Source: Terriglobia bacterium (GTDB lineage: Bacteria; Acidobacteriota; Terriglobia; Terriglobales; Acidobacteriaceae). Taken from it: DNA of 64,000 nucleotides. Where the stretch lies: NCBI GenBank assembly GCA_020072645.1, contig JAIQGK010000012.1, positions 248,001 to 312,000 on the forward strand, written 5' to 3'. Shown here piece by piece: positions 1 through 64,000 of the stretch. The position numbers were made by a program, and so were the translations under genes. Below the pieces are notes generated by a model. It had not been told where the DNA came from, made no database searches, and was given only the letters and a program-made list of their open reading frames with translations. Numbering within the stretch: the first letter of the stretch is position 1; each line of letters begins with the position of its first letter.

Positions 1-282
1 CTTGCGGAGAAATTCTTCCCGGACGGGCCTGGAACCAAGGTGCCTCTAGCAATAAATCTTGCTTTAATCACGGAGTCTGCTGAACAAACGACGTTGCTTG
101 CTGCAAATCTTGGCGGTGACTCAGATTCGGTAGCATCGATAGGTTCGGCAATCGCAGGGTCGCTTCGCCCGGAAACGGTCAACGAAAATTGGTACCGCGT
201 GGTTCAGTCTGTAAACGGCGAGGAACTCATTGACCTTGCGCAGGCTCTTGCCAAGCGCCGCTTGGCTGGCGCCTTCAAATAG
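1..282 (+). CDS. ADP-ribosylglycohydrolase family protein, C-terminal part
   Basis: The frame is open from the first base of the window, so the gene starts to the left of it and only about the last 93 codons are present. The visible part carries the motif GGDSDSVASIGSAIAG, the second metal-binding signature of the ADP-ribosylglycohydrolase (DraG/ARH) fold, where paired aspartates bind magnesium. Members of the family remove ADP-ribose from proteins or small molecules. The exact substrate cannot be told from this fragment. An internal GTG at 40 is not a credible start because the frame reads through it with family-like sequence. Confidence 0.75.
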   Translation, partial: LAEKFFPDGPGTKVPLAINLALITESAEQTTLLAANLGGDSDSVASIGSAIAGSLRPETVNENWYRVVQSVNGEELIDLAQALAKRRLAGAFK

Positions 283-314
283 GCGCAATTCTTTTCAGCA
301 TTTTCTTTCCAAAA

Positions 315-2333
315 TCATTTGACCGGGATCACGCCCAGCGCCTTATCCATATCTGCCACCTGAAACACGATGCCATCTTTCACCACGGTCTTTACGCGTC
401 GAATATCGCTGATGTGGGTCGCCGGATCGCCGTCGACGAGAATCACATCTGCGAGCTTGCCCGGAGCGATGGAGCCGAGTTCACCGTCACGCTTGACCAC
501 GCGTGCAGCCCCAAGAGTGGCAAGCTGGAGAACTTTCGGCGCGGGAATGCCGGCTTTTACATAAAGCTCAAGTTCGCGGTGAAGAGCAAAGCCGGCGAGG
601 GAATCAGTACCTGCCACGATTGGCACGCCGGAGTCATAGAACGCCTTAGCCATGTCGAGCATACGCTGAAAAGAATCCTGATAGCGCTGGTCCTGGCCGG
701 CAGGGACTGGCAGCCCGCCATAGAGAAAGCCACGCCGCACCTGCGCCGGCATGGAATCTGCCACGGCGGCGTAGCCTTGCGCCATTTTGCCGGGACGATC
801 ATCAATCATGCTCTCAAAGATGCTGAGCGTGGGATCAAGAACGATCTTGTGCTCTTTCAAAAGCTGAATGAAGTCCTGTACCTGCTCTGATTTTGGATCG
901 ATCTCAGCGCCGTGAGCGGCGACCTCAGTAAAGCGGGCCGGGGTGCGAGTGTCTTTTAGCTGTGGCATGAAGTTCAGGAAGATGAAATTCATGTGCTGAA
1001 TTTCGTCTACGCCATCACGCACGAACTGCTCCGCATTTATTCCTGAAGGAACGTGTCCGCTCACGCGCATGCCGTGGGCATGCGCCATCTCAACAATTTT
1101 GGGCAAGAGCTCAGGCTTGAGCGAGCTATAGACCTTGATCTGGATATAGCCGAGCTTGGCATAGTTATCGATTGCGGCTTTGGCTTCTTCTTCAGTATCG
1201 GCAAAAACTTTGGTTGGCCCCTGATAGGGGCCGCGACCATCAATGAATCCGGCCATTACGATACGCGGGCCGATTTCTGTCCCGGCATCGAAGCGGCTGC
1301 GCGTCTGTATGAGGAAATCAGTATCGTTGGCCAGGTCGCGGACAGAAGTTACGCCACAAGCCATGTGCAGAAGGCCATCACCGGGTGCGACGTGAACATG
1401 CATATCCCAAAGGCCGGGCATCAGGGTTTTGCCGGTGGCGTCAATGGTCTCAGCGTTTTTCGGAAGCGGCACCTGGCCGTCAGCGCCGACAGCAGTGATC
1501 TTATTGCCCGTGATGACCACAGTGCGATTCGGCAGCATTTGTGCTGATTCGGAATCGAACAGGTTGGCGTGCACGAAGACCAGAGGACTTGTTGGTTTGT
1601 GGGCAAGAGTCTGCGCCAGCTTCTTTGAGCGCTCATTGTCAAATTTGTCCTGCTCTTTAAGCAGATCGGCAGCGGCGCTTTCCCAGCCTTCTGGAATCAC
1701 GGAATTCCAGGAGGAGACAAAAGCGAAAAACTTTCCGTCCTGTTCCAGCCAGAGTGGGACGGGAGAGAACCCAAGGCCGCTGATGGCGTATTGAGCGACG
1801 GTACGCGACTGGCCATTGGCGTTGATCTTGAGATCGCCGCGCTTCTCAATGGAGGCCTCGCCTTCAGGAAGCAGAGGTAGTCTGTGTCCTGGAGCGGCGA
1901 GCAGCACCTGCGCCAACAGGCCTGTTTCTTCAGTGGCGCCGGAAATGCTGGCATAAAACGCTTTTCCGTTTGTGCTTTTGTGTCCTTCTTCAGACCGGTT
2001 CTTCCAGCTTGCGACGCCTTGCTTGAAGGAGAAACGCTCATCGACAGGCGCTTTGAGGTAGTCAACGCCGGTGATTTCAATTTCAAGCGGAATACCATCT
2101 TTGCCGATGCGAATCTTTTCATTGACGTTGGGCCCGCGGCCGCGATCGTTGAATTCAAAATGGACTTGCAGGCTGCCGTCAGGATTACGCGTGGAACTTT
2201 CATACCCGGCTTTGTTGCCCGAAAGAATAAACGTGTATCGAGCGGACTTTGCCGCTTCAGATGACGGAACCGCAGTGGTCTGAGATTGAGCGAGGGCAGC
2301 AAATATGGGGAAGAGAAGAAGGAATTTTTTCAT
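315..2333 (-). CDS. Secreted amidohydrolase with extra N-terminal domain
   Basis: Encodes 672 residues. Residues 1-17 form a signal peptide ending near AQS. Residues about 25-245 form a beta-rich N-terminal domain I do not recognise. From about 250 on it is a metal-dependent amidohydrolase: GLWDMHVHV at 307-315 supplies the HxH metal ligands (H312, H314), followed by SGHVPSG, EIQHMNF and AGTDSLAG motifs and a C-terminal GSIAPGKLADVILVDG strand, as in imidazolonepropionase-like or cyclic-dipeptide hydrolases. It probably works in the periplasm or outside the cell on a C-N bond. A second, shorter secreted amidohydrolase lies at 60420-61715. The substrate is unknown. Confidence 0.85.
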   Translation of the reverse strand: MKKFLLLFPIFAALAQSQTTAVPSSEAAKSARYTFILSGNKAGYESSTRNPDGSLQVHFEFNDRGRGPNVNEKIRIGKDGIPLEIEITGVDYLKAPVDERFSFKQGVASWKNRSEEGHKSTNGKAFYASISGATEETGLLAQVLLAAPGHRLPLLPEGEASIEKRGDLKINANGQSRTVAQYAISGLGFSPVPLWLEQDGKFFAFVSSWNSVIPEGWESAAADLLKEQDKFDNERSKKLAQTLAHKPTSPLVFVHANLFDSESAQMLPNRTVVITGNKITAVGADGQVPLPKNAETIDATGKTLMPGLWDMHVHVAPGDGLLHMACGVTSVRDLANDTDFLIQTRSRFDAGTEIGPRIVMAGFIDGRGPYQGPTKVFADTEEEAKAAIDNYAKLGYIQIKVYSSLKPELLPKIVEMAHAHGMRVSGHVPSGINAEQFVRDGVDEIQHMNFIFLNFMPQLKDTRTPARFTEVAAHGAEIDPKSEQVQDFIQLLKEHKIVLDPTLSIFESMIDDRPGKMAQGYAAVADSMPAQVRRGFLYGGLPVPAGQDQRYQDSFQRMLDMAKAFYDSGVPIVAGTDSLAGFALHRELELYVKAGIPAPKVLQLATLGAARVVKRDGELGSIAPGKLADVILVDGDPATHISDIRRVKTVVKDGIVFQVADMDKALGVIPVK

Positions 2334-2417
2334 AAGAAGGTCCTAGTTCAGCTAAAACCTGGTTCAGCTAAGGATTGTAATTCGGCACACTATTGGGCAG
2401 TAGTTGGACGTACCAGA

Positions 2418-2603
2418 TCAGTCTTCCGGTAGCTCGGCAACGGCCGCACCGCTGCGATTGGATGGCCGCGGCTTTTTGGGGGCAGTGACGTAGGCGTAAG
2501 GATCGACGGGAGGCGGATCAGGTTCCTTACGAGCGCGTTGGGGAAGCCAGCCGGTCAGTCGACGCAAAAGTTTACGAAGCCGGGAATGTTTTGACTGCGG
2601 CAT
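2418..2603 (-). CDS. Small basic hypothetical protein
   Basis: A short protein of about 61 residues if translated from the ATG giving MPQSKHSR; a longer reading from 2636 adds 11 residues. The N-terminal half is strongly basic (RKLLRRL, PQRARK), and the C-terminal half is proline-rich, ending in ELPED. There are no membrane segments or known motifs. It sits alone between the amidohydrolase and tldD. I do not recognise a family. The biased composition and tidy start make it plausible, but expression is not shown by the sequence. Confidence 0.45.
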   Translation of the reverse strand: MPQSKHSRLRKLLRRLTGWLPQRARKEPDPPPVDPYAYVTAPKKPRPSNRSGAAVAELPED

Positions 2604-2822
2604 AAAGGCAGCTCCTGCCCCAAAAAATCGTATCACGAGAGCCGAAATGGGAACTAAGTATCTAAATTATGGGACTAACTGTGTTTAAAGCAGGCGATTT
2701 TTGACTTTCCGCCTATTTTTGCCAAGGGCCGTTACTCTTACTATCGACAGAGGGGAAAAGTGCGACAATAGGAGTTAAGAACTGGTCCTTTTCTGGCTTC
2801 CGGGGCATCCAATAAGAGAGCA

Positions 2823-4253
2823 ATGACACAAAATCAAAATCTTTTCTTTCAGAAATTTGGCATTACTCCAAACGATCTACAGCGCTACCTGGGCGAGGCG
2901 CTTTCCGCCGGGGGCGATTATGCCGATTTGTACTTTGAATACCTAACATCCACTTCCATCAGCGTGGATGAGTCGATCGTGAAATCCGCATCGCAGGGGA
3001 TTTCCGCCGGCTGCGGTGTGCGCGTATTGGCCGGCGAGCGCACGGGCTATGCCTATACAGACGATCTTGCCCCGGAAAAAATTCTGCGCGCGGCACGGAC
3101 TGCGGCGCTGATTGCGCGCGGACCGGCCAAGAGTCCTATTGAAGGATTTAAGGAGAATTTGAATCACCAGCTATATCCCGTCGCTTCACCTTCTGCCGAT
3201 GCGGACATTGCAGCGAAGCTGGAGCTGGTGATGCGAGCGGACCGCGCCGCGCGAGCTTATGATCCGCGCGTGGTGCAAGTGCGGGCCGGTTATTTTGATG
3301 AGATGCGCCAGATCCTGGTGATTGGCTCAGACGGGACTTTTGCCACTGATCTACAGCCGATGGCGCGGTTCACCGTGAACACGATTGCCAAGTCTGGCGA
3401 GAATTCCGCCAAAGGCGCAGCCGGTGGTGGCGGACGTGTAGGCATTGATTTCTTCCTGACCGACAAGACCCCAGAGCACTTTGCGAAGGATGCCGCGCGG
3501 CAGGCCATTATTCAGTTGGGCGCGGTTGAAGCTCCTGCGGGTGAGATGGAAGTTGTGCTGGGACCGGGCTGGCCGGGAATCCTGCTGCATGAAGCCATTG
3601 GTCACGGACTGGAAGCGGATTTCAATCGCAAAGGGACATCGGCTTTTTCCGGCATGGTGGGCAAGCGAGTTGCGTCAGACAAATGCACAGTCGTCGATAA
3701 CGGCACGCTGCCTTCGCGACGCGGATCAATCAACGTGGATGATGAGGGGTCGCCGACGCAGAACACCGTGTTGATCGAAAAAGGAATTCTGAAAGGCTAC
3801 CTGAGCGACAAGCTTTCCGCGAAGCTGATGGGAATGCCAGACACCGGCAATGGACGCCGTGAAAGTTACGCGCATATTCCCATGCCGCGCATGACCAATA
3901 CTTACATGCTGGCGGGCGATGATTCTCCGGAAGACATTATTCGATCTGTAAAGCGCGGCGTTTACGCGGTGAACTTTGGCGGCGGCCAGGTGGACATTAC
4001 CAACGGCAAATTTGTCTTTTCCGCGTCTGAAGCTTACATGATTGAGAACGGTCACGTAACCGCGCCGTTGAAAAACTGCACGCTGATTGGCAACGGCCCG
4101 GATGCACTGACGAAAGTCTCAATGGTGGGCAACGATCTTGAGCTTGACGAAGGTGTTGGCACTTGCGGCAAGGATGGACAGTCCGTGCCCGTGGGCGTGG
4201 GCATCCCCACGCTGAAGCTGGACAGCATGACCGTGGGCGGCACCGCAAGATAA
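2823..4253 (+). CDS. tldD: Metalloprotease TldD
   Basis: A 476-residue protein of the TldD/PmbA family. The zinc motif HEAIGHGLEAD begins at H256, with H261 the second ligand; this HExxxH helix is the hallmark of the catalytic TldD subunit. TldD and TldE form a heterodimer that degrades unfolded peptides and, in enterobacteria, matures microcin B17 and degrades the CcdA antitoxin. The stop codon overlaps the next start (TAATG), so the two subunits are translationally coupled. Family length and the order tldD then tldE are as expected. There is a graspetide cluster 33 kb away, but nothing in the sequence ties this protease to it. Confidence 0.95.
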   Translation: MTQNQNLFFQKFGITPNDLQRYLGEALSAGGDYADLYFEYLTSTSISVDESIVKSASQGISAGCGVRVLAGERTGYAYTDDLAPEKILRAARTAALIARGPAKSPIEGFKENLNHQLYPVASPSADADIAAKLELVMRADRAARAYDPRVVQVRAGYFDEMRQILVIGSDGTFATDLQPMARFTVNTIAKSGENSAKGAAGGGGRVGIDFFLTDKTPEHFAKDAARQAIIQLGAVEAPAGEMEVVLGPGWPGILLHEAIGHGLEADFNRKGTSAFSGMVGKRVASDKCTVVDNGTLPSRRGSINVDDEGSPTQNTVLIEKGILKGYLSDKLSAKLMGMPDTGNGRRESYAHIPMPRMTNTYMLAGDDSPEDIIRSVKRGVYAVNFGGGQVDITNGKFVFSASEAYMIENGHVTAPLKNCTLIGNGPDALTKVSMVGNDLELDEGVGTCGKDGQSVPVGVGIPTLKLDSMTVGGTAR

Positions 4254-5635
4254 TGGCAACCAATACGCAAACAATCACTGAAGTTGACGCAGAGCTGCGT
4301 GATCTGGCGGTCAGCGTGGTCTCACGCGCCATCAAGGCTGGAGCAACCGCGGCTGACGCTGTGGTCCGGGAAAGCTCGGAGTTCTCCACGGTGGTGCGCA
4401 TGGGCGAAGTTGAGACTCTGAAAGAATCAGGATCGCGCGCCATTGGGCTGCGGACGTTTCTTGGACATCGCACGGCGAGCACCTATTCCAGTGACTTCTC
4501 TAAAGACGGAATCCAGCGGCTGATCAACGGAGCGCTTGAGCTGGCGCGCGTAACTTCTGAAGATATTTACGCGGGGATTCCGGAGCCGGACCAGCTTGGC
4601 TCTGTGCCGGGCGATCTCCAGCTTTATTACGACGATGTTTATTCTCTTCCGCCTGAGCAGCGCATTGACTACGCGCGACGGGCCGAACGCGCAGCGCTGG
4701 AAGCCGATCCGCGAATGAAAAATTCTGATGGCGGCACCTTTGATGCTGCCATTGGTCACAAGGTGCTGGCCAACTCGCATGGCTTTGTGGGCGAATTTCG
4801 CCGGTCGTATTGCTCTGTTTCTGCCGCGCCGATTGCGCAGGATGAAAACGGCAACATGCAGCGCGATTCCTGGTACTCGTTGGCCCGCACGCTGGCAAAG
4901 CTGGAATCTCCTGAATCCGTGGGACGTGAAGCGGCGCGCCGCACTTTGCGCCGGCTGGGCTCGCGCAAGATTGCTTCCACGCAGGTCCCAATCGTGCTTG
5001 ATCCCATGGTTGCGGAATCGATTCTGGATAACATTTTTGACGCGGTTGATGGCTCGGCGGTTTATCGGCAATCGTCGTTCCTGGCCGGCAAACTGGGAGA
5101 GCAGGTAGCGGCCAGCAACATTACGGTCGTTGACGATGGCACAATGCCTGGCGGATTCGGCACTGAACCTTTTGACGGCGAAGGCGTACCCACACGGCGA
5201 ACCGTGGTCATCGAAAATGGCGTGCTCAAGTCTTACCTGCTGAATACTTACACGGCGAAAAAATTGGGGATGAAGACTACCGGCAACGCTTCGCGCGGGT
5301 TGGCGGCAACGCCGGGGATCGGCAGTGGAAATTTTTATCTGCAAAAAGGTGATCGCACGCCGCAGCAGATTATCGGGAACATTAAGCAGGGACTGTATGT
5401 GTTCCAGTTTCTCGGCTTTGGCGTGAACATGGTTACCGGCGATTTTTCCCGCGGCGTGAGCGGCCTGTGGATTGAAAACGGCGAGCTTACTTATCCGGTG
5501 GAAGAGGTCACTATTGCCGGGAATCTTAAGGACATGCTGAATAACATCTCTGAGATTGGCAATGACCTGGAATTTCGGGGCTCGACCGCCGCGCCCACGC
5601 TGCGGATTGACGGCATGACCATCGCGGGAGAATAG
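4253..5635 (+). CDS. pmbA: TldE/PmbA family protein
   Basis: A 460-residue TldE (PmbA) homologue, the partner of the TldD subunit just upstream. It shares the family fold (an N-terminal segment with VVRESSEFSTVVR and a C-terminal region with GFGVNMVTGDFSRGVSG) but lacks the HExxxH zinc motif, as expected of TldE. The start was set at the ATG at 4253, which overlaps the tldD stop; a longer in-frame reading from 4163 would lie inside tldD and has no family-like sequence. Together the pair forms a cytosolic peptidase. Confidence 0.93.
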   Translation: MATNTQTITEVDAELRDLAVSVVSRAIKAGATAADAVVRESSEFSTVVRMGEVETLKESGSRAIGLRTFLGHRTASTYSSDFSKDGIQRLINGALELARVTSEDIYAGIPEPDQLGSVPGDLQLYYDDVYSLPPEQRIDYARRAERAALEADPRMKNSDGGTFDAAIGHKVLANSHGFVGEFRRSYCSVSAAPIAQDENGNMQRDSWYSLARTLAKLESPESVGREAARRTLRRLGSRKIASTQVPIVLDPMVAESILDNIFDAVDGSAVYRQSSFLAGKLGEQVAASNITVVDDGTMPGGFGTEPFDGEGVPTRRTVVIENGVLKSYLLNTYTAKKLGMKTTGNASRGLAATPGIGSGNFYLQKGDRTPQQIIGNIKQGLYVFQFLGFGVNMVTGDFSRGVSGLWIENGELTYPVEEVTIAGNLKDMLNNISEIGNDLEFRGSTAAPTLRIDGMTIAGE

Positions 5636-5650
5636 ATTAGAATTTCCGCC

Positions 5651-6166
5651 ATGGGCGATTCCGAAAACGAGCCGGTATTTTCTCCTCCCGCCGAACAGAG
5701 CGAAAAACGCAACTGGATTCCGATGGTGGCTGGGGTAGTGTTTGTGCTGGTGCTGATCATTGGCGTGGTCCTGCTTACGCGCGCGGGAAAGCCTGCAAAC
5801 ACTTCGTCCGGCGATCCTAATCTAGCGAAGCTGCAGGTTTCCGGACTGCATATGGCCACGGCGGAAAACTTTGCCGGCGGATCGGTGACTTACATCGAAG
5901 GCAAGATTGCCAACGGCACCGATCGCAAAGTTACCGGCGCGAGCGTGCAGGTGATCTTCAAGAATTCTCTGGGTGAAATCGCGCAAAAAGATACGCTCCC
6001 TGTAACTGTCCTGCTGCCCAATGTTCCTTACGTCGATTACGGATTGATCGACCGCGCGCCGCTTGCACCGGGCCAGACACGCGATTTCCGCCTTACGCTG
6101 GAGCACGTAACCACCGACTGGGACGGCCAGGTGCCCACGGTGAAAGTCGTGACGATTGCTTACTAG
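5651..6166 (+). CDS. Membrane-anchored conserved hypothetical protein
   Basis: A 171-residue protein with one transmembrane helix near residues 22-43 (MVAGVVFVLVLIIGVVLL), a short cytoplasmic N-terminus and a beta-sandwich-like extracytoplasmic domain. The domain pattern, with YIEGKIANGTDRKVTGASVQ, resembles FxLYD/DUF2393-type domains found in bacterial envelope proteins; that assignment is by eye and tentative. It starts 15 bases after the tldE stop and may be cotranscribed with it. Its function is unknown. Confidence 0.75.
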   Translation: MGDSENEPVFSPPAEQSEKRNWIPMVAGVVFVLVLIIGVVLLTRAGKPANTSSGDPNLAKLQVSGLHMATAENFAGGSVTYIEGKIANGTDRKVTGASVQVIFKNSLGEIAQKDTLPVTVLLPNVPYVDYGLIDRAPLAPGQTRDFRLTLEHVTTDWDGQVPTVKVVTIAY

Positions 6167-6483
6167 CAGTTGGCAATTAGCAATTAGTAATTAGCCAAAG
6201 CAACTGCAAAGCCTTAACGCAGATTTCACGGATTTTCAGAACTATTTACCACTGATTCTCACTGAGAACACTGATCAGAAAACCTCTGGCATCGGGTGAC
6301 AAACCTTACCACGGATGAACACCGATTTCACGGATCGATTCATTGCTTAAAAATCAAATTCCGCCAATCCGAAAGATCCGTGTTAATCAGTGTCATCAGC
6401 GTTCATCAGCGGTAAGGTTTGGCTTTTGCCAATTGCTAACTGCTAGCTGCTAACTGCCAACGTCGCCGCAGTCATGCTTTAGA
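6167..6483. repeat. Intergenic stretch filled with dispersed repeats
   Basis: About 317 bases without a gene. The left end (6168-6197) and the right end (6427-6461) carry the same short repeat (core GCAGTTGGCAATTAGCAATTAG) in opposite orientation. Between them are several copies of a second repeat resembling ACCACGGATGAACACCGAT / AACACTGATTACACTGATC, again partly inverted. The same two elements recur at 20579-20870 and 21980-22200. They look like non-coding dispersed repeats of this genome. I see no gene, and no clear promoter for selD. Confidence 0.6.
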
Positions 6484-6492
6484 ATGTCCATG

Positions 6493-7437
6493 ATGGCAGA
6501 ACTCAAAACAATCCGGCTCACGGAGCAGGTAAAAGCTGCGGGTTGAGCAAGCAAGCTGAGTCCGGCGGCGCTGGACGCGGTGCTTGGGAAATTAGCCCGG
6601 CAAAATGATCCCAATGTGCTCGTTGGCTTTGACACAGCCGACGACGCCGGAGTGTACAAAATTTCCGCCATGGGCGGACGCCCCTTGTCCGCGCTGGCCA
6701 TCGTCTGCTTTCCCGATAAAGGCGATCTCGACGTGCTGGGGCAAATTCTTGCCGGCGGCCTTTCCAAGATGATGGAAGCCGGATGCGTCGTGATCGGCGG
6801 TCACAGCGTACGCGATCCTGAAATCAAGTTTGGCTACTCGGTCACCGGCATGGTCGATCCGCAAAGAGTCTGGGCCAACTCCAACGCGCAGATCCTGGAC
6901 GCGCTCATCCTCACCAAGGGCCTGGGGACGGGCGTGATATCCACGGCCATCAAGCGCGGTGAGGCAAAACAGGCGTGGATTGATTCCGCCACGCAATCCA
7001 TGACCACGCTGAATGCCCGCGCCGCTGAAGTTGCCGCGTCCGGCAAGTTCACGGTGCACGCTGCCACGGACATTACCGGCTTCGGCCTCATCGGCCATGC
7101 GCGGGAGATGGCCGCAGGCAGCGGCGTTTCCGTGCGCATCAACTCCGCCAACGTTCCTCTGCTGGCCGGGGCCATGGACTGCGTGCGCGCCGGCTTCATC
7201 CCCGGAGGCCTCAACAATAACCGCGACTTCGCGGAATGCCTGGTCAGCTATGGTGAGAGCGTCCCGGCAGAAATCCGGACCATTCTTTTCGATCCCCAGA
7301 CCGCCGGCGGGTTGTTGCTCTCCGTTGCCCGCGCCGATACCGCCGCCCTGCTCGATGCTCTAAAGACCGCTGGCGTGCCCGCGGTGGAGATTGGCGAAGT
7401 GCTTCCGCCAGGGAAGCCGTTGATTCAGGTGGTGTGA
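6493..7437 (+). CDS. selD: Selenide, water dikinase (selenocysteine-containing)
   Basis: SelD makes selenophosphate from selenide and ATP, the selenium donor for tRNA-Sec and for selenouridine in tRNA. The frame contains an in-frame TGA at 6544-6546 exactly at the active-site position: the context reads AAG-U-ASKLSP, matching the GxGCxxKxxP active-site loop of SelD, with the catalytic lysine three residues later (K21). Downstream motifs include DTADDAGVY, GGHSVRDPEIKFGYSVTG, DITGFGLIGHA and FDPQTAGGLLLSV. Read with Sec at codon 18 the protein has about 314 residues, close to family length. ATGs at 6484, 6490 and 6493 are all in frame; I chose the last, with no clear ribosome site to decide. 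A standard gene finder would truncate it to 6580. Confidence 0.92.
6544..6581 (+). promoter_or_regulatory. In-frame UGA (Sec) with bacterial SECIS-like hairpin in selD
   Basis: TGA at 6544-6546 is followed by a hairpin whose core pairs TCCGGC (6561-6566) with GCTGGA (6570-6575) around a GGC loop, extended by G6560-C6576 and, after one mismatch, by four more pairs down to about 6555/6581. The apical loop lies about 21 bases after the UGA, the placement expected of bacterial SECIS elements read by SelB. This supports selenocysteine insertion rather than a nonsense mutation. The pairing was done by eye, not by energy calculation. Confidence 0.75.
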
Positions 7438-7596
7438 ACTCGCGTTGGCGTCAGCCACCCGCTCAAGTTTCACAGGGCTGATTTTACCAATGTTCGTTTT
7501 TCGGTAAACCCTACAACTTGAGAACGAGGCAGCCAGCCATGCCAGAAACGCTGTACACTCAACCCCTAGCCGCCACTTGCGGCAAGGAGATACTAG

Positions 7597-7749
7597 GTGA
7601 AAATCACACGCCTGCTCGTAGTCTTCTTTATTCTGTTCGGATCGGCTATGCCGCTCACTCACGCCGTAAACCAGCCAGTCCGTGCCGCCAAGCTGTCGCC
7701 GGCCCTCGACTGCTGTTCAGTCTGTCCGCCGCTTTGTCCGCCACAATAA
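7597..7749 (+). CDS. Tiny secreted cysteine-rich peptide
   Basis: A 50-residue product starting at a GTG (7597) with a good ribosome site AAGGAG at 7584-7589, eight bases upstream. Residues 1-24 form a clean signal peptide (KITRLLVVFFILFGSAMPL then THA). The mature part is about 26 residues and ends in CCSVCPPLCPPQ, four cysteines within nine residues. Such a cluster suggests metal binding or disulfides. It lies upstream of a copper/silver efflux operon that has its own Cys/Met-rich secreted protein, so metal binding is a reasonable guess. I know no family for it. Confidence 0.5.
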   Translation: MKITRLLVVFFILFGSAMPLTHAVNQPVRAAKLSPALDCCSVCPPLCPPQ

Positions 7750-7770
7750 AGATCGCCGCGCCAATATAAA

Positions 7771-7890
7771 TCTGCTCTGCGTTCCCGCGCTGATGCCGCC
7801 GCTCTGCTCGATGCTCTCAAGAGTGCCAGCGTGCCCGCGGCGGATCGTGAAGTGCTGCCGCCAGGAAAGCCGTTGATTCAGGTGGTGTAA
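7771..7890 (+). pseudogene. Degenerate duplicate of the selD 3' end (copy A)
   Basis: This stretch aligns with the last 120 or so bases of selD: both contain CTGCTCGATGCTCT and AAGCCGTTGATTCAGGTGGT and end in a stop codon at the same place. Relative to selD there are scattered substitutions and one 3-base deletion near 7846. Read in the selD frame it gives LLDALKSASVPA...EVLPPGKPLIQVV. It has no start of its own and cannot make a functional enzyme. A second, longer copy lies at 16571-16783. Confidence 0.8.
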
Positions 7891-8247
7891 CGACTAACGA
7901 TGCTCGTGTGGCACAGCCCCGGGGTCCCCGATAAGCCTGCTTTTGGCTTGGTGGGGTGGAGGTGCTCTCGGCTGTGAGTTTTGGGTTTTTCCGATCATCG
8001 GCCATCACAGAAGCTACGCGGCGGAAAATCGTCGCGCCTCAATCTGTCATCCTGAAGAGCAGCCGATTCTGCCGCGAAATGAAGGACCAGCAGTATTGCG
8101 CCGCTATTGTAGGAAAAAGACTGGTTCCTGTCCTTCATGGATCGTAGTAAACTTCAGCAGACACACTGCTTGCTCGCGCACGGCTTCATACCTTCATATA
8201 TGGCAGGGTCCGGCCTTATCCGCTCGAAAATTACGGCTTAGGAGATC
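7891..8247. repeat. Intergenic stretch with 70-bp dispersed repeat (R1, plus orientation)
   Basis: The gene-free stretch carries a repeat at 7905-7976, from CGTGTGGCACAGCCCCGGGG to GTGCTCTCGGCTGTG. The reverse complement occurs at 20881-20949 with high similarity, and a short internally deleted version at 25317-25344. After it comes a segment around 8040-8100 (TCTGTCATCCTGAAGAGCAG) that resembles another common intergenic repeat type, though I see no second copy here. No gene or RNA is apparent in the remainder before the ribosome site of the next gene. Confidence 0.6.
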
Positions 8248-8251
8248 ATGA

Positions 8252-9931
8252 ATGGTGCAGCGAACACGTCACCCCGCGTGGATGTTTCTTTGTGTAGCAA
8301 CCCTGGTGCTTTTCAGCGCCCTCTCTGCCCTGGCGCAGGTAGCCCCGGTTGATCGTACAGTCGGCACGGATGCAGCAGCGCAACAGCCGGCAGCGGCAAC
8401 TTCAGCCCAACAGGCGCTGCCAAATGTGCCTGCCCGGCCCAGATTGCACATTGTTCCGGTGCTCGATCCCAATAATCCCAATGCGGCCGCCGTGGGCTTT
8501 GCGGCACCCGCAGGCGCTCACCTGAGCTACTTTGGCGGACCGGTGATTTCGAACGTCCACGTGGTGCAGGTGCTATACGGAAGCGGCTCTTATAACGCAC
8601 AAGTTGCCGGCACCACCAGCCCCACCATGGGCCAGTTCTATGGCGACCTTACCGGGACCAACAGCGGCTACACCTCATTGCTGACCCAATACAACACTCC
8701 AGTTTCGGGCGGCACCAATCAGGCGATCGGGAACGGCACGTTTGACGGACTGTTTCAGATTGTTCCCTCGGCCGGCAACAACGGCTCCACGATCAGCGAT
8801 GCGCAAATCCAGTCTGAACTTCTGGCCCAGATTACCGCAGGGCACCTGCCGGCGCCGATCCTTGACGCCGCAGGCAACGTGAACACCCTTTATATGATCT
8901 TCTTCCCACCGGGAAAGACCATTACGCAGGGCGGGTCATCAAGCTGCGTGGCGGGCGGCTTCTGCGCTTATCACGGCACCACGTCAACCCTGCTCAATGG
9001 GAAAAATGTTCTTTACGGTGTGATGCCGGATATGCAGAGCGGCCTTTGCTCCACCGGCGGGTGCGGCAGCGCCGGCGTGTTCGGCAACTACACGTCAGTT
9101 ACCAGCCATGAATTAACGGAAGCGATTACCGACGCGGACGTAGGCATTGCAACCACCTTTGCGCCTCCGCTGGCCTGGTATGACATGGTCAACGGCGAAA
9201 TTGGCGACATCTGCAACGGCCAGCAAGGAACATACACTGCCAACGGCACCGCGTACACCATCCAGCTGGAATTTTCGAATGCGGCGAACAATTGCGTGCT
9301 GCCGCCACCTCCGTCCGGGCCAAATTTCTCCATCGCGGCAACACCGGCATCGCAGACGGTTACAGCGGGCGCAGGCACTTCATATACCACGACAGTCACT
9401 GCATCCGGGGGATTTACGGGCGCTGTTGCTTTCAGCGTCAGCGGCCTGCCCACCGGCGCAAGCGCCAGCTTTAATCCAACTTCGGTGACCGGTTCAGGCT
9501 CGTCAACCCTGTCAGTCAGCAGCAGCACTACAACTCCGGCCGGCACTTACACGCTGACAATCACTGGAACCAGCGGCACCCTGAGCCACTCCACCAACGT
9601 CAACCTGGTGGTAAATCCAGTGGGTGGCGTACCGGACTTTACTATTTCGGTTTCGCCCGCCAGTCTCAACGTGACCCGTGGAAATACGGGAGGTTACACG
9701 GTGACGATCGGCGCAGTGAATGGATTCGCCGGCACGGTAAGCCTGAGTGTTAGCGGATTGGGCTCACGCGTGACAGGAACCTTCAGCCCCACATCCGTCA
9801 GCGGATCGGGAACTTCAACGCTCACGGTGCAGGCGGCCCGTAATGCGAGCAGAGGCGCCCGGACCATAACCATCACTGGCGTGAGCGGCACTCTGAGTCA
9901 CTCGACGAGCGCCACGCTGAATGTTCAGTAG
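8252..9931 (+). CDS. Secreted EXORDIUM-like protein with two Ig-like repeats
   Basis: A 559-residue protein with a signal peptide (residues 1-28, ending ALAQ) and ribosome site GGAG seven bases before the ATG. Residues about 85-350 resemble the phosphate-induced protein 1 / EXORDIUM family: FGGPVISNVHVVQVLYG, FCAYHG, then SHELTEAITDAD (H286) and AWYDMVNGEIGDIC. The HELxE...D arrangement is zincin-like, so a metalloprotease activity is possible but unproven. Residues about 355-455 and 465-559 are two Ig-like repeats (each with TFTxSGL...SFSPTSV-type and GTSGTLSHST motifs) common in secreted proteins of acidobacteria. A strong terminator follows. Confidence 0.8.
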   Translation: MVQRTRHPAWMFLCVATLVLFSALSALAQVAPVDRTVGTDAAAQQPAAATSAQQALPNVPARPRLHIVPVLDPNNPNAAAVGFAAPAGAHLSYFGGPVISNVHVVQVLYGSGSYNAQVAGTTSPTMGQFYGDLTGTNSGYTSLLTQYNTPVSGGTNQAIGNGTFDGLFQIVPSAGNNGSTISDAQIQSELLAQITAGHLPAPILDAAGNVNTLYMIFFPPGKTITQGGSSSCVAGGFCAYHGTTSTLLNGKNVLYGVMPDMQSGLCSTGGCGSAGVFGNYTSVTSHELTEAITDADVGIATTFAPPLAWYDMVNGEIGDICNGQQGTYTANGTAYTIQLEFSNAANNCVLPPPPSGPNFSIAATPASQTVTAGAGTSYTTTVTASGGFTGAVAFSVSGLPTGASASFNPTSVTGSGSSTLSVSSSTTTPAGTYTLTITGTSGTLSHSTNVNLVVNPVGGVPDFTISVSPASLNVTRGNTGGYTVTIGAVNGFAGTVSLSVSGLGSRVTGTFSPTSVSGSGTSTLTVQAARNASRGARTITITGVSGTLSHSTSATLNVQ

Positions 9932-9954
9932 CATGGGTACGACGCGAAACTCAC

Positions 9955-9987
9955 ATCCGGCTTGAGCAAAACTCGGGCCGGATTTTT
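9955..9987 (+). terminator. Rho-independent terminator
   Basis: A 12-pair stem (ATCCGGCTTGAG against CTCGGGCCGGAT, two G-T pairs) around the loop CAAAA, followed directly by TTTTT. It lies 24 bases after the stop of the secreted EXORDIUM-like gene and separates it from the metal-efflux operon. Confidence 0.88.
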
Positions 9988-10127
9988 CTGCCGTGGCAAA
10001 CTTGGGCCAGCCGTGTTAGAGGTTGTTTGAAAAGCTTGAAGTAGTGCGTTCGAGCAGCCAATTGCTATTTGCCCGCTGCTGTGACGTGGCTCACAGCCAC
10101 TGCCGCCTTTTCGTCTACAATCGAAAT

Positions 10128-10493
10128 GTGGTTCCTGTCGGCAAACCCGTCTGCTTGTTTCTGGTTCTGCTGGTACTGTCAGCGCCGCTGATAGCATGTG
10201 CTCTGCCTGGCGAGGAAATGACCAAAGCAGAGCAGGACTGCTGCCTGCAGATGAGTGATGAGTGCGGCGGCTCGCAAATGTCAGACTCTCACACCTGCTG
10301 TACCAAGACTCCGCAAGTGGAAGGAAGCACGCTTAAGGCCAGCAGCAAATACTCTCCAGCCGCGCCTCAGGCGGCACCGCATGCCTCGCTTTGCTCGGCG
10401 CCGGAGATGGCCGCTAACCGGCTTCCTGGTACGCACAATCCCTGCAATGATTCCCCGTCGCCACCTGGTTCCATCTCCATTCTAAGAATCTAG
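10128..10493 (+). CDS. Secreted Cys/Met-rich protein, first gene of efflux operon
   Basis: Translated from the GTG at 10128 it gives about 121 residues with an N-terminal hydrophobic segment (VCLFLVLLVLSAPLIACA) that is a signal peptide or possibly a lipoprotein-type leader. The mature part opens with a cluster of cysteines and methionines: DCCLQMSDECGGSQMSDSH then TCC, a pattern suited to binding Cu(I) or Ag(I). A longer reading from 10023 adds residues before the leader that do not look like signal sequence. It directly precedes the TolC/CusB/CusA genes, so a role as a periplasmic metal chaperone or sensor is inferred. I do not know a named family. Confidence 0.65.
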   Translation: MVPVGKPVCLFLVLLVLSAPLIACALPGEEMTKAEQDCCLQMSDECGGSQMSDSHTCCTKTPQVEGSTLKASSKYSPAAPQAAPHASLCSAPEMAANRLPGTHNPCNDSPSPPGSISILRI

Positions 10494-10572
10494 TCTCGCT
10501 TTCGTCTGTCCGGCGTCCGCGGAAGTTTGCGAACGCGTGTCTCTCTTTCTGCATTCGAGTGAAGAGGTCAAG

Positions 10573-11826
10573 ATGAAAGCGTTATATCTGTTATTTTTTT
10601 TCGCCGGCGCGGCGTGTGCCGCGCAGGATCCCATGCCGCCAGCGCCTCCGGCCCCGCTGGCCACGCTGGTGGAAGAAGCGCAGCATAACAATCCTGAGAT
10701 TCAGGCTGCGACGCACGGAGCGCAGGCTGCTGGTCACGCCGCCAAACAGGCCGGTGCATTGCCCGATACGCAGATCATGTTGCAACACCTGAGCGTGGGC
10801 AGTCCGCGCCCCTTTGCTGGATACACCAACAGCGATTTTGCCTACATTGGGCTGGGCGCGTCACAGGAGTTGCCCTGGCCGGGCAAGCGCGCTCTGCGAA
10901 TGCAGGTCGCGGGCGCGCAGGCCGACGCCATGCGCACACAGTCGGGTGCGGTCAGCCGCATGGTGGTGGAGCAGGTGAAGATGACCTACTTCAAGCTGGC
11001 ATACCTGCAAGCCACGCTCGAAATCCTGCTGCGCGATGACAAGCTCCTGGGCGAGATGGAGCAAATCGCCGAATCGCGCTATCGCGTGGGCCAGGGCAAC
11101 CAGCAGGAGGTGCTCAAGGCGCAGTTGCAGCACACGCGCATTCTGCAGGAGATCAACCTTCACCATCGTGAGCAGGGCCAGCTTCAGGCGCAGATCAAGC
11201 AACTGCTGGCGCGCGCGCAAGATTCGCCGGACATTGTGACCGAGCCTCTGCGCGAGCGGTCGCTTCCTGAGAGTGCGTCTGAGTTGTTGCAACAGGCGCG
11301 GCAAAACAATCCGGAGATCAACGCGCGCGAGCGGCTGGTGCAACGCGCCGATCTTCAAACAGAACTGGCGCGGAAGGAATTTAGGCCCGACTTTGGGCTG
11401 CAATACCTGTACCAGAATACTGACCGCAAGTTCCGCGACTATTACATGCTGACCTTTACGGTCACGCTGCCCAACCGCGGCCGCCGCCGCGCGGAACTGG
11501 CGGAGGCCGCCGAGAACCGGCAAAGCGCAAATGCCGAACTGAATGCAGAGATCCAGCGGCGCCAGGCGGAAGTGCAGGACCAATATGTGATGGCCAAAAC
11601 TTCCGCCGAGCAGCTCAGGATTTTTCGCGAAGGACTGATGCCGCAGGCCGAAGCGACATTTCGCGCGGCAATGGCTGCCTACCAGGCCAACCGCCAGGAT
11701 TTTGAAACGCTGCTTTCCTCCTTCCGCGATGCGCTCGATTTCGAAGAGCAATACCAGAAAGAACTCAGCGAGCATGAGTCGGCGCTGGCGCGGCTGGAGT
11801 CGCTGACAGGAGTAATGCTGCCATGA
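10573..11826 (+). CDS. TolC-family outer-membrane efflux protein (CusC-like)
   Basis: A 417-residue outer-membrane factor. Signal peptide at residues 1-18 (MKALYLLFFFAGAACAAQ); I set the start at the ATG at 10573, preceded by GAGGTC, rather than at 10537. The rest is the TolC duplicated helical-barrel pattern: TLVEEAQHNNPEIQAA in the first half and LLQQARQNNPEINARE in the second. It forms the exit duct of a tripartite RND pump with the two genes that follow. Its last codons overlap the next start (ATGA), showing translational coupling. Confidence 0.9.
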   Translation: MKALYLLFFFAGAACAAQDPMPPAPPAPLATLVEEAQHNNPEIQAATHGAQAAGHAAKQAGALPDTQIMLQHLSVGSPRPFAGYTNSDFAYIGLGASQELPWPGKRALRMQVAGAQADAMRTQSGAVSRMVVEQVKMTYFKLAYLQATLEILLRDDKLLGEMEQIAESRYRVGQGNQQEVLKAQLQHTRILQEINLHHREQGQLQAQIKQLLARAQDSPDIVTEPLRERSLPESASELLQQARQNNPEINARERLVQRADLQTELARKEFRPDFGLQYLYQNTDRKFRDYYMLTFTVTLPNRGRRRAELAEAAENRQSANAELNAEIQRRQAEVQDQYVMAKTSAEQLRIFREGLMPQAEATFRAAMAAYQANRQDFETLLSSFRDALDFEEQYQKELSEHESALARLESLTGVMLP

Positions 11827-13385
11827 ACAACAGATCCGGTTACAAGATCGCATTCTTTGCTGCGCTGGCGGTGGTTGTGGCGCTTGCCGGCTGGCTGGTT
11901 CTGGATTGGCGCAACGCACATGGCGATAAGAGCAGCGTTGCCGCGGAAGCCACAACGAGCGTCTCTTTACCGGCTCCTTCACCCGCTGCGAACGTTACAG
12001 ATGCCCCACTATCACCCGTGCAGCTTACTCCCGAGCGCATGCAGTCCATCGGCGTGAAGCTGGGCACGGCGGAAATCCAAAATGTGAGCGATGCTGTCCG
12101 CGCCACCGGCAACGTTGAGGTCGACGAACGACGTGTTGCTTCTGTGCAGACACGTTTTCCCGGCTGGATCCGCAATGTGTACGCCGATGCGAGCTACCAG
12201 TTCATTCGCAAAGGCGAGCCGCTGTTCACCATCTATAGTCCTGACCTGGTCACTACCGAGCAGGAATATCTACTGGCGAAAAAGAACGCCGAAGCGGTGC
12301 AGTCCAGCAGCGTGAGCGGCGTGGCCGCAGGGTCGCAGAGCCTGCTCGCAGCCACGCGACAGAGGCTGGAACAATGGGAGGTTCCTGCCAGCGAGATCCA
12401 GAAACTTGAATCCACGGGCAAGGTAATCACCGATCTCACTTTCAACTCTCCTGTCACCGGTTACATCACTGAACGCAACGCGCTGCCCAATATGTTTGTC
12501 CAGCCGGAGACGAAGCTCTATACAGTGGCTGATCTTTCCAGCGTCTGGGTGTCGGCACAAGTCTTTCAAAGCGACCTGGGCCGGATCAAGCCGGGCGATC
12601 CCGCGGCTGTCACGGTGGACGCCTATCCGGGGCAAACATTCAACGGTCGCGTCCGGGACATTCTGCCGCAGGTGGATATGAATACGCGCACGGCGCGCGT
12701 GCGCATTGCTCTGGCGAACCCCGGACTCAAACTCAAGCCGGGCATGTATGTGAATGTCGCGCTGCAAATCCCGCTGGGACGCCAGCTGGTGGTTCCCGCA
12801 TCGGCTGTGCTGCATGCCGGGATGCGACAGCTGGTTTTTGTCAGCGGGGGCGACGGCTTGTTCCAGCCGCGCGAGGTCCAGACGTCGGGACAGGCGGGCG
12901 ACAAAGTGATCGTCACCAAAGGACTCAAAGCCGGAGAGCGCATCGTGATCTCAGCCAGCTTCCTGATCGATTCAGAAAGCCAGTTGCAGGCCGCCGCCGG
13001 AGCGTTTGTGCCTCCACCGCCGGGAGCTGGCGCGGCCGCCGCGATGAACCAGACCACAGCCGCGCAGACAAAGCTTGAACTGACCACGCAGCCTGATCCG
13101 CCGCGCAAAGGCAGCAATGTTTTTCGGGTGAAGCTGACTGACGCCGCCGGCTCGCCGATCATCGGCGCGCAAGTAAACGTGACCTTCTTTATGCCTGCCA
13201 TGCCGGCCATGGGCATGGCTGCCATGAAGACCAGCATCGATCTCACCGACAAAGGCGGAGGCATGTATGAAGGCGCAGGCGAACTTGGCTCCGGCGGAAC
13301 GTGGCAGGTCACGCTTACGGCGCAGCAGAATGGTCGCGTGATCGGCACGCGCCATTTCACGCTCAACGCTGAAGGAGGCATGTAG
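11823..13385 (+). CDS. cusB: RND efflux periplasmic adaptor (CusB-like) with Met-rich C-terminal domain
   Basis: A 520-residue membrane-fusion protein. An N-terminal transmembrane anchor spans about residues 9-28. The lipoyl/barrel domains follow, with VQTRFPGWIRNVY, YSPDLVTTEQEYLLAKKN and the hairpin region, then VWVSAQVFQSDLGRIKPGD. The last 100 residues form an extra beta domain of the FixH/YtkA type carrying FFMPAMPAMGMAAM, a methionine cluster well suited to Cu(I)/Ag(I). It links the inner-membrane pump to the TolC-like duct and probably hands metal to the pump. It overlaps the upstream gene by four bases and precedes the permease by two. Confidence 0.88.
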   Translation: MNNRSGYKIAFFAALAVVVALAGWLVLDWRNAHGDKSSVAAEATTSVSLPAPSPAANVTDAPLSPVQLTPERMQSIGVKLGTAEIQNVSDAVRATGNVEVDERRVASVQTRFPGWIRNVYADASYQFIRKGEPLFTIYSPDLVTTEQEYLLAKKNAEAVQSSSVSGVAAGSQSLLAATRQRLEQWEVPASEIQKLESTGKVITDLTFNSPVTGYITERNALPNMFVQPETKLYTVADLSSVWVSAQVFQSDLGRIKPGDPAAVTVDAYPGQTFNGRVRDILPQVDMNTRTARVRIALANPGLKLKPGMYVNVALQIPLGRQLVVPASAVLHAGMRQLVFVSGGDGLFQPREVQTSGQAGDKVIVTKGLKAGERIVISASFLIDSESQLQAAAGAFVPPPPGAGAAAAMNQTTAAQTKLELTTQPDPPRKGSNVFRVKLTDAAGSPIIGAQVNVTFFMPAMPAMGMAAMKTSIDLTDKGGGMYEGAGELGSGGTWQVTLTAQQNGRVIGTRHFTLNAEGGM

Positions 13386-13387
13386 CC

Positions 13388-16300
13388 ATGATCTCCCGAA
13401 TCATTGAGGTGTGCGAGCGTAACCGTTTCCTGGTTTTTACCGGGGCAGTGCTGCTTACGCTGATGGGCATCTGGGCCATGGGCCACATTCCGCTTGACGC
13501 ACTGCCGGACATTTCTGACGTGCAGGTGATTATTCATACCGGTTGGTCCGGCGAGCCGCCCAGCGTGATTGAGGACCAGGTTACTTACCCCATCGTCTCC
13601 ACGTTGCTGGCCGCGCCGCGTGTGAAGGCTGTGCGCGCGCAGACCATGCTGGGCGATTCTTACGTCTTCGTCGTGTTTCAGGATGGCACCGATCTCTACT
13701 GGGCGCGTTCGCGCGTAATCGAATATCTACAGCAAATGCGCGGACGCCTGCCCGCAGCCGTGAGTCCCATGATCGGCCCTGACGCTACCGGCGCAGGCTG
13801 GGTGTTTGAATATGCGCTTATAGACCGCAGCCACAACCACAGCCTGGCCGACTTGCGCAGTATCCAGGAATGGCAGCTCCGCTATCAGCTGGCGACTGTT
13901 CCGGGTGTTGCCGAAATCGCCAGCATCGGCGGATTCGTCAAGCAGTATCAGGTCAGTGTCGATCCCAACAAGCTGCTGGCTTACGGCATTCCGCTGTCTA
14001 CCGTGATTGAGCGCGTGAAGGCCAGCACCAATGAAGTTGGCGGACGCGTGCTGGAGCTGAACGGCGCCCGCTACATGGTTCGCGGGCTGGGATATCTGCG
14101 TTCCCTGGCGGACTTGGAAAATGTTCCTGTCATGAGCAAGAACGGCACGGCGGTCTTGATCAAAGACCTGGGCACCGTCTCCTTTGGGCCGGACACTCGC
14201 GAAGGCGTGGCCGAGTGGAACGGTGAAGGTGAAACCGTGGGCGGAATCGTCGTGATGCGCGACGGCATGAACGCGCTCCAGGTGATTGACGGGATCAAGC
14301 GCAAGCTCGCACAGATCAAACCGTCGTTGCCCGCCGGAGTGGAAGTTGTGCCGGCATATGACCGCTCTGGGCTGATCCATGATTCCATCCGAACGTTGCA
14401 ATTCAACCTGATTGAAGAAGCGGTGATCGTCAGCCTGGTCTGTATCTTCTTCCTGTTTCACTTCCGCTCCGCGCTGATTCCGATTCTCACCATTCCGCTG
14501 GCCGTGCTGATGGCGTTTATTCCCATGTATTACCTGCACGTCACATCCAACATCATGTCGCTCGGCGGACTCGCGCTGGCCATCGGCGTTCTGGTTGACG
14601 CTGCCATTGTGATGGTGGAAAACGGATATCGCCATCTCTCGGAGCATCCGCTCAACGCCAGCGGAGTGCCCGAACCGGAGCGGCGGCGCATCCTGATCGA
14701 GGCCGCAAAGCAGGTTGGCCCGGCGCTATTTTTCTCGCTGCTGATCATCGTGGTGTCATTCCTTCCGGTCTTCTTGTTGGAGGCGCAGGAAGGCCGCATG
14801 TTTCGTCCGCTGGCCTGGACCAAGACGCTGGCCGTCGGCTTTTCTTCCATCCTGGCCATCACGCTGGTTCCGGTCCTGATGGTCATGTGGATTCGCGGGC
14901 GGTTGCGCCCGGAAAGCCAGAACCCATTTGCCCGCGTGTCGCAGGCGATTTATCTGCCGGTGCTGCGTTGGTGCCTGAAGTATCGCAAGACCACGCTCGC
15001 GCTGAACCTGATTTTTCTTGTCGTCACCTTTCCGCTGGCGTTCAAGCTGGGCAGCCAGTTCATGCCGCCGTTGTATGAAGGCTCAGCGCTGTATATGCCC
15101 ACGGCGCTGCCCGGCATCGGCATCACGCAGGCCACCACGCTGCTGCAGGAGCAGGACCGCATGATCCGCAGCTTCCCAGAGGTGGAGACTGTTTTCGGCG
15201 CAGCAGGCCGCTCTGACAGCCCAACTGACAATGCTCCGCTCGATATGTATGACACCACCATCGTGCTCAAGCCGCGCGAGCAATGGCGCCCCGGCATGAC
15301 CTATGAAAAACTCATCCAGCAGATGGACGGCAAACTGCAGTTTCCCGGGCTTTCCAATACCTGGACCATGCCGATCCAGAACCGGCTGGACATGGAGCTT
15401 ACCGGCATCAAGACGCCGGTTGGACTGAAGATCCAGGGACCAAACCTGGAAGGCATTCAGCAGCTCGGTTCGCAGATCGAGCAAATTCTTGCCGGCGACT
15501 CACGCGCCCGCGCCGTCTTTGCCGAGCGCGTCTCCCAGGGCTTCTATATCAATGTCGACGTCAACCGCACCACGGCCGCGCGCTATGGCCTGACCATTGA
15601 AGATGTACAGCTCGCGGTCACCTCGGGCATCGGCGGTGAAAACGTAGCGGAAAACGTTGAAGGCCGTGAGCGCTATCCCATCAACGTCCGCTATCAGCGC
15701 GATTTCCGCAGCGATATTGACAGCCTGCGCCGCGTGCTGGTCAGCGCCCCGGGCGGCGCGCAGGTTCCCATCGGCGAACTGGCTTCTATCTCGTTTTCGC
15801 GCGGCCCGGCCATGATCCGCGATGAAGACGGCCTGCTCACCGGTTACGTTTATCTTGACCTCAACACGAAAGATTACGGCGGCTTCGTCTCCGCCGCCAC
15901 GCGCCTGCTCAACGCGCGGCTCAAATTGCCTGCCGGCTATACCTACCAGTGGTCCGGAGAGTATGAGTTTGAACTGCGCGCGCGGGAGCGGCTTAAGCTG
16001 ATCCTGCCCATTGTTTTCTTTGCCATCTTCATGCTGCTCTATATGGTCTTCCATTCCGCCGTGGAAGCCCTGGTGCTGATCTTTCCCACGCTTTACGCCA
16101 TGACCGGCGGTCTGCTGCTGCAATGGATTCTCGGATACAACTTCAGCGTGGCCGTCTGGGTGGGCTATATCGCCTTGTTCGGGATCGCCGTGGAAACCGG
16201 CGTGGTCATGGTGGTGTACCTGCATGAGGCGCTGGAACGGCACATCGCTTCCAGCGCGCCCATCACGAAGCAGGCAATTGAGGATGCGGCCATTGAAGGC

Positions 16301-16546
16301 GCCGTCCGGCGCCTGCGTCCCAAGCTGATGACCGTCACCGCGGTGCTGGCCAGCCTTGTACCAATCCTCTGGGAAACCGGCGTGGGCTCAGACGTAATGA
16401 AGCCCATCGCCGCTCCGATTGTCGGCGGCATGATCACATCGACCATTCACGTCCTTATTCTGGTTCCGGTATTTTTTGTGATGATCAAGGAGCGCGCGCT
16501 CAGGAGACAATCCCGCCAGGAGAATAAGGAACTGGCAAGGGTTTGA
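13388..16546 (+). CDS. cusA: Heavy-metal RND efflux permease (CusA-like)
   Basis: A 1052-residue inner-membrane pump of the HME-RND family. It shows the N-terminal helix and pore region (PLDALPDISDVQVIIHT), TM4 with the proton-relay aspartate (LAIGVLVDAAIVMVENGYRH), and the C-terminal half with ALFGIAVETGVVMVVYLHEA. Motifs LYMPTALPGIG and LDMELTGIKTP place methionines where CusA binds Cu(I)/Ag(I), which favours copper/silver over zinc/cobalt; this is by comparison from memory. The protein uses the proton gradient to expel metal from periplasm or cytosol. Last gene of the operon; I see no terminator after it. Confidence 0.9.
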   Translation: MISRIIEVCERNRFLVFTGAVLLTLMGIWAMGHIPLDALPDISDVQVIIHTGWSGEPPSVIEDQVTYPIVSTLLAAPRVKAVRAQTMLGDSYVFVVFQDGTDLYWARSRVIEYLQQMRGRLPAAVSPMIGPDATGAGWVFEYALIDRSHNHSLADLRSIQEWQLRYQLATVPGVAEIASIGGFVKQYQVSVDPNKLLAYGIPLSTVIERVKASTNEVGGRVLELNGARYMVRGLGYLRSLADLENVPVMSKNGTAVLIKDLGTVSFGPDTREGVAEWNGEGETVGGIVVMRDGMNALQVIDGIKRKLAQIKPSLPAGVEVVPAYDRSGLIHDSIRTLQFNLIEEAVIVSLVCIFFLFHFRSALIPILTIPLAVLMAFIPMYYLHVTSNIMSLGGLALAIGVLVDAAIVMVENGYRHLSEHPLNASGVPEPERRRILIEAAKQVGPALFFSLLIIVVSFLPVFLLEAQEGRMFRPLAWTKTLAVGFSSILAITLVPVLMVMWIRGRLRPESQNPFARVSQAIYLPVLRWCLKYRKTTLALNLIFLVVTFPLAFKLGSQFMPPLYEGSALYMPTALPGIGITQATTLLQEQDRMIRSFPEVETVFGAAGRSDSPTDNAPLDMYDTTIVLKPREQWRPGMTYEKLIQQMDGKLQFPGLSNTWTMPIQNRLDMELTGIKTPVGLKIQGPNLEGIQQLGSQIEQILAGDSRARAVFAERVSQGFYINVDVNRTTAARYGLTIEDVQLAVTSGIGGENVAENVEGRERYPINVRYQRDFRSDIDSLRRVLVSAPGGAQVPIGELASISFSRGPAMIRDEDGLLTGYVYLDLNTKDYGGFVSAATRLLNARLKLPAGYTYQWSGEYEFELRARERLKLILPIVFFAIFMLLYMVFHSAVEALVLIFPTLYAMTGGLLLQWILGYNFSVAVWVGYIALFGIAVETGVVMVVYLHEALERHIASSAPITKQAIEDAAIEGAVRRLRPKLMTVTAVLASLVPILWETGVGSDVMKPIAAPIVGGMITSTIHVLILVPVFFVMIKERALRRQSRQENKELARV

Positions 16547-16570
16547 GTGGGTGCGCCGCTTGTTTTGTTA

Positions 16571-16783
16571 CGAGAGCGCCCCGGCAGAAGGCCGGACCAT
16601 TCTTTTCGATCCCCAGACCGTTGGCGGGTTGCTGCTCTCCGCTGCCCGCGCCGACACGGCTGCGCTGCTCGATGCTCTAAGGAGCGCCGGTGTGCCAGCC
16701 GTAGAGATCGGCGAAGTGCTTCCGCCAGGGAAGCCGTTGATAGAGGTGTGTAGGGAAACGAAGGCAACTCATTTCTCATCCTA
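16571..16783 (+). pseudogene. Duplicate of the selD 3' end (copy B)
   Basis: Bases 16571-16750 match the last 175 bases of selD closely, with shared runs such as CCGGACCATTCTTTTCGATC and GGCGAAGTGCTTCCGCCAGG. The frame is intact: it reads TILFDPQTVGGLLLS and then EIGEVLPPGKPLIEV, with mostly conservative changes from selD. The normal stop is lost, so the frame runs on to TAA at 16781-16783. The active site and ATP-binding parts are absent, so the piece cannot be an enzyme. It marks the right end of the metal-efflux region as selD itself marks the left. Confidence 0.82.
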
Positions 16784-16790
16784 AATTCCC

Positions 16791-18194
16791 GTGAAAACAA
16801 CCCCACTGAACTTTGTATCTCGGGGGGCACGTTCCAGTAAACTTGATTCGAAAGGTTCGGTTTTTGTGTCGTTTAAATCGCAATTTTCAGCATCGCAAGA
16901 CAAGGCCCACAGCCGTAATATCGCGACGAAAATTCATGAGGAGATGGCGAAGCTCCGGGCTAGCGTAGATGCATCGCCCACGACGCAACGGCGTTGGGTC
17001 TGGGAGTTGATCCAGAACGCCAAGGACGTGAATATCGACGGAAAGGTTCGCGTTCGCATCGAAGCCGACCTAGAAGGAACGGATGCACACGTCACTTTCA
17101 AGCACAACGGTGGGCCGTTCTCACCGGAGAACATTCGCTTCCTTATCGAGCAGGTATCATCGAAGGACCGGACGAATGACAGCGATGGGCGGCCCACGAC
17201 GACAGGAAAGTTCGGCACGGGATTTCTCACCACTCACCTCTTGTCCGAACGCGTTCTTGTCAGGGGTGTTGCGGAGGGACGAGGCTTCACCCCGAGGAAG
17301 TTCAAACTGTCACTGGATCGCAGCGGCGATGAGTTGCAAGACATCATCGATGCCGTACAAGCCGCGAAAGATTCCATCCTGGACCTAGACGACCAACCGG
17401 AGTACACAGGATACGTTCCCGGCAAATTCAATACTGCTTTCCGCTATGAACTCGCCGACAAGACAGCTAGGAAAGTAGCAAGCGCTGGTTTGGCTGACCT
17501 TGATATATGCCTGCCCTACACGCTCTCGTTCGTGCGGGAGATCGAGAGCATCGAGTACCCGAACCGTAGGTTGAACCTGCAAAATTCTGACGGCGAACAG
17601 CTAGACGGCGAGGTGCAAATCCTTTCCGTGACCGCCGCGGATCCCGAAGGGTTTGCCGATCCTGAAGTTTTCTCGATCGCGGTATTGAGCAGCGGCCTGA
17701 CGACGATTGCCTTACCGGTTAAGCAGACGAGCAACGGTGTGCTCATCCTCCCGCTCGGCCCAGACGTGCCCCGACTATTCTGCGATTTTCCGCTGCTAGG
17801 CAGGCGAGGCGTTCCCGTTCCCGGTGATCATCAACAATCCGACATTCAATCCGACCGAACCACGGGACGGCGTATTCCTCACCAGAACGGAGCGCTCCAT
17901 TTCTCAGATCGACCACAACAAACGAATTATCGAGCAGGCGCTCGGGCTCTACCTCTCGCTGCTCGAATACGCGTCGGACAACGACTGGCAAAATCTTCAT
18001 TTCCTCGCTGCGGTAAAGCCGGTTCCCGCGGAGCTCGCGCGGCTCGATCAGCAGTGGTACAGGACCGCGATCCTCAAGCCGATACGGGACACGCTCCTGC
18101 GTACGAAGATCGTGCGGACGGCCGCGGGCACGCTGGCTTCCATCCATACGCCTGGCGGTACGAACAACATCTGGTTTCCGACGGGTGCAAATGA
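16791..18194 (+). CDS. Sacsin/HSP90-type ATPase, N-terminal part (frameshifted)
   Basis: The frame gives 467 residues, but only the first ~337 (to about 17801) look like the family; the remainder is out-of-frame sequence after a frameshift. The N-terminal part is a GHKL ATPase like those of HSP90 and sacsin: the N-box WELIQNAKDV (residues 71-80), a G1-like loop FKHNGGPFSPE, and the G2 motif TTGKFGTGFLTTHLL. The start is uncertain: GTG at 16791 or GTG at 16866. Removing one base near 17802 joins it to the following frame as an ~864-residue protein. Such ATPases occur in bacterial defence loci, and the neighbour supports that reading. Confidence 0.72.
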   Translation: MKTTPLNFVSRGARSSKLDSKGSVFVSFKSQFSASQDKAHSRNIATKIHEEMAKLRASVDASPTTQRRWVWELIQNAKDVNIDGKVRVRIEADLEGTDAHVTFKHNGGPFSPENIRFLIEQVSSKDRTNDSDGRPTTTGKFGTGFLTTHLLSERVLVRGVAEGRGFTPRKFKLSLDRSGDELQDIIDAVQAAKDSILDLDDQPEYTGYVPGKFNTAFRYELADKTARKVASAGLADLDICLPYTLSFVREIESIEYPNRRLNLQNSDGEQLDGEVQILSVTAADPEGFADPEVFSIAVLSSGLTTIALPVKQTSNGVLILPLGPDVPRLFCDFPLLGRRGVPVPGDHQQSDIQSDRTTGRRIPHQNGALHFSDRPQQTNYRAGARALPLAARIRVGQRLAKSSFPRCGKAGSRGARAARSAVVQDRDPQADTGHAPAYEDRADGRGHAGFHPYAWRYEQHLVSDGCK

Positions 18195-19386
18195 CAAAAT
18201 CCGACGTGCCATTTGGCTCTGCTGCAAGACATGGATTCCCGGACAGCTCCCAGCGCAATCAGACATCGAAGTCTGGCATGAGATCATCTGGCAGGAATGC
18301 GACGAATTGACGCTCGATCAGGTTGCCATATTCATAGAGGAAGACGGAACGACGGAAAAGCTGGCATCCGAACTCCAGCAAAAGGACGTACACGAATGGC
18401 TGATGGAGTTCTACGACACATTGAAACTCGAGGAGGCGTCCTTCCAGGCAGTGATCACCAAGCGTCGCATCTTTCCGAACCAGAACGGAACATTCAAGCG
18501 AAAAGCCGAGCTCTCCCGCGACGCAGGCGACATAGACCCCATGCTCATGGAAGTCCTCGCACTATTGGGGACCGACCTACGCGATCAGCTGCTGGATACA
18601 GAGATCACGACGCACCTTGATGATCTGTCCAAAAAGGACGGCGCGTTCGTGGTCAAGGAAATCACCGCAACTATCGAGAAAAACCTCAACGATAGGGCTG
18701 CTACCAAACGATTGCGCCCGGCACTTACCAAGCTGCTGCGGTGGTTCCGCGAAAACACGTCCCACGCAAGGAAGCTCTTTCCTATACTCTACGACCAAAA
18801 GCACCTACTCTATGACGATGAGGAAATCCAAAATAACATTGAGCGCGCCGAGGAGTTGAATGAGCTCCTCACCGAATACAACGTGAAGAATGTTACTGAA
18901 CTCCGGGCTGTCATCGAGCAGTATGCTACGACCCCGAAGCTCTTGCCTGTAACGCAACAGATCATCGCAAGCTTGGGAATTACTTCTGTAGAAGAGTGGA
19001 CGAAAGCGCTCGAAGACGAGAATCTGGCTGCTCTGTTCTCTCACCAATCCACACCCACGACCGACATGTTCGTGTATGCGCAATCGTTGATTAGGAAGGC
19101 CAAAGCCCGCGTGAAGGCCCACTTATTAACTCTCCCAGAGTACGACCTCTCCGAGATGGATGAGACGGCCATCACCGTCCTCGCGGGAGTCAAGCATGAT
19201 GGCCGAGATGTGAATATTGTCGTTCGGCCCGCGTACGATGGCACTGTGATCATCTACTACCAGTCCGAACGAGACGTGCTTGACTTTGAAGACCACGAAC
19301 TCTGGGTAGATACGGGCACGGACGTCCGGCGGATCACGTTCGGCCATATCCTGAAGAAGACGGGCATCCGACGATTCCCGATATAA
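17824..19386 (+). CDS. Sacsin/HSP90-type ATPase, C-terminal part (frameshifted)
   Basis: This frame continues the ATPase: it is open from 17800 and begins GEAFPFPVIINNPTFNPTEP, which directly follows the DFPLLG of the previous frame in family order. I doubt it has its own start; the GTG at 17824 is only the first start codon in the frame. The ~520 residues are largely helical, with a long region LNELLTEYNVKNVTELRAVI and a C-terminal beta domain containing VVRPAYDGTVIIYYQSERDV and ELWVDTG near the end. No nuclease motif was recognised. It ends five bases before the AlbA_2-HEPN gene, so the two are one transcription unit. Confidence 0.72.
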   Translation: MIINNPTFNPTEPRDGVFLTRTERSISQIDHNKRIIEQALGLYLSLLEYASDNDWQNLHFLAAVKPVPAELARLDQQWYRTAILKPIRDTLLRTKIVRTAAGTLASIHTPGGTNNIWFPTGANDKIRRAIWLCCKTWIPGQLPAQSDIEVWHEIIWQECDELTLDQVAIFIEEDGTTEKLASELQQKDVHEWLMEFYDTLKLEEASFQAVITKRRIFPNQNGTFKRKAELSRDAGDIDPMLMEVLALLGTDLRDQLLDTEITTHLDDLSKKDGAFVVKEITATIEKNLNDRAATKRLRPALTKLLRWFRENTSHARKLFPILYDQKHLLYDDEEIQNNIERAEELNELLTEYNVKNVTELRAVIEQYATTPKLLPVTQQIIASLGITSVEEWTKALEDENLAALFSHQSTPTTDMFVYAQSLIRKAKARVKAHLLTLPEYDLSEMDETAITVLAGVKHDGRDVNIVVRPAYDGTVIIYYQSERDVLDFEDHELWVDTGTDVRRITFGHILKKTGIRRFPI

Positions 19387-19390
19387 CTCT

Positions 19391-20458
19391 ATGGACATCG
19401 CTCAAGACATCTTGGACAGCATCGGGCAGCCCGAATCCGAGCAACTGGAATACAAGGCGGTTCTGCCGCCCGCCGCGACCGTTGCGCAACTGATCTGTTC
19501 TTTTGCGAATTCTGGCGGCGGAGGCATCGTCCTCGGCGTCGTCGAAGATGGCAAGGAAATACGCATCAACGGCCTCAGCGATGAATTCCGCGCTGTACAA
19601 ATTACTCGTAAAGCAATCGATCTCCTCTCACCACCTCCCACGGTGGCGTATGACTATGTGGCCCATCAAGGCAAGCGCCTGTTTGTCATCAATGTGAAGA
19701 AGTCTGACGTACCAGTCTCGCTTGGCGGAAAGACCTATGTCAGGATTGGCGAACGGACAACGCTCAAGCAAGTAAGCCCTGTTAAAGCTATCCGCGAAGC
19801 CGGCATTGCCCGCCTGTCGAAGGAATTGGAGAAGGATCGCAAATCCTGCACTGCCGCTAGAGCGAAGCTGCTCGACCATTACGAAAGCGTACTTCGCATT
19901 CTTGACGATCTCGGCAACCTCCTGTATCCAAAAGGGTCCGACATCCCGACTGATAACCCTGAAGGCAAGATGCTTATGCGTATCCTCTTCTCATCCTGCG
20001 CCGATACGTTCGAAATCTTCATCTCAGACCTGCTCTACGAGATTTACCTCGCGAAGCCGGAGACACTCAAATCAAACGCACAAGTGACAGTAAAAGAAGT
20101 TCTTGACTGCTCCGACATGCAAGAGTTCATCAGCCGACACGCCAAGAGCAAGCTCAAGAAGCTGCAACGCGGGAGCGTCAAAGGATTTATAGCGGACAAC
20201 AAACAAATAAAGTCACTCGGCGTGTTCGACGCGCGGCAGGAAGAGATCGAAAGAATTTTACAGATTCGACACCTCTATGCCCACCAGAACGGACTTGTTG
20301 ACGACAAGTTCCGGGAATACTTTCCTACCGCTAACCTCAATGATGAATACCCCATGACACTTGATGAGTTCCTGACACGCTTCGAGTACCTCGCTCAGGC
20401 CATCAATGCCGTTGATGAAGCAGCGCGCAAGGACTACCAACTCGCGTCCTTTTTGTGA
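19391..20458 (+). CDS. AlbA_2-domain protein fused to a HEPN-like RNase domain
   Basis: A 355-residue protein with two parts. Residues about 10-130 are a Schlafen-type AlbA_2 (divergent AAA_4) domain: ESEQLEYKAVLP, then LICSFANSGGGGIVLGVVEDG and GKTYVRIGERT. Residues about 150-355 are helical and contain IRHLYAHQNGLVDD, with R293 and H298 forming the RxxxxH motif of HEPN ribonucleases, most like the RiboL-PSP/MAE-type HEPN domains. AlbA_2 domains bind nucleic acid, and HEPN domains typically cut RNA in toxin-antitoxin and abortive-infection systems. Starting five bases after the sacsin-type ATPase, it is probably the effector of a two-gene defence module. The HEPN assignment is from motif and helix pattern only. 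Confidence 0.75.
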   Translation: MDIAQDILDSIGQPESEQLEYKAVLPPAATVAQLICSFANSGGGGIVLGVVEDGKEIRINGLSDEFRAVQITRKAIDLLSPPPTVAYDYVAHQGKRLFVINVKKSDVPVSLGGKTYVRIGERTTLKQVSPVKAIREAGIARLSKELEKDRKSCTAARAKLLDHYESVLRILDDLGNLLYPKGSDIPTDNPEGKMLMRILFSSCADTFEIFISDLLYEIYLAKPETLKSNAQVTVKEVLDCSDMQEFISRHAKSKLKKLQRGSVKGFIADNKQIKSLGVFDARQEEIERILQIRHLYAHQNGLVDDKFREYFPTANLNDEYPMTLDEFLTRFEYLAQAINAVDEAARKDYQLASFL

Positions 20459-21131
20459 GATTTTGGCACACGGATGTACGGTACTAATTCGCCATTGATA
20501 TGGGCGAAGAAAATAGCTATAGTCAGGCAGCGCCTCAGGGTGTGAAAGTCGCAAGAAAGCTCTTTGAAAATTGATCAGCTAGCAGTTAGCAACTGGCAAT
20601 TGGCCAAAGGCCCTAAAACCCATTATGGGGAGGAAATGGGGAGGAATGACGTAACCCTTTTGTCTTCAACATCGACTGAATGGGGACACATGGGGAGGAA
20701 ACCCCTAAGTCCTTTAGAAATGGGGACGAGGGGAGGGGTAGGGGTATACCCATGATCCCCATGAAATCGCGCAACTCTAGGAAAACCCCAAAATCTCTAC
20801 CACAGAGGACACAAAGGAACACAGAGAAAAAGCAAAATCTCACCGCTGATTAACACTGATTACACTGATCGGAAAAGCCACAGCCGAGGGCGCCTCCACC
20901 CCAGCAAGCCAAAATCGGGCTTGCCGGGAACCCCGGACTGTGCCACGTGAGCAACGTCACCCCCGAACGTCCCAACACTCACCCCGATGGTTCCCTGACC
21001 CTTTGTAATGCGCTGATTCGCCTAAAGTAACGCTATTCTTGGGGTTACTTGAGCATCGGACATGATTGAGCGTTGTGTTATTGAACGTTTTGTTTTGAAC
21101 CAGTGCTCTATCGCGAGGGAGAATTTTTAGA
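20459..21131. repeat. Long intergenic stretch with dispersed repeats (includes R1, minus orientation)
   Basis: About 670 bases without a convincing gene. 20579-20605 is a copy of the GCAGTTAGCAACTGGCAATT repeat. 20620-20750 is purine-rich with recurrent ATGGGGAGGAAA / ATGGGGAC units. 20798-20880 carries the ACCACAGAGGACACAAAGGA and CCGCTGATTAACACTGATTA repeats. 20881-20949 is the reverse complement of the R1 repeat at 7905-7976. The last 100 bases before 21132 probably hold the promoter of the next gene; GAGGGAGAA at 21115-21123 is its ribosome site. Confidence 0.6.
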
Positions 21132-21881
21132 ATGAAGAACCGCCTGGCCGCCAAAGTCTTGATTTCCGCCGCAGCCATTTTGGTAATGATGTTTGCCCTG
21201 GGTTACAACCTGTCTGCGCAGGCGCGCGGCGCCGACTCCGGCCGCATGGACCTGAACTCGGCGCTGATCAGCCTGGACCGCGTATCACAGGCCACCCAGA
21301 ATGACATTGCCAACATGCGCGTGGAGAGCTGGAAATCCGGGTGGAAGCCGGGCTTTATGAAGGGCAATTCACACCAGGCGGAAGCGCAGCAGGCGGCAAC
21401 TTCATTACAGCGCAACCTGCGCTACGCGCTGCCGGAGCTGATCCATAACGTGCAGAGCTCGCGCGGAAGCATGTCCACCACGTTCAAGCTCTATGACGAT
21501 GTAAGCCTGGTTTGCGAGGCCGTGGATTCGCTCATCAACGCCAGCGAGGCCGCCGGCAAAAAGAGTGAAGCCGCGCCGCTGGTGGAAGATTACACGGCCT
21601 TAGCGAAGGTCCGCCGCTCGCTTTCAAGCTATATCCAGGAAGCCTCAGCGCAGTGGGAAAATCACGGCAAAGCGCCTTACGCCGCGCTTTCCGCGACGCC
21701 CGCTCAGCCGCGACAAACAGCTCAGCAGCGCACGCAGTCGCGCTCGCAGAAGGCCGCTGCTCCTGCAACGCAGGTGGTCGATGATGGCGGCGTGAAGAAG
21801 ATCATTGTGGATGACACCATCCCGGAAAAGAAGACCCCGCCGCCAGCCAAGAAGAAGCCGGAGACTTTCAGCAATTTGTAA
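21132..21881 (+). CDS. Secreted hypothetical protein
   Basis: A 249-residue protein with a signal peptide (residues about 1-31, ILVMMFALGYNLSAQA). The mature part is mostly helical to about residue 180, with no cysteine motif beyond one residue, and then a low-complexity Gln/Ala/Arg-rich linker and a Lys/Pro-rich tail (EKKTPPPAKKKPETF). A good ribosome site, GAGGGAGAA, precedes the ATG. It stands alone between repeat-rich spacers. I do not recognise the family, and no function is proposed. Confidence 0.75.
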   Translation: MKNRLAAKVLISAAAILVMMFALGYNLSAQARGADSGRMDLNSALISLDRVSQATQNDIANMRVESWKSGWKPGFMKGNSHQAEAQQAATSLQRNLRYALPELIHNVQSSRGSMSTTFKLYDDVSLVCEAVDSLINASEAAGKKSEAAPLVEDYTALAKVRRSLSSYIQEASAQWENHGKAPYAALSATPAQPRQTAQQRTQSRSQKAAAPATQVVDDGGVKKIIVDDTIPEKKTPPPAKKKPETFSNL

Positions 21882-21891
21882 TCGAAATCTC

Positions 21892-22222
21892 ACCGCGGAG
21901 GCGCGGAGACGTTGAGAAAGAGCAAGAATCAACAGTCAAACGGATTTAATAAAGTCAAAAGTGGTCCGATTTGAGCTTTTTGATCCGTGCAAATCAGCGT
22001 TATCAGTGTTATCAGCGGTAAGCTTTGGATTTGGCAGGCCTTCGCCGCGCTCTAACCCGCAATCGGCGCGGAGACGCTGAGAAAACCTCAAGAGCAAGAA
22101 TTAACGGTCAAACGGATTTATAAATCCAAAAGTAGTCCCATTTGAACTCTTTTGATCCGTGTAAATCAGCGTTATCAGTGTTATCAGCGGTAAGGTTTGG
22201 ATTTGGCAGGCCTTCGCCGCGA
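21892..22222. repeat. Tandem direct repeat of about 155-170 bp
   Basis: Two similar units follow each other in the gap after the secreted hypothetical gene: about 21892-22048 and about 22070-22222. Each begins with GGCGCGGAGACG, contains TCAAACGGATTTA and AAATCAGCGTTATCAGTGTT, and ends with GGATTTGGCAGGCCTTCGCC. They include the TGATCCGT...AGCGGTAAG repeat also seen at 6360-6420. No reading frame or terminator was found in the remainder up to 22295. Confidence 0.75.
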
Positions 22223-22295
22223 TTTCCGTCTGTAACAAAAATTGTAACCAGATTACAATAAAGGACATCCTTCTACTTGCTGTTTAGAAAGGCCT

Positions 22296-23018
22296 ATGTC
22301 CTCATTACCTTTTCCAATTACCGCGTTCCTGGCCGGGATCGTCTCATTCTTGTCGCCATGCGTGCTGCCGCTGGTTCCCGGATACGTCTCTCTGATTTCC
22401 GGCGCCAGCGTGGAAGAGCTGCAGTCTAAAGACCGCAAGCTGTTGAATACAGTGCTGTTGCACTCGCTCATGTTTATTCTGGGCTTTACCGTGGTGTTTG
22501 TAATGCTGGGCGCGGCTGCCACTGGCATTGGCCAGATGGTCCATGAATATAAGAAGTACCTGGAATGGGTGGCCGGCGCGGTGGTGATCATTTTTGGCCT
22601 GCATCTGACCGGCATCATTAAGATCAAGGCCCTGTATGCGGACAAACGGCTGCATTCGGTGAAGGGCGGCAAGTCTCCGCTGGGGGCGTTCGTTGTCGGT
22701 TTTGCCTTTGCCTTTGGCTGGACGCCGTGCCTGGGACCGATTATTTCCGCGATCCTGATCATGGCCGGTTCGGCGGATACCGTGAACAAAGGCGTGCTGC
22801 TGCTGTGGATTTATTCGCTGGGACTGGCGGTACCATTTCTTTTGACGTCGCTTCTGATTGACCGGTTCCTCGGCTTTTATGGCCGCTTTCGCCGGCATCT
22901 GCACACGCTGGAAGTTGTAAGCGGCGTGTTCCTGATGGTGTTTGGCGTGTTGATCCTTACGCGACACTTTGCCGTGCTTTCAAGCTATCTAGGATTTTTA
23001 AACCGCTTTACCTTGTGA
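22296..23018 (+). CDS. ccdA: Cytochrome c biogenesis protein CcdA
   Basis: A 240-residue polytopic membrane protein with six predicted helices. The two redox cysteines lie in SPCVLPLVPGYVSL (helix 1) and GWTPCLGPIISAIL (helix 4), the CcdA/DsbD-beta signatures. CcdA moves electrons from cytoplasmic thioredoxin across the inner membrane to periplasmic thiol reductases. The two TlpA-like proteins and the DsbD N-domain-like protein encoded directly downstream are its likely partners, so the four genes form one thiol-reducing pathway. Confidence 0.92.
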   Translation: MSSLPFPITAFLAGIVSFLSPCVLPLVPGYVSLISGASVEELQSKDRKLLNTVLLHSLMFILGFTVVFVMLGAAATGIGQMVHEYKKYLEWVAGAVVIIFGLHLTGIIKIKALYADKRLHSVKGGKSPLGAFVVGFAFAFGWTPCLGPIISAILIMAGSADTVNKGVLLLWIYSLGLAVPFLLTSLLIDRFLGFYGRFRRHLHTLEVVSGVFLMVFGVLILTRHFAVLSSYLGFLNRFTL

Positions 23019-23028
23019 GGAAATTGTT

Positions 23029-23601
23029 TTGAACCGTACCGTTGTTGTAGTGCTATGTGTGGTGGTTGCGATCACCGCGTTGCTTCTGCTGGGCAAGAAA
23101 GCGTCCAAGCCAAAGGCTTCCGCTGATCCCGCGAAGCAAAACGTCAGTGGCTCACAGGAGCCTTCCGGCGCCGATCCTGCCATTGGTTCCATTGCGCCGG
23201 AATTTTCCTTAAAGAGCGTTCCAGACGGCAAGACCGTAACGCTTTCTTCACTGCGCGGCAAAGCCGTGCTGGTAAATTTCTGGGCCACCTGGTGCGGTCC
23301 GTGCAAGTTTGAAATGCCGTGGCTCATTGACCTGCAGAAGAAATATGGCGATCAAGGCCTGCAGATTGTGGGCATCACCAAGGACGATTCCAACGAAGAG
23401 ACCATCGCCAAGTTTACGAAGAAAATGGGCGTGAACTATACGGTTTTGGTCGGCAACCAGCAGGTCGTGGATCTCTACGGCGGCGTTGGCGGCCTGCCGA
23501 CATCGTTCTTTGTGAATCGTTCCGGCAAAGTGGTGCATGAGATTATTGGCCTGGATAGCGAATCAAAAATTGAAGACGCTATTAAACAAGCGCTGCTCTA
23601 A
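23029..23601 (+). CDS. TlpA/ResA-like thiol-disulfide oxidoreductase (first copy)
   Basis: A 190-residue protein starting at TTG 23029, with GAGGAAA upstream, ten bases after ccdA. An N-terminal helix (VVVVLCVVVAITALLLL) anchors it in the membrane. The thioredoxin domain carries WATWCGPCKFEMPW, the CxxC active site, and the cis-proline loop GGLPTSFFVNRSGKV. It would reduce disulfides in the periplasm, for example on apocytochrome c, using electrons from CcdA. The next gene is a paralogue. Confidence 0.88.
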   Translation: MNRTVVVVLCVVVAITALLLLGKKASKPKASADPAKQNVSGSQEPSGADPAIGSIAPEFSLKSVPDGKTVTLSSLRGKAVLVNFWATWCGPCKFEMPWLIDLQKKYGDQGLQIVGITKDDSNEETIAKFTKKMGVNYTVLVGNQQVVDLYGGVGGLPTSFFVNRSGKVVHEIIGLDSESKIEDAIKQALL

Positions 23602-23642
23602 CGGTTGATCTCAGCGCAGCAAAAGCTATTTGAGGATTTTTT

Positions 23643-24254
23643 GTGGATAGAAGAGTTGTCCTGATTCTTGCTCTGGTTGTCGCGTTCACCGGCGTGGTGA
23701 TGGTGCTGAAAGGCCACTCGCGCCCGAGTAACGTTGTGGATCTGAGCGCCGCGCAGCCTTCTGGCGTACAGCAAGCCGCGAGCCCGGATGCTCAGGCACC
23801 ACCGCCCGATTTCCCAGAGCCGCCGAAAGGCTCCACGGCCCCGGATTTCGCGCTGAAGAGCGTGCCTGACGGCAAAGAAGTTCGCCTGTCTTCTCTGCGC
23901 GGCAAAGCAGTGCTGGTGAATTTCTGGGCAACATGGTGCGAGCCCTGCAAACTAGAAATGCCGTCATTGGTGGATATGCAAAAGAAATATGGCCCGCAGG
24001 GATTGCAGATTGTGGGCGTGGCCATGGACGACGCCGATGACAAAGAGATCAGCACGTTCACGCACAAAATGGGCGTGAACTATATGGTGCTGCGCGGGAC
24101 AGAAAAAGTTGGCGATCTTTATGGCGGAATCCAACAACTGCCCATGACGTATTATCTTGATCGTTCCGGCAAAGTGGTGGACTCAACCCTGGGCATGGCG
24201 GGTGAGGCGACATTTGAAGAAGCTATCAAACGCGCATTGGCGCAGGGCAATTAA
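23643..24254 (+). CDS. TlpA/ResA-like thiol-disulfide oxidoreductase (second copy)
   Basis: A 203-residue paralogue of the upstream protein, about half identical by eye, with the same plan: N-terminal membrane anchor, a proline-rich linker (QAPPPDFPEPPKGS), and a thioredoxin domain. Its active site is WATWCEPCKLEMPS, with glutamate in place of glycine inside the CxxC, and the cis-proline loop is IQQLPMTYYLDRSGKV. The changed active site suggests a different redox potential or substrate from the first copy. The start is a GTG at 23643. Confidence 0.87.
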   Translation: MDRRVVLILALVVAFTGVVMVLKGHSRPSNVVDLSAAQPSGVQQAASPDAQAPPPDFPEPPKGSTAPDFALKSVPDGKEVRLSSLRGKAVLVNFWATWCEPCKLEMPSLVDMQKKYGPQGLQIVGVAMDDADDKEISTFTHKMGVNYMVLRGTEKVGDLYGGIQQLPMTYYLDRSGKVVDSTLGMAGEATFEEAIKRALAQGN

Positions 24255-24266
24255 TACAGGAGCGGA

Positions 24267-24836
24267 ATGAGACTTCATCGACTAATTTTGTTGGTAGTGA
24301 GCGCAGGCTTGTTGAGCAGCGCGCTGGTTAGCCTAACGAAAGCGCAGGAGCCAGGCGCTCCCAAGCCGCGCACGTTTGTTGATTTTGTTGCGGCCAACAA
24401 CATCGTTGTCTCACCCGGACACTCCGCGCCGGTGCAGTTCACTTTTCACGTCCAAGACCCGTATCACATCAATTCCAGCCAGCCGCTTACAGAAGAGTTG
24501 ATCCCCACGCAGCTGCATTTTTCGCTGCCGCCTGAAGTTGCGTTTGGCAAACTGCAATATCCCGCGGGAAAGCTGATGAGCTTCCCGTTCGATCCCAGCA
24601 CCAAGCTCAGCGTTTATTCCGGCGACTTTGTGATTAAAGGCATTGTCATGGCGCCCGGACAGGCGTCATCGGGGATTTACACCGTTCACGGCGAGCTGAA
24701 ATATCAGGCCTGCGATAACAATGCGTGCTACCCGCCAAAGAAGTTGCCGTTTACGTTTAATGTGAAAGTGGGCAGCGGCGGCAAGAGCGTTCCCAAAGCG
24801 CGGCCCACGAGGACGAGCCCGCATATTCATAATTAG
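24267..24836 (+). CDS. DsbD N-terminal-domain-like secreted protein
   Basis: A 189-residue protein with a signal peptide (residues 1-27, ending TKAQ). The mature part resembles the DsbD alpha / disulfide-corrector domain: YHINSSQPLTEELIPTQL, GDFVIKGIV, then LKYQACDNNACYPPKKLPF with two cysteines six residues apart, as in DsbD-alpha. In DsbD the alpha, beta and gamma domains are one chain. Here alpha-, beta- (CcdA) and gamma-like (TlpA) parts are separate neighbouring genes. It probably relays electrons to periplasmic disulfides. Confidence 0.82.
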   Translation: MRLHRLILLVVSAGLLSSALVSLTKAQEPGAPKPRTFVDFVAANNIVVSPGHSAPVQFTFHVQDPYHINSSQPLTEELIPTQLHFSLPPEVAFGKLQYPAGKLMSFPFDPSTKLSVYSGDFVIKGIVMAPGQASSGIYTVHGELKYQACDNNACYPPKKLPFTFNVKVGSGGKSVPKARPTRTSPHIHN

Positions 24837-24973
24837 CAGTTGGCCACTAGTGTCCGGTTAAGGATCCGACGTTTACGTGTAATGTGATCGGCAGCAAGGC
24901 AAGGAGCATGTTCCGCCGAGGCTGAGCAAAGTCACGTTCCCTGCGTGATGGTACCCTCTTAAGAGGCTCCTCT

Positions 24974-25297
24974 ATGACAGAAGCGTCGCGCAATGAGGGA
25001 AGTATATGGCAAGGACTGTTGCTCTGCTGGGGAATAAACTTTGTGCTGGCCTTCACCGGGTGCTCCGTTGCGATGATCGAAGACGAACGTCCCGGAGGCT
25101 CGAATGCACTCGTCCACGCCGCAATCGTGATGACGCTCAGCACCGGCCTGCTTCAACTTCTCTACGTCATTCCTGTCTGCCGGGCTATGAACAAAAACGG
25201 GAAAATCCGCACCCTGAAAGGTGTAACAATCGCCGCCTGGACTACGGCCCTCCTGAATGCCGCATGGCTGATGCTCAAAGCCGCGCAAAATAGCTGA
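24974..25297 (+). CDS. Small membrane protein, hypothetical
   Basis: A 107-residue protein with three hydrophobic helices at about residues 13-34, 46-68 and 83-102, the last being TIAAWTTALLNAAWLML. A short charged loop (NKNGKIRTLKG) lies between helices two and three. The ATG at 24974 follows AGAGGCTCC. It resembles many unnamed acidobacterial membrane proteins, and no function can be assigned. The upstream gap holds a short imperfect echo of the preceding gene's end (TTTACGTGTAATGTGA). Confidence 0.65.
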   Translation: MTEASRNEGSIWQGLLLCWGINFVLAFTGCSVAMIEDERPGGSNALVHAAIVMTLSTGLLQLLYVIPVCRAMNKNGKIRTLKGVTIAAWTTALLNAAWLMLKAAQNS

Positions 25298-25316
25298 TAA
25301 CTACCTTGTCGTAGAC

Positions 25317-25344
25317 CGTGTGGCAGAGCCGCCTTCGGCTGTGG
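25317..25344 (+). repeat. Short, internally deleted copy of repeat R1
   Basis: CGTGTGGCAGAGCC followed by GCCTTCGGCTGTGG: the two ends of the R1 repeat (7905-7976 and 20881-20949) joined without the middle. It forms a small hairpin and sits between two convergent genes, but without a T-run it is not a standard terminator. Confidence 0.5.
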
Positions 25345-25359
25345 CCAATCTTAGAGCTT

Positions 25360-26967
25360 TTATGATGCGATCTTGGCAATTTCCTCAATCCTGACTCCCC
25401 GGACCTCCTGGAGCTCCGGCAATTGCCGCAGCTCTTCCAGCACGTCTTCGGGAGCAGCAGAATCGACCTCAACCACGGCGATGGCTTCGGCGCCGCGGCG
25501 TCCCAGGGCAAAGTTGCCGATGTTCACATTGTGCCGGCCCAGCAATGTTCCGATTTTTCCTACAACGCCCGGCACATCCAGATTGCGAAAGAAAATCAGA
25601 TTGCCGCCCAGCGGCATTTCAATATCGATTTCATCCACGCCCAGCAGCCGCAAAGAATTTCCGCGCAACACTCCGCCGCGTACCTGCCGTTCGGCCTGCG
25701 TGGTTTTGAGCGTCAGGGCAATCACGCCCGTCACGGTGCCGCTGGCGACTTCAGGTTTCTTGCCTTCATGCACCTGTATTCCGCGTTCGTGCGCAATGGC
25801 TGCTGCGTTCACCACATTGGCACGTTCTGCCCCGCGGTGGTTTAGCACTCCCTGAATTGCGGCGTTGCGAATCAGCTCCGTGTTCCACTCGGCAATCCGT
25901 CCCGTGTAGCGGATAGAGATTTCCTCTATTGATCCAGCCGCCGGAACAATGTTGGCCAGAAACGCGCCCAGTTTTTCCGCCAGCGCAATGTACGGCTGCA
26001 TCTGCGTGTACTGCTGATGATCGATTGATGGCATATTCACGGCGTTCTGGATCACGCCGCGCTTCAGGTATTCGCGTACCTGACTGGCAATCTGCAAGCC
26101 CACTGCGTCCTGCGCTTCGTTTGTCGATCCTGCAATGTGTGGCGTGGCCATCACGTTCTCCAGCGCCAGCAGCGGTGAATTCTTTGGCGGCTCTTCCGTA
26201 AAGACGTCCAGCGCGATTCCGCCGATTTGCTTGCTCGCCAGCGCTGCGGCTACTGCTGCTTCATCCAGCAGCTCGCCGCGCGCGCAATTGATGATGCGCA
26301 CGCCCTTCTTCATTCGCGCCAGCGATTTTTCATTGATCATGCCGCCCGTCTGCGGCGTAAGGCCGACGTGCAGCGTCAGGTAGTCAGCCTGCGCATAGAC
26401 CTGGTCCAGCTCCGCCAGCGCAATTCCTTGTTCGCGCGCCACTGACGCAGAAACGAAAGGATCATGTGCGATTACCTTCATGTCAAAAGCTTGTGCGCGC
26501 CGCGCCACTTCTATCCCAATGCGTCCCAGTCCCACAATTCCCAGCGTCTTGCCGCGCAGCTCCGTTCCTTGCAGTGATTTCTTTTCCCACTTGCCTGCGC
26601 GCGTGGTTGAATCTGCCCGGCAGAGATGCCGCGCCAGCGCCAGCATCAGCGCGATGGTATGTTCCGCCACGGCCACGGCGTTTGCGCCGGGCGTATTCAT
26701 CACGGCGATTCCTGCTTTGGTCGCGGCTTCCAGGTCGATGTTGTCCACGCCTACGCCAGCGCGCCCGATCACGCGCAGTTTCGGCGCGCTCCGTATCACT
26801 TGCGCATTCACATCTACGGCCGACCGCACAATCAGCGCGTCCGCATCTTTCAGCGCCGCTTCCAGGCCATTGGGGAGTTGATCATGCGTAAGCACGCTCC
26901 AGTCCGCTTCGTCTTTCAGCAGTTGAACGGCATTGGCCGCAACTTTTTCCGCAACCACTATCTTCAT
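25360..26967 (-). CDS. serA: D-3-phosphoglycerate dehydrogenase
   Basis: A 535-residue long-form SerA. It catalyses the first step of serine synthesis, oxidising 3-phosphoglycerate with NAD+. Seen in order: substrate domain (ADALIVRSAVDVNAQVI), NAD-binding motif KTLGIVGLGRIGIEVARRA, catalytic GELLDEAA and PHIAGSTNEAQ (the active-site histidine), an intervening domain, and a C-terminal ACT domain (DVPGVVGKIGTLLGRHNVNI) for serine feedback. I chose the start MKIVVAEKV at 26967; an upstream ATG at 26985 adds six residues. An aminotransferase gene lies just upstream on the same strand. Confidence 0.95.
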   Translation of the reverse strand: MKIVVAEKVAANAVQLLKDEADWSVLTHDQLPNGLEAALKDADALIVRSAVDVNAQVIRSAPKLRVIGRAGVGVDNIDLEAATKAGIAVMNTPGANAVAVAEHTIALMLALARHLCRADSTTRAGKWEKKSLQGTELRGKTLGIVGLGRIGIEVARRAQAFDMKVIAHDPFVSASVAREQGIALAELDQVYAQADYLTLHVGLTPQTGGMINEKSLARMKKGVRIINCARGELLDEAAVAAALASKQIGGIALDVFTEEPPKNSPLLALENVMATPHIAGSTNEAQDAVGLQIASQVREYLKRGVIQNAVNMPSIDHQQYTQMQPYIALAEKLGAFLANIVPAAGSIEEISIRYTGRIAEWNTELIRNAAIQGVLNHRGAERANVVNAAAIAHERGIQVHEGKKPEVASGTVTGVIALTLKTTQAERQVRGGVLRGNSLRLLGVDEIDIEMPLGGNLIFFRNLDVPGVVGKIGTLLGRHNVNIGNFALGRRGAEAIAVVEVDSAAPEDVLEELRQLPELQEVRGVRIEEIAKIAS

Positions 26968-27066
26968 CTTGTCGCTTCGCTCCAAACCGCTACAGTATGT
27001 TCTGCTGGCAGACTTAGTCGTGCTCCTGCAACTTCCCGCTCAGCGCCAGTAGCCTTGAGTTCGCCA

Positions 27067-28248
27067 TTACCTCGTCGCCAACGCCGGCTGTGTCGCTTCC
27101 GCATAAACCTGCTGCGCCGCTTTCAATCCCGCACCTAATTCAATCGGAATGCCCATCTCTGCCAGCACCTGCTCCAGCGCACCAATCGCGGCGATTGTGT
27201 CCAGATAGTCGTAATAGCCAAGATGCGCAATGCGGATAAGCTGTCCTTTCATCTCGCCTTGTCCATTGGCCACAATCGCGCCAAAGCGATTGCGAAACGC
27301 TTTTACTATGTCGCTTGAATCCACGCCATCCGGCGCAGCGATTGCCGTGAGCGCCGCGCCCGGTGAACTGGCAGAAAAAAGTTTCAATCCCAGAGCTTTG
27401 GCTGCAGCGCGGGTCATCGCTGCTGCGGTTTCCGCGTTGTCGATCAAAAGTTTGCGTCCGGCAGCCAGATCTCCGCCGCCTTGTTCGCGAATGTAATCAA
27501 GCGCCGCTGCCAGCGCCGCTACCAGCGCGGTAGAAGGCGTATAGCTGGACTCGCCTTTCGCGCCGTTCTTTCTTTCCTTGCGCAGATCAAAGTAGTAGCG
27601 CGGATTCTTCGTGGTTTCCATGCGCTGCCATGCGCGTTCACTCACGGAGCAATAAGCCAGCCCCGGCGGCACCATCACTGCCTTTTGCGATCCTCCAATC
27701 AGCACGTCAATGCCCCAGCCATCCGCATCAAAATGCGTGGTGCCCAGGCCAGTGATCGCATCGACGACGAGCAACGTGTCCGTGGCTTTCACCAGCCGCG
27801 CAATTTCTTTAACATCGTGCCGCACTCCGGTGGAACTCTCAGTGGCCTGTATATAGAGAACTTTATGCCCGGGTTTCAGCGCTTCGCGTACCTGTTGCGG
27901 CGTCACCGTCTCGCCGTAAGGCGCTCGGACAGTGTCAAACTGGAGACCGTAAGCCTTGGCCAGCCCTTCCCAACGTTCGCCAAATTTGCCTGCGGAAACG
28001 ATCAACACTTTGTCTCCGGGTGAAGTCAGGTTGGCCACGGCGGCTTCCATCGCGCCGGTGCCGGAAGCGGTAAACATCACAACATCATTCTTTGTGCCGA
28101 CAAAGATTTTCAAATCCGCCAGCACACGGGTATACAACGCGCGGAACTCCGCCGTGCGATGGTGCATAGTGGCGGCGGCCATGGCGAGCTGGGCTGAAGG
28201 TAAAAGCTGGGTTGGACCCGGAGTAAAAAGACGGCCTTTGCGAATCAT
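27067..28248 (-). CDS. Class V aminotransferase (alanine-glyoxylate / serine-pyruvate type)
   Basis: A 393-residue PLP enzyme. The start MIRKGRLFTPGPTQLLPS and the PLP-lysine region GGSQKAVMVPPGLAY identify the class V subgroup that includes alanine-glyoxylate aminotransferase and the archaeal-type enzyme that transaminates phosphohydroxypyruvate. It is encoded 100 bases upstream of serA on the same strand, so it may act as the phosphoserine aminotransferase of the serine pathway. No serC was seen, but most of the genome is outside the window. The final specificity is inferred. Confidence 0.88.
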   Translation of the reverse strand: MIRKGRLFTPGPTQLLPSAQLAMAAATMHHRTAEFRALYTRVLADLKIFVGTKNDVVMFTASGTGAMEAAVANLTSPGDKVLIVSAGKFGERWEGLAKAYGLQFDTVRAPYGETVTPQQVREALKPGHKVLYIQATESSTGVRHDVKEIARLVKATDTLLVVDAITGLGTTHFDADGWGIDVLIGGSQKAVMVPPGLAYCSVSERAWQRMETTKNPRYYFDLRKERKNGAKGESSYTPSTALVAALAAALDYIREQGGGDLAAGRKLLIDNAETAAAMTRAAAKALGLKLFSASSPGAALTAIAAPDGVDSSDIVKAFRNRFGAIVANGQGEMKGQLIRIAHLGYYDYLDTIAAIGALEQVLAEMGIPIELGAGLKAAQQVYAEATQPALATR

Positions 28249-28276
28249 ATTTAACTGTTCCTGTTCTTGAATTCTG

Positions 28277-29497
28277 TTATTGCTGAGCCAGATCGATTTT
28301 GTTGAAGTCTGCGGGACGGGCCGAGAGGGTTTGCGCGCCGTGTCTCAACAACACCACGCTTGCGGTTGGATCGTTCGCATTTTGCACAACCAGTAAACCA
28401 TCGCCATCGGGAGATAACGGAGGACCTGACGACATCCATTGTATCTTTCCCAGCGTGCTCTTGGATATGCGCGCCAGAAAATCCACTTTGGGAAAAAGTG
28501 CGTCGTAAGCCACTGTTCCCCTTGCCAGCATGCTCACACGTTTCCGCCCTGTGGTATCCACCAGAAGATAGGCCGAGTCAATGGCGCTGCCACGCCCGCT
28601 AAAATCGGCCACAATATGCCCTGAAGGCTCCAACCGGCGTTCTTGTAGGTAGCGCTGCACTGCGGCAGGGAAGTCGTCTCTTGTCGCTGCGTGCCATCCT
28701 TGCAATTGTTGCAAGCGGATCGTGTCACCCGGCGCCACGCCGGTAGGCGGCGCAGTGGTATTTGCGTTCGCGCTGGCGCCCGGCATTCGGCTGTAAGGTT
28801 GCGTGAAAAGCAGCGCCACCAGGCACACCAGCCCACCGGCCAGCGCTATCCGCACCGGCCAACTGCTGCCCCTTCGCGGCAGTGGATCAACCTTGATGCG
28901 GTCTGCTCCCGGCATTTCGTGTATGGCTTGTGCCAGCGTCAGCATGGATTGCAGATGATCAAAAACATGGTTCGCGGCAAATGGCGGTATGGTGAGTTCA
29001 CTCAGTTCAATCATGCGATCACGGACGGTGAGCCCAGTTTGCGTTGAACAGCAAAGCTGCTCAAGGCCGCTCTTTATGGCGGCGACCGCGGTGAGCATCA
29101 TGAATTCCATAGGATGGTCCGTCCGGGCGTTGAACCTTCTGTCCAATGCCGCGCTGCCGGTGCGCATCAGCACGCGTCCCTCATTGGTGGCAGGAATATT
29201 TTTGGGGACCAGGAAAAAGTTAATGGCTGCCGGCACGCGCATCTGGATGTCGAGCCCCGGCGTATCCACGCGATGAGAGAAGCGGACAATCGTGGGATTG
29301 CCGCCGTAATGCCCTTCCAGCACCACATCACTGCGATCACGGAATGGCTGCGCCTTCAGCAGCTCCGCAATCTTAAGTACGTCCGGCTCAATGGCTTTAT
29401 AGCCCAGAAACACGGCGAATCGCCGTACCCAATAAACCACGATCCCCACAATGCCCACAACAATGGCAATGTTCAGGATAAGGGCGAGCGGCTGCAT
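28277..29497 (-). CDS. Membrane-anchored hypothetical protein
   Basis: Translated from the ATG at 29497 it has about 406 residues. A strong ribosome site (GGAGGAG/GGAGA) lies just before this start; the longer reading from 29686 overlaps the divergent yqeY gene and is rejected. Two hydrophobic helices are visible, near residues 4-26 (ALILNIAIVVGIVGIVVYWV) and about 225-245 (IALAGGLVCLVALLF). The last third is a globular domain ending near the aminotransferase gene. I do not recognise a family. It precedes the aminotransferase and serA on the same strand and may be cotranscribed. Confidence 0.72.
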   Translation of the reverse strand: MQPLALILNIAIVVGIVGIVVYWVRRFAVFLGYKAIEPDVLKIAELLKAQPFRDRSDVVLEGHYGGNPTIVRFSHRVDTPGLDIQMRVPAAINFFLVPKNIPATNEGRVLMRTGSAALDRRFNARTDHPMEFMMLTAVAAIKSGLEQLCCSTQTGLTVRDRMIELSELTIPPFAANHVFDHLQSMLTLAQAIHEMPGADRIKVDPLPRRGSSWPVRIALAGGLVCLVALLFTQPYSRMPGASANANTTAPPTGVAPGDTIRLQQLQGWHAATRDDFPAAVQRYLQERRLEPSGHIVADFSGRGSAIDSAYLLVDTTGRKRVSMLARGTVAYDALFPKVDFLARISKSTLGKIQWMSSGPPLSPDGDGLLVVQNANDPTASVVLLRHGAQTLSARPADFNKIDLAQQ

Positions 29498-29597
29498 GAT
29501 TTCTCCGGAGGAGTTCCGATCATAATTCGCCCGTAGGGCCGGAATCAAACGGCTCAGCTTATAATTCTCTTTCTCCATCTCTGTGAGGTTTCCATCA

Positions 29598-30053
29598 ATG
29601 ACGATCAGCGAGCAGATCCAAAAAGACATGGTTGACGCAATGCGCAGCCGCGACGAGTTGCGGCTTTCCACCTTGCGCATGGTCAAATCCGCGCTCAGTT
29701 ATAAGGAAGTTGAAAAACGCGCGCCGCTCGATGACAAGGAGACGCAGCAGATCCTGAGCACGCTGATAAAACAGCGCCGTGATTCCATTGAGCAGTTCAC
29801 CAAGGGCGGCCGCCAGGAATTGGCGGACAAAGAAGCGGCGGAGATTAAAATGATCGAACACTACCTGCCGAAGGCGATGGGTGAAGAGCAGATCGCTGAA
29901 GCCGTAAAAGCCACTATCGCTGAGATGGGATCACCGACGATGAAAGACATGGGCACGGTGATGAAAAACGTGATGGCAAAACTCCAGGCCACCGGCGCGC
30001 GCGTGGAAGGCAAGACCGTAAGTGAGCTGGTGAAAAAAAGTTTGGGTGGATGA
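29598..30053 (+). CDS. yqeY: GatB/YqeY domain protein
   Basis: A 151-residue YqeY-family protein starting at ATG 29598 (TISEQIQKDMVDAMRSRDEL). Family landmarks are LRMVKSALSYKEVEK, then IKQRRDSIEQFTKGGRQELA, EIKMIEHYLPKAM and the C-terminal DMGTVMKNVMAKLQATGARV. The fold matches the tail domain of GatB, the tRNA-dependent amidotransferase subunit; freestanding YqeY may bind tRNA, but its role is poorly known. It is divergent from the preceding membrane gene. Confidence 0.93.
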   Translation: MTISEQIQKDMVDAMRSRDELRLSTLRMVKSALSYKEVEKRAPLDDKETQQILSTLIKQRRDSIEQFTKGGRQELADKEAAEIKMIEHYLPKAMGEEQIAEAVKATIAEMGSPTMKDMGTVMKNVMAKLQATGARVEGKTVSELVKKSLGG

Positions 30054-30426
30054 GAGTTGAGCCGTTTTGCGGGCGTACGAGCCCGCAGGCGAAATCCTGA
30101 CCCTGAGCCTTGCCGAAGGGGAAGATCTCTTTGCTACCGGTGCGACGTAGAAGAAAAAGACTGAAAAAAGTTTGGTGGATGAACGTTCCGTTCGCTTAGT
30201 TGCTTGCTCCACACGGTTGTTCATTGTCCCTCTGCTTTTTAGCACTCTATTCGTGCTGCTGCCAAAGTGCGGAGTTACCTCACAAATTACTTGCTTCAGA
30301 TAACCCAGAGTACTCATACTGCACTCATATTAATCAGCGTTCCCCAATTTGCTTTGCGTGTTAAGTGCCGGGGCGGTGACGACGTAACGGCATAAACGGC
30401 GTAGTGCAGGGAAAAGGGGTGACAAG
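30054..30426. other. Gene-free spacer with small palindromes
   Basis: About 370 bases between yqeY and the next gene. A hairpin GCGGGC-GTAC-GAGCCCGC occurs at about 30069-30086, followed by CCCTGAGCCTTGCCGAAGGG at about 30101-30120, which resembles a common intergenic bacterial repeat. The remainder shows no tRNA cloverleaf and no open frame with coding character. Confidence 0.4.
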
Positions 30427-30975
30427 GTGATACCTGAATCGAATCCGTTACAGCGGTTTTTCAAGGAAGTAGTTGAAAGAAATTATGGTGAGATTGGCGT
30501 GCGCAGTGCAGAAGTGCACGACTACGTAGCCAACCTGCTCACAGAATTCTGCGAAGCAGAAACTCTCTACAAGATCAAAAACGCAGACGGACGCCCGCTA
30601 TGCGATGTAGGCGAGATGCTGTTGGAGTCCGATCCCGTTTACGGACCTGCTCCGTCCTTTGATCGCGAGCGCCAGGTGCGCAAGCATATTGGCGATTACT
30701 CGCTCTTCTTCACTGGTATGTTCCCGCAGGGCCTGAACAAATATCGCCTGCGCCGCACCCGCATGGAAAGCCTCATCGACTTTGTGAAGGCTGGCAAAGA
30801 GAGTTACTACATCGTCTCGAAGTTCGAGCACTTTGAGTATGCTAAGGTCGCGCCGCTCTTCCGCAGGATGTCCCATGATTTTGAGCAACTGGTGTATGGC
30901 CTGAACCACGTCAAGAATGAACTGGAAGAGATGCAGCATCCCATCACGCGGCAGACGAATGAATTTTTGATGTAA
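30427..30975 (+). CDS. Conserved hypothetical protein (cytosolic, helical)
   Basis: A 182-residue soluble protein starting at a GTG and followed by a clear terminator, so it is a stand-alone gene. The sequence is largely helical and charged, with MIPESNPLQRFFKEVVERNY at the start and VYGLNHVKNELEEMQHPITR near the end. No catalytic motif, membrane segment or signal peptide is seen. It resembles a conserved unnamed protein of acidobacteria; I cannot give it a function. Confidence 0.78.
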   Translation: MIPESNPLQRFFKEVVERNYGEIGVRSAEVHDYVANLLTEFCEAETLYKIKNADGRPLCDVGEMLLESDPVYGPAPSFDRERQVRKHIGDYSLFFTGMFPQGLNKYRLRRTRMESLIDFVKAGKESYYIVSKFEHFEYAKVAPLFRRMSHDFEQLVYGLNHVKNELEEMQHPITRQTNEFLM

Positions 30976-30999
30976 CTTCAGAATCGACGTTAAGAAAAC

Positions 31000-31031
31000 A
31001 GGGCACGCAGCCAGTTTGGCGTGCTCTTTTT
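31000..31031 (+). terminator. Rho-independent terminator
   Basis: Stem AGGGCACGC (31000-31008) with GCGTGCTCT (31019-31027), one wobble pair, loop of ten bases, followed by TTTTT. It ends the helical hypothetical gene. Confidence 0.85.
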
Positions 31032-31082
31032 CATTTTGGTATTTAGGTTTTACTGTGTCCCAACCTTTACTGTGTCCCACAA

Positions 31083-31145
31083 CGGGGTGGAGCAGGTCTT
31101 TAGACCTGCGGTAAAGTTTGATTAGACCCTCTGGCTTCAGCCGCT
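31083..31145. repeat. Palindromic intergenic repeat
   Basis: GCAGGTCT-TT-AGACCTGC (31092-31109) is a perfect 8-bp inverted repeat, followed by a second small hairpin, CTGGCTTCAGCCGCTGAG. A related element, GGGGCT-TT-AGCCCC, lies at 34514-34527 ahead of rpmA. Such 'gggcttTAgccc' palindromes look like a family of REP-type repeats. Confidence 0.5.
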
Positions 31146-31182
31146 GAGGTACATGGCACGCGGGTATCTTAAAAAAGTATGG

Positions 31183-31806
31183 CTATCTCTTCTGCCACGC
31201 CAGCCGCAATCCCAGTCCCACAAAAATCAGCCCGGTAAATCGCCGTTGCAACCGCGCAATGGATTGATTCCGGCGCAGTAATTCACCCAGTGTCCCACCC
31301 GCATATGCGACTGCAAGATTGACCAGAGTTCCGCCTACATTGAATATCAGCCCCAGCACTATAATCTGCAATGCCACGCTGCCGCGGCGCGCATCAATGA
31401 ATTGCGGCAGGAACGCCAGAAAAAATATCGCGACCTTGGGATTGAGCATGTTCGTGATCGCGCCCTGGCGGAAAATGCTGGTAAGGCTTTCCGACTTGAG
31501 CTGCTGCGCCGCGAGGTCGGTTTTCTGCGCCAGCATTTTTATTCCCAGATAGATCAGGTAAGCTGCGCCCGCGTATCGCACCAGATTAAACGCCATCGGT
31601 GAGGACCGCAGCAGCGCGGCAATCCCAAAAGCCGCAGCCAGAATGTGTACCCAGCAGCCCACAAATACTCCGAGGGATGAAACAATTCCGGCTCTGCGGC
31701 CTTGGCTCACACTACGGCCAATTACGTAAAGCATGTCTGGCCCCGGCGCAATGTTGAGTGCGAATGCTGCGATCAGAAAAGCGAGAAAGGCGGCTTTCTC
31801 AGGCAT
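31183..31806 (-). CDS. LysE/RhtB family amino-acid exporter
   Basis: A 207-residue membrane protein with about six helices. The N-terminal motif LNIAPGPDMLYVIGRSVSQGRRAGI is the LysE/RhtB signature, and NPKVAIFFLAFLPQFID is the second typical motif. These carriers export amino acids or homoserine lactone-like compounds. The start was set at the ATG giving MPEKAAFL (31806), which has GAGGTC upstream; a TTG at 31824 adds six residues. The substrate is not evident. Confidence 0.88.
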   Translation of the reverse strand: MPEKAAFLAFLIAAFALNIAPGPDMLYVIGRSVSQGRRAGIVSSLGVFVGCWVHILAAAFGIAALLRSSPMAFNLVRYAGAAYLIYLGIKMLAQKTDLAAQQLKSESLTSIFRQGAITNMLNPKVAIFFLAFLPQFIDARRGSVALQIIVLGLIFNVGGTLVNLAVAYAGGTLGELLRRNQSIARLQRRFTGLIFVGLGLRLAWQKR

Positions 31807-31951
31807 GAAATTGACCTCGATCAAGTTGTATCAAGAGATGTTGGCGCCTGGACGCTGGAGGGAAAATAATTTTATATCCGCGCCGGTAGGTCGAGATCCA
31901 GGGCTGGTAACAGAATAAGATGACAGAACCATTTATGAGAAAGAGTCCCAC

Positions 31952-32212
31952 ATGCGCCTGACCTCGTTGCTTGGTTTCATCGCCGGAGCATTGACCACAA
32001 TTTCATTCGTCCCGCAGGTGCTGCATGCATGGCGTAGCAAGCGCTGTGACGATCTTTCCTGGGCCATGCTACTTACTTTTTCCGCCGGAGTGGTGCTTTG
32101 GCTCACTTATGGTTTTCGGCTGTGGGCCATGCCAATCATCGTGGCCAATGCCGTCACGCTGGCACTGCTACTGATCATCATGGCGCTAAAGACCCGTTAC
32201 GCCTCGCGTTGA
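31952..32212 (+). CDS. SemiSWEET family sugar transporter
   Basis: An 86-residue protein with three transmembrane helices, the half-size bacterial version of SWEET. The PQ-loop motif is present as SFVPQVLHAWRSKRCDDLSW after the first helix. SemiSWEETs act as homodimers to move sugars across the inner membrane without an energy source. The length is normal for the family. It appears to be a single-gene unit. Confidence 0.88.
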   Translation: MRLTSLLGFIAGALTTISFVPQVLHAWRSKRCDDLSWAMLLTFSAGVVLWLTYGFRLWAMPIIVANAVTLALLLIIMALKTRYASR

Positions 32213-32224
32213 TTGCCAGAAGCT

Positions 32225-32464
32225 TCAAATAATAGTCATTACGGCTACGCCGGCTTTGGATAAATATGTGCGCGCCTCCTCAAGAGTTTCGGAATCAGCG
32301 CCGTTTGCCCGAAAATACCGCTCGGCCTCCTTCCAAACTGGGAACCGAAGTGCAGGCACCATTTTCGGATCCTCGGTTCGCCTACCGTTTTCAATTCCGA
32401 ATTGCGTAATATCTACCACTAGGATGGTATGCGATAAAGAATGAATCAGAAACCGGTGTTTCAT
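32225..32464 (-). CDS. Small hypothetical protein
   Basis: If started at the ATG giving MKHRFLIHSL (32464), it encodes 79 residues; a longer reading from 32530 adds 22. It has a mixed composition with a segment PVWKEAERYFRANGADSETL that looks globular. There are no membrane helices and no motif I know. It is convergent with the SemiSWEET gene and divergent from the exporter that follows. Confidence 0.5.
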   Translation of the reverse strand: MKHRFLIHSLSHTILVVDITQFGIENGRRTEDPKMVPALRFPVWKEAERYFRANGADSETLEEARTYLSKAGVAVMTII

Positions 32465-32558
32465 TGTTATGAGGCCCTTTCTCCGAGCTTGTAGAATAAG
32501 CCTCCTGTCAATCCGCTTCGTGACCGCCACAGGATGAAGAAATTCGATAGACTGTCAG

Positions 32559-33341
32559 GTGAGCTCGCATTTCATCCTTCTTTTTCTCGCTGCCGCAGCC
32601 GGTGGCACGGTGAATTCTGTCGCCGGAGGCGGCGGGTTTATTGCCTTTCCCTCGCTGCTTTTTTCCGGCGTGCCTTCCATCAATGCCAATGCCACTGGCA
32701 CAGTCGCCCTGTGGCCCGGGACGCTGGCTTCCACTGGCGCATATCGCAAGGCGCTAAGCGCGGAACTGTTCAAGCGCATCCTGCCCCTGATCATCATTAC
32801 GTTTCTCGGTAGCATCGTCGGCTCGGTGCTGCTGCTCAAGACTCGGCAAGCGACCTTTGACAAGATGATTCCCTGGCTGCTGCTGGGCGCCACGTTGTTA
32901 TTTACCTTCAGCGGCAAAGTCACCTCCTGGATCAACCGCCACCACTCTGAAGGTGGCCCTTCGGCGATGCGGGTGATCGGCGTCACCCTTTTGCAGGCCT
33001 GCGCCGCTGTTTACATCGGATACTTTGGCGCCGGCGTCGGTATCGTGATGCTTGCGCTGCTGGCGATGATGGGCATTGAAAACATCCACAGCATGAACGG
33101 TCTCAAGACCCTGCTGGCCACCTGCGGAAATGCCGTTGCCGTGACGGTATTCATCGTGGCGCGGGCCGTCTTCTGGCCGCAGGCCCTGGTCATGATCTTT
33201 GGCGGAGCTCTGGGCGGATATGTGGGAGCCTGGTACGCGCAAAAGATGGATCCCAAAAGCGTGCGTTACGTTGTGATCACTATCGGCTGCAGCATGACGG
33301 CCTATTTCTTCTGGCGGGTGTATTTGCGAAATGGGATTTGA
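32559..33341 (+). CDS. TauE/SafE family sulfite/anion exporter
   Basis: A 260-residue membrane protein starting at a GTG, with about eight hydrophobic segments. The first helix region AAAAGGTVNSVAGGGGFIAFPSLL is the TauE/SafE signature, repeated in the second half as QACAAVYIGYFGAGVGIVML. Family members move sulfite, sulfonates or other small organic acids. The substrate here is unknown. No sulfur-metabolism gene is adjacent. Confidence 0.88.
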   Translation: MSSHFILLFLAAAAGGTVNSVAGGGGFIAFPSLLFSGVPSINANATGTVALWPGTLASTGAYRKALSAELFKRILPLIIITFLGSIVGSVLLLKTRQATFDKMIPWLLLGATLLFTFSGKVTSWINRHHSEGGPSAMRVIGVTLLQACAAVYIGYFGAGVGIVMLALLAMMGIENIHSMNGLKTLLATCGNAVAVTVFIVARAVFWPQALVMIFGGALGGYVGAWYAQKMDPKSVRYVVITIGCSMTAYFFWRVYLRNGI

Positions 33342-33367
33342 ATGGTCTGGGGTGGGCAGCCCTGCCA

Positions 33368-33589
33368 TCAACTTCCGTATTGGGCAATGCGCTGAGGTCG
33401 ACGAACAAAGTAGTAGATAAGGGCGCCAATCACTTGCGCGAAAACGATGATCACGATCCAAACAATCTTGTCGTTTCCCTGACTAGGCTCTTTCGTCGCG
33501 CACTCCACGATCATCCAGATCCAGAAAATCAGGGCGGTGACAGCGAGACAGAAAAAGAACAACATGAAGCTGGTTCCAGCCATTGGCAA
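33368..33589 (-). CDS. Small membrane protein with phospholipase D N-terminal-type (PLDc_N) domain
   Basis: A 73-residue protein with two helices and the motif WIWMIVECATKEPSQG then KIVWIVIIVFAQVIGALIYY, which matches the PLDc_N domain (the membrane anchor of cardiolipin synthases). As in many genomes it occurs alone, without a phospholipase domain. Its role is unknown. It is convergent with the TauE-type exporter. Confidence 0.75.
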   Translation of the reverse strand: MPMAGTSFMLFFFCLAVTALIFWIWMIVECATKEPSQGNDKIVWIVIIVFAQVIGALIYYFVRRPQRIAQYGS

Positions 33590-33927
33590 CCCCCACTCGA
33601 ACGGATCCGATCCAGCTCGGCGGATTCGGAAATTTCAGACGGCCATTGTAATACCGCACGTTTTAGAACGCTTTCCTGTCCCGGCTTGCCGTGGAATTTT
33701 TTCTCCTTCACCCGCTGTCCGCGTGGAGAGCACCACATCCGCATGCCTTTGGCTACCTCTGGCTTTTGTGCCGCGCCAATTTGACCATATCCCCTCTATC
33801 ACGTTAAAATTACAAGGTTTGCCACTGGTGGAAATTCCTGCCTGTTGAGCATGGCTGCTGAGCAATCTTACAAGTCAATATAAGTCCTTTCCGGCCAAGA
33901 GCTTTGAAGGGGCAATGGGAGAGAGTT

Positions 33928-34410
33928 ATGTACGCGGTAATTCGCGCCGGTGGAAAGCAATACCGCGTCGCACCCGGCGACGTAGTGAAAATGGAAAAGC
34001 TGCCCGCCGCTGATGGCGACGTGGTTGAATTCAATGACGTTCTGGCCGTTTCCGGGCAGGAAGGCACCATCGGTCCCGGTGCCGGTGCAGTGGTCAGCGG
34101 CCAGGTGATGGAAGGCGGCAAGGCTGACAAGATTCTGGTCTTCCACTTCAAGCGCAAAAAGCAATACAAGAAGATTTATGGACATCGCCAGCCCTTTACC
34201 GCGGTAAGGATCACTGAAATCGCTTTTGACGGCGAGCGCTTTACCGCTCCCGACCTGCCGGCCCGCAAGCCCAAAAAGGCAAAGCCTGCATCAGCCGAAG
34301 GCGAAGCTGCTCCGGCAAAGTCCGCAAAGGGCAAGTCCAAATCGAAAGCTAAGCCGAAGGCTGCCAAGAAGAGCGCGGCTAAGAAATCGGCCAAAGGCAA
34401 GAAGAAATAG
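33928..34410 (+). CDS. rplU: 50S ribosomal protein L21 with long basic tail
   Basis: 160 residues from the ATG at 33928 (MYAVIRAGGKQYRVAPGD). Residues 1 to about 103 are a normal L21, including KIYGHRQPFTAVRI. The final 50 residues are almost entirely Lys, Ala, Pro and Ser, ending AKKSAKGKKK, which makes the protein about half again as long as usual. L21 binds 23S rRNA in the large subunit. rpmA follows, the standard pair. The preceding in-frame codons from 33904 are not family-like and were excluded. Confidence 0.95.
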   Translation: MYAVIRAGGKQYRVAPGDVVKMEKLPAADGDVVEFNDVLAVSGQEGTIGPGAGAVVSGQVMEGGKADKILVFHFKRKKQYKKIYGHRQPFTAVRITEIAFDGERFTAPDLPARKPKKAKPASAEGEAAPAKSAKGKSKSKAKPKAAKKSAAKKSAKGKKK

Positions 34411-34546
34411 AAATTAAGATGGGCGGCGCTTTGTTTCGCACGCCGCTGCTGTTTGAATCGAGATCACATAACAGGGCATGACCGCAGTCGTGCCGTCAAC
34501 AAATTTTACGACCGGGGCTTTAGCCCCTGAGAAACAAAAGGGATTT

Positions 34547-34816
34547 ATGGCACACAAAAAAGGTTTAGGCAGTTCCAGAAACGGGCGCGACTCCAACGCG
34601 CAGCGGCTTGGCGTAAAAGCATTCGGCGGACAGCTTGTCCCCGGCGGCACCATCATCGTCCGCCAGCGCGGCACCCGCATTAAGCCCGGCGCAAACGTCG
34701 GTCGCGGCAAAGACGACACTCTTTTTGCCAAGGTCACCGGCACCATCAAGTTCGTGGACAAGGGCGGCTCCGGTCGCTTTGTGCTCGTAGAACCCGCCGA
34801 GAGCGCGAAAGCCTAG
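34547..34816 (+). CDS. rpmA: 50S ribosomal protein L27
   Basis: 89 residues from ATG 34547 ([20 protein letters not shown]), with [20 protein letters not shown] and [15 protein letters not shown], all typical of L27. The N-terminus starts directly with the mature AHKKG form, so there is no cleavable leader as in Firmicutes. L27 reaches the peptidyl-transferase centre. It is cotranscribed with rplU after a 136-base gap containing a GGGGCT-TT-AGCCCC palindrome, and ends at a terminator. Confidence 0.96.
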
Positions 34817-34838
34817 TATCCAAAACAGGGAAACCACG

Positions 34839-34863
34839 GCCCCGCGTAAATGCGGGGCTTTTT
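34839..34863 (+). terminator. Rho-independent terminator of rplU-rpmA
   Basis: Stem GCCCCGC (34839-34845) with GCGGGGC (34852-34858), loop GTAAAT, followed by TTTTT. It closes the ribosomal-protein operon 22 bases after rpmA. Confidence 0.93.
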
Positions 34864-34920
34864 ACTTGGCCCAATCGGCAGAGGTTGTGGCTCAAGTCTC
34901 ACGCACGGTGGAGCAGTCAA

Positions 34921-35775
34921 ATGGCAAAGCCGGAACAACCGTTGATCAGAAATATCTCTGACACAGCGCTGTGGGTCGCAGTCTTTCGCGCACGTGAAAC
35001 TGAGCGGCAGGACGCACTGTTCAGAGATCCTTTCGCCCGCAAACTTGCCGGCGAGCGCGGCGAGCAGATTGCTAAAGGCATGCAGGCCGGCCTGCGTTAT
35101 GAATGGCCATACACGGCGCGGACAGTACGCTTTGACCAGATCGTAACCGAACAGATCAAGCAAGGCGCTGATATGGTCATCAACCTGGCAGCTGGCTTGG
35201 ACACGCGGCCTTATCGCATGGATCTGCCGCCGTTGTTGCAGTGGATTGAAGTCGATTTCCCGGCAATGATCGATTACAAAGAAGAAGTTCTTTCCGGCGA
35301 AAAGCCGCGATGCACGCTGGAGAGGGTCCGCATGGACCTGGCTGATTTGGCCGGACGCCGTTCACTGTTCCAGAGGCTGGGCAGCAATGCGAGAAAGGTT
35401 CTGGTGCTTACTGAAGGCCTTCTGGTTTACCTGACACGTGACGAGGTGTCAGCACTTGCGCGCGATCTGGCTGCACAAAGCACTTTCAAAGACTGGGCCA
35501 TTGACCTCTGTTCCCCCGGATTGCTCAAGATGCTGCAAAAGAACCTTGGTGCACTGAGCGAGGCGGGATCACCACTCAAGTTCGGGCCGGAAGAAGGGCC
35601 AGAGTTCTTTACTGCGTCTGGCTGGAAGCCGGTTGATGTCTATTCCATGCTGAAGACGGCGGCCAGGATCAAACGGCTTCCATTCTTTCTCCGGTTAATG
35701 TCTCTCTTACCGGAATCGAATGGACGTCAGGGTTCGCGTCCATGGGGCGCGGTGTGCCACCTGACCAGAATGTAA
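34921..35775 (+). CDS. Class I SAM-dependent methyltransferase (LCMT/PPM type)
   Basis: 284 residues from ATG 34921. The pattern ISDTALWVAVFRARETER, FRDPFARKLAGERG, VINLAAGLDTRPYR and VLTEGLLVYLTRDEV is that of the putative O-methyltransferase family related to leucine carboxyl methyltransferases and polyketide-associated PPM enzymes. AAGLDTRPYR is the SAM-binding loop. The substrate is unknown. It lies between rpmA and two VOC genes, not obviously in an operon with either. Confidence 0.85.
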   Translation: MAKPEQPLIRNISDTALWVAVFRARETERQDALFRDPFARKLAGERGEQIAKGMQAGLRYEWPYTARTVRFDQIVTEQIKQGADMVINLAAGLDTRPYRMDLPPLLQWIEVDFPAMIDYKEEVLSGEKPRCTLERVRMDLADLAGRRSLFQRLGSNARKVLVLTEGLLVYLTRDEVSALARDLAAQSTFKDWAIDLCSPGLLKMLQKNLGALSEAGSPLKFGPEEGPEFFTASGWKPVDVYSMLKTAARIKRLPFFLRLMSLLPESNGRQGSRPWGAVCHLTRM

Positions 35776-35817
35776 GTCAGACCATGGCGTAGAACATTAT
35801 TCTCCAAGGAGAATTTT

Positions 35818-36282
35818 ATGGCAAAAGCAAAACTAATGCCTGAGGGCTACCACAACGTAACTCCATATCTCGTAGTTAAAGGTGCTGCGGCGGCTATTGA
35901 TTTCTACAAGCAGGTATTTGGCGCCGTGGAAATCATGCGCATGCCGCAACCCGATGGACGCGTCGGCCACGCAGAGCTCAAATTCGGCGACTCAATCGTA
36001 ATGCTGGCCGATGAATTTCCTGAGATGGATGTTGTCGGTCCCAAGACGCTGGGTAATTCGCCAGTCGGGCTTCTCCTTTACGTTGACGATGTAGACAAAA
36101 CCGTGGAGCGCGCCATTGCCAAGGGCGCAACTATCAAAAAGCCTGTGGCTGACCAGTTTTATGGCGATCGCACCGGCACCATTGAAGATCCCTGGGGGCA
36201 CAAATGGACTGTCGCCGTTCATCTGGAAGACGTCTCACCGGAAGAGATGCAGCGCCGCATGGCCGCACAGGCAAAAAAGTAA
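35818..36282 (+). CDS. VOC family protein, first copy
   Basis: A 154-residue glyoxalase/bleomycin-resistance (VOC, PhnB-like) fold: GYHNVTPYLVVKGAAAAIDF at the start and FYGDRTGTIEDPWGHKW near the end. The H and E positions of the fold suggest metal binding, but the function of this subfamily is not established. The ribosome site AAGGAG is strong. A paralogue follows 11 bases later. Confidence 0.85.
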   Translation: MAKAKLMPEGYHNVTPYLVVKGAAAAIDFYKQVFGAVEIMRMPQPDGRVGHAELKFGDSIVMLADEFPEMDVVGPKTLGNSPVGLLLYVDDVDKTVERAIAKGATIKKPVADQFYGDRTGTIEDPWGHKWTVAVHLEDVSPEEMQRRMAAQAKK

Positions 36283-36293
36283 GGTACACAACT

Positions 36294-36743
36294 ATGACGA
36301 CCAAGTCCGCTTACCAGCCTGAAGGCTATCAGAGCGTCATTCCTTATCTCCATGTAAATGGCGCGGCCAAGTTGATTGCTTTTATGAAAGAAGTCTTTAA
36401 CGCGACTGAGATCGCAGTCTATGCTCGGCCTGATGGCACCGTCGGTCATGCTGCGCTCAGAATCGGCGATTCAGTCGTGGAACTCGCGGACATTGCTCCT
36501 GAATGGCCGGCAATGCCGTGCGCTATGCAGGTTTACGTGCCGGATACTGACGCTGCCTATCAATGCGCGCTCAAAGCCGGAGCAAGCTCCCTTTTGTCGC
36601 CGGCAACACAGTTCTATGGCGACCGCACTGCCAGCGTGCGCGACAGTTGCGGGAACAACTGGTACATTGCCACACAGATTGAAGTCGTGAGCCGTGAAGA
36701 AGTCGGCAAGCGGATTGCGTCCATGAGCCAACAGGCTAAGTAG
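36294..36743 (+). CDS. VOC family protein, second copy
   Basis: 149 residues from ATG 36294, a paralogue of the previous protein (GYQSVIPYLHVNGAAKLIAF; FYGDRTASVRDSCGNNW). In the C-terminal metal region PWGHKW is replaced by SCGNNW, so the histidine is lost and metal use may differ. It is expressed with the first copy. The graspetide precursor begins 125 bases downstream. Confidence 0.82.
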   Translation: MTTKSAYQPEGYQSVIPYLHVNGAAKLIAFMKEVFNATEIAVYARPDGTVGHAALRIGDSVVELADIAPEWPAMPCAMQVYVPDTDAAYQCALKAGASSLLSPATQFYGDRTASVRDSCGNNWYIATQIEVVSREEVGKRIASMSQQAK

Positions 36744-36800
36744 TTCAGGTCCGGGGCAATTCCCAAAATAGTACTGACCATGCATTTGTTTTTTTTGAAT

Positions 36801-36832
36801 TTGAAGATTTCCTCTGCGGGCGCGCATATACT
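36801..36832 (+). promoter_or_regulatory. Possible promoter of the graspetide precursor
   Basis: TATACT at 36827-36832 is a good -10 hexamer 36 bases before the precursor ATG. TTGAAG at 36801-36806 could be the -35 element, but the 20-base spacer is longer than ideal. The call is tentative. Confidence 0.3.
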
Positions 36833-36868
36833 GGCAAAGTTTTAAAAACGATTTGGACGAGGCACGCC

Positions 36869-37147
36869 ATGACAGAGAACAAACTTCCTGATTTCTCAAC
36901 TCTCGCTATAGGCGAAGAGGGCCACACGACGACGATCACGGGCGAAGAAGATTTCGCAACGCACGCTGCAACGGAACGCACGCTTCAAGCAACGACACTG
37001 CCGATTAGTGAAGAGACAACGACTTTCATCTCTGGAGAAGAGCTCACGACTGAAGCCCTTGGAGAAGAAGGTCCGACTACGGCAGATGGAGAGAACCCAT
37101 CTCCGGCCGATTTCAGCCGAAAAGGCGGGCCCTTCGGCGCCTACTAA
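36869..37147 (+). CDS. Graspetide (omega-ester peptide) precursor
   Basis: A 92-residue precursor peptide with at least five TTxxxxEE-type repeats, the core motif of plesiocin-like (group 2) graspetides: STLAIGEE (10-17, first Thr replaced by Ser), TTTITGEE (20-27), TTLPISEE (42-49), TTFISGEE (51-58) and TTEALGEE (60-67). A degenerate unit TTADGE follows at 70-75, and a worn unit may sit near 31-37. Repeats are spaced about 10 residues apart. In the family, the ligase joins the Thr hydroxyls to the Glu side chains as esters, giving linked hairpin rings. The N-terminus (MTENKLPDF) would be a very short leader, and the C-terminus (FSRKGGPFGAY) a follower. The ATP-grasp gene starts 27 bases later. 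GAGG lies six bases before the ATG. Confidence 0.85.
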   Translation: MTENKLPDFSTLAIGEEGHTTTITGEEDFATHAATERTLQATTLPISEETTTFISGEELTTEALGEEGPTTADGENPSPADFSRKGGPFGAY

Positions 37148-37174
37148 ACACGTGGGTGCCAAGGCTGGTTCAGA

Positions 37175-38050
37175 ATGACGCTCCTGCTGGCTGGCGGTCA
37201 AGACGATCCTAATCTGGCCGTTCTGGCGCATGCCGCTCAAAGAGCGAATGTTGAGCTGCTGGACTTGCGTCTGCCTGCCTCGGCGAGTCCTGCCTTCTGC
37301 TGGAATCCCGCAGAACGCGTGGCGCACTTTGCCGGCAAAGAGCTCAAGGCCACAGCGGCATTCATTCGCCATGACGTGTTCAGAGGAATGCAGGATCCCC
37401 GTCCTGAGGTTTCGGCGCGAGCGTCCGCCTGGTACCACACAATGATGGGCTGGCTTCTGTCTGAGCCGCGCGTCCGCATCTTCAATCGCGAGATGCGTCA
37501 GTCGGCAACCAATAAGCCAGCCGCGTTGGTGCTCGCCAGCGAGGCCGGACTGCAAATACCGCCAACTAGGATCACCAATCAGGTGGGCAGCTTCCGCGCC
37601 GAGCAGCTTGACTCCATGATTGCCAAGCCGGTGGGTGGCGGCGACTATTGTTATTCTCTTGCTGAAGCTGTAGCCAAAACCGATCTGCGCGACGGAGTGG
37701 CGGCCAGTCCGGCGATTGTGCAAAAGCGCCTGGTGCCGCCGGAAGTGCGCATCTACGTGATTGGCGCTGCCGATTTCGCTTTTGAAGTCCGCAGCCCATC
37801 GTTGGATTATCGCGTGAACCAGGATGCAGAACTGATCCTTCTGCCTCACGTCCCCCCAGAAGTCTCACGGCTGCGCAGCCTCATGTCCCGCCTGGGACTC
37901 GATTTCGGAGCAGCCGATTTCAAGACCGATCCGGAAACGGGCCAACTGGTCTTCCTGGAACTGAATACTTCGCCCATGTTTGCCCGTTTCGACCAGGTTA
38001 GCGGCGGCAAAGTGTGCGCCGCCATTATCCGCGAACTGACTGCGGCATAA
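37175..38050 (+). CDS. Graspetide-type ATP-grasp ligase
   Basis: A 291-residue ATP-grasp enzyme of the MvdC/MvdD/PsnB kind, which forms ester or amide bonds between side chains of a precursor peptide. Seen in order: N-terminal domain (residues 1-110), SATNKPAALVLASEAGLQIP (110-129), the ATP lysine region AKPVGGGDY (150-158), QKRLVPPEVRIYVIG (183-197), and the catalytic, Mg-binding end DFGAADFKTDPETGQLVFLE (243-262) then LNTSPMFARFD. The precursor lies just upstream with a 27-base gap. No protease, transporter or acetyltransferase is adjacent, so export and trimming must come from elsewhere. obgE follows. Confidence 0.88.
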   Translation: MTLLLAGGQDDPNLAVLAHAAQRANVELLDLRLPASASPAFCWNPAERVAHFAGKELKATAAFIRHDVFRGMQDPRPEVSARASAWYHTMMGWLLSEPRVRIFNREMRQSATNKPAALVLASEAGLQIPPTRITNQVGSFRAEQLDSMIAKPVGGGDYCYSLAEAVAKTDLRDGVAASPAIVQKRLVPPEVRIYVIGAADFAFEVRSPSLDYRVNQDAELILLPHVPPEVSRLRSLMSRLGLDFGAADFKTDPETGQLVFLELNTSPMFARFDQVSGGKVCAAIIRELTAA

Positions 38051-38125
38051 TCCCGTCCCGCGTCCTCTTCAACCCGCACTGCACGGCGAATCCCCTCCCT
38101 GGCCTGTACAATCAATATAGACAGC

Positions 38126-39265
38126 ATGTTTATTGACGAAGCGATCATCAAGATCAAAGGCGGCGACGGTGGCAACGGCTGCATGGCCTTTCGCAGGGAG
38201 AAGTTTGTTCCGCGCGGCGGCCCTTCCGGCGGCGACGGTGGCCGCGGCGGTGACATTGTGATGGAATCCAGCGAGCGGCATAATACGCTCGTCCACTTCC
38301 GCTTTAACCCGGAATACAAAGGCGAGCGCGGACGCCACGGCGAAGGCTCCAACTGCACTGGGCGCGACGGTGAAAGCATTGTCCTGAAGGTCCCTGTCGG
38401 GACCATTGTTTATGACAATGAAACCGGCGAGCGCCTGCATGACTTCTCGCATCCTGACGAGCGCATGGTCGTCGCCCAGGGCGGGCGCGGCGGACGCGGC
38501 AACCAGCACTTTGCCACCAGCACACACCAAGCCCCGCAGGAGCATGAGCAGGGCTTCCCCGGACAAGAGCGCGTTCTTCGTCTTGAGCTAAAACTGCTTG
38601 CCGACGTCGGATTGGTCGGTTATCCCAACGTAGGAAAGTCCACGCTGGTTTCGCGCATCTCGGCTGCCAAGCCCAAGATTGCCGACTATCCTTTCACCAC
38701 GCTGCAGCCGAACCTTGGCGTAGTCACGATCGGCGAGTTGCCGGATGAGGAAAGTTATGTTGTGGCCGATATTCCCGGCCTGATTGAAGGCGCACACACC
38801 GGTACCGGTCTTGGCATCCAGTTCCTGCGGCACATCGAGCGAACTCGAGTTCTGGTCCACATGATTGACGTTTCTGACGCAAGCGGACGGCCCGATCCGG
38901 TCGCGGACTTCAAAGTCATTATGGGCGAGTTGAAAAGCTTTGGCGCTGATCTGGAAAAGAAGCCGATGATCGTGGCGGCCTCGAAGATCGACGTGGCCAA
39001 TCCGGAAAAGTTGGAAAAACTGGCGAAGCATTGCAAGAAACTCAAGCTCAGGATGTATGAGATTTCAGCTGTCACAGGCAAGGGCATTTCTGAACTGAAG
39101 TACGCTTTGGGCAAGATGGTGGCGGAGATCCGCGCCGGTTCCTATGCTGCGGAGCATCCTCCGGCGAAAAAGAGACCTGTCTCCGCTCGCAAAGAGAAGA
39201 AGAAATCTGAACGCATGAAGCGCATCTCCAAGCAGCGGGCCTTCAAGCAAAGGCAGACCCGTTAG
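38126..39265 (+). CDS. obgE: GTPase ObgE/CgtA
   Basis: A 379-residue Obg GTPase acting in large-subunit maturation and growth control. The glycine-rich Obg domain fills residues 1-158 ([20 protein letters not shown]). The G domain follows with G1 [10 protein letters not shown]2/switch [15 protein letters not shown]3 [11 protein letters not shown]4 ASKIDVAN. The C-terminus is a basic tail ([19 protein letters not shown]) in place of the usual OCT domain. It heads the unit obgE-nadD-rsfS-rlmH-cobO and starts 75 bases after the graspetide ligase. Confidence 0.95.
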
Positions 39266-39267
39266 CC

Positions 39268-40029
39268 ATGAAGATTGCCCTTTTTGGCGGCACCTTTGAT
39301 CCCGTTCATCTTGGTCACATCGCCGTCGCACGAGCTGCCGCGGAAAAGTTTGGCCTGGGGCGGGTATATTTTGTGCCGGCTGATCTCCCCCCGCACAAGC
39401 AAAAGCGCAAGCTCACAGATTTTCAGCATCGCTTTGCCATGCTGGCGCTGGCCACGGCGGATGATCCGCGCTTTGTAGCTTCGCTGCTCGATGCCCACAC
39501 CGGCCATCCAAACTATTCAATCGATACGGTCAGACGCTTGAAGAGTGGACTCAAGAAGACTGACAAGCTTTATTTCCTGATCGGCATTGATGCCTTTAAA
39601 GACATTGCCACGTGGCGGCAGCCGGAAGAGTTGCTGGCTGAAGTGGAATTCATCGTCGTCAGCCGGCCGGGGTATTCGCTAGCCGATGTAGGCCGGGCGT
39701 TGCCGGAACCTCTGCGTCCAACCGATTTGATGATGCGCGCCATGCGTCCGCAGCGGGCTGAAGGAACCATTGCGCTGATGGGCGCCACCATTCATCTCTT
39801 GGGTGAGGTACGCGAGAAAGTTTCTTCCACGCAGATTCGCGCGGCTGCCGGCAAATCAGTCAAGCAGCTCAGCCGTTATGTGCCGCCGCTGGTGGCTGAA
39901 TACATCAAGAAAGAGAATCTTTACGTCGACGCCACCAGCAAGGAAACTAGCGCCGCAAGCGAGGACAAAGTGCTATCTTTTCAAGAAGCCCGTCACGGGC
40001 ACACAAGCAGGAGCCATAAGAACGGATGA
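39268..40029 (+). CDS. nadD: Nicotinate-nucleotide adenylyltransferase
   Basis: 253 residues. The nucleotidyltransferase signature MKIALFGGTFDPVHLGHIAV and the later SSTQIRAA (IRxx) motif identify NadD, which makes deamido-NAD from nicotinate mononucleotide and ATP. It begins two bases after obgE and overlaps rsfS by four bases (ATGA), the usual obgE-nadD-rsfS order. About 45 C-terminal residues beyond the normal family end (after EYIKKENLYV) are extra and unlike the core. Confidence 0.95.
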   Translation: MKIALFGGTFDPVHLGHIAVARAAAEKFGLGRVYFVPADLPPHKQKRKLTDFQHRFAMLALATADDPRFVASLLDAHTGHPNYSIDTVRRLKSGLKKTDKLYFLIGIDAFKDIATWRQPEELLAEVEFIVVSRPGYSLADVGRALPEPLRPTDLMMRAMRPQRAEGTIALMGATIHLLGEVREKVSSTQIRAAAGKSVKQLSRYVPPLVAEYIKKENLYVDATSKETSAASEDKVLSFQEARHGHTSRSHKNG

Positions 40030-40538
40030 GTTTACAGACCCGACAGCATGTCGCACAGGCAGTGAAAGCCATTGAAGGCAAGAAGGGTGAAGATGTTGTC
40101 ATCCTTGAAATGGATAAAAGCAGCGGAGCGTTTACTGACTATTTTGTCGTGTGCTCTGGCACCAATCCGCGCCAGATACAGGCGATTGCCGACGATGTGC
40201 AAAAAAGCCTATCTGAAGCGGGCCAGCGGCCCAACAGCGTTGAAGGCTACAACCAGGCAGAGTGGGTGCTGCTGGATTATGTGGACTTCGTCCTGCACAT
40301 ATTTTCCGAGCGAGCGCGCAAGTTTTATGATCTGGAGCGGCTATGGAAGTCGGCGCGAAAATTAGCGCCAGCCGATCTGGCGAAGAAACCAGCAGCAAAG
40401 AAACAGGCTGCATCCAGGAAAGAAACCGCCAAGAAAGCGCCTGCAAAGAAGAAAGTTGCTGGGCCACGCAAAGCCGCCCGTAACAGAACTCGCGCTCAAG
40501 GTTCAACGTCAAAAAAGAAGTCACGGAAATCGGCGTGA
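40026..40538 (+). CDS. rsfS: Ribosome silencing factor RsfS, with basic tail
   Basis: 170 residues. Residues 1 to about 112 are RsfS/Iojap: ILEMDKSSGAFTDYFVVCSG, EGYNQAEWVLLDYVDFVLHI and FYDLERLW. RsfS binds L14 and blocks subunit joining in starvation. Residues 115-170 are a Lys/Ala-rich tail (KKPAAKKQAASRK; APAKKKVAGPRKAAR) absent from most homologues and like the tail on L21 in this window. It overlaps nadD and rlmH by four bases each. Confidence 0.94.
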   Translation: MSLQTRQHVAQAVKAIEGKKGEDVVILEMDKSSGAFTDYFVVCSGTNPRQIQAIADDVQKSLSEAGQRPNSVEGYNQAEWVLLDYVDFVLHIFSERARKFYDLERLWKSARKLAPADLAKKPAAKKQAASRKETAKKAPAKKKVAGPRKAARNRTRAQGSTSKKKSRKSA

Positions 40539-40978
40539 AACTTCAGATCGCCTGGATAGGCAAGACGAAAGAAGTCGCTATTCGCGCGCTGACGGACGAA
40601 TACCTGAAGCGGATCTCCCGCTACGGTGGCGCGGAATCGCACGAGATGAACACCGAACAGGCTTTGCTGGAATTGGCCGCCGATACCACCGGTCGGACCG
40701 CGCCTGTTCTTATCCTGCTGGACGCGCGTGGGCGCCAGTTCACCTCAGAAGAGTTTGCCAACCTGCTACGCGACCAGCAGGACCGCGGAACGCAGAACCT
40801 ATTTTTCGGCGTTGGACCGGCGGATGGCTTCAGTGATAAAGCCCGCCACGCCGCCGACCTGGTTCTCTCCTTCGGCAAGATGACGCTGGCGCATGAGCTG
40901 GCTCGGGTGGTTTTGCTGGAGCAAATCTACCGGGCATTTACAATCTTAAAAGGCCATCCGTACCATACCGGCCACTGA
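40535..40978 (+). CDS. rlmH: 23S rRNA (pseudouridine-1915 N3) methyltransferase
   Basis: 147 residues from a GTG that overlaps the rsfS stop. SPOUT/RlmH motifs: LLDARGRQFTSEEFANLL, FFGVGPADGF (SAM loop), LVLSFGKMTLAHELARVVLL and the C-terminal KGHPYHTGH. RlmH methylates pseudouridine 1915 in helix 69 of 23S rRNA on the 70S ribosome, fitting beside RsfS. Confidence 0.95.
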   Translation: MKLQIAWIGKTKEVAIRALTDEYLKRISRYGGAESHEMNTEQALLELAADTTGRTAPVLILLDARGRQFTSEEFANLLRDQQDRGTQNLFFGVGPADGFSDKARHAADLVLSFGKMTLAHELARVVLLEQIYRAFTILKGHPYHTGH

Positions 40979-40994
40979 TTTGCGCGAAAATGAT

Positions 40995-41531
40995 ATGGGC
41001 GACGTTCACCAGGGTCTCATCATCGTAAATACCGGGCCGGGCAAGGGTAAAACCACCGCAGCCATGGGGACAGCTCTGCGTGCCGTGGGAAATGGCATGA
41101 AAGTCCTGATGTTGCAGTTCCTGAAAGGCTCATGGCATTACGGAGAACTCGATGCGGTAAAGGCCTTTGGCGATAACTTTGTGATGAAGCAGATGGGCCG
41201 CGGTTTTGTAAAAGTGGGCGGCGCTGAAACCGATCCTGAAGACATCCGCATGGTCGAAGCGGCCTGGCAGGAAGCCCACGATGCAATCATGTCCGGCAAA
41301 TGGGACTTAGTAGTGCTCGACGAGATCAATTACGCCATTACCTATGGCATGCTCGATCCGGCCAAGGTGGTGGAGACTCTAAAGCACAAACCCGCCGGGG
41401 TGCACGTAATCTTGACGGGAAGGAACGCGCATCCGACAATCATTGAGTTGGCCGATACCGTAACGGAAATGAAGCAGGTAAAGCACGCCTATGAAAAGGG
41501 CGTGATGGCGCAACGTGGCATCGAATATTAA
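40995..41531 (+). CDS. cobO: Cob(I)yrinic acid a,c-diamide adenosyltransferase
   Basis: 178 residues from ATG 40995. The P-loop NTGPGKGKTTAAMGTALRA near the start and LVVLDEINYAITYGML, VHVILTGRNAHPTIIELAD later identify CobO/BtuR (CobA-type), which attaches the adenosyl group of coenzyme B12. It probably serves corrinoid salvage here, since no other cobalamin gene is in the window. It lies 16 bases after rlmH. Confidence 0.93.
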   Translation: MGDVHQGLIIVNTGPGKGKTTAAMGTALRAVGNGMKVLMLQFLKGSWHYGELDAVKAFGDNFVMKQMGRGFVKVGGAETDPEDIRMVEAAWQEAHDAIMSGKWDLVVLDEINYAITYGMLDPAKVVETLKHKPAGVHVILTGRNAHPTIIELADTVTEMKQVKHAYEKGVMAQRGIEY

Positions 41532-41560
41532 GCAACATCGAATTAGAAAGGTGAACAATC

Positions 41561-42412
41561 TTGGCGTGGTTTAAGCGCGAATCCAGTGATATCCAGGCGA
41601 CCGAGGAGAAGCGTGTTCGCACGGAAGGCCTGTGGGTAAAGTGTGAAGGCTGCCGCCAGATCATCTGGAAAAAAGAGTTGGAAGACAACCTGAACGTCTG
41701 CACCAAGTGCGACTATCACTTCCGCATTAGCTCGGCCGAGCGGCTGATGCTTCTCTTGGATGAAGACAGCATTGAAATTCAGGATGAAAGCCTGGAGTCC
41801 ACCGACCCGCTTAATTTCACTGACACACGACCGTACAAAGCCCGCCTGGAAAAAAGCAAATCGTCAACCGGCTTGAAGGATGCAATCAGAAACGCCACCG
41901 GCACAATTCATGGCCGCCCTGTAATCGTTAGCTCTATGGAATATTCTTTCATCGGCGGGAGTATGGGCGCGGTTGTAGGTGAAGCCATTACTCGGGCGAT
42001 TGAGCGCGCATGCAAAGAGCGCAAGCCGATTATCGTTGTCTCGGCCTCCGGCGGCGCGCGCATGATGGAAGGCGTGGTCAGCCTGATGCAGATGGCAAAA
42101 ATCTCCGCGGCTCTGGCGCGTCTAGATACAGCCCGCGTGCCGTATATTTCCGTGCTTACCGATCCTACGACCGGCGGTGTGACCGCTTCTTATGCCATGC
42201 TGGGTGATCTCAACATCGCGGAGCCGGGGGCGCTGATCGGTTTTGCCGGGCCGCGCGTGATTGAGCAGACCATCCGGCAGAAATTGCCTGAAGGTTTCCA
42301 GACCAGCGAATTCCTCCTGCAACATGGAATGCTGGACGCCGTTGTTCATCGCAAAGACATGAAGTCATACATTGCCCGCGCCCTTGATTTCATGGCTCCA
42401 AAGGCAGCCTGA
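41561..42412 (+). CDS. accD: Acetyl-CoA carboxylase carboxyltransferase subunit beta
   Basis: 283 residues from TTG 41561 (MAWFKRESS) with AAAGG upstream. The N-terminal zinc ribbon has four cysteines, KCEGCRQIIWKKELEDNL and VCTKCDYHFR. The carboxyltransferase core shows MEYSFIGGSMGAVVGEAITR, ASGGARMMEG and TDPTTGGVTASYAMLGD. AccD pairs with AccA to transfer CO2 from biotin to acetyl-CoA for fatty-acid synthesis. folC follows three bases later, as in many bacteria. Confidence 0.96.
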   Translation: MAWFKRESSDIQATEEKRVRTEGLWVKCEGCRQIIWKKELEDNLNVCTKCDYHFRISSAERLMLLLDEDSIEIQDESLESTDPLNFTDTRPYKARLEKSKSSTGLKDAIRNATGTIHGRPVIVSSMEYSFIGGSMGAVVGEAITRAIERACKERKPIIVVSASGGARMMEGVVSLMQMAKISAALARLDTARVPYISVLTDPTTGGVTASYAMLGDLNIAEPGALIGFAGPRVIEQTIRQKLPEGFQTSEFLLQHGMLDAVVHRKDMKSYIARALDFMAPKAA

Positions 42413-42415
42413 GCT

Positions 42416-43774
42416 GTGCCCGCTACTTACGAATCTGCTGTACACAAATTGCTGGCCCTGGGCCATGAGCTTGCGTCGAACCGCAAGTTTGATCTTGCCC
42501 ACATGCGCAGGCTGGCGGAAGCGCTAGGAAATCCTCAATGCAAGCTGCCGAGCGTCTTGATCGCCGGCACCAACGGCAAAGGTTCGACTGCCGCGACGCT
42601 GGCCAGCATTGTGCAGACTGCTGGTTATCGTACGGGACTCTATACTTCGCCCCATCTGCTGCGCGTGAATGAGCGCATTCAGATCAATCAGGAATCCATC
42701 AGCAACGCGGAATTCGCGGTGATCTACGACCGCATTGAAAGTTGCGCGCATGAGTTGGTGGAACGCGGCGAACTGCCGTGGCATCCCAGCTTTTTTGAGA
42801 TGCTCACGGCCATGGCTTTTGAATATTTTGCCAGCGTTGGCGTGGAGCTAGCGGTACTGGAAGTGGGACTCGGCGGACGTCTTGATGCCACGAACATTGT
42901 TGATCCTTTGATCTCCGTTATTACCGATATTGATTTTGATCACCAGAACTTTCTCGGCAATACCTTGCCGGAAATTGCCCGCGAAAAAGCCGGTATCTTG
43001 CGCCCCAGGGGAACTGTGGTCCTGCTGCCACAGCATCCAATTGTGAATGAGACGCTGGGAAAAGAGATTATGAGTCGCGAGGCACGTGCAGTGAGCGCGG
43101 TAAAACATATGCCTTCATTGACTCCGGTTGCGGATGATGAAATGCACCACACCGCCATTGGCCACAACCAGTTCATTCTGGCGGTGATGGGCAAAGAGAT
43201 CAACGTGGATTTTCCGCTCGCGGGCCGCCACCAATTGCGCAACCTGGCTTTAGCGATTACTACAGCCGAAGAACTCAATAAATTTGGTTTTCACATTTCG
43301 GCAGCCGACATTGAGCAGGGCATTCGCGTCACCACGTGGCCGGCCAGATTTCAGGTGATTCCTCCAGCAGAGGGATTCCCCGAAGTCGTGCTCGATGTGG
43401 CGCACAATCCGGCTGGTGCGTGGGCGTTACGCTCGGCTCTTTCTACGTACTATGAAGATCGCCCCCTCACGTTTATTTTCGGCGCCATGCGGGACAAAGC
43501 CATCGGAGAGATTGCCGATATTATTTTTCCTTTGGCTGATTGCGTGATCGCCACCCATGCTGACAATCCGCGCGCAGCTTCTCCGCAGCAGATTGCGGAG
43601 CTGGGAGCGCACGCGCAGACTGAAATATTGCAGGCGAAATCTGTGCCGGAAGCGCTGGAGCGTGCCTGCGCTCACGCTGGGAGCGAAGGCGTGATCGTGA
43701 TTACAGGCTCTATTTATATTGTGGGTGAAGCGCTGGGCATCCTAGCCCGTAAACCAGTTCGGCAGGGTGTTTGA
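42416..43774 (+). CDS. folC: Folylpolyglutamate / dihydrofolate synthase
   Basis: 452 residues from GTG 42416. The Mur-ligase-type ATPase loop IAGTNGKGSTAATLA, then YTSPHLLRVNERIQIN, LEVGLGGRLDATNIV, SVITDIDFDHQNFLGNT and the C-terminal LDVAHNPAGAWALRSAL define FolC. It adds glutamate to folates. It sits between accD and plsC with gaps of three bases, so the three genes form one operon linking lipid and folate synthesis. Confidence 0.95.
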   Translation: MPATYESAVHKLLALGHELASNRKFDLAHMRRLAEALGNPQCKLPSVLIAGTNGKGSTAATLASIVQTAGYRTGLYTSPHLLRVNERIQINQESISNAEFAVIYDRIESCAHELVERGELPWHPSFFEMLTAMAFEYFASVGVELAVLEVGLGGRLDATNIVDPLISVITDIDFDHQNFLGNTLPEIAREKAGILRPRGTVVLLPQHPIVNETLGKEIMSREARAVSAVKHMPSLTPVADDEMHHTAIGHNQFILAVMGKEINVDFPLAGRHQLRNLALAITTAEELNKFGFHISAADIEQGIRVTTWPARFQVIPPAEGFPEVVLDVAHNPAGAWALRSALSTYYEDRPLTFIFGAMRDKAIGEIADIIFPLADCVIATHADNPRAASPQQIAELGAHAQTEILQAKSVPEALERACAHAGSEGVIVITGSIYIVGEALGILARKPVRQGV

Positions 43775-43777
43775 CCT

Positions 43778-44611
43778 GTGTCAGAGACCATGCAAGCAGA
43801 GATCAAGCCGCAGGAAGTGACGAGTGGTATTCGTCACCTGGGTTCCCGCTTGCGTTCCTATTTCGTGTGGACGCCGCTGGTCTGGCTTTACACTCTCGTC
43901 CTGGGCTGTGTGTCGCTTGTTGTCTCCTTATTTGATCCTGCCGGTGAACGACAGCAGAATGTCGCACGGCTGTGGTCGCGGATGATTCTTTGGACCGTGG
44001 GCGCCAAAGTGCAGGTTGAAGGATTGGAGAAGATTGATACCTCCAGGCCGCAGGTGTACGTGGTGAATCACCTTTCGGCGTTCGATATTCCGGTGTTGTA
44101 TACGCACCTGCCATTTCAGTTCAGGATTCTGGCTAAGAAAGAGCTGTTTCGTTATCCGTTTATGGGCTGGCACCTGCGCCGCTCTGGACAGATTCCAGTG
44201 GTGCTGGAAAATCCTAAAGCATCTGTGCGGAGTTTGAACCTCGCGGTGGCGGCAATCCGCAAAGGCAATTCATTGGTCATTTTCCCTGAAGGCGGCCGTT
44301 CGCCTAATGGCCAGTTGCAATCATTTATGGGTGGCGCTTTTTATGCGGCCGTAAAGGCACAGGTGGATGTGGTTCCGATCGTTCTTGTTGGAACGTACGA
44401 GATGCTCAAGATGAACTCATATCACATTAAGCCAGGGCCAGTTCAAATGGTGGTTGGCTCGCCAATCTCAACCGTGGGCATGTCCACGCGCGACATCGCC
44501 AAAATTACCGAGCGGGCGCAGGTCGTGATGGGCGACCTTTATTACTCGCGCTGTTTGGTTCCAGATTTGCGTGGAGAGCCGCCGGCATCGAACGAACCTA
44601 TAAAGTTATAG
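43778..44611 (+). CDS. plsC: 1-acyl-glycerol-3-phosphate acyltransferase
   Basis: 277 residues from GTG 43778. The acyltransferase motif NHLSAFD gives the catalytic H98 and D103, and FPEGGRSPNG is the substrate motif. Two hydrophobic segments near residues 31-52 anchor it in the membrane. It makes phosphatidic acid. Its stop overlaps the next start by one base (TAGTG). Confidence 0.92.
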   Translation: MSETMQAEIKPQEVTSGIRHLGSRLRSYFVWTPLVWLYTLVLGCVSLVVSLFDPAGERQQNVARLWSRMILWTVGAKVQVEGLEKIDTSRPQVYVVNHLSAFDIPVLYTHLPFQFRILAKKELFRYPFMGWHLRRSGQIPVVLENPKASVRSLNLAVAAIRKGNSLVIFPEGGRSPNGQLQSFMGGAFYAAVKAQVDVVPIVLVGTYEMLKMNSYHIKPGPVQMVVGSPISTVGMSTRDIAKITERAQVVMGDLYYSRCLVPDLRGEPPASNEPIKL

Positions 44612-45411
44612 TGGGACGAAAGAACACCAATAGGCCAGAAATGGCAGCAAAATCTTCAAAAAACGACGGTAAGGTGGGCGTAAAGCCCCGAATAGCAATA
44701 CCTGAGCCCTGCTCGTACGACCCTGAATATAGCGGCCGCGCGTTACCGCCTTACCTGCGAGCGATAGAGGCCGCTGGCGGCGAGCCGGTGGTCATCCCAT
44801 TACGGAGTTCGCCGGAAGAGATTGCCCGGCTCATTACCTCGTGTTCGGCGATTCTGTTGCCGGGGAGCAAGGCGGATGTTGATCCGCAAAAGTTCAACGC
44901 GGCGGCCCATCCAAAAACAGCTCCAGCCGACCAACCCCGTGATGCCGCCGACGAACTGCTTCTGCAGGATGCGTACAACCTCCGCAAGCCGGTTTTCGGC
45001 ATTTGTTATGGCTTGCAATCTCTCAATGTCTGGCGGACAGGTTCCTTGATTCAGGATATTGAATCCAGGGTGAATCACAGCGCCGGCGCCAAAGTGGAAG
45101 TCGCACATCAGGTGACGGTTGCGGCAGATTCACTGCTGGCGAAAGAAATTCTTCACAAAGAAAATGCCGTACAGGTGCCAGTAAATTCCAGCCATCATCA
45201 ATCGGCAGATATTGTCGGCGACGGTTTGCGCGCGGTGGCGCACTGCGCGGAAGACGGCGTAATCGAAGCAATTGAAGGCACAGTCCCAGGACACTATGTT
45301 CTGGCGGTGCAGTGGCACCCGGAGCGGACTTTTGATAGCGATAAGTTTTCCAGCAATTTGTTTCGGACGTTTGTTGACTCGGCACGGGCCTGGAATGAGT
45401 TGAATTCCTAG
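44611..45411 (+). CDS. Gamma-glutamyl-GABA hydrolase-type class I glutamine amidotransferase (C26)
   Basis: 266 residues from GTG 44611. The nucleophile elbow FGICYGLQSLNV holds the catalytic cysteine, and AVQWHPERTF supplies the His-Glu pair; LLPGSKADVDP is the oxyanion region. Related proteins are PuuD-type and folate gamma-glutamyl hydrolases. Given folC two genes upstream, a role in trimming folyl polyglutamates is possible but unproven. The first 20 residues are Lys-rich and probably disordered. Confidence 0.85.
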   Translation: MGRKNTNRPEMAAKSSKNDGKVGVKPRIAIPEPCSYDPEYSGRALPPYLRAIEAAGGEPVVIPLRSSPEEIARLITSCSAILLPGSKADVDPQKFNAAAHPKTAPADQPRDAADELLLQDAYNLRKPVFGICYGLQSLNVWRTGSLIQDIESRVNHSAGAKVEVAHQVTVAADSLLAKEILHKENAVQVPVNSSHHQSADIVGDGLRAVAHCAEDGVIEAIEGTVPGHYVLAVQWHPERTFDSDKFSSNLFRTFVDSARAWNELNS

Positions 45412-45460
45412 CGCTCCCTAGCCTTGCGTCGATGGTGCATTCTTCCGTATCGTACTTGCC

Positions 45461-46243
45461 ATGTCGGGAAAAGGGATTGTCCTCTCGCTGGAAGGCCGCG
45501 TTGCCGTTGTTACAGGAGGCTCGCGCGGAATCGGCGCGGCAATTGTAAGAATGTTCACGCAGGCCGGAGCGCGCGTCATCTTTAATTACCAGAAAGCAAG
45601 CAAAGTCGCGGACGACCTCTGCTGGGAGTGTGGCGGCGCAAAGCAATGCGTTGCTGTCCAGGCTGATCTCTCTTCTGCTGAAGCGGCCAAACCTTTAATC
45701 GATGCCGCGATCCAAGGCTTTGGCAAGATCGATATCATTGTGGGCAATCATGGTGTCTGGCCGCCGCAGGATGCTCCCATCGACCAAATGACAGATGAGC
45801 AATGGCGCTCGACGCTCGCGATCAATGTTGACAGCCTTTTTGGGCTGGTGAAGTATGGTGTGGCGCAGATGAAACGCCAGCGCTCCGGCGGTCATATAGT
45901 ATTGATCAGTTCTACCGCGGGGCAGCGCGGAGAAGCATTCCACTGTGACTATGCAGCCAGCAAGGGAGCGATTATCAGCATGGTGAAAGGACTTTCCACG
46001 GAACTGGCGCGCGACGGCATTTACGTGAACTGCGTAGCGCCGGGATGGGTGGAAACTGATATGGCCGCGCCTGCATTGCATGACGCTGCGATCAGCAAGC
46101 GTGTTTACGCGACCATCCCCCTGGGCCGCGCCGGCAAGCCGGAAGAGATTGCCGCTTCAGTCCTGTTTCTATGTACGTCGCATGCCGGATTTATTACGGG
46201 CGAAATCCTCAACGTCAACGGCGGCGCGGTGCTGGTCGGATGA
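45461..46243 (+). CDS. Short-chain dehydrogenase/reductase (FabG-like)
   Basis: 260 residues of a classical SDR: NAD(P) loop VTGGSRGIGAAIV at residues 17-29, then VGNHGVWPP in place of NAG, active-site serine in LISSTAGQRG, YAASKGAI for Tyr/Lys, and the end FLCTSHAGFITGEILNVNGG. It is probably a 3-ketoacyl reductase or an alcohol dehydrogenase of unknown substrate. The start is ATG 45461. Confidence 0.88.
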   Translation: MSGKGIVLSLEGRVAVVTGGSRGIGAAIVRMFTQAGARVIFNYQKASKVADDLCWECGGAKQCVAVQADLSSAEAAKPLIDAAIQGFGKIDIIVGNHGVWPPQDAPIDQMTDEQWRSTLAINVDSLFGLVKYGVAQMKRQRSGGHIVLISSTAGQRGEAFHCDYAASKGAIISMVKGLSTELARDGIYVNCVAPGWVETDMAAPALHDAAISKRVYATIPLGRAGKPEEIAASVLFLCTSHAGFITGEILNVNGGAVLVG

Positions 46244-46295
46244 TGGCAAAAGCAGCAGCTCAGGTCGTTCCTGCATCTAAGAAAGTATTATTCCC

Positions 46296-47093
46296 ATGAG
46301 AATTGTTGTTCTTATCTGCCTCTGCGTGGCCAGCCTCTACGGCCAGCAAGACACGTCCGCCAAACCCGCTGAGACGCAAACTAACCAGCAGAAAGCCCGA
46401 ACCATGGTTGACCAGATGATTCAGGCGCTGGGAGGCCAGGCATATCTGACTGTTGAGGACTACTACGCTGAAGGACGTTCCGGCAGCTTTCACAATGAGT
46501 CGCTTGTGGGCACCAGCCTGTTTTACCGGTTTTGGAAATGGCCGGACAAGGACCGCATTGAGCTCACGAAGCAACGCGATATCGTGCAACTCTATGTCGG
46601 CGACCAGGCTTACGAAATCACCTATAAAGGCATTCATCCGCTGGACCCGCAAAAGGAAGAAAGGCTTCGCCAGGCGATGATCCGCCGCCATTACACGCTG
46701 GAAAATGTTCTCCGCAACTGGCTGAAAGAGCCGGGAATCCTTCTGCTGGATGAAGGTCCAAGCATTTCTGAAGGTCACATGGCGGAAAAGCTGACGATCA
46801 TCAACTCAAAGAATGAGTCGGTGACGATCCTGGTGGATCCCGAAACACACTTGCCTCTGGAAAAGCGCTTTTCCACCCGTGATCCTCGCTATCGTGAGCG
46901 CGATGAAGAAGTTTTGATTTATGGCGACTGGAAGGTATTCCAGGGCATCAATACGCCGCGAATGACGGTGACCAAGCGAAATGGCGAGACCATTTCCCAG
47001 CAGATTATCCTGAATATTACTTACAACATCCATCCTGCTGACGCGCTTTTCGATCCCACAGTGGCCAAAATCAATCCGGTAAAAGAGAAGTAG
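46296..47093 (+). CDS. Secreted LolA-like outer-membrane-associated protein
   Basis: 265 residues with a signal peptide (residues 1-16, ending SLYGQQ). The mature part has the beta pattern of LolA/LppX-like lipoprotein-binding folds: YYAEGRSGSFHNESLVGTSL, YRFWKWPDKDRIEL, INSKNESVTILVDPETHLPL. It has no lipobox. Such proteins are common in acidobacteria, and a lipid or lipoprotein carrier role is inferred only from fold-like pattern. Confidence 0.72.
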   Translation: MRIVVLICLCVASLYGQQDTSAKPAETQTNQQKARTMVDQMIQALGGQAYLTVEDYYAEGRSGSFHNESLVGTSLFYRFWKWPDKDRIELTKQRDIVQLYVGDQAYEITYKGIHPLDPQKEERLRQAMIRRHYTLENVLRNWLKEPGILLLDEGPSISEGHMAEKLTIINSKNESVTILVDPETHLPLEKRFSTRDPRYRERDEEVLIYGDWKVFQGINTPRMTVTKRNGETISQQIILNITYNIHPADALFDPTVAKINPVKEK

Positions 47094-47194
47094 TTCCGCC
47101 CTGGACACGATCTGTGGCTTTGCCTAATAATCTGTTGTAAAAAAACAACACAAGCCCAAGCTCCTGCCGGTGTAATCTGTTTAGTTGGAATAGC

Positions 47195-48103
47195 TTGCCA
47201 TTTGAACAGACAGTTCGAGCCCCCGTGGAGTGCAAAGGTGTAGGTTTGCATAGCGGGGCCAATGTGACCCTCCGTATCCTCCCAGCCCCTGCTGGAACGG
47301 GCATTGTTTTCCGCCGTAGCGATCTAGATGGCTTTGAGATTGAAGCCATTGGCCGCAACGTGGCCCGCGTTAGCTACGCCACTAGCCTGCAAAAAAAAGG
47401 CGTTCTGATTTCCACCACAGAACACCTGCTCTCAGCTTTCATTGGTATTGGCTTGGATAATGCCGTTGTGGAGCTGGATAACCTTGAGCTTCCGATTCTT
47501 GATGGCAGCGCCAAGCCCTTCGTCGATATGGTCCTCCAAGCCGGATTAAGGCAGCAGCGTAAGAAGCGGACATATCTGCGCATCATGCGTGAGATTGAAG
47601 TTCGTGAAGGCAATAAATTTATCGGCGCATATCCTGCATCGGGATATGCTGTGGCGTACAAAATAAATTTTGCTCCGCCCATTGGAGCGCAAGCTTTTGA
47701 AATTGACCTTTCACAAGATCTTTATCGCAAGGAACTGGCCGCAGCCCGCACTTTTGGCTTTCTGAGTGAAGAGCAGGCCATGAAGAACATGGGCCTGATC
47801 CGCGGTGCCTCAGAAGCGAACGTGATTGTGCTAACGGCCAACGGAGTCAAGAATGGGCCTTTGCGCTATGAAGATGAGTTTGTGCGTCACAAAGTGCTCG
47901 ATCTGATTGGCGATCTGGCATTGCTGGGGAAACAGATTATCGGGCGGATTGTGGCTGACCGCGCCGGGCATGCGATGCATACCGCGCTGGTTTCACGGCT
48001 GTTGAAAGACCGCTCTTTGTGGGAAGAAACAACTGAAATCAGTCAGTCTGACGATGCTGCTGAGAGACCTGCTGTTACCGCGCAATCCGTGCGAGAAATC
48101 TAA
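47195..48103 (+). CDS. lpxC: UDP-3-O-acyl-N-acetylglucosamine deacetylase
   Basis: 302 residues from TTG 47195 (MPFEQTVRAPVECKGVGLHS). The zinc ligands are H77 (STTEHLLS) and H232/D236 (RHKVLDLIGD), with the later GHAMHT histidine as general acid. LpxC performs the committed step of lipid A synthesis, which shows that the organism has an LPS-type outer membrane. The C-terminus is about 20 residues longer than usual (ERPAVTAQSV). It is convergent with the receiver-PilZ gene only four bases away. Confidence 0.95.
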   Translation: MPFEQTVRAPVECKGVGLHSGANVTLRILPAPAGTGIVFRRSDLDGFEIEAIGRNVARVSYATSLQKKGVLISTTEHLLSAFIGIGLDNAVVELDNLELPILDGSAKPFVDMVLQAGLRQQRKKRTYLRIMREIEVREGNKFIGAYPASGYAVAYKINFAPPIGAQAFEIDLSQDLYRKELAAARTFGFLSEEQAMKNMGLIRGASEANVIVLTANGVKNGPLRYEDEFVRHKVLDLIGDLALLGKQIIGRIVADRAGHAMHTALVSRLLKDRSLWEETTEISQSDDAAERPAVTAQSVREI

Positions 48104-48107
48104 GAAC

Positions 48108-48824
48108 TTAAACGGTTGTGGCGTTAATGAACATTGCTCCGCCACCCAGAGTTAACGCTCGCTTTTCCAGCCAGATATCCAGCTCTTTCTTTGCTTCCGC
48201 TGATAAAACCTGAAAGCGAATTCCCGCTCGGCCTTCGGGCGTGGACCATGCAATCTCGCCTTTGATGTCCAGCGAACGCTTGGTACCGGGCAACTGCAAT
48301 CGGACCCGAGCAGCACCACCTTCATCCAGCCGGCGGGAGCATTCCACTGAAATTCCGCCATGGCTGATGTTGGTAATGTTCAGGGGAAGCTCTGCGCCCT
48401 GGTCAACAAGGATTGCTCCTGTCGCCTTGACCAGATGGCGATGGTAGCGGCGGCGCTCTCGCATGATCAATCCCTGCGCGGCCCGCACGCTACGGGTCGC
48501 GCGATCCAGCGAAATCGGTTTGTCCAGAACAAAGTTGGCGCCCATCTCAAAGGCCTGCTGAATGTTGGTTTTGCCGTTCACCACGGCAAAGGCGATACAG
48601 CTCTTGTTGGATTTCCCCAGCCTTAGCTCGCGGAGAACCAGCGGACCGTGCGGCATGTCATCGCAGTCAACTAAAAGAGCGTCATATTTGCGACGCATCA
48701 GAATGTGGCGGGCCTGGTCGGCGTTGTTGGAAAGATCCAGATCAATATTGGCAGCGTCAAAGACTCGACGTATCGTACGATGGACTTCAGGGTCATTGCT
48801 GAGGAGGAGCGCTTGTAAAGCCAT
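48108..48824 (-). CDS. Response-regulator receiver-PilZ fusion
   Basis: 238 residues. The N-terminal part (1-118) is a receiver-like domain with LLVDCDDMP (phospho-acceptor aspartate) and NFVLDKPIS (lysine). The PilZ domain follows: RERRRYHRHLVKATG supplies the c-di-GMP arginines, and NITNISHGGISVECSRR is the second motif. It probably responds to a sensor kinase and to c-di-GMP. It reads convergently with lpxC. Acidobacteria carry many such fusions. Confidence 0.85.
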   Translation of the reverse strand: MALQALLLSNDPEVHRTIRRVFDAANIDLDLSNNADQARHILMRRKYDALLVDCDDMPHGPLVLRELRLGKSNKSCIAFAVVNGKTNIQQAFEMGANFVLDKPISLDRATRSVRAAQGLIMRERRRYHRHLVKATGAILVDQGAELPLNITNISHGGISVECSRRLDEGGAARVRLQLPGTKRSLDIKGEIAWSTPEGRAGIRFQVLSAEAKKELDIWLEKRALTLGGGAMFINATTV

Positions 48825-48937
48825 ACCTGCAAAGGGTATCTAAATCGTCATATTACGGCCAAGTAACCAACGTAACGGGCCAGCACTTTGCCGGGTGACA
48901 ATACTTTCGATCTTTCAATCTAAGGCTCCATTTTCCT

Positions 48938-49432
48938 ATGAAAAAGATGGTTTATCTGTCGCTGGGATCGAACCTGGGTGATAGCGAACGGTATCTTCGT
49001 GAGGCGATCTCCCGCCTGCAAGATTTGGGCGTAATCAGGCAGGTTTCGGCTTTTTATGAAACACAGCCCGTTGAGGTGCAAGGCGAACAGCCCTGGTTCC
49101 TGAACTGTGCCTTGGCAATGGAAACCGAGCTGATGCCTTTGGAGTTTCTGAGTCGCATGCTGGCCGTCGAGCAATCTATGGGCAGGATTCGTATGCAACC
49201 CAAGGGCCCGCGCACCATTGACATTGACATCCTGCTTTTCGGCAATGATGTGTTAAATACGCTCGAGCTGACCGTTCCGCATCCCGCCATGCATCAGCGG
49301 CGCTTTGTTCTAGAGCCCCTAGCGGAGATAGCTCCCGCCGTAATGCATCCAGTGCTCAAGCGAACGATCCGGGAGTTGCTGGACTCGCTGCCGGCCGATT
49401 CGGGTTTAGTGAACAAGCCCCTGCCCAACTGA
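48938..49432 (+). CDS. folK: 2-amino-4-hydroxy-6-hydroxymethyldihydropteridine pyrophosphokinase
   Basis: 164 residues. HPPK motifs: YLSLGSNLGDSERYLREAI, YETQPVEVQGEQPWFLNCA and the GPRTIDIDILLFGNDVL signature. FolK transfers pyrophosphate from ATP to the pterin in folate synthesis. rsmG starts six bases later. The length matches the family. Confidence 0.95.
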   Translation: MKKMVYLSLGSNLGDSERYLREAISRLQDLGVIRQVSAFYETQPVEVQGEQPWFLNCALAMETELMPLEFLSRMLAVEQSMGRIRMQPKGPRTIDIDILLFGNDVLNTLELTVPHPAMHQRRFVLEPLAEIAPAVMHPVLKRTIRELLDSLPADSGLVNKPLPN

Positions 49433-49438
49433 TTTACG

Positions 49439-50074
49439 ATGGGATGCGTGGAAACCGCCGCCATCGCACATTTGCTGGAACCGTTCATCGAGCTCGATGA
49501 ATCGCGGCTGCGCGCTATATCGACATATATCGATCTATTGCTCAAGTGGAATGCGCGCATCAACCTGACTGCCATACGGGAGCCCAGTGAAATTGTGCAA
49601 CGCCATTTCGGCGAATCTCTGTTCGTCGCCAAATATCTGCTTGACCAGCAGCTGCCACAGACCGCAATCGACCTGGGATCTGGCGCCGGTTTTCCCGGAG
49701 TTCCCTTTGCCATGCTCGCGCCTGAAGTTCAGGTGACATTGATTGAGTCGCAGCAGAAGAAAGGGACCTTTCTGAAGGAACTTATTCACGTGCTCGGGTT
49801 TAAAAACGTAAAACTTTTTGGTGATCGCGCGGAGAATTATCCAGATACCGCTGATTTAGTGATGCTCCGTGCGGTTGAGAAGTTCGACCAGGCTCTGACA
49901 ATGGCAGAGCGGCTGACGAGGGCCGGTGGGCGGATTGCGCTGATGATCGGCTCGGGGCAGACGGAGTCAGCCAAAAGATTGAGCCCTGATGTAAATTGGG
50001 GCAACGGGATCCAGGTTCCCTGCGGCACTTCGCGGCAATTGCTGGTTGGAACCAAATCATTACAAGTGGAGTGA
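49439..50074 (+). CDS. rsmG: 16S rRNA (guanine-527 N7) methyltransferase
   Basis: 211 residues. The SAM loop DLGSGAGFPGVPFAMLAPEVQ and the opening IDLLLKWNARINLTAI are typical of RsmG (GidB). It methylates G527 in 16S rRNA. In many bacteria rsmG lies next to parA-parB near the replication origin, and here parA follows after a 400-base spacer with parS-like sites. The C-terminus after about residue 195 is short. Confidence 0.94.
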   Translation: MGCVETAAIAHLLEPFIELDESRLRAISTYIDLLLKWNARINLTAIREPSEIVQRHFGESLFVAKYLLDQQLPQTAIDLGSGAGFPGVPFAMLAPEVQVTLIESQQKKGTFLKELIHVLGFKNVKLFGDRAENYPDTADLVMLRAVEKFDQALTMAERLTRAGGRIALMIGSGQTESAKRLSPDVNWGNGIQVPCGTSRQLLVGTKSLQVE

Positions 50075-50348
50075 TGGGTGGGTTGCAGGATTATTTCATC
50101 CGTTGAATGCTCCAAAAGCAAACCGATTGGACTGTAAAGTGGGAAGTAATTCTGCGGAACCATTGTGGTAAACATGCAGTTTGGGAAAAGTACCAAATTT
50201 CGTCTAAGAGTCCGGTACCTAGAACCATATTGGTAAAGTGGAACAAAAAGTGCCAAATTGCGCTTTTATTTAGTCGCATTTCTATATTTAAGCGCTAATT
50301 ATTGGCAAAAGTGGGGAATAATTTCATCGAGATCCAAGTAGGTAACAT

Positions 50349-50364
50349 TGTTCCATGTGGAACA
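50349..50364. promoter_or_regulatory. parS-like ParB-binding site 1
   Basis: TGTTCCATGTGGAACA, a near-perfect inverted repeat, matches the parS consensus TGTTTCACGTGAAACA in layout, differing in the middle bases. Extended by one base on each side it remains palindromic. It lies 118 bases before parA and is probably bound by the ParB encoded downstream. Confidence 0.8.
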
Positions 50365-50385
50365 ATCTTTGCATAGGTATCTTGA

Positions 50386-50401
50386 TGTTCCACGTAGAAC
50401 A
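50386..50401. promoter_or_regulatory. parS-like ParB-binding site 2
   Basis: TGTTCCACGTAGAACA, a second parS-like inverted repeat 37 bases after the first. It keeps the CACGT core of parS; the right arm has one mismatch. Two adjacent sites upstream of parA are typical of chromosomal partition loci. Confidence 0.8.
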
Positions 50402-50481
50402 ATGCACCATTTTGCGGCGTTGCGCTTTCCGCGCATACTCGTCTACATTCAACAGGACGCACTCTTGTCAATTTCAATAAC

Positions 50482-51363
50482 ATGGGAATAGTAATCGCTG
50501 TTGCGAACCAGAAAGGCGGGGTGGGAAAAACCACTACCGCTATCAATCTGGCGGCATCCTTTGCTGCTGCAGAGGTTCGATCGCTTTTGGTCGATTGCGA
50601 CCCCCAAGCGAACTCAACCGGTGGACTGGGTTTTGTCCGCGATCCAGACCGCGCAAGCACGTATCACCTGCTTACGGCAGAAGCTTCGGCTAGAGAAGCC
50701 GTCATCGCAACAGAATTGGAAGGTCTAAGCCTAATCCCGTCGCACAAGAACCTGATCGGGGCTAACATTGAGCTGGTCGGGGCAGAAAACAGGGAATTTC
50801 GCCTGCGCAATGCACTGGAATCCATTCGGAATCAATTTGACTTCATTGTCCTAGACTGTCCTCCAGCGCTGGATCTCCTCACCTTGAACGCGTTAGTAGC
50901 GGCTGATTCGGTGTTGGTTCCCATGCAGGCTGAATACTTTGCTCTTGAAGGCGTGAGCGAGCTGCTGGATACCATTGAGCGGCTCCGCCAAAGCTTTAAT
51001 CCCGGGCTGGCGATCGAAGGCGTAGTTCTTACGATGTATGACGACCGCACGAACCTGGCACAGCAGGTAACGCAGGAACTGAAACGTCATTTTGGCGACA
51101 AGCTGCTAGAAACTATCATCCCTCGGAATGTCCGCCTGGCTGAAGCGCCAAGCTATGGTAAGCCGGCTTTGCTCTATGACGTGCGCTCCCGTGGTGCCGA
51201 AAGCTATATACGCTTGGCTAAGGAAATCATGCATCGCAGAATGAATCCCGTCGTCGCCGAGATCACCGTAGCAACGTCAGAACAAGCTCCAGGTACCACC
51301 GCATCCGATAAACCGGAAGAGTTTCCCAATAGTACTGAACTGAAGCGAGTAAACGAATCATGA
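50482..51363 (+). CDS. parA: Chromosome partitioning ATPase ParA
   Basis: 293 residues. The deviant Walker A motif KGGVGKTT at residues 11-18 follows MGIVIAVANQ, and VDCDPQANSTGGLGF and LDCPPALDLLTLNAL are the remaining ParA/Soj motifs. With ParB and parS it moves chromosomal origins. There is no N-terminal DNA-binding domain, as in chromosomal Soj. The last bases overlap parB (ATGA). About 35 extra C-terminal residues are Thr/Ser-rich. Confidence 0.95.
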   Translation: MGIVIAVANQKGGVGKTTTAINLAASFAAAEVRSLLVDCDPQANSTGGLGFVRDPDRASTYHLLTAEASAREAVIATELEGLSLIPSHKNLIGANIELVGAENREFRLRNALESIRNQFDFIVLDCPPALDLLTLNALVAADSVLVPMQAEYFALEGVSELLDTIERLRQSFNPGLAIEGVVLTMYDDRTNLAQQVTQELKRHFGDKLLETIIPRNVRLAEAPSYGKPALLYDVRSRGAESYIRLAKEIMHRRMNPVVAEITVATSEQAPGTTASDKPEEFPNSTELKRVNES

Positions 51364-52253
51364 TCAATGACAAGCGCAAAGCCCTGGGACGCGGCTTGGA
51401 TTCTTTACTGCCCAGCCGCCCCACGATTTCGCCAATAGCCATGCCGGCCCAAGCCGCTGCATCTGCGCAGGAAATCCCCATTGAAAGCATTGATCCCAAT
51501 CCTTACCAGACTCGCCGCCGGATCAATGAAACCGCCCTTGAGGAACTGGCTGAATCTATCCGGGTAAGCGGGGTCGTCCAGCCGGTGGTGTTGCGGCCGG
51601 CAGCCAATGGAAGATTTCAACTGGTTGCAGGCGAGCGACGCTGGCACGCTTCAAGACGGGCTGGCAAGACGACAATCCCGGCAGTGGTCCGGCAGATCTC
51701 CAATGAACAAGCCATGGAGATCACGATTATTGAAAATCTGCAGCGCGAAGACCTGAATCCGATGGAGCAGGCCCGAGCTTTCGAGCGTCTCAGCCGAGAA
51801 TTCAGCTTGACGCAGGAACAAATTGCCAGCCGAACTGGAAAAAATCGCGCCAGCATCGCGAACTTTATCCGTCTGCTGAAATTGCCGGACGATGTGCAGA
51901 ACGCGCTGGAAGCAGGCGCGCTGAGCTTTGGACATGGAAAGGTTCTATTGGCGCTGGCCGGATTTCCGGAACACCTGGAACGCGCCGCTCGCGAAATTAT
52001 AGAAAAGCAGCTTTCCGTCCGGCAAACGGAAGAACTCGTAACCAGGCTGCTGAACCCGCAAGCCGCAGAGCAAAAGCAAGAAAAGCAGGCCGTCCCGGTG
52101 GATCCCAATGTCCGTGAAGCTCAACGCAGCCTTGAGAGCTCTTTGGGCGTCAAGGTTGAAATTCATGATCGCAAGGGCAAAGGCAAGATCATTCTGAAGT
52201 ATGGATCGCTGGAAGACTTTGATCGCATCGTAGAAGCACTGGCTGCGAAGTAA
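51360..52253 (+). CDS. parB: Chromosome partitioning protein ParB
   Basis: 297 residues. CTP/ParB-N motifs are ESIDPNPYQTRRRI and LVAGERRWHASRRAG (the GERRxRA box), then ITIIENLQREDLNPMEQA, and the HTH region LTQEQIASRTGKNRASIANF. The C-terminal dimer domain ends in LKYGSLEDFDRIVEAL. It binds the parS-like sites upstream of parA. A perfect palindrome starts three bases after its stop. Confidence 0.95.
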   Translation: MINDKRKALGRGLDSLLPSRPTISPIAMPAQAAASAQEIPIESIDPNPYQTRRRINETALEELAESIRVSGVVQPVVLRPAANGRFQLVAGERRWHASRRAGKTTIPAVVRQISNEQAMEITIIENLQREDLNPMEQARAFERLSREFSLTQEQIASRTGKNRASIANFIRLLKLPDDVQNALEAGALSFGHGKVLLALAGFPEHLERAAREIIEKQLSVRQTEELVTRLLNPQAAEQKQEKQAVPVDPNVREAQRSLESSLGVKVEIHDRKGKGKIILKYGSLEDFDRIVEALAAK

Positions 52254-52255
52254 AA

Positions 52256-52279
52256 CTATATCGATAGGTATCGATATAG
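52256..52279. repeat. Perfect 24-bp palindrome after parB
   Basis: CTATATCGATA-GG-TATCGATATAG: an 11-base perfect inverted repeat with a two-base centre. It lies three bases after the parB stop and has no T-run, so it is not a standard terminator. It could be an operator, a recombination or protein-binding site, or a weak transcription stop. Confidence 0.6.
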
Positions 52280-52338
52280 TGAAGCGGCTGTTCGGTTTGC
52301 GATAAAAGTAAGGTTTTGTCGGAGGTTGCCGTTGCGGT

Positions 52339-52731
52339 CTAGTGGCGCAAGCCGGTCCAGTTTTCTGAGATCACAATGGAATTGCCGGGATTGCCCGGAT
52401 CGTACTTGATTGAAGTCATCAATCCGGCGCGGCAGGAATGCAGGTCCACCATGTGGCGCAGGCTGCTTACATCCTGTGAAGCCTCATAACTGACGCCGGC
52501 GACATCATAGTGATAAATCAAGAGCTGCAGTTCACCGGAACCGTTCATCTGCATTTCATTTACGTCGATCACGGTGCCATCGGTAATGCGGCCCATCTCG
52601 CTGATGCGCATACGTCGCTCGCGTTCTTTTTGATCAGGGCTCTTACGCCGGCTGCGGGCCCAGGCGTTTGCGCCAAACAGCAAGCCGGCGCCGGCAATCG
52701 CAATCAGGGAATATAGACGAAGTTCATTCAT
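52339..52731 (-). CDS. DUF3592-like small membrane protein
   Basis: 130 residues from ATG 52731 (MNELRLYSLIAIAGAGLLFG). One N-terminal helix is followed by a basic linker and a beta domain with TDGTVIDVNEMQMNGSGE, LLIYHYDVAGVSYEASQD and IKYDPGNPGNSIV. The pattern resembles DUF3592-type domains that sit outside the membrane. Function unknown. A longer reading from 52752 adds seven residues. Confidence 0.65.
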   Translation of the reverse strand: MNELRLYSLIAIAGAGLLFGANAWARSRRKSPDQKERERRMRISEMGRITDGTVIDVNEMQMNGSGELQLLIYHYDVAGVSYEASQDVSSLRHMVDLHSCRAGLMTSIKYDPGNPGNSIVISENWTGLRH

Positions 52732-52989
52732 ACATATCACGTCCTCAAACATCAGGACGTCGGCACATTCTGTAGATGAGTTTAATCCAACTTCGGCTCA
52801 CAGAAAATCCGAAGGAACACTTATTCCTGAACCTCAGGTCTTGAAGGATCTTTGATAAATATAGCCCTACCAGAATCGCCCGCCCGGCAGAAAATCACAA
52901 GGTAACCATAGTTTTGTGTTGCAGCCACCATTCATTCAGACGTCCTCAAACATAAGCCGCAGCGCGCGATCTAAGCCCACAAGCGGCTC

Positions 52990-53781
52990 TCAAGCGCCAT
53001 CGATCACCGAATTACTCAGGGCGCCAATGCCTTCCACAGAAACACTCACCTCATCGCCAGCCACCAGCGGGCCGACCCCAGCCGGGGTGCCGGTCAAAAC
53101 CAGATCGCCCGGCAGTAAAGTCATTACCTGGGAAATGAAGCGCAGCACAACGTCCACCGGGAAAATAAAGGCCAGAGTACTCTCAGACTGCTTTACCTCG
53201 CCATTCACGCGGCTTTCCACGCGTACGCCCTTCCAGGGATCAATCTCATCAGTAACAATTGGCCCGACGGGACAAAATGTGTCAAAGCCCTTGGCGCGGG
53301 TCCACTGCGGATCTTTTTTTTGAAGATCGCGGGCGGTCACGTCATTGGCGGCCGTATAGCCGAAAATGTACGGGCGAACGTCGTCGTTTGGGCCCAGGTT
53401 GCGGCACTTTTTGCCGATTATTATCGTCAGCTCACCCTCAAACTCCACCCGCTGGGAAAAGCGCTGGGGTCGAACGATGTTTGCGCCCGGCGAAATTAGC
53501 GAACTTGGCGGCTTGAAAAAAATCAGCGGTTCCCTCGGAACCTCATTGCCGAGTTCCTTCGCGTGCTCACTGTAATTACGGCCGACGCAAACGATCTTTG
53601 AAGGTTCGACAGGATAAAGGAGCTCGGCCGAAGCCAGTGGCTGCGGAGAGACTTTCTTTGCCCGGGAAAAATCAGGCAGCACGCCGCCAGTCGTCGTTTG
53701 GATGATTTGATCAGTGCCAGCCACGGTTTCAATCAGCCCAAACTGCGGTCCATCAGGAGATGAGAAGCGGCAATACTTCAT
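52990..53781 (-). CDS. Fumarylacetoacetate hydrolase family protein
   Basis: 263 residues. The FAH fold motifs are IVCVGRNYSEHAKELGNEVP, EGELTIIIGKKCRNLG, YTAANDVTARDLQKKDPQW, FDTFCPVGPIV and LTGTPAGVGPL. E, E and D of these segments bind Mg. Members hydrolyse or isomerise acylpyruvates and related beta-diketones, for example in aromatic catabolism. No aromatic pathway genes are nearby. Confidence 0.92.
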   Translation of the reverse strand: MKYCRFSSPDGPQFGLIETVAGTDQIIQTTTGGVLPDFSRAKKVSPQPLASAELLYPVEPSKIVCVGRNYSEHAKELGNEVPREPLIFFKPPSSLISPGANIVRPQRFSQRVEFEGELTIIIGKKCRNLGPNDDVRPYIFGYTAANDVTARDLQKKDPQWTRAKGFDTFCPVGPIVTDEIDPWKGVRVESRVNGEVKQSESTLAFIFPVDVVLRFISQVMTLLPGDLVLTGTPAGVGPLVAGDEVSVSVEGIGALSNSVIDGA

Positions 53782-53906
53782 CTGGGGAACACTCCAAAAA
53801 AAGCAAGGGATTTCAGGCGACCATTCATTAGGGCGTCTGCCCGAGAAAAAGAATGTGCCGGAAATCCCTATTTTACGTTACGCGCGTTCAGCGAATGCGA
53901 AGAGGT

Positions 53907-54410
53907 TTACAGGCCTGCTTGCTTTGCAGCCAGATCGCCAATAATCGGGAGCTTGAACTGCTGATTGCCGTAAGCTTTGATCATGCAGATAACTACTGCA
54001 ACTACAACGCCTAGCCAAACCAGCATCATCAACGGACCCATGATGAAAAATCCAAGTCCGTGAGTGATGAAGCCCAGAACCGTCGACAGAATCATAGCGC
54101 CAATCCAGACCGCGATCACGGCGACGTTCAAAAATATCGATTGAAATGCATGGAAGCGCACGAACTTATCATTCTTGTAAGGTTCAATCACAAGAAAAAT
54201 CAGGCCGGTAATCCAACCTACAAGATAGCTGAGACATGCAGCCACGTTGTTGGTCATTCCCGCACTGGGAGCGCTCGCCGATGATTGCGCCGGCGCCGCA
54301 GCCGCCCCCGATGTTGTCGTTACGTTTTGACCTGAAACCGCAGTTCCGCATGCCGCACAAAAGCCCGAACCCGCATTGAGTTGAGCCCCACACTTTGCAC
54401 AAAATGCCAT
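53907..54410 (-). CDS. DUF4870-like membrane protein with N-terminal zinc ribbon
   Basis: 167 residues from the ATG giving MAFCAKCGAQ. The first 22 residues form a CxxC...CxxC zinc ribbon (FCAKCGAQLNAGSGFCAACG). After an Ala/Ser linker there are about three transmembrane helices with LSYLVGWITGLIFLVIEPYK, the DUF4870 signature. Function unknown. Start at 54419 adds three residues. Confidence 0.85.
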   Translation of the reverse strand: MAFCAKCGAQLNAGSGFCAACGTAVSGQNVTTTSGAAAAPAQSSASAPSAGMTNNVAACLSYLVGWITGLIFLVIEPYKNDKFVRFHAFQSIFLNVAVIAVWIGAMILSTVLGFITHGLGFFIMGPLMMLVWLGVVVAVVICMIKAYGNQQFKLPIIGDLAAKQAGL

Positions 54411-54561
54411 ACCCCTCATCTCCTTCTGAAAGTAAGCTCTTAAAGAGTTCCTGTTGCGGTACAGCTTATTACTTCCTGTGCTGGAATGGAAGAAAACTAA
54501 TTGCTTAACTCGCCAAATTGGCCCTTTTCAGGGACGGGTTACAGGGCTGGTTAGGGTGTTT

Positions 54562-55698
54562 TTAGGTGACCACGCGTGCTTCGCCCAGCACCACTTTGAT
54601 ATCCATGCGCTTTTTGCCGCGATAGATCGTAACTGTTACCGTATCGCCTGACCGATGGTTCTGCATCACGTGCGAAAGGTCCTGCTGGTCTTCAATGGGC
54701 TGGCCTTCAATGGCTACCAGCAGATCGCCGCCAAGCATGATGGGGTAATTTCCTAGATAAGCGCGCTCGGTGCCTGCTCGCAAGCCAGCACGATCAGCCG
54801 CGCTACCCGGCACCACATCCACGACCAACAAACCCGAATCCGCCGCTAGTCCCAATTGGTTGGCCAGCTCGGGCCCTATCGGAATCGTCCGGACGCCGAG
54901 TTCCGGTCGGCGGACCCGCCCCAGGTGCACAAGATCATCTAGCACCGCTTTGGCGGTGTTAATAGGGATGGCAAAGCCGATTCCGGCGCTCTGTTCTACT
55001 CCGCCTGTCAAAATCATGGTATTGATGCCGATAACCTGGCCCCGGGCATTTAACAACGGCCCGCCAGAATTTCCGGGATTAATGGCTGCGTCCGTCTGAA
55101 TGGCCTCATCAATAAATCCGCGTTGGCCTTTCAGGGAGCGAATGGAGCTGATGATTCCCCGCGTCATGGTGCCACTCAGTCCAAACGGGTTTCCAATGGC
55201 GTAAACCTTTTGTCCCACAACCAGGCTTTTGGAGTCGCCAATTTCCGCCTGCGGCACGTCCTTGGTGGGAATCTGAATCACCGCCAAGTCATGCACAGGG
55301 TCAGTACCTACGATTTGGGCCTTGTATTTTTTCTTGTCGCTTGTGGTGACCTCAAGCTGGCGCGCCCCTTCCACCACGTGGAAGTTCGTAAGAATATGGC
55401 CTTCAGTGTCAATCACAAACCCTGATCCCATGCCCTGCTGCGGCACGGCGCCATAAAAGAAGTCATAGGCCACGGCCGTGGACGTGATATTTACGACGGC
55501 AGGAAGCGCCTTTTTATAAACCGCAATATTGTTTTGTTCTTCTGCGTCGTAGTTCGACGGCCCTGCAGCTTCGGTAAGTTCAACGTGCGAGGGCCGCGTC
55601 ACCCAGGAAGGACCATCAGGCCCGCTCATTCGTGTGGTGACAAAGTAAAAAGTAAGAACTAATAACAATGCGAGCAGGATTGGACGTAAGGACTTCAT
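54562..55698 (-). CDS. HtrA/DegP-type serine protease with one PDZ domain
   Basis: 378 residues, anchored by an N-terminal helix (residues 6-22). The catalytic triad is H107 (LTNFHVVEG), D137 (VHDLAVIQI) and S211 (NPGNSGGPL). One PDZ domain follows (VVPGSAADRAGLRAGTERAY). It resembles DegS/HhoA-type envelope proteases acting on misfolded periplasmic proteins. It lies 10 bases upstream of coaE on the same strand and may share its transcript. Confidence 0.92.
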   Translation of the reverse strand: MKSLRPILLALLLVLTFYFVTTRMSGPDGPSWVTRPSHVELTEAAGPSNYDAEEQNNIAVYKKALPAVVNITSTAVAYDFFYGAVPQQGMGSGFVIDTEGHILTNFHVVEGARQLEVTTSDKKKYKAQIVGTDPVHDLAVIQIPTKDVPQAEIGDSKSLVVGQKVYAIGNPFGLSGTMTRGIISSIRSLKGQRGFIDEAIQTDAAINPGNSGGPLLNARGQVIGINTMILTGGVEQSAGIGFAIPINTAKAVLDDLVHLGRVRRPELGVRTIPIGPELANQLGLAADSGLLVVDVVPGSAADRAGLRAGTERAYLGNYPIMLGGDLLVAIEGQPIEDQQDLSHVMQNHRSGDTVTVTIYRGKKRMDIKVVLGEARVVT

Positions 55699-55708
55699 AT
55701 ATCACCTG

Positions 55709-56332
55709 TCAACTAAGCCGATTGGCCAGGATTTTTAGTTCGGAATAAATCCGCTGCACCTGATGCCGCGTTTCCTCTACGGAACCGGAGTTGTCGATCA
55801 CAAAATCCGCGCGCCGGGCTTTTTCCTCGTCGGGCATCTGCGCTTTGGTGCGGCGATCCACGTCAGCCCGCGCGGCCTCTTCGCTCATGCCTGTGCGTTG
55901 GGCAAACCGCGCAATCTTCTGCTCCGGCTTACATGTCACCACCATGATCCGGTCAAAGCGATCTTTGACTCCAGCTTCCAGAATCAATGCCGCTTCCACA
56001 ATGGCGACGGCATTAGGATCTTTTTCACCCAGCGATCGCATCCACTGGTCCTGCTGCCGAATCACAGCGGGATGCACAATTTTATTTAGCTCTTCAACCC
56101 GTCCGCCGTCAAACACCAGCGTGGCCAACTTGGCACGGTCCAATTCGCCATTAGGTTTTAAGATCTCCGGGCCGAAATGATTCACCAGTTCTTGCAACAC
56201 TTCATGGCCGGGTAGGTAGAGTTCATGCGCGATGGTGTCCGCATCTACGATGGTCGCGCCCAGGTCGGCGAACATTTTGGCAACAGTGGACTTGCCGCAT
56301 GCCACTCCGCCGGTAAGCCCGACACGCAACAC
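55709..56332 (-). CDS. coaE: Dephospho-CoA kinase
   Basis: 207 residues. The P-loop GGVACGKST (residues 8-16) and DADTIAHELYLPG, VEAALILEAGVKDRFD are CoaE signatures. It phosphorylates dephospho-CoA in the last step of coenzyme A synthesis. It lies 3 bases from folD on the same strand. Confidence 0.95.
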   Translation of the reverse strand: MLRVGLTGGVACGKSTVAKMFADLGATIVDADTIAHELYLPGHEVLQELVNHFGPEILKPNGELDRAKLATLVFDGGRVEELNKIVHPAVIRQQDQWMRSLGEKDPNAVAIVEAALILEAGVKDRFDRIMVVTCKPEQKIARFAQRTGMSEEAARADVDRRTKAQMPDEEKARRADFVIDNSGSVEETRHQVQRIYSELKILANRLS

Positions 56333-56335
56333 GGG

Positions 56336-57271
56336 TTAACTCCGCGCCTGCCGCTCTGGCCCCCGCCGCATCTTGCACGCCTTGACTGTATTCGCCATCA
56401 GCATAGCGATCGTCAGCGGACCAACTCCACCCGGAACCGGCGTAATCGCGCCTGCCACAGCGGCAACATGGGGATCAACATCGCCAACTAAAGTCGAGCC
56501 TTTTTCGGCAAACGATTTCTCTCGCGTTGGATCGCCAGCAAAGAACTTCTCAAACTCCTTGCGGTCGGTGATCTTGTTAATCCCTACGTCGATGACCGCA
56601 GCGCCTGGCTTGATGAAGTCTTCCGTCACAAAGCCCGCTTTGCCAATGGCCGCCACCAGAATCTCCGCCTGCCGCGCAATCTGCGCAATATTTTTTGTCT
56701 TGGAGTGGCAGACTGTAACGGTTGCGTTATTGTTCAGCAGCAGCATGGCTACGGGTTTGCCCACAATATCACTTCGTCCAATCACCACGGCATTGCGGCC
56801 TTCAATGGCAATATTGCTGCGGCTCAGAATCTCAATCACCCCTGCCGGCGTACACGGCACCAGCCCCGGCCGCTGCGTTGAGAGATTGCCCACATTCACG
56901 GGATGAAATCCGTCCACATCTTTTTCCGGAGAGACCGCGAGCAACACTTTTTTTGAATCCACCTGCGGCGGCAAAGGCAGCTGTACCAGAATGCCATCAA
57001 TTTCGTCGCGATTATTCAACTCATTGACCATCTGCAGCAGTTCAGCCGTGGTCACAGAATCTGGCGGAGTCAGATTCTCACTCAGCATGCCGAGCTGCTG
57101 GCAGGATTTGACCTTATTACGCACGTAAATCTCAGACGCCGGATTATTTCCCGCCAGGATGACAGCGAGACCCGGACGAATGCCGGCGGCGCTCAGCTTT
57201 TGCACTTCTTCGGCGACTTCCGCCTTGATCTGTGCGGCGATTTTGTTACCGTCAAGGATGGTGGCAGCCAT
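56336..57271 (-). CDS. folD: Methylenetetrahydrofolate dehydrogenase / cyclohydrolase
   Basis: 311 residues from MAATILDGNKIAAQI. Motifs: ASEIYVRNKVKSCQQLG (the YxxxK active site), PLPPQVDSKKVLLAVSPEKD, PCTPAGVIEIL, VVIGRSDIVGKPVAMLL. It interconverts one-carbon folates. Upstream in-frame ATGs at 57280 and 57301 would add 3 or 10 residues; neither has a clear ribosome site. Confidence 0.94.
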   Translation of the reverse strand: MAATILDGNKIAAQIKAEVAEEVQKLSAAGIRPGLAVILAGNNPASEIYVRNKVKSCQQLGMLSENLTPPDSVTTAELLQMVNELNNRDEIDGILVQLPLPPQVDSKKVLLAVSPEKDVDGFHPVNVGNLSTQRPGLVPCTPAGVIEILSRSNIAIEGRNAVVIGRSDIVGKPVAMLLLNNNATVTVCHSKTKNIAQIARQAEILVAAIGKAGFVTEDFIKPGAAVIDVGINKITDRKEFEKFFAGDPTREKSFAEKGSTLVGDVDPHVAAVAGAITPVPGGVGPLTIAMLMANTVKACKMRRGPERQARS

Positions 57272-57359
57272 AGTATTCATGGGAATAATTATCTTAACCA
57301 CAAAAAATGCAAAGGTACACCCGGAGCGGGCAAATGGGATTGTGCTCTAAAATAGAAAG

Positions 57360-57515
57360 ATGATGCTCAAGCAGATTCTGGACGCTCTGGCCTGCCCGAT
57401 TCCATCATGCCGCAAGCCGCTGAAATTGGCTGAAGACGAATTTGCGCTGCAGTGTACCGCCTGCGGTCGTACCTATCCCATCAAAGACGGGATTCCCATG
57501 CTGCTGGCTGACTAG
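57360..57515 (+). CDS. Trm112/YcaR family small zinc-binding protein
   Basis: 51 residues from the first of two adjacent ATGs (57360, 57363). It reads LDALACPIPSCRKPLKLA, then LQCTACGRTYPIKDGIPMLL, ending AD: four cysteines in two CxxC-like pairs, plus the GIPMLL end that is typical of Trm112/UPF0434 proteins. Such proteins activate methyltransferases in eukaryotes; bacterial YcaR is often next to lipid A or sugar-nucleotide genes. Here galU is convergent next door. Confidence 0.88.
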   Translation: MMLKQILDALACPIPSCRKPLKLAEDEFALQCTACGRTYPIKDGIPMLLAD

Positions 57516-57548
57516 AGCTAATCGAGCCGGAATTTTGTTGCTGGGGGA

Positions 57549-58454
57549 CTACGCTACTTCGACCGGCGATTCGATCTTTAACGAGCGCAAATACTCCGCG
57601 AAATCCGGCCCAAGGTCAGGGCGCTTAAGAGCAAACTCCACTGTCGCTTTCAAAAAGCCCAGCTTGTCACCGGCGTCGTGGCGCTTGCCTTCAAATGTGT
57701 ATCCGTAAATCTTTTCGCCCGCGCTGAGCAGCCCACGCAGGCCATCTGTCAGTTGCAATTCGCCGCCGGCGCCAAGAGGAGTCCGTTCCAGGGTTTCAAA
57801 AATTGTCGGCGTGAGAATATAACGGCCAATGATGGCCAGGTTGGAAGGTGCTTCTTCCTGTTTGGGTTTCTCCACCATGCTGCGGACATCGAAGGCCCGA
57901 CCGTCAAACTTGCCTTCAATTCTTTGTGCGTCCAGCACACCGTAAGAGGAGATTGCCGGGCCATTCACTTCCTGCGTGGCGATGATCGAGCACTGCGATT
58001 CCTCAAACACATCCATCATCTGCCGCAGGCATGGTTTTTGCGCGTCAATCACATCGTCCGCCAGCAAAACAGCGAAAGGCTCATTTCCGACCAGCTCGCG
58101 GGCCATCAGCACAGCGTGGCCCAGTCCCATAGCCTCTTTTTGCCGCACATAAGCCACGTGGATCATGTCTGAAATCTGGCGCACAATGGAAAGCAGCTCA
58201 GTCTTGCCGCGCTCTTCCAGCATTTTCTCCAGTTCGTAGCTGACGTCAAAGTGGTCTTCAATAGCGGTCTTGCCGCGGCCGGTGATGATGATGATCTGGT
58301 CACAGCCGGAGGCCAATGCCTCTTCCACGCCATACTGGATGATGGGCTTATCCACCAGGGGCAGCATCTCTTTGGGCTGCGCCTTAGTGGCGGGAAGAAA
58401 ACGCGTGCCCAGACCGGCAGCGGGAAAAACGGCTTTGCGAACTCTCATCTTCAT
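57549..58454 (-). CDS. galU: UTP-glucose-1-phosphate uridylyltransferase
   Basis: 301 residues. The N-terminal nucleotidyl motif GLGTRFLPATKAQPKEMLPL, then VDKPIIQYGVEEALASGCDQ, VRQKEAMGLGHAVLMA and KRHDAGDKLGFLKATVEFAL are GalU signatures. It makes UDP-glucose for exopolysaccharide, LPS and glycogen-type polymers. Start MKMRVRKAVFPAAG at 58454. Confidence 0.95.
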   Translation of the reverse strand: MKMRVRKAVFPAAGLGTRFLPATKAQPKEMLPLVDKPIIQYGVEEALASGCDQIIIITGRGKTAIEDHFDVSYELEKMLEERGKTELLSIVRQISDMIHVAYVRQKEAMGLGHAVLMARELVGNEPFAVLLADDVIDAQKPCLRQMMDVFEESQCSIIATQEVNGPAISSYGVLDAQRIEGKFDGRAFDVRSMVEKPKQEEAPSNLAIIGRYILTPTIFETLERTPLGAGGELQLTDGLRGLLSAGEKIYGYTFEGKRHDAGDKLGFLKATVEFALKRPDLGPDFAEYLRSLKIESPVEVA

Positions 58455-58539
58455 TATTGATTCCTGAGTACCGCATGGTGAGATGCAAAAATTCTAGCAT
58501 CTGCTTTCTCTGGCTTCGTCCGCTTAGCCAAATCAGGCA

Positions 58540-60309
58540 TCACAGCACGGGGCTATTGTCGCCCATCATCATCTGGCGCAGCAGTTTGATGGGAGGAAAC
58601 CCTTGCTTCAGCACCTCATTGTGGAATTTCTCGAGAGAAAAGGCGGCGCCCGTTTTCTTTTTATAGTCCTCGCGCAGCTTCAGAATTTCCAGCTTGCCCA
58701 GCGTGTAATAAAGATATGTTGGATCAGACGTGCCGCGTTTGGTTTCACGCAGCCCGTTCATGTGCGACTGATACCCCTCTTTTTCGAAGAACTCCACTCC
58801 CTGGTCGAAGGTCATGGTGCCGGTATGCATCTGTATTCCCACGATGAAGCGCGCATTGCGCAGTAGCGCATCCTGCAACTGGCCCAGCCGCAGCTTCAGG
58901 AAAGCCGTGTCATGGTCTTGATCCACGCCCGGTGTGCGGCCATAGCCTTCGTCGAGCATCATCTGTTCGCTGTAATGGGCCCAGCCTTCTGCGTTGGAAC
59001 TGCATCCCAGCAGCTTGCGCACTTTTGATGGAGCGTATGGCACCCACAGAAACTGCGTGTAGTGTCCTGGGTAAACCTCATGTACAGCGGTGGAGATGAT
59101 CGTCCCGCGGTTAAAGCCGGACATGTGTTCTTCCACCTGTTGCGGCGTCCAGCTTGGCTCAGGCAGCGTGACATTGAAAAAGGCTTCCTTGGCGATTTTC
59201 TCGAATGGTCCGGGCGTGTCCATGGACGCGAAGGTAAGAGCGCGCGCAAATGGCGGCGTCTCCTGAACAATGGGCAGCACTTCAGAAGGCAGCTTTACGA
59301 TGTGATGCTGGGCCAAAAAATCTTTTAATCCGCCCAGCGTATCGCGGAAGGTTTGCAAAAGCTTGTCTGGCGCGGGATGGTCCTTTTCCAGCTCCGCCAG
59401 GATTTCTCGCGGCGTTTTGTTGGGATCGAGCTTGGCCGCCGTTTCTTTGAATGCCTGCTGGTTCAAACGAAGATTGGCCATGCCGATTTCAAGCAATCGA
59501 GCCAGCGGGATATCAACGTCTTCGTCATACAGCAGCTTCTTGCTGTAATTGTCTGCCCCAATGCGAAAATCGCCATGCGCCTGGGGTTTAAGGTCTTTCT
59601 CCATCCATTGGCCATAGCTCTTCAGCTCGTCCATCACTTTCTGATTTGCAGCCTGGAACTGCGCGAGCAGCGCCTGGTCTTTCACGTCCTTGAACGCTGC
59701 AGGAACATCCTTCTGGAAAAAGCTGATCAACCCGGGAATTTGCTCCAGCGCCACGGCCACATAGATAGGCGGCGGATTCTTCAGGTTCTGCCGTGCTGCT
59801 TGAAACACGGCGGGGATCTGTTTTTCCCGGGCGATGACGGACTTCAACCGTTCTGCCGGCGGCGCGAACGTGCGCGCCATGATCACAAAGATGGAGTTGG
59901 TGACGCCGGAAGAATAGAGATCAGGATTCTTTTCCCACGAGCGGATATTTTCCAGCGAGAGCAGACGCGCGTTGATGTCATTCAGCACCAGCGTGTGGTC
60001 CACCCGGGTCGCGGCTGAAAGCTGCAGCGGATCAATCTTGGCGATCACCTTTTGGAAGTTCTTCAGCGTCGTGATCTGCTGGTCCAGCGATGCCTTGGAA
60101 TAATCTTCCAACTGAGCGTCGTACTGGTGAAATCCCGCCGCCGTACCCTGTGATGGATTGAATTTGAAATAGTATTTATCAAAGTATTGGTCCGCGAGCG
60201 AATTAAAAACTTTGTCATTGTTGGCGCTGTCGGAAGCGGGCATGCTGGGGTGCTGGGCCTGGACAGCTAAAGCTGACAACAGCACGGCCAAAAACGGAAT
60301 AAATTTCAC
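58540..60309 (-). CDS. Secreted DUF885 metallopeptidase-like protein
   Basis: About 589 residues from GTG 60309, chosen because AGGAG lies six bases upstream; a TTG at 60324 adds five residues. Signal peptide VKFIPFLAVLLSALAVQAQ. DUF885 proteins show an HExxGH-like zinc site, here HEVYPGHYTQFLW, plus FFEKEGYQSHMNGLRETKRG near the end. They are thought to be carboxypeptidases or related peptidases. The remainder is helical, as in the family. It lies 111 bases after the secreted amidohydrolase on the same strand. Confidence 0.88.
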   Translation of the reverse strand: MKFIPFLAVLLSALAVQAQHPSMPASDSANNDKVFNSLADQYFDKYYFKFNPSQGTAAGFHQYDAQLEDYSKASLDQQITTLKNFQKVIAKIDPLQLSAATRVDHTLVLNDINARLLSLENIRSWEKNPDLYSSGVTNSIFVIMARTFAPPAERLKSVIAREKQIPAVFQAARQNLKNPPPIYVAVALEQIPGLISFFQKDVPAAFKDVKDQALLAQFQAANQKVMDELKSYGQWMEKDLKPQAHGDFRIGADNYSKKLLYDEDVDIPLARLLEIGMANLRLNQQAFKETAAKLDPNKTPREILAELEKDHPAPDKLLQTFRDTLGGLKDFLAQHHIVKLPSEVLPIVQETPPFARALTFASMDTPGPFEKIAKEAFFNVTLPEPSWTPQQVEEHMSGFNRGTIISTAVHEVYPGHYTQFLWVPYAPSKVRKLLGCSSNAEGWAHYSEQMMLDEGYGRTPGVDQDHDTAFLKLRLGQLQDALLRNARFIVGIQMHTGTMTFDQGVEFFEKEGYQSHMNGLRETKRGTSDPTYLYYTLGKLEILKLREDYKKKTGAAFSLEKFHNEVLKQGFPPIKLLRQMMMGDNSPVL

Positions 60310-60419
60310 AAAGGTCTCCTGCAATTTAAAAATAATTAGACTTGCAGCACGTCGAGCTGTGAGCGCAGAGCTTTGGATACGCGGGCATCGGAGCGTTTGC
60401 TGGCTTTTGACGCTCGAGC

Positions 60420-61715
60420 CTACTTCTGTTTGTAAACTGTTCCACCCTTCATCACAAACACCGGGTTCTGGAGCAAGGTTACATCCTTGAGTGGATCGCC
60501 GGACACGGCAATGATGTCGGCAAACTTGCCCTGCTCTAGCGTCCCGATCCGGTCAGACCAGCCCAGCAGATCAGCAGCGTTTACTGTAGCGGTCTGGATT
60601 GCCTGGATCGGAGTCATCCCCTGCTGAACGTAAACGGCGAACTCATGTGCATTGAGTCCGTGCGGGTAAACAGCGGCATCGGTCCCGAAAGCGACCTTCA
60701 CTCCCGACTCAAAAGCGTGTCTGAGGTTCTGGCGGCTTGCGGCGGTGACTGATTTCATTTTTTCCGCATACATTGCCGGCAAGCCAATCTTTACCGCATT
60801 CTCGCGCATCCAGTCTGCCAGGTACATCGTGGGAACCAGGTACGTGCCGCGCTCTTTCATCACTTTGATCGCAGCGTCGTCTATGTAAGAACCATGCTCA
60901 ATGGAGTCGACGCCGGCTTCGGCCGCCCAGGCAATTCCCTGCGCGCCATGCGCGTGCGCTGCAACTTTGCGGCCCAGGCGATGCGCATCCGCAACAATGG
61001 CCTTCATTTCTTCCAGCGTGTATTGTGAGGCGCGCGGATCGTCGCCCTTGGAAAGCACTCCGCCGGTGGCGCAAATCTTGATTACGTCAGCGCCGTATTT
61101 AATGATCTCGCGGACCTTCTCCTGCACGTGCTCGATGCCGTCTGCGGTGCCGTCGGCTTTGGCGTGCCATTCGTAGGGAAGAAGATTTTCATCGCAGTGA
61201 CCGCCGGTGATAGACATCGCGGGACCACTGGCATCGATGCGCGGACCGGGTATGAGTCCTTCATTGATGGCGTCGCGCAACGCGATGTCCGTATAGCCCC
61301 TGGCCCCAACGTTGCGCACCGTGGTGAATCCGGCCTCAAGCGTTACGCGCGCGTTCTTGGCCCCGATCAGGGCTTCCTTGGGGATTGAAACCCCCAGCTC
61401 TTGATAACCAAAGTTAGGCTCGTAGGTGAGATGGGTGTGAGCATCAATCAATCCGGGCAGCAGCGTGGCGTTAGGAAGATTGATGACGTGGGCGCCTGCC
61501 TGATCATTGGACTTAGATCCCCCGCCGGAAACGCTTGTGATCTTGTCGCCGTCAATCACAATGGTGACGTTATCCAGCACCTTGCCGGCTTTTACGTCCA
61601 GCATGTGACCGGCATGTATCACAACATGCTGCGCTTGCGCGGGCTGAGTGGGTTGTTGAGCAAAAGAGACACACGACAGAACAAGGGCAAAGAGGGAGAG
61701 TTTCAGAGTTTTCAT
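60420..61715 (-). CDS. Secreted amidohydrolase (imidazolonepropionase-like)
   Basis: 431 residues from ATG 61715 with signal peptide [17 protein letters not shown]. Metal motifs: [14 protein letters not shown] (HxH), [18 protein letters not shown] (bridging lysine), [20 protein letters not shown] and [21 protein letters not shown]. This set is typical of prolidase-like, Xaa-Pro or arylalkyl amidase amidohydrolases. It probably acts in the periplasm. The longer reading from 61820 is not signal-like and was rejected. Confidence 0.88.
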
Positions 61716-61912
61716 AAAGACGGGCGGATTATAACAGGATGGAGACATGGGTTGCGGCGAAGCGCCGGGCTTCGTTAGGCTTAGAGCCCCTTTACCGCGT
61801 GCGCAAAAGCGAGTTCGCAATGCTCGCGCTGATGAGTGAACAAGCCGATCATGGGCTTTACAGTAGCGATATCAAATCTATATCGATTGGGACAAGCCTG
61901 GATAAGTGAGAT

Positions 61913-62626
61913 CTAGCTCACCGCAAAACTAGCTGCAAGCTGTGACGGCACTCCCAACTTAACAAATGATATTCGGCCTTTTTGCGTTACTCTAAGCGCT
62001 CGCGATTCCCGGCAACGACCAAGCCACCCTTCCTCTAGAAAATGTTGCAGCAAGGCCGCACCTAGTGCCCCGCCTACATGAGGCCGGCGCTCGGTCCAAT
62101 CCAGGCAACGCCGTGCGAGATGCCGCTTGCCACGCCGGAGCTCTTCAACTTCCAAACCAAGTTCCCTCAGCCAGTCTGCTCCTCTGGCTGTCACTCGATA
62201 GTTGCGGTCACCTTCGGCGACGATCACGTGCTGATTTTGCATGGCTTCGGTCAATGCCACGCCCGCGCGTCCGGCCAGGTGATCGTAGCAACTGCGGGCC
62301 ATTAGCAGGGACTGGTCAGCCTTTGATCGAATGTATTCCGCCGCCGGGCGACTGGTTGAAATTGCTCCCAGAGATTCCAGCGCATTCGCCACCCGCTGTC
62401 CCGCCAGCTTGTAGTAGCAGCATCGTCCCTCACGTTGCATAGTAATCAGGCCGCCTTGGCTCAGTTTGGCCAGGTGCGCACTGGCGCTCTGTGCGGAGAC
62501 AGAAGCTGCTCGCGCCAGCTCTCCCGCCGGCAGAGATTGCCCTTCCAACAGCGCCAGGAGCATTGCCGTTCTTCCCGGATCGGCCAGCAGATAACCTAGA
62601 CTGGAGATTGCGTGTTTTTCTTTCAT
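61913..62626 (-). CDS. ArsR-family transcriptional regulator
   Basis: 237 residues. The N-terminal winged helix is GYLLADPGRTAMLLALLEGQ, LARAASVSAQSASAHLAKLS (recognition helix) and MQREGRCCYYKLAG. The C-terminal half (residues about 115-237) carries the additional helical region with RRGKRHLARRCLDWTERRPH seen in long ArsR-type regulators that sense organic ligands. The CC pair could also bind metal. It is divergent from the winged-helix gene at 62858, which it may control. Confidence 0.85.
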   Translation of the reverse strand: MKEKHAISSLGYLLADPGRTAMLLALLEGQSLPAGELARAASVSAQSASAHLAKLSQGGLITMQREGRCCYYKLAGQRVANALESLGAISTSRPAAEYIRSKADQSLLMARSCYDHLAGRAGVALTEAMQNQHVIVAEGDRNYRVTARGADWLRELGLEVEELRRGKRHLARRCLDWTERRPHVGGALGAALLQHFLEEGWLGRCRESRALRVTQKGRISFVKLGVPSQLAASFAVS

Positions 62627-62857
62627 AAGTGTTTACTCATTCGCAATTCTAGCCGCTTTGTAACCACGGATAGTTCACTGCACGCTGAAGTGTCGCAGCC
62701 AGCCAGCCGAGGCAGCATTTTTCACTTTTTCGAATTTGACCGGCTTGCGCGAAGGCTCCTGCATGGCTGATCCAGTGAAATCCAAGCATCGATAAATCTT
62801 CTCTGTTTGATTTATCCTCTTCCATGGCTGCGCAAGCATGCGCATGGATCTTTCACG

Positions 62858-63313
62858 ATGACCACTGAGCCCGAACAACCCGAGACGTTAAATACTGACA
62901 AATGGATGTCCAAGGGGGATGCCGCCCGCGCCCGGGGCGTGTCCCGCCAGGCCATTTGGGAGTTGGTAAACCGGGGACGCTTGACCACATGCCAGTTCAA
63001 AGGAAGGGTCTATGTCTCGCGCGCTGAAGTCATGGGCTTCGCCCGTCGACCAAGAGGCGCTGCTGGAACGGGCTACGTCAGGATGAAAATTGTCCGTCCC
63101 AAGAAGAAAAAGCTTGATCCCACGAAATGGGTTTACATCGTGGAGGCTGCGCGGGAAACGGGTCTGCCCCGACTGGCAATCGTAGACCTGATCCGGAGAG
63201 GCCGCATAAGAAAGATCGTGAGTGCGGGCAAGACATTTGTTTCTCGGGCCGGAATTGAAGAGTTTATAAAACGTACTCCGGAAGCGAAAAACAGAGCCGC
63301 GATCAAGAAATAA
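62858..63313 (+). CDS. Protein with two tandem excisionase/MerR-like winged helices
   Basis: 151 residues from ATG 62858 (MTTEPEQPETL). Two similar modules are seen: WMSKGDAARARGVSRQAIWE (residues about 16-35) with RGRLTTCQFKGRVYVSRAEV, and WVYIVEAARETGLPRLAIVD (about 92-111) with RGRIRKIVSAGKTFVSRAGI. Each has the 'xxEAAxxxGVSRxxIxxLVxRGxL' pattern of DNA-binding HTH_17/excisionase domains. The linker is Lys/Arg-rich. It looks like a duplicated DNA-binding protein; a phage or mobile link is possible, but no integrase is near. Confidence 0.8.
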   Translation: MTTEPEQPETLNTDKWMSKGDAARARGVSRQAIWELVNRGRLTTCQFKGRVYVSRAEVMGFARRPRGAAGTGYVRMKIVRPKKKKLDPTKWVYIVEAARETGLPRLAIVDLIRRGRIRKIVSAGKTFVSRAGIEEFIKRTPEAKNRAAIKK

Positions 63314-63353
63314 TTTCCGTCGCACCAAGTTAGGTCGGTTTGTATTCAAAAGA

Positions 63354-63382
63354 AAAAGCTCCCCATATTTAAGGGAGCTTTT
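63354..63382. terminator. Bidirectional terminator between the winged-helix gene and gyrA
   Basis: Stem AAAAGCTCCC (63354-63363) with GGGAGCTTTT (63373-63382), loop of nine bases. An A-rich left flank and a T-rich right end allow use on both strands, stopping the plus gene and the minus-strand gyrA. Confidence 0.85.
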
Positions 63383-63404
63383 CTTCACTTCGCCGATGGC
63401 GTGT

Positions 63405-64000
63405 CTACTGCAACAATGTCCCGTTCGTGTCTTCTTCAGCTTTTTCCTGCAACACCACCGCTGACGCAACGCGATCGCCTTCTTCCAAATGCAGGAGGCG
63501 GACGCCCTGGGTGGATCGACCGGCTTCGCGGATCGTCTTGGTGTCAATGCGGATGATTTTGCCAAACTGGCTGATCAGCATGGCTTCAGACGTCTCGTCC
63601 ACCAGCATGATTCCCACCACGTTGCCGTTGCGTGCCGTGGTCTTCACATTGATCACGCCCTTGCCGCCGCGCGACTGCAACCGGTATTCTTCCACCGGCG
63701 TGCGCTTGCCGTAGCCCTGTTCGGTCACGCTCAGAATAAGGCTGGGGAGCGTCTCTTCTGTTGCTTTGCCATCTTTGCCTTTGCCATTCGTCTTCTTGAG
63801 CTCTTTCGGAGTGACCGCCATGCCGACGATGTAATCATTCTTGTCCAGATCCATGCCGCGAACGCCGTAGGCCGGACGTCCCATGGAGCGCACATCTTCT
63901 TCGTCAAAGCGGATGGCCTGGCCCTCATGCGACGCCAGGAAAACGATCTGATTGCCGTCGGTAAGGCGCACCGCTACCAGTTCATCGTCTTTGTCGATGC
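63405..64000 (-). CDS. gyrA: DNA gyrase subunit A, C-terminal part
   Basis: About the last 198 codons of gyrA; the gene continues beyond the right edge. The frame is open to the window end, so the ATG at 63971 is not a start. The sequence is the beta-pinwheel C-terminal domain: VFLASHEGQAIRFDEEDVRS, MGRPAYGVRGMDL, GYGKRTPVEEYRLQSRGGKG and FGKIIRIDTKTIREAGRSTQ. GyrA is the DNA-cutting subunit of gyrase. The tail ends with an acidic stretch (EKAEEDTNG). Confidence 0.95.
   Translation of the reverse strand, partial: IDKDDELVAVRLTDGNQIVFLASHEGQAIRFDEEDVRSMGRPAYGVRGMDLDKNDYIVGMAVTPKELKKTNGKGKDGKATEETLPSLILSVTEQGYGKRTPVEEYRLQSRGGKGVINVKTTARNGNVVGIMLVDETSEAMLISQFGKIIRIDTKTIREAGRSTQGVRLLHLEEGDRVASAVVLQEKAEEDTNGTLLQ

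What the first reader, a model, noticed from the sequence alone, without database searches (positions are those of the whole stretch)
36869..38050. Compact plesiocin-like graspetide cluster in an acidobacterium-like genome
A 92-residue peptide with five TTxxxxEE-type repeats at about 10-residue spacing (10-17, 20-27, 42-49, 51-58, 60-67), plus degenerate units near 31-37 and 70-75, lies 27 bases ahead of an ATP-grasp ligase with the DFK-DP-TG-VFLELNTSPMF-FD ending of graspetide ligases. TTxxxxEE is the core motif known for plesiocin. The number of repeats, the very short leader and the absence of a nearby protease or transporter make the product possibly a new multi-ring member. The two genes sit alone between VOC genes and obgE.
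Basis: partly seen in the sequence, partly recalled or inferred. Interest (0 to 1): 0.88.

Follow-up and report, generated by a model that had tools for sequence, protein, structure and literature searches.

The report
Graspetide genes with C-terminal tag
This soil bacterium carries a two-gene system predicted to knit a small repeat peptide into a chain of rings, and unlike the known relatives compared here the likely docking tag for the ring-making enzyme sits at the peptide's tail end instead of its head, an arrangement reported so far as an engineered one.

Summary
In detail: a 92-aa peptide with four TTxxxxEE and one STxxxxEE units lies 27 bases before a graspetide-type ATP-grasp ligase. 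The chemistry looks plesiocin-like; the anatomy does not. The ligase belongs to its own clade (support 100/99), apart from the plesiocin ligase PsnB and a RimK. Its precursors show no recognisable leader. Instead, 12 of 16 loci with such a ligase, in Acidobacteriota and Myxococcota, have an adjacent precursor ending in PFG plus 0-2 residues (here GPFGAY). Two end in AFGEK; two have no adjacent precursor. The tail is absent from 22 other ATP-grasp loci of the same genomes, and in 13 genomes all 9 stop-terminated matches to the tail pattern lie beside such a ligase. Core number (1 to about 25) and N-terminus vary; some arrays are fused to a tyrosinase-like or PrcB-like domain. I conclude that this is a follower-directed graspetide family: the ligase probably docks on the C-terminal PFG tail, as ThfB uses the RPFG leader motif. 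In two relatives a HopA1 lyase and APH kinase follow the ligase, suggesting hybrid products. Recognition and products are inferred; no chemistry was tested, and AlphaFold docking was inconclusive.

The parts
36869..37147 (+). graspetide precursor gene, 92 aa, no recognisable leader, repeat array plus C-terminal tail
   Evidence: ORF; 0 of 200000 shuffles reach 5 cores; pN/pS 0.29 against L007
36896..36919 (+). core unit 1, STLAIGEE (residues 10-17)
   Evidence: sequence; STLALGEE in L007
36926..36949 (+). core unit 2, TTTITGEE (residues 20-27)
   Evidence: sequence; TTSIIGEE in L007
36992..37015 (+). core unit 3, TTLPISEE (residues 42-49)
   Evidence: sequence
37019..37042 (+). core unit 4, TTFISGEE (residues 51-58)
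   Evidence: sequence
37046..37069 (+). core unit 5, TTEALGEE (residues 60-67)
   Evidence: sequence
37076..37096 (+). degenerate unit, TTADGEN (residues 70-76)
   Evidence: sequence; status as a core unknown
37127..37144 (+). C-terminal tail GPFGAY (residues 87-92), proposed follower / ligase docking tag
   Evidence: six adjacent invariant columns in 5 Terriglobia precursors; PFG tail at 12 of 16 loci; 9 of 9 stop-terminated pattern hits in 13 genomes lie beside such ligases
37175..38050 (+). graspetide-type ATP-grasp macrocyclase (ester ligase), 291 aa
   Evidence: TIGR04187 4.3e-25, below cut-off; PsnB 7drm 6.5e-12; fold PsnB 1.4e-17; own clade 100/99

Best explanation
A two-gene, follower-directed graspetide system. 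The ligase binds the precursor by its C-terminal PFG-x-[YF] tail (here GPFGAY). It then activates the Glu side chains of each TTxxxGEE unit with ATP and closes Thr-Glu esters, turning the array into a string of hairpin-like bicycles as in plesiocin. Because docking is at the tail, the N-terminus is free: cores can start at residue 10, be copied up to about 25 times, or be appended to a folded domain (tyrosinase-like or PrcB-like). The product is probably an uncleaved, non-exported multi-headed peptide, perhaps a protease inhibitor by analogy with plesiocin. Shown here: gene pair, constraint, ligase class and clade, tail conservation and its exclusivity in the genomes examined. Inferred: tail recognition, ring chemistry, lack of cleavage and export, function.
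For: The ligase is graspetide-type by profile, fold and tree. PFG tail at 12 of 16 loci across two phyla, against 0 of 22 other ATP-grasp loci in the same genomes, within about 1.5 kb on the ligase strand. A tail pattern (Gly/Ala before the aromatic) is found in 13 genomes only beside such ligases: 9 of 9 stop-terminated hits; 2 further hits have no stop. In 5 Terriglobia precursors the invariant columns are M1, T2, one E and the last six residues. A leader-bearing TTLAIGEE precursor without the tail sits beside a PsnB-like ligase in one of the same genomes. PMC13003496 (passages): RPFG is the key recognition motif of the ThfA leader, and the leader moved to the C-terminus by engineering still works.
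Against: Nothing biochemical was tested. AlphaFold of the read-through precursor-ligase chain left the tail disordered; in a second model, of L022, only P22-F23 of the tail reached pLDDT 50. A shallow alignment and short linker make both weak. L088 and L089 have AFGEK tails, so PFG is not universal. L021 and L023 have no adjacent precursor in the stretch held. The array and tail of L011 are out of frame with its N-terminal domain in that MAG. Tail conservation could have another cause (see rivals).
Confidence: 0.72

Rival explanations
1. A graspetide as above, but the PFG tail is not a ligase docking site. It is part of the working product or a signal for another host factor (degradation, export or target binding), and the ligase recognises the cores directly.
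For: The tail is at the extreme C-terminus, where degrons and export signals often lie (general knowledge). AlphaFold did not dock it. Repeated cores could carry the affinity: ThfB shows some interaction with the core, though without modification (PMC13003496, passages).
Against: The tail tracks the ligase clade and not the host: it is absent from 22 other ATP-grasp loci of the same genomes and from any other stop-terminated place in the pattern scan. It looks like the RPFG motif of the ThfA leader.
Confidence: 0.18
2. An ordinary plesiocin-group (group 2) graspetide with a short degenerate leader (MTENKLPDF).
For: Same core type; M-T at the start is conserved within the genus.
Against: N-termini across the clade share no motif by eye. 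G[GAS] is absent before the first core in the 9 non-fused precursors examined, while both leader-bearing comparators have it. PsnB falls outside the clade.
Confidence: 0.06
3. The ATP-grasp is a RimK/glutathione-type ligase that adds amino acids to a repeat protein.
For: Weak rimK_fam scores (16-35 bits in four members, far below the 143-bit cut-off). RimK and LysX structures also match the model (from rank 32).
Against: TIGR04187 scores 64-97 bits in those four members. The RimK-like L084 lies outside the clade. The first 31 fold matches are graspetide ligases; one further MdnB chain (5ig8_B, rank 44) ranks among RimK chains.
Confidence: 0.03

Closest known systems
Plesiocin (group 2 graspetide; PsnA2/PsnB)
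   Same: TTxxxxEE cores in tandem; ATP-grasp ligase of the same fold (PsnB best structural match).
   Different: PsnB lies outside this clade. Leader-bearing precursors of PsnB-like ligases start with ELFIE.L..VTGG leaders (L047 and, by eye, L091); here there is no such leader and a C-terminal PFG tail. No NHLM-type transporter was noticed beside the window pair.
Fuscimiditide and graspimiditides (ThfA/ThfB)
   Same: A PFG motif (RPFG) is the recognition element; the engineered C-terminal position still works (PMC13003496, passages).
   Different: There the motif is in a 67-aa N-terminal leader and the cores are T...D stem-loops (PMC12291112, passages); here the tail is natural, 3-6 residues, at the extreme C-terminus, with TTxxxGEE cores.
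Corallotide (group 15; CorA/CorB)
   Same: Large myxobacterial precursor with several separate modified repeats (PMC13097080, section 10).
   Different: KxxxD lactams with an oxygenase; not TTxxxxEE esters; no C-terminal recognition tail for the ligase mentioned in the section read.
Class V lanthipeptide dehydratase pair (LanK/LanY, e.g. CaoK/CaoY)
   Same: Relatives in G611 and G1047 carry HopA1 (PF17914) and APH (PF01636) next to the ligase.
   Different: The pair was not seen beside the window genes. In those two relatives the precursors have no Cys, so dehydrobutyrine without thioethers is the likely outcome.

Membership tests
Graspetides (ATP-grasp side-chain macrocyclised RiPPs) | Graspetide-type ATP-grasp ligase | tested here: met
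   TIGR04187 best family though under its cut-off; graspetide ligases are the first 31 fold matches; tree
Graspetides (ATP-grasp side-chain macrocyclised RiPPs) | Adjacent precursor with Thr/Ser/Lys and Asp/Glu placed for side-chain rings | tested here: met
   Five [ST]TxxxxEE units, 0 of 200000 shuffles; cores recur beside relatives
Graspetides (ATP-grasp side-chain macrocyclised RiPPs) | Ester/amide macrocycles, -18 Da each | not testable with these tools
   needs mass spectrometry
Plesiocin group (group 2) | TTxxxxEE core repeats | tested here: met
   four strict units plus one ST unit
Plesiocin group (group 2) | Ligase in the PsnB clade | tested here: not met
   partial PsnB segment groups with L076 (99/99), outside the tail clade (100/99)
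Plesiocin group (group 2) | N-terminal leader with double-glycine-type site | tested here: not met
   first core at residue 10; no G[GAS] before it; present in the L047 and L091 comparators
Plesiocin group (group 2) | NHLM-type transporter nearby (high co-occurrence; PMC13097080 passages) | tested here: inconclusive
   none noticed among listed ORFs of 33-42 kb; only 7 window proteins scanned, one of them a TauE/SafE permease 3.5 kb away; the rest of the genome was not searched for one
RimK / glutathione-synthetase type ATP-grasp | Scores over the RimK family cut-off | tested here: not met
   16.4 bits against 143.4; the RimK-like control L084 scores 248.5

The most novel reading that the evidence does not exclude
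A natural, portable C-terminal tag (PFG-x-aromatic) makes whatever lies before it a graspetide substrate: free repeat peptides, arrays of about 25 bicycles, and arrays hung on folded proteins such as a tyrosinase-like domain. In some acidobacteria the same substrate may also be phosphorylated and dehydrated by a HopA1/APH pair at an added Thr before or within each core (TTTxxGEE-type units: 22 and 7 in the two precursors, against 0 to 2 in each other precursor), giving a hybrid ester-ring / dehydrobutyrine repeat polymer.
Probability: 0.33. Interest if true: 0.86.

Novelty: new variant of a known kind. Interest (0 to 1): 0.74.

Why it matters
ThfB is described as a truly leader-dependent graspetide ligase, and moving its leader to the C-terminus was reported in 2026 as engineering (PMC13003496, passages); a large survey derived N-terminal leader motifs to help predict precursors (PMC8939145, abstract and section 5). 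A natural follower-type clade would show that evolution did this already, with a minimal tag of 3-6 residues. It would give genome miners a new handle: a search for N-terminal leaders would miss these precursors, above all those fused to folded proteins. It would also offer a short C-terminal tag for stapling peptides and proteins. The HopA1/APH neighbours suggest an untested combination of ester rings and dehydroamino acids.

Tried and rejected
RimK-type ligase: rejected. Simple plesiocin-group membership: rejected. Docking by AlphaFold on the in-frame read-through of precursor and ligase: inconclusive in two models. Orphan tagged precursors elsewhere in the genomes: none found by the tail pattern, which allows only Gly or Ala before the aromatic and so could not see tails like those of L011, L025 and L026. 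The repeat-array query found one other strong array, L047, which has a leader and no tail. Promoter and terminator scan: no promoter-like site and terminator matches at chance level.

Rows dropped or uneven: L086 (fragment) was left out and a wrongly framed L076 replaced between the first tree and the second. L088 and L089 came later, match the family profile but are not in the tree. L023 is a long branch whose best NCBIfam hit is MvdD by a hair (29.7 against 28.0 bits). L091 and L092 were read by eye as PsnB-like with leaders and not counted. In one search the second half of the L011 precursor gave no cores because of a wrong frame, and L002 and L008 were not put in; one search mends both (its unit totals for L015 are inflated by overlapping matches, so I use its TTT counts only). 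In one search L010 and L011 were not evaluated (start not found). In one search one of the 23 loci, L068, is the clade ligase L021 itself, so the control is 22; eleven of those belong to one Terriglobales ligase group and L084 is RimK-like, so the controls are not independent. Searches scored only six first-look candidates per genome and seven, so their counts are lower bounds.

Literature: searches of an open-access library showed no natural follower-type graspetide and no tyrosinase- or HopA1-linked graspetide in the listings and passages seen (10 of 17 papers were listed, 15 of 29). The one paper holding both 'graspetide' and 'HopA1' mentions them apart (PMC10604976, passages). Ramesh 2021 is not held. 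Lee 2017/2020 and Song 2021 were not read, so group surveys in subscription journals may already list some of these precursors.

Full report
WHAT IS THERE. The window holds two genes on the plus strand, 36869-37147 (92 aa) and 37175-38050 (291 aa), 27 bases apart. The peptide carries STLAIGEE, TTTITGEE, TTLPISEE, TTFISGEE and TTEALGEE, and ends in RKGGPFGAY. Shuffling the peptide 200,000 times never gave five such units. Against the closest relative, L007 (ligase 79% identical), the first 40 codons show pN/pS 0.29 and the ligase 0.23, so both look maintained. L007's peptide is only 52 aa, with two units and the same tail. Flanking genes are VOC/glyoxalase upstream and obgE downstream. No flanking ORF of 80 aa or more is shared between the window and the relatives at E<=1e-10; for most relatives only about 1.5 kb of flank was compared. 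The window lies in G000, a 6.4 Mb genome of 42 contigs.

THE LIGASE. Pfam gives nothing. NCBIfam's best is TIGR04187 (4.3e-25, 88.6 bits, below its 350-bit cut-off), then MvdC and MvdD; rimK_fam is 0.0044. The best PDB sequence match is 7drm (PsnB), 6.5e-12. The predicted model (most of the ligase at pLDDT above 90) matches 31 graspetide-ligase rows in a row (PsnB 1.4e-17, PruB, AMdnB, MdnC, MdnB, and 7mgv, CdnC) before LysX, ArgX and RimK; one more MdnB chain comes at rank 44 among RimK chains. In a tree of 38 rows, 14 rows of this family form one group at 100/99 against 24 others, which include partial segments of PsnB, PruB (9bou) and AMdnB and a RimK-like protein (L084, NF007764 354.7 bits). 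PsnB pairs with L076 at 99/99, outside the group.

HOW RARE. At E<=1e-30, 4 of 398 genomes of the family have a relative, all in the window's genus and the own genome included. At E<=1e-20: 2 of 297 across the phylum, the own genome included, 6 of 317 in the class of G664 and 3 of 148 in the class of G611. With a profile at 1e-30: 3 of 377 in G664's phylum, Myxococcota by the listing of L010 and L011, and 4 of 396 in the window's phylum, two of these read as PsnB-like with leaders. The samples overlap, and few candidates per genome were scored, so these are lower bounds. The own genome has a second copy, L002, 70% identical.

THE TAIL. I count 16 distinct loci with this ligase: window, L002, L007, L008, L009, L010, L011, L015, L020, L021, L022, L023, L025 and L026 (the 14 of the tree), and L088 and L089 (by profile only). 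Twelve have an adjacent precursor ending in PFG plus 0-2 residues: GPFGAY in the window, L002, L007, L008, L009 and L010; GPFGAF in L020; NPFGAF in L022; NPFGGF in L015; GPFGRF in L025; NPFGSF in L026; and GPFG in L011. L088 and L089 end in AFGEK with two KTMAIPEE units each. L021 and L023 have no precursor in the stretch held. In the five Terriglobia precursors the only invariant columns are M1, T2, one E and the last six residues. Twenty-two other ATP-grasp loci of the same genomes have no such tail; one, L073, has an ORF ending MPFGGDLH, probably by chance. A tail pattern run over 13 whole genomes gave 11 hits. Nine end in a true stop, and all nine are precursors next to a clade ligase; the other two run into TGG. 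The backward control gave 2.

NO LEADER. In the window the first unit starts at residue 10. Before the first unit, none of nine non-fused precursors has G[GAS], whereas the two leader-bearing comparators do (L047, L091). The published loose leader motif (P-h-h-x(1,2)-h, PMC8939145 section 5) is absent from the nine except L022, which has one match; it is also absent from the two comparators, so it does not discriminate. Genome G776 holds both designs: the leader-bearing TTLAIGEE peptide beside a PsnB-like ligase (L047/L076), and a tail-type array beside a clade ligase (L020).

CARGO. The array length varies from one unit (L009) to 23-26 (L015), by pattern counts that differ slightly. In L020 the array is the C-terminus of a tyrosinase-like protein (Pfam Tyrosinase 6.6e-30; NF047834 6.7e-81, below cut-off). 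By recalled copper-ligand positions its CuA histidines look replaced, so the domain may be inactive; I did not test this. In L011 the N-terminal domain is PrcB_C (4.8e-6, above cut-off) and L010 matches the same family below cut-off (0.0051); the two ORFs align at 44% over 212 aa. In L011 the domain and most of the array are in different frames in that MAG. Thus the array-plus-tail is joined to unrelated N-termini.

HYBRID NEIGHBOURS. In G611 and G1047 the gene after the ligase encodes HopA1 (PF17914, 4.9e-31 and 9.6e-35) and an APH-type kinase (7.6e-10 and 5.8e-11), fused in G611 and separate in G1047. Such a pair dehydrates Ser/Thr in class V lanthipeptides (PMC9486802, abstract and passages). 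In these two loci the third residue of the eight-residue core is Thr in 35 of 40 counted units, against 4 of 59 in the other eight precursors counted; TTT stands there in 22 units of L015 and 7 of L025, against 1 in the window, 2 in L020 and none in the rest. Two cautions: the loci are sisters, so this is one evolutionary observation; and six units there fit only TTxxxEE, so the core may be one residue shorter rather than one Thr richer.

MECHANISM. Shown: gene pair, constraint, enzyme class, separate clade, tail conservation and exclusivity within the genomes examined. Inferred: the ligase docks on PFG-x-aromatic. The analogy is ThfB, whose key leader motif is RPFG and which still works, at about half the rate, when the leader is moved to the C-terminus; that was presented as an engineered rearrangement (PMC13003496, passages). 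Multi-core processing and hairpin bicycles are by analogy with plesiocin, whose protease inhibition rises with the number of cyclised motifs (PMC13097080, passages). Without a leader, a noticed protease or a noticed exporter, I expect the product to stay uncleaved and inside the cell until lysis; this is speculative. AlphaFold did not confirm docking.

VERDICT. A graspetide system by sequence, fold and neighbourhood, that works like plesiocin but is a new variant: naturally follower-directed, with a portable C-terminal tag. Literature searches showed no earlier report in what was listed, but the main group surveys are not in the library.

Noticed in passing
L094 7458-9593 (-) and L095 5503-7535 (-): HopA1 lyase and APH kinase (class V lanthipeptide-type dehydratase) directly after the graspetide ligase, with TTT at the start of many cores: a possible hybrid graspetide / dehydroamino acid cluster.
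   Followed up: partly
L020 121-1491 (+): Tyrosinase-like domain carrying a C-terminal array of about a dozen TTLAVGEE-type units and the GPFGAF tail; CuA histidines look replaced (recalled positions).
   Followed up: partly
L010 3970-4983 and L011 4019-4980 (+): PrcB_C-like N-terminal domain fused to the core array (weak in L010); the L011 copy is split by a frameshift in that MAG.
   Followed up: partly
L059, L071, L078, L085 (own genome, G000): Four further TIGR04187-type ligases of one Terriglobales group, with nearby peptides (read by eye) bearing a leader like NRVLxRxxARELTxxEVExVxGG: a separate RiPP family.
   Followed up: no
L088 and L089, 5' of the ligase: Sister-type clusters with KTMAIPEE cores and an AFGEK tail, preceded by a conserved protein that resembles SecB by eye (no Pfam hit for the L088 copy) and a HigA-like regulator by eye.
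   Followed up: no
L047 1378-1638 (+) with L076 ligase: Leader-bearing plesiocin-type precursor (TTLAIGEE units) and PsnB-like ligase in the same genome as the tyrosinase-tail fusion; a useful natural control.
   Followed up: yes
window 37145-37174: The precursor stop and the ligase start are in the same reading frame with no other stop between them, so stop read-through would give a fusion; the same holds in L007 and L022.
   Followed up: partly
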